A stretch of 12,026 nt of DNA from Desulfurococcales archaeon (GTDB lineage: Archaea; Thermoproteota; Thermoprotei_A; Sulfolobales; NBVN01), in NCBI GenBank assembly GCA_027061705.1, contig JAMOVB010000168.1, forward strand, positions 1-12,026, read 5' to 3'. Both the position numbers and the translations under genes were made by a program. Shown one piece after another: positions 1-12,026 of this stretch. Below the pieces are notes generated by a model, which did not search any database, was not told the DNA's origin, and saw only the letters and a program-made list of their open reading frames with translations. Positions within the stretch are counted from its first letter, which is position 1. Each line of letters begins with the position of its first letter.

Positions 1-1385
1 TCACCGCCTCCTGCCGGCTTTCCTTCCTCACCGCCGCCCCCCTCAAGCACCAGCTCGAAATTATCGCGGACGGGCTTGTACACCTTCTCGTAGAACTTCC
101 TCGGATCTGTAAGCACGTGCTTAGGGAATCTGCTTAAGTATTTTAAAGCGGCCTCCCAAGCCTTCTCGTACGGTACGACGGCGGATATCTTACTAGCTAT
201 CTGCCTATCATAGTCCTCCGGCCTCTGCTCCTGCCCGCCCATAATGAAGTACCCTGAGGGCCCGACAAACGCCTCCTCGCCGGCGACCTCAACAAGCTTC
301 CCACCACCGCCTCCCTGCTTGGGCGGACGCCTTACACCCACAACCCTCCTGGCCGCTACAGCCTGGCCCCTCCGCTTCGCCCACGCGTAGAATATAGCTC
401 TGTTAAGGCCGAATGACTTAGCCTTATCTAAGTCGCCGTAGAGTAGGTAGTATCTAGCGGCTTGAAGGAGCCCCATCACTTGAAACCTACCCACGCCGCC
501 TCCACGCCTAAGCAAGGCCGGCCTACGTCTAGCGCCGCTAACCTCAGCTCGCTGCGTAGGCATGGTTTCAACCCTGCCGTGCTTGCCTCCCCTACCCACC
601 TCCCTAACAGCCTTCCTAACCAGCTCGTCAAGCTCGCCGTCATCGTAGATGCCCCAGCAGCTCTGATGTTTGAACGAGTCCGGCCTAACCCAATCAAGCG
701 TGAATGACGCTATGTAGTCCGGCTTGAAGCATACTGCGACTCTGTCTAGCTCCCTATGGAGGGATAGTGGGGCCGTGAAGACCCTCTTCAAATCCACAAG
801 GTTTTCGATCTTAACCTCACCGCCACCCCTCCTCCCCGCACTTTTGAGCCTTTCTGAATACTTCCTAAGCACGTACTCAATCACAGCATACGCCGCGTCA
901 ACAGGTGTAATCATCAAGTCCCTTAAGCAATCCTCGCTCACCCCATTCTCATTTAACCTAACGTGAACACCCTCACCGCTCCAGAGGAGGTAGACACTTC
1001 TCTCCACACCTTCCGATTCAAGTATCTTAACAAGCTCGGCAGCAACCTCTAAGGCGGCCCTCCAATCCCCTTTAACTAAGTCTATATCCCAGAAGGGCGT
1101 GTATTTAATCACGTTACCTACGTTCTCAACATCCTCCTTCCTCCTTAGGCTGGACCATATCGACGCCGTGACGTAGATAGTCCTAACGCCGATGCCTAAG
1201 TGCCTCCTCACCTTAACCGTGACGTTCGTGGGGCTGGAGAACGTCAGCGGCGCGCTCCCCTCATACCTTACGAACACCCTACCACTGCCGAACCTGCCTT
1301 CAAGGGCCGCCCACCTCCCCCTAGAATATCTGAATATCTCGCTCCTCACATCCTCCCTCGAGTAGTGCTTAAGCACGTCAACCAC
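1..1385 (-). CDS. PriS-like primase-polymerase (AEP superfamily) with C-terminal extension, partial
   Basis: The reading frame is open on the minus strand from a GTG at 1385 to the left edge (461 codons seen; the 3' end is outside). Residues about 60-215 carry the archaeal/eukaryotic primase small-subunit landmarks: FWDID (98-102, catalytic Asp100 and Asp102), SGEGVHV (136-142), and VDLKRV followed by PLSLH (197-210), where Asp198 fits the third metal-binding Asp and His210 the nucleotide-binding His. The family makes RNA or DNA primers and some members act in repair. Unlike replicative PriS (about 330 aa) it shows no Cys4 zinc knuckle after the DxD motif and it extends for 220 or more residues, with a Gly-rich linker near 357-363 and a helical-looking region at 303-345. 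It is therefore more likely a paralogue than the replicative subunit. The start is chosen for GGTGAG 5-6 nt upstream; an in-frame GTG at 1445 is the alternative. Substrate and partners are unknown. Confidence 0.75.
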   Translation of the reverse strand, partial: MVDVLKHYSREDVRSEIFRYSRGRWAALEGRFGSGRVFVRYEGSAPLTFSSPTNVTVKVRRHLGIGVRTIYVTASIWSSLRRKEDVENVGNVIKYTPFWDIDLVKGDWRAALEVAAELVKILESEGVERSVYLLWSGEGVHVRLNENGVSEDCLRDLMITPVDAAYAVIEYVLRKYSERLKSAGRRGGGEVKIENLVDLKRVFTAPLSLHRELDRVAVCFKPDYIASFTLDWVRPDSFKHQSCWGIYDDGELDELVRKAVREVGRGGKHGRVETMPTQRAEVSGARRRPALLRRGGGVGRFQVMGLLQAARYYLLYGDLDKAKSFGLNRAIFYAWAKRRGQAVAARRVVGVRRPPKQGGGGGKLVEVAGEEAFVGPSGYFIMGGQEQRPEDYDRQIASKISAVVPYEKAWEAALKYLSRFPKHVLTDPRKFYEKVYKPVRDNFELVLEGGGGEEGKPAGGG

Positions 1386-1460
1386 TAAACCCTCACCTAA
1401 CGTTAAGGGTTTAGGACGCGGCGCAAAAGATAAGGGGACAGGCACTTCGCTGGGAAAGAG

Positions 1461-1467
1461 TCTTAAA
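1461..1467 (-). promoter_or_regulatory. Putative TATA box of the primase-like gene
   Basis: Read on the minus strand, the sequence is TTTAAGA, preceded by GAGGAGG. It lies about 27 nt upstream of an expected start site near 1437, giving a leader of about 50 nt to the preferred GTG at 1385. It lies only about 20 nt from the alternative GTG at 1445, which is short for a leaderless transcript. It is back to back with the plus-strand box at 1493-1500. Confidence 0.35.
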
Positions 1468-1492
1468 CCTCCTCAACCCAGCCTAATCTAGG

Positions 1493-1500
1493 CTTAAAGG
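1493..1500 (+). promoter_or_regulatory. Putative TATA box of the SIS-SDR operon
   Basis: CTTAAAGG matches the crenarchaeal TATA consensus. Its centre is about 26 nt upstream of a predicted start site near 1523, leaving a leader of about 19 nt that contains GGTGA (1531-1535), six bases before the TTG start at 1542. The box is about 30 bp from the divergent box at 1461-1467. Confidence 0.5.
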
Positions 1501-1541
1501 CCGTGGCCGCCGCTGTAACCGACTACGTGTGGTGAATTTAA

Positions 1542-2441
1542 TTGAAGGGCGTGGCTGCAGGGGTGAGGTCCTCAGTCGAGAAGGCCCTCAAGTCGGTGAC
1601 GGACGATGCCGTTAACCTAGTGAGCGGGTTCGTAAGGGATTCCAGGAAATTAATACTCACGCACGCCGGGCCGTACACGTCCCCAGCAAGATACGCTTCA
1701 CTAATACTCAACTCGCTATCCAACGTCGAATGCCTTTGGATGCACCCGCAGGACCTAATGTACTACCTAGCGCCGTACGAGGAGGGTGAGGCCGCGTCCG
1801 TGCTGATAACATCTCCTGACGAGGGCATCAACACTCTGGCGATGCTTCTAGATCAACTCACCTGGACAGGTCACTCCATAGCTTTAGTAACCCAGCATGA
1901 ACTGCCTGAGATCATAGCCTATAAGATCCCGGATACTGCCGCCTACGTAAGCCTAGACACTAGCGAGTGGTTGCTGGCGGTGCATATTCTCCTAGCTAGG
2001 GCGGCTGCTAAGGCATGTAGGGAGGGGTTAAGGCATGATCGAATAGTTCGCGAGGTATCCGACCTCACATCGGTCGTTGACGACCTCATAGAGGAGTACA
2101 GCGATGATTTGGAGAGGGTTGCTGACTTCATTAGGGAGCCTGTAGTGATAACGTCCTCACCAACCATGTGGGGGGTTGCGGAATCGATAGCTTACTCACG
2201 CGTGGCGAGGAAGGGGAGGTATTTAGTGGAGCCGGAGGCTGTCTCCCAAGTAGCGGCTTACGTCGGGAGGGTACTGCTAATAAGCACCGACGTTGAGGAG
2301 TACTCAATGAGGTTAGTTAAGTCCCTCCAAATGACGTCATCGGCAAGCGTTATCGAGCTTAAGCTACATACAGATCCGCTAACAGCGCCGATATACGGCT
2401 TGATGCTCGCTAAAGCCCTGGAGCTGGCGGGGAGCGCGTAA
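1542..2441 (+). CDS. Double SIS-domain (sugar isomerase fold) protein
   Basis: This 299-aa protein resembles the sugar-phosphate-binding half of GlmS-type and AgaS-type SIS proteins. A first SIS lobe is visible at about residues 25-150: a beta strand and Gly turn at LILTHAGPYTS (37-47), then SVLITSPDEG (86-95) with the Ser/Thr-rich phosphate-binding pattern, then SIALVTQ (112-118). A second lobe follows at about 197-297, with VVITSSPTMWGVAESIA (201-217), VLLISTD (244-250) and DPLTAPIYGLMLAKALE near the C-terminus, a usual end for double-SIS proteins. There is no N-terminal glutaminase domain, so it is not a full GlmS. The lobes are divergent and I cannot assign a substrate. The start is TTG, supported by GGTGA six bases upstream. 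Its stop TAA shares its last base with the ATG of the SDR gene, so the pair is probably translated together. Confidence 0.7.
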   Translation: MKGVAAGVRSSVEKALKSVTDDAVNLVSGFVRDSRKLILTHAGPYTSPARYASLILNSLSNVECLWMHPQDLMYYLAPYEEGEAASVLITSPDEGINTLAMLLDQLTWTGHSIALVTQHELPEIIAYKIPDTAAYVSLDTSEWLLAVHILLARAAAKACREGLRHDRIVREVSDLTSVVDDLIEEYSDDLERVADFIREPVVITSSPTMWGVAESIAYSRVARKGRYLVEPEAVSQVAAYVGRVLLISTDVEEYSMRLVKSLQMTSSASVIELKLHTDPLTAPIYGLMLAKALELAGSA

Positions 2442-3184
2442 TGCGTCGGCAGCCCGTGCTGATCGTGGGGGCTTCCGGGAAGATCGGTCTGACGCTTACT
2501 AAGGCGCTTGCAACCTCAGGCTACCCGCTCATACTGCAGTGCAGGAGTGGATGCGGGAAGATCGTAGACGCTCTCAATGTCTCGCTGCATGTAAGCGGCC
2601 TAAGCATCCGCATAATTAGACATGACTTCCTTAGGGAGGGTGTTGACCGCTTCATAAGCAAGCTCAGGTCTGAGGGCCTAACGAACTTCTCGACAGCTAT
2701 TATCTCGCTCGGGATTTACAGCGAGGTAACGCCGCGCGAGTCCAGCGACGACGTCGTTAGGAAGGTCATACTAACGAATCTAGGGGCACACGTCAGGCTT
2801 GTGGAGGCGCTCCCGTACCTAAGTACGGCTGATGACCTAGCAATACTGATACTGACGGACGTGACGCCTGAGGCCGGCCCTAACGCCTACTCCGGGCTAA
2901 GGCCTTCACTACCTTACCTGGCAGCGTCGGCCGGGGTTCACGCCTTAATTAAGGCTGCCCCCTACAGGCTCCCCCGAAATACCTACGTAATAGGTATAGC
3001 GTTAGGGTGGGTTGAGGGCCCCCACTTAAACGAACGTTTAAGGAGCTTCATAAGGGAGACAGTACCTGCGGGCGAGCCCGTCAGCCTCGACGACATCGTT
3101 GATATCGTGCTTAAGCTCTGCAATCGTGAGTTGCCTGTGAGGGCTCTCAACGGATGTATTCTGAAGTTAAGTAATGGGTTGTGA
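2441..3184 (+). CDS. SDR-fold NAD(P)-binding protein with altered active site
   Basis: This 247-aa protein starts with the dinucleotide-binding loop of short-chain dehydrogenases, GASGKIG (10-16), after a beta strand. The LTNLGAHVRL segment gives the conserved Asn113. Thr139 (in LILTDV) stands where the catalytic Ser is expected, and Tyr159 (in PYLAASAGVHAL) where the catalytic Tyr is expected. Position Tyr+4 is Ser163, not Lys, so the usual YxxxK is broken. GWVEGP (189-194) corresponds to the PG motif region. The overall pattern is closest to the pteridine-reductase-like branch of SDRs, but that is only an impression. The lost Lys may mean a changed reaction, a binding-only role, or that another residue substitutes. 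It overlaps the SIS gene by one base. Both genes may act on one metabolite, but the sequence does not show which. Confidence 0.75.
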   Translation: MRRQPVLIVGASGKIGLTLTKALATSGYPLILQCRSGCGKIVDALNVSLHVSGLSIRIIRHDFLREGVDRFISKLRSEGLTNFSTAIISLGIYSEVTPRESSDDVVRKVILTNLGAHVRLVEALPYLSTADDLAILILTDVTPEAGPNAYSGLRPSLPYLAASAGVHALIKAAPYRLPRNTYVIGIALGWVEGPHLNERLRSFIRETVPAGEPVSLDDIVDIVLKLCNRELPVRALNGCILKLSNGL

Positions 3185-3253
3185 GGTCAGCCGCGGGTTC
3201 TGAGCTCACCAATCGCCCCTTGTAAGCCACATCATTCCTCAGCCGTTCCTCAA

Positions 3254-3265
3254 GGGATTAATCCC
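3254..3265. repeat. 12-bp perfect palindrome upstream of phosphoesterase gene
   Basis: GGGATTAATCCC reads identically on both strands and gains a further 4-bp arm pair on the outside (CTCA/TGAG). It lies 33 nt before the preferred TTG start of the phosphoesterase. It could be a repressor site or an RNA hairpin at the end of the SIS-SDR transcript; the sequence does not decide. Confidence 0.5.
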
Positions 3266-3284
3266 CCTGAGAGTCAAAAATCTT

Positions 3285-3291
3285 GAGGAGG
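3285..3291 (+). promoter_or_regulatory. Shine-Dalgarno site deciding the phosphoesterase start
   Basis: GAGGAGG is followed after six bases by TTG at 3298. The upstream in-frame TTG at 3283 overlaps this site and has no Shine-Dalgarno sequence of its own, so 3298 is the better start. Confidence 0.6.
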
Positions 3292-3297
3292 CGTGGT

Positions 3298-4044
3298 TTG
3301 GAGCTGGTTGAGGGTGTTGAGGTAGTTGATGAGTTGCCCGCTATCTACTTAAGAGGGCATGGCGTGCTTGTGCTCGCAGACACGCACCTCGGTTTTGAGG
3401 AGGAGATGGCTGAGTCAGGCGTGTACATACCTCCGTTCCAGCTCGGGAGGGTTATGAGGGTTATTAAGGAGGCTGTCGAGGGGGTTGAGCCCAAGACCGT
3501 AGTTATAGCTGGTGACTTCAAACACATATTCTCGAGGTTAGGTAGGGTTGAGCGTAGGGAGCTCGCCGAGGTACTTACCTACCTACTCCCGAGGGTGGAT
3601 GACGTGATAGTGGTTAGGGGGAATCACGACAACTACCTCCCCCTGCTGAGGAGGAAATTCCCCTTTAAGATAGTGGATCACCTGCTGGTCGGTAGGTACT
3701 TAATAATCCACGGCCATAAGGACATCCCCGAAGGCGTGGGGGAGTGGGATACGCTGATATTCGGGCATGAGCACCCAAGCATAACAATAAGAGATAGTAT
3801 AGGCGTTATAGGTAAGTTCCCATGCTTCCTTATCGGGGAGCTGGCGGACGGGAGGAGATTCGTGACCTTACCGGCTGTGGGGGCGTATCAGACAGGCTCT
3901 AGGATAACGCTGGATAGGGATACGTACCTCTCACCCATACTGAAGCGTAGGGCCGTCCTAGAGAGGGTTAGGCCCGTGATAGTTGATGAGGAGGTAGGGC
4001 TCTTCGAACTACCCCCGCTTTCAGAGTTCCTCGACCTCCTCTGA
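3298..4044 (+). CDS. Archaeal calcineurin-like metallophosphoesterase (SbcD-related, MJ0037-type)
   Basis: The 248-aa product has the full motif set of the calcineurin-like phosphoesterase fold in order: DTH (Asp28, His30), GDFKH (Asp73), GNHD (Asn109, His110, Asp111), HGH (138-140) and GHEH (156-159). These residues bind the two-metal centre. Length and the LPAVGAYQTG segment fit the archaeal family related to the nuclease SbcD but lacking its partner-binding region; family members are presumed phosphoesterases or nucleases of unsettled substrate. It is probably cytoplasmic, with no signal peptide or membrane helix. Starting at the TTG of 3283 would add five residues (MRRRG). It stands alone on the plus strand, 113 bp after the SDR gene and 42 bp before tbp, which has its own promoter. 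Confidence 0.85.
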   Translation: MELVEGVEVVDELPAIYLRGHGVLVLADTHLGFEEEMAESGVYIPPFQLGRVMRVIKEAVEGVEPKTVVIAGDFKHIFSRLGRVERRELAEVLTYLLPRVDDVIVVRGNHDNYLPLLRRKFPFKIVDHLLVGRYLIIHGHKDIPEGVGEWDTLIFGHEHPSITIRDSIGVIGKFPCFLIGELADGRRFVTLPAVGAYQTGSRITLDRDTYLSPILKRRAVLERVRPVIVDEEVGLFELPPLSEFLDLL

Positions 4045-4048
4045 ATCA

Positions 4049-4056
4049 CTTAAAAA
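4049..4056 (+). promoter_or_regulatory. TATA box of the tbp gene
   Basis: CTTAAAAA begins 5 bp after the phosphoesterase stop codon, with its centre about 34 nt before the GTG start. A start site near 4079-4082 is expected, giving a very short leader. GGGGAT just before the GTG may serve as a weak ribosome site. Confidence 0.6.
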
Positions 4057-4065
4057 CCCCCTTTA

Positions 4066-4080
4066 CCCCTTTAAAAGGGG
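4066..4080. repeat. 15-bp palindrome between TATA box and tbp start
   Basis: CCCCTTT and AAAGGGG form 7-bp inverted arms around a single A. The element covers the expected transcription start of tbp, where an archaeal repressor would act. Its centre TTTAAAAG also resembles a second TATA box, so the gene product could itself bind it. Confidence 0.5.
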
Positions 4081-4086
4081 ATTTAA

Positions 4087-4662
4087 GTGGAGATTAAACC
4101 CATAATCAAGATCGAGAACATCGTAGCAACAGTCACGCTCGATCAGAGGCTCGATCTAAATATAATAGCTAGGTCAGTCCCCAACATAGAGTATGACCCT
4201 GAGGAATTCCCCGGCCTAATACTCAGGCTTGAGAGCCCCAGGCTAACTGCACTGATATTCAACTCGGGCAAGATGGTTGTGACGGGAGCGAAGAGCACGC
4301 AGATGTTGATTAAGGGCTTCAAGCACATCATGAGGATATTCGTGAGGCATGGCATAATAATCGTGGGTAAGCCGAAGATCCAGATACAGAACATAGTGGC
4401 GTCCGCTAACCTGGGCGTTGAGATAGATTTAGAGAAGGCGGCATACCTACTCCCCAACACCATGTACGAGCCTGAGCAGTTCCCCGGCCTCATACACAGG
4501 ATGAGAGACCCGAAGGTAGTCCTCCTAATATTCAGCAGCGGTAAGATGGTTATAACCGGCGCTAAGAGTGAGGAGGACGTCAAGAGAGCCGTGTACACAA
4601 TATACGAGAGGCTTAAGGAACTCGGATGCATTAGGCAGTCTCCCACAGCACCGCCCTGGTAA
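4087..4662 (+). CDS. tbp: TATA-box-binding protein (TBP)
   Basis: This 191-aa protein consists of two direct repeats that build the saddle-shaped TBP core. Repeat 1 (about 7-95) contains [19 protein letters not shown] and [11 protein letters not shown]. Repeat 2 (about 97-183) contains [21 protein letters not shown] and [11 protein letters not shown]. The DNA-kinking Phe pairs are present: FPG in each repeat, and the Phe of ALIF/LLIF before SGK. It recognises promoter TATA boxes and recruits TFB and RNA polymerase. The first repeat is the more diverged one ([16 protein letters not shown]). The short tail (RQSPTAPPW) lacks the acidic C-terminus of many archaeal TBPs. The start is GTG, as no ATG is in frame nearby and repeat 1 begins at once. 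It has its own TATA box and is followed by a 176-bp spacer. Confidence 0.97.
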
Positions 4663-4738
4663 GCGGAGCGTGAACCTCAAAACCGGAACGCAGTATCTCT
4701 CCCTAAGTACGAGGCGCTCCAAGGCGGAAGGCATGGGA

Positions 4739-4798
4739 AGTCAGAGTGAACTGTGGTCTTCATCCCGCAGGTCGCAGGCTGCCCACCTCATCATCCGC
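4739..4798 (-). ncRNA. Candidate C/D box small RNA
   Basis: On the minus strand a perfect C box ATGATGA (4794-4788) is followed by a near-match C' box GGATGA (4765-4760) and a perfect D box CTGA (4744-4741). The span of 54 nt from C to D is usual for archaeal 2'-O-methylation guide RNAs. D' is poor, at best CTGC at 4777-4774 or 4770-4767. The stretch before D, ACCACAGTTCACT, would be the guide; I cannot name a target. A TATA-like CCTTAAAC at 4824-4817 (minus) is about 23-26 nt before the expected 5' end. The terminal stem is weak, so the call is tentative. Confidence 0.35.
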
Positions 4799-4825
4799 AA
4801 TACAGGCTGGTTTAGAGTTTAAGGG

Positions 4826-4830
4826 TTTTT
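4826..4830 (+). terminator. Possible T-tract terminator after tbp
   Basis: GGGTTTTTGC ends the 176-bp plus-strand spacer after tbp, just before the convergent gene. Archaeal RNA polymerase stops at such T-runs, but five T's is a minimal signal. Confidence 0.3.
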
Positions 4831-4838
4831 GCAGACGT

Positions 4839-5402
4839 CTACGCGGGTAAGTACTTCTTCTCCCTCTCCTCAAGCCTCCTCTTAGCTATCCAGAGCAACA
4901 TACCCATGACGCCGCAAGAAGCCCCAACAGCGGAAGTCAGTATTGAAACGAAAGCCATGAAGCCGTAAGGCCTTACTACCTCGCTAAGACTATACTCGTA
5001 CCTCGCACTACATCCTGAAGGTAGCGACACCGTAAAGAACTGCTGACCTCCTAGCCTAATCTTGAGCTCACCATTTGAGGAGAACTTGCTTACAATAGTT
5101 CTATTGCTTCCCCTAATACTCACTATGACGTGTCCGACGCTGCATGCGGCGTTAAGGCTCTTAAGCGTAAGTCCTGTTTCATAAGCGTTAAGGCTGGCAA
5201 GTACTGAAACAGGAGGTAGCTTCTTAGGTATTTGCGCTATGGTGCTAGCTATTACCCCGCTTTCGAAGAACTTGCGCTTCACGCTGATGTAGGTTGAGGA
5301 CATAGCTATGGGTAGCGTTATGAGGAGTAGTGCAAGGCCAACTATAACGAGCTTCTTAGCATAGATGTACGGTGGTTTATTTGATTTTCGTATTGGATAC
5401 AT
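4839..5402 (-). CDS. Small membrane protein with extracytoplasmic domain, unknown function
   Basis: I do not recognise this 187-aa protein. It has a short basic N-terminus, a first hydrophobic helix at about residues 18-36, an outside domain at about 40-146, a second helix at about 147-173 and a strongly charged cytoplasmic tail (AKRRLEEREKKYLPA). The outside domain has two Cys (87 and 131) that could form a disulfide, a potential N-glycosylation site (NRT, 100-102) and a beta-rich look. The topology places both ends inside the cell. It is transcribed divergently from the transporter binding-protein gene and convergently with tbp. The start is ATG, with TAAAAATC about 25 nt upstream, which fits a leaderless transcript. 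No catalytic motif is visible. Confidence 0.65.
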   Translation of the reverse strand: MYPIRKSNKPPYIYAKKLVIVGLALLLITLPIAMSSTYISVKRKFFESGVIASTIAQIPKKLPPVSVLASLNAYETGLTLKSLNAACSVGHVIVSIRGSNRTIVSKFSSNGELKIRLGGQQFFTVSLPSGCSARYEYSLSEVVRPYGFMAFVSILTSAVGASCGVMGMLLWIAKRRLEEREKKYLPA

Positions 5403-5422
5403 AACCCATCCTAATCTAATGG

Positions 5423-5430
5423 GATTTTTA
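5423..5430 (-). promoter_or_regulatory. Putative TATA box of the small membrane protein gene
   Basis: Read on the minus strand the sequence is TAAAAATC, centred about 25 nt before the ATG at 5402, the spacing expected for a leaderless crenarchaeal mRNA. A second candidate, TTTAAGTA at 5443-5436, would give a leader of about 12 nt. Confidence 0.4.
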
Positions 5431-5649
5431 GCGGTACTTAAACCTTAGTTAGGAGATGCGTTATTAGCGTACAAAATTAGTTTTATGCTCTGCTAACGAT
5501 ATTTCACATGATACTGTAAATCTATGATGGCTATATTAGCTCGTAAGTTTATTGAGCAGCGTAATATAATTTATTGACAAGCCATAAAAAGACTGTTGTT
5601 TTTACTGCGGAGTTTGTAAATCCGTCGGTGAAGTCCTTACTAGGTAATG

Positions 5650-5658
5650 CTTAAAAAG
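5650..5658 (+). promoter_or_regulatory. TATA box of the ABC binding-protein gene
   Basis: CTTAAAAAG is a near-ideal crenarchaeal TATA box, centred about 37 nt before the ATG. The expected start site is near 5680, so the mRNA leader is about 10 nt and consists mostly of the Shine-Dalgarno site GAGGTGA at 5680-5686. Confidence 0.65.
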
Positions 5659-5668
5659 GTTGGCGGCT

Positions 5669-5683
5669 CCTCAATATATGAGG
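5669..5683. repeat. Palindrome over the binding-protein transcription start
   Basis: CCTCA and TGAGG are inverted arms around ATATA. The element follows the TATA box by 10 bp and overlaps the expected start site and the first bases of the ribosome site. This is a standard place for an archaeal repressor to block initiation. No regulator gene is in the window. Confidence 0.45.
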
Positions 5684-5690
5684 TGACCTT

Positions 5691-8600
5691 ATGAATAAGA
5701 AAGTACTTGTACCACTTCTAGTACTCGTAATGATTGCGTTCTCAATAATACCGGCAATGGCGATACACGTATCAGCGCAGGCTAAGGGCAAGCCCGTAAC
5801 GGAATTCGTCTGGAAGGTTAGCCTAAACAGGCAGGCAGCGATACTAAGCGTAGCCAGTGGAAAAGTCGACGTGTTCGCCTGGTCATCGCCGCTACCTGTC
5901 TACCAGGGGCTGAACCCGGCAATCCTAGCTAAGCTTAAGTTGATCAGGTCAGCATCAACGCACATCAGCATCGCGATAAACCCGGCGCAGAACGTTATCG
6001 ACCCTAACGCCCCCGGTCAGGTCAAGCTGTACAAGAAGTCCTTCAAGGGTCAGATAATACCTGGGCTAATATACTGGAACCCGCCGCACGGGAACTACAT
6101 TAACATAACCGACATAAAGAACTATGCTAACCTGCACTTCAACCCGTTCGCCCTGTGGCAGGTAAGGTTCGCCCTCAACTTCCTGATAAACAGGCAGCTG
6201 ATAGTGGACACCATCTTCGGCGGTAGCGCCGCCCCAGCACTAGGCTGCATCACGCCATCCCACCCCGCCTACCCGAAGCTTAAGTTCATCTACGATAAGC
6301 TAGGGCTGACCCCTCAGGGCAACGTGCAGAAGTCTATAAAGCTATTCCTAGCGGCTATGAAGGCAGCTAACCAGACGCTGAAGAAGTACCACATGATGGT
6401 CGTACTGAAGAAGGACTCCTCATCACCGACTGGGAAGTTCTGGTACTTCGTCAAGCCTAACGGCAAGAGCGAGCCGATAACCATATACTTCTGCATTAGA
6501 ATCGAGGATCAGAGGCTCTACATAGGTAGGCAGATAGCAACCTGGCTTGAGAAGTACTGGAACCTTAAGGTTGTGAGGCTGGAGAGAAGCAGATCCGTAG
6601 TCACTCCAGTAATCTACGGCAAGAACCTAGTCGACACCTCAACTAGGTTGGGCAACGTAGTATGGAGCCTGTACACGGAAGGCTGGGTCTCCATGGGTGA
6701 GGAGCCACCGGTCTATGCGAGGTATGACGTCGCATTCTTCTACGGGCCACTACAGGGTTACGGCCCCAACACCTACAACACGCAGTGGTGGTACTGGTGG
6801 AACGCCACTATCTATAAGTTAGCTTATGACCTGAACTACGGAATCTTCACTCAGAAGACCGTTAACAAGCTGTGGAAGGAGATTGAGCAGTGCCTCTACG
6901 ACGGCGTGCAGCAGTCACCTAGAGTCTTCATAACTGAGGACTGGGAGTTCGCGCCTGTAAACAGGCAGAACGTTGTTGAGCTAGTGCCTGGAAGGGTTAC
7001 CGGTATCTGGTCACCTTGGACGCTAAGGACGCTTGAGACTACTTCAGGTAAGGCCACGATAATGGAGTACTCAGCACAGGGCGCGCTCTTCATGAGCGCT
7101 TGGAACCCTGTGCTCGGCTTCACTGGAGTCTATAGCATGCTAATGTACAACCTGATTGCCGACCCTGCGTTCAACCCGTCGCCCATCAACGGAATGCCGG
7201 TGCCTGTGAGGGTTAAGGGCTTCAAGCTGTTCTATAACGTCACCGTGCCCAACACGGCGTACGTATTCAACTCGTCAATGAAGGCTAAGAAGTGGGTTGT
7301 AACGCCTTACGCTGGCAAGAAGGCCAACGAACTAATACTGAACTTCGTGATGGGTAAGTGGCATGACGGCAGCCCAATAACTATGGCGGACGTACTGTAC
7401 TGGCTAGGCATGATTTGGGACTGGTCCCACGACGACTCAACAAAGCATGTCAAGGATCCGTACTACGATCCCGAGATAGCTGAGTACGACGGCCCGGTAA
7501 TTCAGCAGATAAAGGGAGTTCAGGTGCTGAACAGCACTGCAATAGCTGTCTACACTACGTACAATGACGTGTACCCGTCACTGGTAGCCAACTACCTAGC
7601 CCCAATGATATGGCCTCCAATGCCTTGGTACGTGCTTGCTACTGCCGAGTATATGATAGTGCACGGTGTCAAGCCATCCGGTAGCACAGTACCTTACGGC
7701 TGGTGTACCAGGGAAGGTACCTCCGTAGGTATAAGCTTCATTAACCCGACGCACGTAAAGGACGTTGTTAAGTACATGCAGAAGTTAATGAGTGAGGGCT
7801 ACATACCGGACTACATTAAGACGTATCCGGGACTGTCAAAGTACGCCAGCTACTCGGTTAAGGAGTACCAGAACGGCATTAACTTCGCTAAGGAGTACGG
7901 CAACGTTATGATAAGCAACGGCCCGTTCTATGTCTACTCCTACAACGTCAACTCAAGGACGTTAGTGATGAAGTGGTTCAAGGACTACCCGTTCCCGCCT
8001 GGCTACTGGAACACTAAGTTCGAGCTGTACGAGCCCGCCATAGTGGGCTTCAAGCCATCCCCGCCAACCTTGATAGTTGCTGGTAAGTCCTACAGCTGGG
8101 ACGTGCTGGTTAAGCAGTACAGGATACTGCCGAGCTACGCTGTTCAGAACCCGACTCAGGTTAGAATGTATGTAAAGGTGTATCAGGTAACCTCCAACGG
8201 CACTAAGTACCTGGCAACACTGCCTGAGAGTGATGTGAAGCTAGTAAAGCCTGGTGTTGTGTCGGTTAACCTGACGTCCGACTTCACCTCCAAGTACATG
8301 AGCAAGCCTGGCGCCTACATGATACAGATAATACTTGGCACGCCTCAGTCAGGCATTACCGTGATTAAGACTATAGAGCTGACGAGCCTAGGCACCATAT
8401 CCCCGACCACTACGACGAGCACGACGACCACTACAACTAAGACTACGACCACTACCGTTGTTAAGACCACCACTACCGTGAAGCCGACGACAACCACCAT
8501 AGTCAGGACCACGACATCCAAGGGCACCGTGACCATAGCAACCACTAAGGTAGTGACCTCGGTCTACACGACCACCACGACCGCCATAAAGCCGACGACC

Positions 8601-8759
8601 TCAACCGTCACGACAACGGTCTACAAGACGACCACCGTCGCCACGCCGTCACCGACTACAGTCCACGTCACCACAACTAACTGGGGCGCCGTAGCGGCTG
8701 CTGCAGTCATACTCTTCATCATAGGACTGATCATCGGCTACTTCGCCAAGAGAAGGTAA
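5691..8759 (+). CDS. ABC transporter family 5 substrate-binding protein, rotated domain order, membrane anchored
   Basis: This 1022-aa surface protein would bind the solute (family 5 takes peptides, some sugars, nickel) and hand it to the permeases encoded downstream. It has a signal peptide (about 1-31, ending AMAIHVSAQA), a large body (35-785), a small beta-rich segment (785-900), a Thr-rich stalk (904-996) and a C-terminal helix (998-1018) ending AKRR, the usual anchor of archaeal di/oligopeptide binders. Family landmarks are present but rotated. The segment normally past mid-protein comes first: AILSVASGKVDVFAW (50-64), LWQVRFALNFLINR (155-168), GGSAAPA (177-183). The normally N-terminal part comes later: GVYSMLMYNLI (479-489), GKWHDGSPITMADV (555-568), then NGPFYVYSY (743-751). 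Many NxS/T sites suggest glycosylation. The ATG follows GAGGTGA. Usual family length is 500-600 aa. Confidence 0.9.
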   Translation: MNKKVLVPLLVLVMIAFSIIPAMAIHVSAQAKGKPVTEFVWKVSLNRQAAILSVASGKVDVFAWSSPLPVYQGLNPAILAKLKLIRSASTHISIAINPAQNVIDPNAPGQVKLYKKSFKGQIIPGLIYWNPPHGNYINITDIKNYANLHFNPFALWQVRFALNFLINRQLIVDTIFGGSAAPALGCITPSHPAYPKLKFIYDKLGLTPQGNVQKSIKLFLAAMKAANQTLKKYHMMVVLKKDSSSPTGKFWYFVKPNGKSEPITIYFCIRIEDQRLYIGRQIATWLEKYWNLKVVRLERSRSVVTPVIYGKNLVDTSTRLGNVVWSLYTEGWVSMGEEPPVYARYDVAFFYGPLQGYGPNTYNTQWWYWWNATIYKLAYDLNYGIFTQKTVNKLWKEIEQCLYDGVQQSPRVFITEDWEFAPVNRQNVVELVPGRVTGIWSPWTLRTLETTSGKATIMEYSAQGALFMSAWNPVLGFTGVYSMLMYNLIADPAFNPSPINGMPVPVRVKGFKLFYNVTVPNTAYVFNSSMKAKKWVVTPYAGKKANELILNFVMGKWHDGSPITMADVLYWLGMIWDWSHDDSTKHVKDPYYDPEIAEYDGPVIQQIKGVQVLNSTAIAVYTTYNDVYPSLVANYLAPMIWPPMPWYVLATAEYMIVHGVKPSGSTVPYGWCTREGTSVGISFINPTHVKDVVKYMQKLMSEGYIPDYIKTYPGLSKYASYSVKEYQNGINFAKEYGNVMISNGPFYVYSYNVNSRTLVMKWFKDYPFPPGYWNTKFELYEPAIVGFKPSPPTLIVAGKSYSWDVLVKQYRILPSYAVQNPTQVRMYVKVYQVTSNGTKYLATLPESDVKLVKPGVVSVNLTSDFTSKYMSKPGAYMIQIILGTPQSGITVIKTIELTSLGTISPTTTTSTTTTTTKTTTTTVVKTTTTVKPTTTTIVRTTTSKGTVTIATTKVVTSVYTTTTTAIKPTTSTVTTTVYKTTTVATPSPTTVHVTTTNWGAVAAAAVILFIIGLIIGYFAKRR
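8400..8680 (+). repeat. Low-complexity Thr-codon tract encoding the stalk
   Basis: About 280 bp made largely of ACC, ACG and ACT codons encode runs of Thr (for example TTTTTT) broken by short KP, VVK and IV units at residues 904-996. It is an irregular, not strictly periodic, repeat. In the protein it should form an extended, probably O-glycosylated spacer that lifts the binding domain from the membrane. Its antisense gives a spurious Val-rich open frame. Confidence 0.8.
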
Positions 8760-8792
8760 GAATAAATAGCAGAACACCATCACACAACGCAA

Positions 8793-8798
8793 TTTTTT
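8793..8798 (+). terminator. T-run terminator after the binding-protein gene
   Basis: Six T's in CAATTTTTTCG lie 34 bp after the stop codon. T-runs are sufficient for archaeal termination, often partial, which would make the abundant binding-protein mRNA separate from the permease mRNA. Confidence 0.45.
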
Positions 8799-8840
8799 CG
8801 TAATACATCGAATGATCTGACATCAATTTATTGTGATTCA

Positions 8841-8894
8841 GCAAATAAATACCTACTTATATTTGCAAATACGCAATCTAATGAGCGGCAAATA
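8841..8894 (+). repeat. Three phased GCAAATA repeats
   Basis: GCAAATA occurs at 8841-8847, 8865-8871 and 8888-8894, with periods of 24 and 23 bp (slightly over two helical turns), and its complement TATTTGC at 8860-8866 overlaps the second copy by two bases. The array ends about 20 bp before the TATA box of the permease operon, where archaeal activators usually bind. Confidence 0.45.
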
Positions 8895-8915
8895 AGTCCT
8901 TAGGCTTAGATAAAA

Positions 8916-8923
8916 CTTAAATT
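8916..8923 (+). promoter_or_regulatory. TATA box of the permease operon
   Basis: CTTAAATT is centred about 36 nt before the TTG start at 8956. Start near 8946 gives a leader of about 10 nt with GAGGGAT (8944-8950) five bases before the TTG. The arrangement mirrors that of the binding-protein gene. Confidence 0.5.
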
Positions 8924-8955
8924 AAGTCTGAGAGATTTTCATCGAGGGATACTTA

Positions 8956-10053
8956 TTGGCTGGTGGAGTGAGTACCGCCCTCCTGAAAGCTGCTGCCAAT
9001 GCTATAGTTGTGTTGATTGTTGCCGCCTTCATCATATCGGCCGTGTTCGTTGAGCAAGGGCAGCAGCAGTTGAAAGCAACCGCGATGTCGATGCTGCAAC
9101 AACGAATAAGGGCTCTGAAGATGAAGGGAGTGCAGATAACGCCCCAGCTACTCAATAAAATAAACATGACGATATATAGGGATCTAGGGCTCTTAGAGCC
9201 TGTCTGGCTAAGGATACTGAGGTTCACTTTCTGGTCGATAACATTTAACTTCCAGATGTTCCCAGCTAAGGTACACTACGCAGGCGCTTCCGGAGATACA
9301 GCTAAAGATGTAGTTCTGGCGGCACTCCCTAACACCGTAATGCTATTCACTACGGCTACTGTGATATGTATCTTTATCGGGATCTTCCTAGGGCTTCAGG
9401 CGGCGCGGAAGGCAGGCGGCTTAGCCGATAGAGCTATCTCAACCGTCGCTATGGTGACGACGTCCCTGCCGATGTGGTGGGTCGGCATGCTGATGCTTCT
9501 AGTGTTCTCGTTCGAACTAGGCATAGCGCCGGCGGTGTGCATCAACGTGTACGGGGATCTAGCGCAGCTTGCCAGACACGTGCACGGGATCCTCTACTAC
9601 ATATACTCAATACCGATATGGCTTCACTACATGTGGTTGCCTGTGCTTACGATAGTCCTAGTATCCTTCGGTGGGTGGGCCTATACGATCAGGAACGTGG
9701 TAATATCGGTCATGACCGAGGACTTCGTGAACGTGGCTAGGGCTAAGGGGCTTCCTGAGAGAACCGTGTTGTATAAGCACGTCCTGAGAACGGCAAGTCC
9801 GCCTATAGTGACTATGAGTGCGTTGAGTCTCGTGGCGTCATTAGGTGGCGCTATAATTACTGAGACCGTCTTCTCATGGCCCGGCATGGGCAGGACCTAC
9901 TGGGTAGCGTTGCAGGCTGGAGATACTGGCGTGCTAATAGCGCTGACGTACGTTACGGTGTTCCTCTTCGTAGTTATAATTACGTTCCTGGACTTCATTT
10001 ATGCCCTGCTAGACCCGAGAGTCAGGACAGGATTGGCAGGAGGTGGTAGGTAA
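8956..10053 (+). CDS. ABC transporter permease, DppB/OppB-like
   Basis: This 365-aa inner-membrane permease has the DppB layout: helix 1 at about 12-32, an outside segment to about 118 containing the family region LGLLEPVWLRILRF (77-90), then five helices from about 122 to 352. The binding-protein-dependent transport signature (EAA loop) is clear at 255-285, with the pattern VARAKGLPERTVLYKHVLRTA, the cytoplasmic loop that docks on the ATPase. ETVFSWPGMGR (303-313) is a typical family 5 permease motif. It is slightly longer than the usual 300-340 aa because of the first outside loop. The start is TTG, supported by GAGGGAT five bases before and by helix 1 following at once. The last base of its stop is the first base of the ATG of the next permease, so the two are probably translated in fixed ratio. 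Confidence 0.93.
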   Translation: MAGGVSTALLKAAANAIVVLIVAAFIISAVFVEQGQQQLKATAMSMLQQRIRALKMKGVQITPQLLNKINMTIYRDLGLLEPVWLRILRFTFWSITFNFQMFPAKVHYAGASGDTAKDVVLAALPNTVMLFTTATVICIFIGIFLGLQAARKAGGLADRAISTVAMVTTSLPMWWVGMLMLLVFSFELGIAPAVCINVYGDLAQLARHVHGILYYIYSIPIWLHYMWLPVLTIVLVSFGGWAYTIRNVVISVMTEDFVNVARAKGLPERTVLYKHVLRTASPPIVTMSALSLVASLGGAIITETVFSWPGMGRTYWVALQAGDTGVLIALTYVTVFLFVVIITFLDFIYALLDPRVRTGLAGGGR

Positions 10054-11771
10054 TGTCCTCAATAGAACGTATTAGATGGTTCTTAGGAGAACTAAGAAGA
10101 GTAAAAAGCGGTTTGGCAGGATTTATCCTGCTATTCACCTTAATAGGGTTAACGTTGGCATTCCCGCTACTTGCAAATCCTCAGGACATAGCGAATTGGA
10201 GCGGCCACGCTAAATACTGGGAGGAGAAGATGTTGCCTAGGCTGGCGCCGCCGGCCTGGATAAACTACGTATCTCCTGTGAAGTACCCCGTTACACGGGA
10301 TCTTCATAAGGTGTACGTATCGAAACCACTAGTGCTTAACATGTCGAATAATAAGGACCTACTCAAGTACTTGAAACTAATGAATCCAAAAATAGCTAAG
10401 GCTGTAGAGAAGTTACCGAAGACACAGAGAGCGGCAATACTGAACGCCCTCAGAAAGAACCTGAATTTCAAGTACCTCGTGTTCAAGGAGGTTACCGTGG
10501 TGTATAACTTCAAGGCGGATGTGCCGCCAAAGAACTTAATAACGATACTGAAGCTGGGGCCTATATACATGACGAAAGGTTTGATACAGGGTATAGATAT
10601 CCTATGGACGAGGCCTGACGGCATAACGATCTCCTTGCTTCCAGGAGGCTCTACGAACCTTACAAATCCATTCAACCTTAACAACTACGCACAGTTAAAT
10701 AGCGGTAGCGTGCTAAACGCGCTGAATATCGAGCCGCAGAAGATTTACCTAAAGAATGGGCAAGTAGCGCTCTACATACCTCCAGGGACTACTGTGAGGT
10801 TTTCGCTATACGACTACATCGCATCACTACTAAATCAGAATAACCCGGCTCTCATAAGCCAGGTGTTCGGACCCCTACTAAGCAGGCTTAACATAAGTAG
10901 CGTATCAAGCATATACGCGCCGCCAATGCTCTTCATAATGTCGAAGCTCGAAAAAGGAATGATAAACGGCACAGCGCCAGTACTTAAGGGGACTTACAAG
11001 CTAACCTTTGCTATGTTGATAAAGGTACCTAAGAAGCCTGCAAATATAGGTATGCCGCAATTAACCGTTACCAGAGCTAGAGTTCTAGGTGTTTACGGCA
11101 TCATAGGAACTGACGTTCACGGCAGAGACCTGTGGCCAGCCCTGCTTTACGGGCTTAGATGGGCGCTAATAGTCGGAATCTCTGTTGCCGTAATATCGAC
11201 GCTAATAGGAGTGTTCTACGGAGTGATTTCAGGATACCTGGGAGGCTACGCCGACACCATAATGACTAGGATAGCGCAGATAGTTTACTCGCTGCCCGTA
11301 CTGCCTCTGCTGATTATGTTGTCGTACTTCTTCGGCCCCAGCATCTGGCACGTTATCATAATCTTGATAGCATTCGGATGGTCTGGACTAGTGTTCACAG
11401 TGAGGAGCATGGTCCTGCAGATTAAGGAGAATTTGTATGTAGAGGCGGCTAGGGCCATAGGGGCAAGCTCGTGGAGGATAATATTCAAGCACGTGTTCCC
11501 GCAGGTACTGCCGTACACGTTCGCTTCAATGGCGCTCTCGGTACCCGGAGCTATCCTGGCTGAGGCCGGCCTAAGCTATCTGGGCCTGGGCGACCCCAAC
11601 ATAGTGACTTGGGGTAAGATACTGCACGACGCACACGCCAACGGAGCCGTGCTGAAGGGCGCGTGGTGGTGGGTAATACCTCCGGGTCTAGGAATAGCTA
11701 TAGTTGGGATGACCTTCGTCTTCATAGGGTATGCGCTGGACAGGATACTCAACCCGAGGCTAATAAGGTGA
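10053..11771 (+). CDS. ABC transporter permease, DppC/OppC-like, with large extracytoplasmic insertion
   Basis: The second channel subunit is 572 aa, about twice the usual 280-310 aa. Helix 1 lies at about 20-40. The conserved block that normally follows within about 50 residues, GTDVHGRDL, is at 352-360, so about 270 extra residues (73-346) sit outside the membrane. This insert is rich in beta-like segments (IYLKNGQVALYIPPGTTVRF, 231-250) and has NxS/T sites (for example 202-204, 280-282). From 360 on it is a standard permease: five helices, EAA loop EAARAIGASSWRIIFKHVFP (464-483), and AEAGLSYLGLG (503-513), the usual DppC ending. The insert may contact the unusual binding protein. It overlaps the DppB-like gene by one base, and the ATPase gene starts 10 bp after its stop. 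Confidence 0.92.
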   Translation: MSSIERIRWFLGELRRVKSGLAGFILLFTLIGLTLAFPLLANPQDIANWSGHAKYWEEKMLPRLAPPAWINYVSPVKYPVTRDLHKVYVSKPLVLNMSNNKDLLKYLKLMNPKIAKAVEKLPKTQRAAILNALRKNLNFKYLVFKEVTVVYNFKADVPPKNLITILKLGPIYMTKGLIQGIDILWTRPDGITISLLPGGSTNLTNPFNLNNYAQLNSGSVLNALNIEPQKIYLKNGQVALYIPPGTTVRFSLYDYIASLLNQNNPALISQVFGPLLSRLNISSVSSIYAPPMLFIMSKLEKGMINGTAPVLKGTYKLTFAMLIKVPKKPANIGMPQLTVTRARVLGVYGIIGTDVHGRDLWPALLYGLRWALIVGISVAVISTLIGVFYGVISGYLGGYADTIMTRIAQIVYSLPVLPLLIMLSYFFGPSIWHVIIILIAFGWSGLVFTVRSMVLQIKENLYVEAARAIGASSWRIIFKHVFPQVLPYTFASMALSVPGAILAEAGLSYLGLGDPNIVTWGKILHDAHANGAVLKGAWWWVIPPGLGIAIVGMTFVFIGYALDRILNPRLIR

Positions 11772-11781
11772 GGTGGTGGGT

Positions 11782-12026
11782 ATGGCGCTCCTGCTGGAGG
11801 TTAAGAACCTGAAAACCTACTACTACACCCTCAGAGGGGTTGTTAGGGCTGTTGACGACGTCAGCTTCACGCTAAACAGGGGAGAGGTTCTAGGCATAGC
11901 TGGGGAGTCGGGATGCGGTAAGTCAACACTTGCGTGGACGCTTCTAGGCCTAGTACCGCCGCCGGGCAGGATAGCTGGCGGTGTGGTCAGGCTTGATGGT
12001 ATGGAGATAAGTAAGATGAGCGAGAG
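11782..12026 (+). CDS. ABC transporter ATP-binding protein, DppD/OppD-like, partial
   Basis: The first 81 codons of an ATPase that would power the transporter are present; the rest lies beyond the right edge. The Walker A (P-loop) GESGCGKST is at about residues 44-52, in the wording typical of DppD/OppD and DppF proteins, preceded by VVRAVDDVSFTLNRGEVLGIAG. YYYTLRGVVRAVDDVSF fits the A-loop region that stacks on adenine. LLGLVPPPGRIAGGVVRLDG resembles the DppD side of the pair (DppD usually reads LLP.PGRI..G.I.FDG), so a DppF-like partner gene probably follows. The ATG follows GGTGAGGTGG. Walker B, signature and His switch lie outside the window. Confidence 0.9.
   Translation, partial: MALLLEVKNLKTYYYTLRGVVRAVDDVSFTLNRGEVLGIAGESGCGKSTLAWTLLGLVPPPGRIAGGVVRLDGMEISKMSE

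Follow-up and report, generated by a model that had tools for sequence, protein, structure and literature searches.

A family 5 substrate-binding protein with circularly permuted order, widespread in an archaeal phylum and probably rearranged again in one family

Natural circular permutations are known from other protein families, in which the same parts occur with rotated ends and the old ends are joined by a short linker; they are usually single old events. The closest described relative of the protein studied here is 7fi3_A ('ABC-type dipeptide/oligopeptide transport system'), which we take to be a Thermococcus OppA with bound peptide. Both of its halves match our protein over their length, but they stand in the order A-B, whereas ours stand in the order B-A. 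It is the nearest solved relative of a permuted protein from an ammonia oxidiser, too. The ordinary family 5 substrate-binding proteins (SBPs) of the same genomes belong to the same Pfam family (SBP_bac_5) and, unlike our protein, align with its model as a single, almost full-length match (positions 2-366 of 368 in locus L124); they are canonical in order and shorter, with frames of 521-619 aa in 29 of 30 loci and 802 aa in the remaining one. Separately, one canonical-order SBP_bac_5 match (G280:C28:80180-81346) belongs to a reading frame of 2064 aa, roughly fourfold the normal length. We found no description of circular permutation in such binding proteins in the open-access library searched.

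The window, by which we mean the whole stretch of 12,026 nucleotides that was analysed, is part of a 902 kb assembly that is 52% complete and in which a whole-genome search found a single ORF matching SBP_bac_5. This ORF (P0001) occupies positions 5691-8759 of the plus strand and encodes 1022 aa. We write the canonical order as A-B1-B2; the order B1-B2-A is called type I, and B2-A-B1 type II. The parts of P0001 are as follows.

5691..5780, plus strand: signal peptide or hydrophobic N-terminus, residues 1-30 (hydropathy peak from residue 5; signal peptide end placed by eye)
5796..6074, plus strand: segment B1, residues ~36-128, SGEVDI-like, the new N-terminal part of the binding domain (7fi3 332-389 on query 46-103; B1 profile)
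6123..7034, plus strand: segment B2, residues ~145-448, from the RVRQAL-like part to the old C-terminus (Pfam model 209-285; 7fi3 368-590 and 666-721; B2 profile)
7035..7070, plus strand: 12-residue junction ETTSGKATIMEY linking the former C-terminal part to the former N-terminal part (stretch left uncovered by the B2 and A profile matches)
7071..8015, plus strand: segment A, residues ~461-775, the old N-terminal half with HDG..DV and GPF (7fi3 10-309 on query 458-769; Pfam model 28-140; A profile)
8019..8387, plus strand: Ig-like beta-sandwich spacer, residues ~777-899
8388..8660, plus strand: Thr-rich linker, residues ~900-990 (53% Thr over residues 896-990)
8679..8738, plus strand: C-terminal membrane helix, residues ~997-1016 (hydropathy peak 2.68 at residues 1000-1019)

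The initial annotation had described the SBP_bac_5 landmarks as inverted in 5691-8759, and all of them lie where it placed them: AILSVASGKVDVFAW at residues 50-64, QVRFALNFLINR at 157-168 and HPAY at 191-194 are followed by YSMLMYNLI at 481-489, WHDGSPITMADV at 557-568 and, at 744-746, a motif that had been given as GPY but reads GPF. PF00496 (SBP_bac_5) matches P0001 with 41 bits, above its curated cut-off (32.4), and the match is split into two stretches whose model coordinates are inverted rather than colinear: in the whole-genome search the first covers model positions 209-285 (E 4.1e-8) and the second, which alone falls below the cut-off, positions 28-140 (E 1.4e-4). The only strong solved relative, 7fi3_A (E 1.8e-50 over the whole sequence), aligns in the same inverted fashion, with query 46-448 on chain 332-721 preceding query 458-769 on chain 10-309. 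Its B part aligns in pieces (query 46-103, 111-353 and 392-448 on chain 332-389, 368-590 and 666-721), of which those at query 46-103 and 392-448 are weak when taken alone (6.1 and 7.1 bits); chain 591-665 is covered by a profile search only, in which a profile of 17 permuted relatives matches chain 320-721 in one stretch on profile 37-388 (E 2.1e-133). The inversion of the landmarks is thus confirmed well beyond chance. The canonical parts are present once each in rotated order, with the old C- and N-terminal parts fused at residues 449-460. The new ends correspond to 7fi3 chain positions 309-332, between GPY and SGEVDI, which is where the break had been predicted; in P0001 itself it falls between GPF...YW and SGKVDV. 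Judged from these alignments, P0001 is a permuted relative of SBP_bac_5 and not a canonical member, a clean circular permutation, as had been proposed, with a 12-residue junction. The B2-A junction has this length in 24 of 84 type I proteins and in both type II proteins.

A tandem pair of separate binding domains, or an assembly artefact of the contig, would be another explanation of the inverted order, and the window is indeed a short contig of an incomplete assembly. However, each half is present a single time and the two add up to one 7fi3-like chain, which rules out a tandem two-domain protein, and the same order is found in 84 proteins of 83 genomes, some of which are single-contig; we give this explanation almost no credence. 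Searches for intermediates of the tandem duplication that the initial annotation had put forward as a possible origin were negative: no ORF with a repeated half was present among the ORFs of the loci mapped for segments, and none of six neighbourhoods of 16-19 kb held a second SBP match beside the one that each contains.

The C-terminal helix recurs in 79 of 88 relatives of at least 780 residues, some of the other nine being truncated loci. In the proteins of family f8 and the type I proteins of families f5 and f7 that were compared, the Ig-like part is absent and the trap passes directly into the Thr-rich linker. AlphaFold2 produced no global fold for residues 31-900 of P0001, either alone (mean pLDDT 34.4) or with two relatives (35.9); the Ig-like spacer is the best-modelled part of this poor model, and a VIA-align comparison, with a middling Z, bears on the C-terminal Ig-like part only. 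P0001 would be exported and held to the membrane by its C-terminal helix, with the spacer and the linker setting the trap off the membrane. The permuted chain should adopt the two-lobed trap fold of its canonical counterpart, and this trap should be of the Opp type because all parts of the canonical chain are present.

The gene is followed by two permease genes, both matching PF00528 (BPD_transp_1), an arrangement of the Opp/Dpp-type operon.

8956..10053, plus strand: OppB/NikB-type permease (BPD_transp_1, E 5.4e-40; best NCBIfam rows nickel_nikB and Opp2B, under their cut-offs)
10053..11771, plus strand: OppC-type permease with a large N-terminal insert (BPD_transp_1, E 7.3e-29; best NCBIfam row Opp4C, under its cut-off)
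11782..12026, plus strand: start of a putative ATPase gene, 81 residues to the contig end, containing GESGCGKST in its translation

We take GESGCGKST to be a Walker A motif. Two ORFs whose size would fit ATPases (size being the basis of this judgement) follow the permeases in six related loci. The trap would pass its substrate, most probably oligopeptides, to the permeases encoded next door, and anchored oligopeptide capture for an Opp-type importer is the likely role; the proposed peptide substrate follows from the kinship to 7fi3 and from the Opp-type permeases. Elsewhere in the window, a gene for TATA-binding protein (4087-4662, plus strand; PF00352, two repeats, E 2.5e-66) lies two genes upstream of the transporter, and the ORFs at 3-1445 (minus strand) and 1542-2441 (plus strand), of 481 and 299 residues, have no Pfam match at E 0.001.

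The permuted order is not special to P0001. A genome search with the profile (alignment A1) gave matches at E <= 1e-3 in 211 of the 229 genomes of the class, and at E <= 1e-20 in 182 of 300 genomes of the phylum, with none in the other 118; most of the matches listed are single matches spanning the permuted order. Among 90 distinct complete proteins mapped for segments A, B1 and B2, a sample that follows search rank and chosen loci so that its counts are not frequencies, 84 are type I (including B2-A proteins whose B1 is too diverged for a match), four are canonical and two are type II; proteins with less than 80% of segment A or B2 and proteins with identical B2 were left out. The 84 type I proteins are spread over 83 genomes in 26 families, while the long-type canonical and the type II proteins come from f8 only. 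Archaeal AmoA was found in five of the 12 genomes tested for it, and all five carry a type I protein. Against plasmids, tblastn gave no match with P0001 and 12 partial matches, covering at most 36% of the query, with a second permuted protein. The survey of homologues that the initial annotation had suggested thus shows that the permutation extends widely across the phylum, which implies that it is old. Staphylothermus marinus is a peptide fermenter with two annotated peptide ABC transporters, according to PMC2678158. As a separate observation on the type I proteins of family f6 (L015, L016 and L093; genomes G058 and G066), four f6 rows among the matches listed have one in-frame stop (TAA) inside the match, near the C-terminal stalk.

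Family f8 adds two orders, the canonical one and a third, to the single rotated order (B1-B2-A) that had first been recognised. Of the eight f8 genomes analysed, four have a canonical gene, two have a type II gene, one has a tail fragment only and one has no match. The type II cut lies ~100 residues beyond the type I cut. Alignments of representatives by blastp are colinear within a topology and rotated between topologies, with identities among long-type representatives of roughly 33-63%; the type II proteins are 52-54% identical to the type I proteins L043, L050 and L009, colinear over ~655 residues, and keep the 12-residue B2-A junction of their type I relatives. The two ends of type II are neighbouring residues in the canonical L039 (aligned by eye), so little was lost at the cut. 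Whatever their order, the genes occupy the same position: SBP, permease, permease and two more ORFs are common to the canonical loci L168, L171 and L172, the type II loci L169 and L170 and the type I locus L173.

The direction of change was approached through trees. Removal of rows at least 80% alike in B2 left 65 long-type rows, one of them 7fi3, and 24 ordinary rows. Of the latter the first eight were used; represented by B2 only, these eight form a separate clade. In the resulting 73-row A+B2 tree, f8 is a clade (100/100) under successive type I branches, and a mixture-model tree of 38 rows, hand-picked from the 73, agrees in nesting f8 inside type I. The AU test rejects a topology in which all type I proteins form a single clade that excludes f8 (p=0.0044, without 7fi3), also under the mixture model (p=0.0034); with 7fi3 included p falls to 5.7e-9, a value that mixes the placement of f8 with that of 7fi3. 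Separate trees of A and B2 both nest f8, with one deep branch of support 4 in the former and several weak branches (54-67) in the latter. The permease tree, which holds 24 of the 27 loci given, recovers f8 at 100/100 and joins it to six type I operons of f5 and f7 at 84/77 (key branches 83/78 and 84/77); here f8 is nested only when G007, the one outgroup row remaining, serves as the root, because in the unrooted tree the type I rows make up one side of a branch. Since f8 is nested among permuted proteins and the tree that sets type I apart is rejected, its canonical order is best read, and most simply, as a reversion.

One might instead suppose that f8 kept the ancestral canonical order and that several neighbouring lineages became type I independently, each through the same cut. 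The position of the canonical 7fi3 among permuted rows speaks for this, as does the root of the long-type family, which is poorly fixed, its base being an open fork in both the A+B2 and the mixture-model tree. Yet the type I branches below f8 are successive and supported, the rejection of a separate type I clade means that an ancestral f8 would need several independent identical cuts, and type II shares its 12-residue junction with type I; we consider this history unlikely. Still less likely, in our judgement, is that the f8 canonical genes were transferred from a canonical lineage elsewhere and replaced a permuted gene. Our genome searches covered this phylum, which leaves room for a donor in another, but the canonical and type II genes join each other at 100/100, both join the type I genes of f5 and f7, and the permeases encoded beside them show the same affinities.

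The first permutation is harder to place. In the A+B2 tree 7fi3 sits on a long branch among the permuted rows, and placing it outside them is just not rejected (p=0.0585). Taken at face value, its position would require another reversion or more than one permutation, while a single early permutation would be compatible with the data. We tentatively suggest, at somewhat less than even confidence, that the gene has come full circle: A-B1-B2 would have become B1-B2-A across the phylum, and in f8 this would have become B2-A-B1 and then A-B1-B2. On this account each step would carry the leading segment to the far end of the chain and leave the signal peptide, the stalk and the place in the operon unchanged, and the B2-A-B1 intermediate would survive in two genomes. 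The A-to-B1 junction is alike in type II and f8 canonical proteins (by eye), and the B1-to-B2 loop is longer in the four f8 canonical proteins (31-33 residues) than in 15 type I proteins (15-28), a hint that the chain may have been re-joined where type II is cut. Further hints that would fit are the type I junction kept by type II and the joining of the f8 canonical rows as one clade in the best seven-segment operon tree (62/63), two alternatives to which are not rejected (p=0.468 and 0.403). Against the stepwise account, L047, which is type I, has as many as 28 residues in its B1-to-B2 loop. A strand before SSxGALFM in the f8 canonical proteins was considered as a remnant of the type I junction and dropped, 7fi3 having a similar strand.

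The best explanation of these data, which we hold to be very probable, is a surface-anchored family 5 SBP in the permuted order B1-B2-A, the product of a widespread old permutation, whose gene was rearranged again in f8, where some members are canonical once more and others B2-A-B1. What sets this case apart from other natural permutations is that one gene, at the same operon position, shows two different cuts and what looks like a return to the starting order. A permuted SBP family, a probable reversion and a third cut are probably new here. The permutation shows why family models match such proteins weakly and in pieces, and it places a permuted transporter protein across many families of a single archaeal phylum, including some that oxidise ammonia. 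Together, f8 and type I provide natural proteins cut at three places beside the same kind of permease neighbours. With these one can ask which loops are able to accommodate new termini, by what steps a permutation comes about or is undone, and whether delivery to the permease depends on the site at which the membrane tether is attached.
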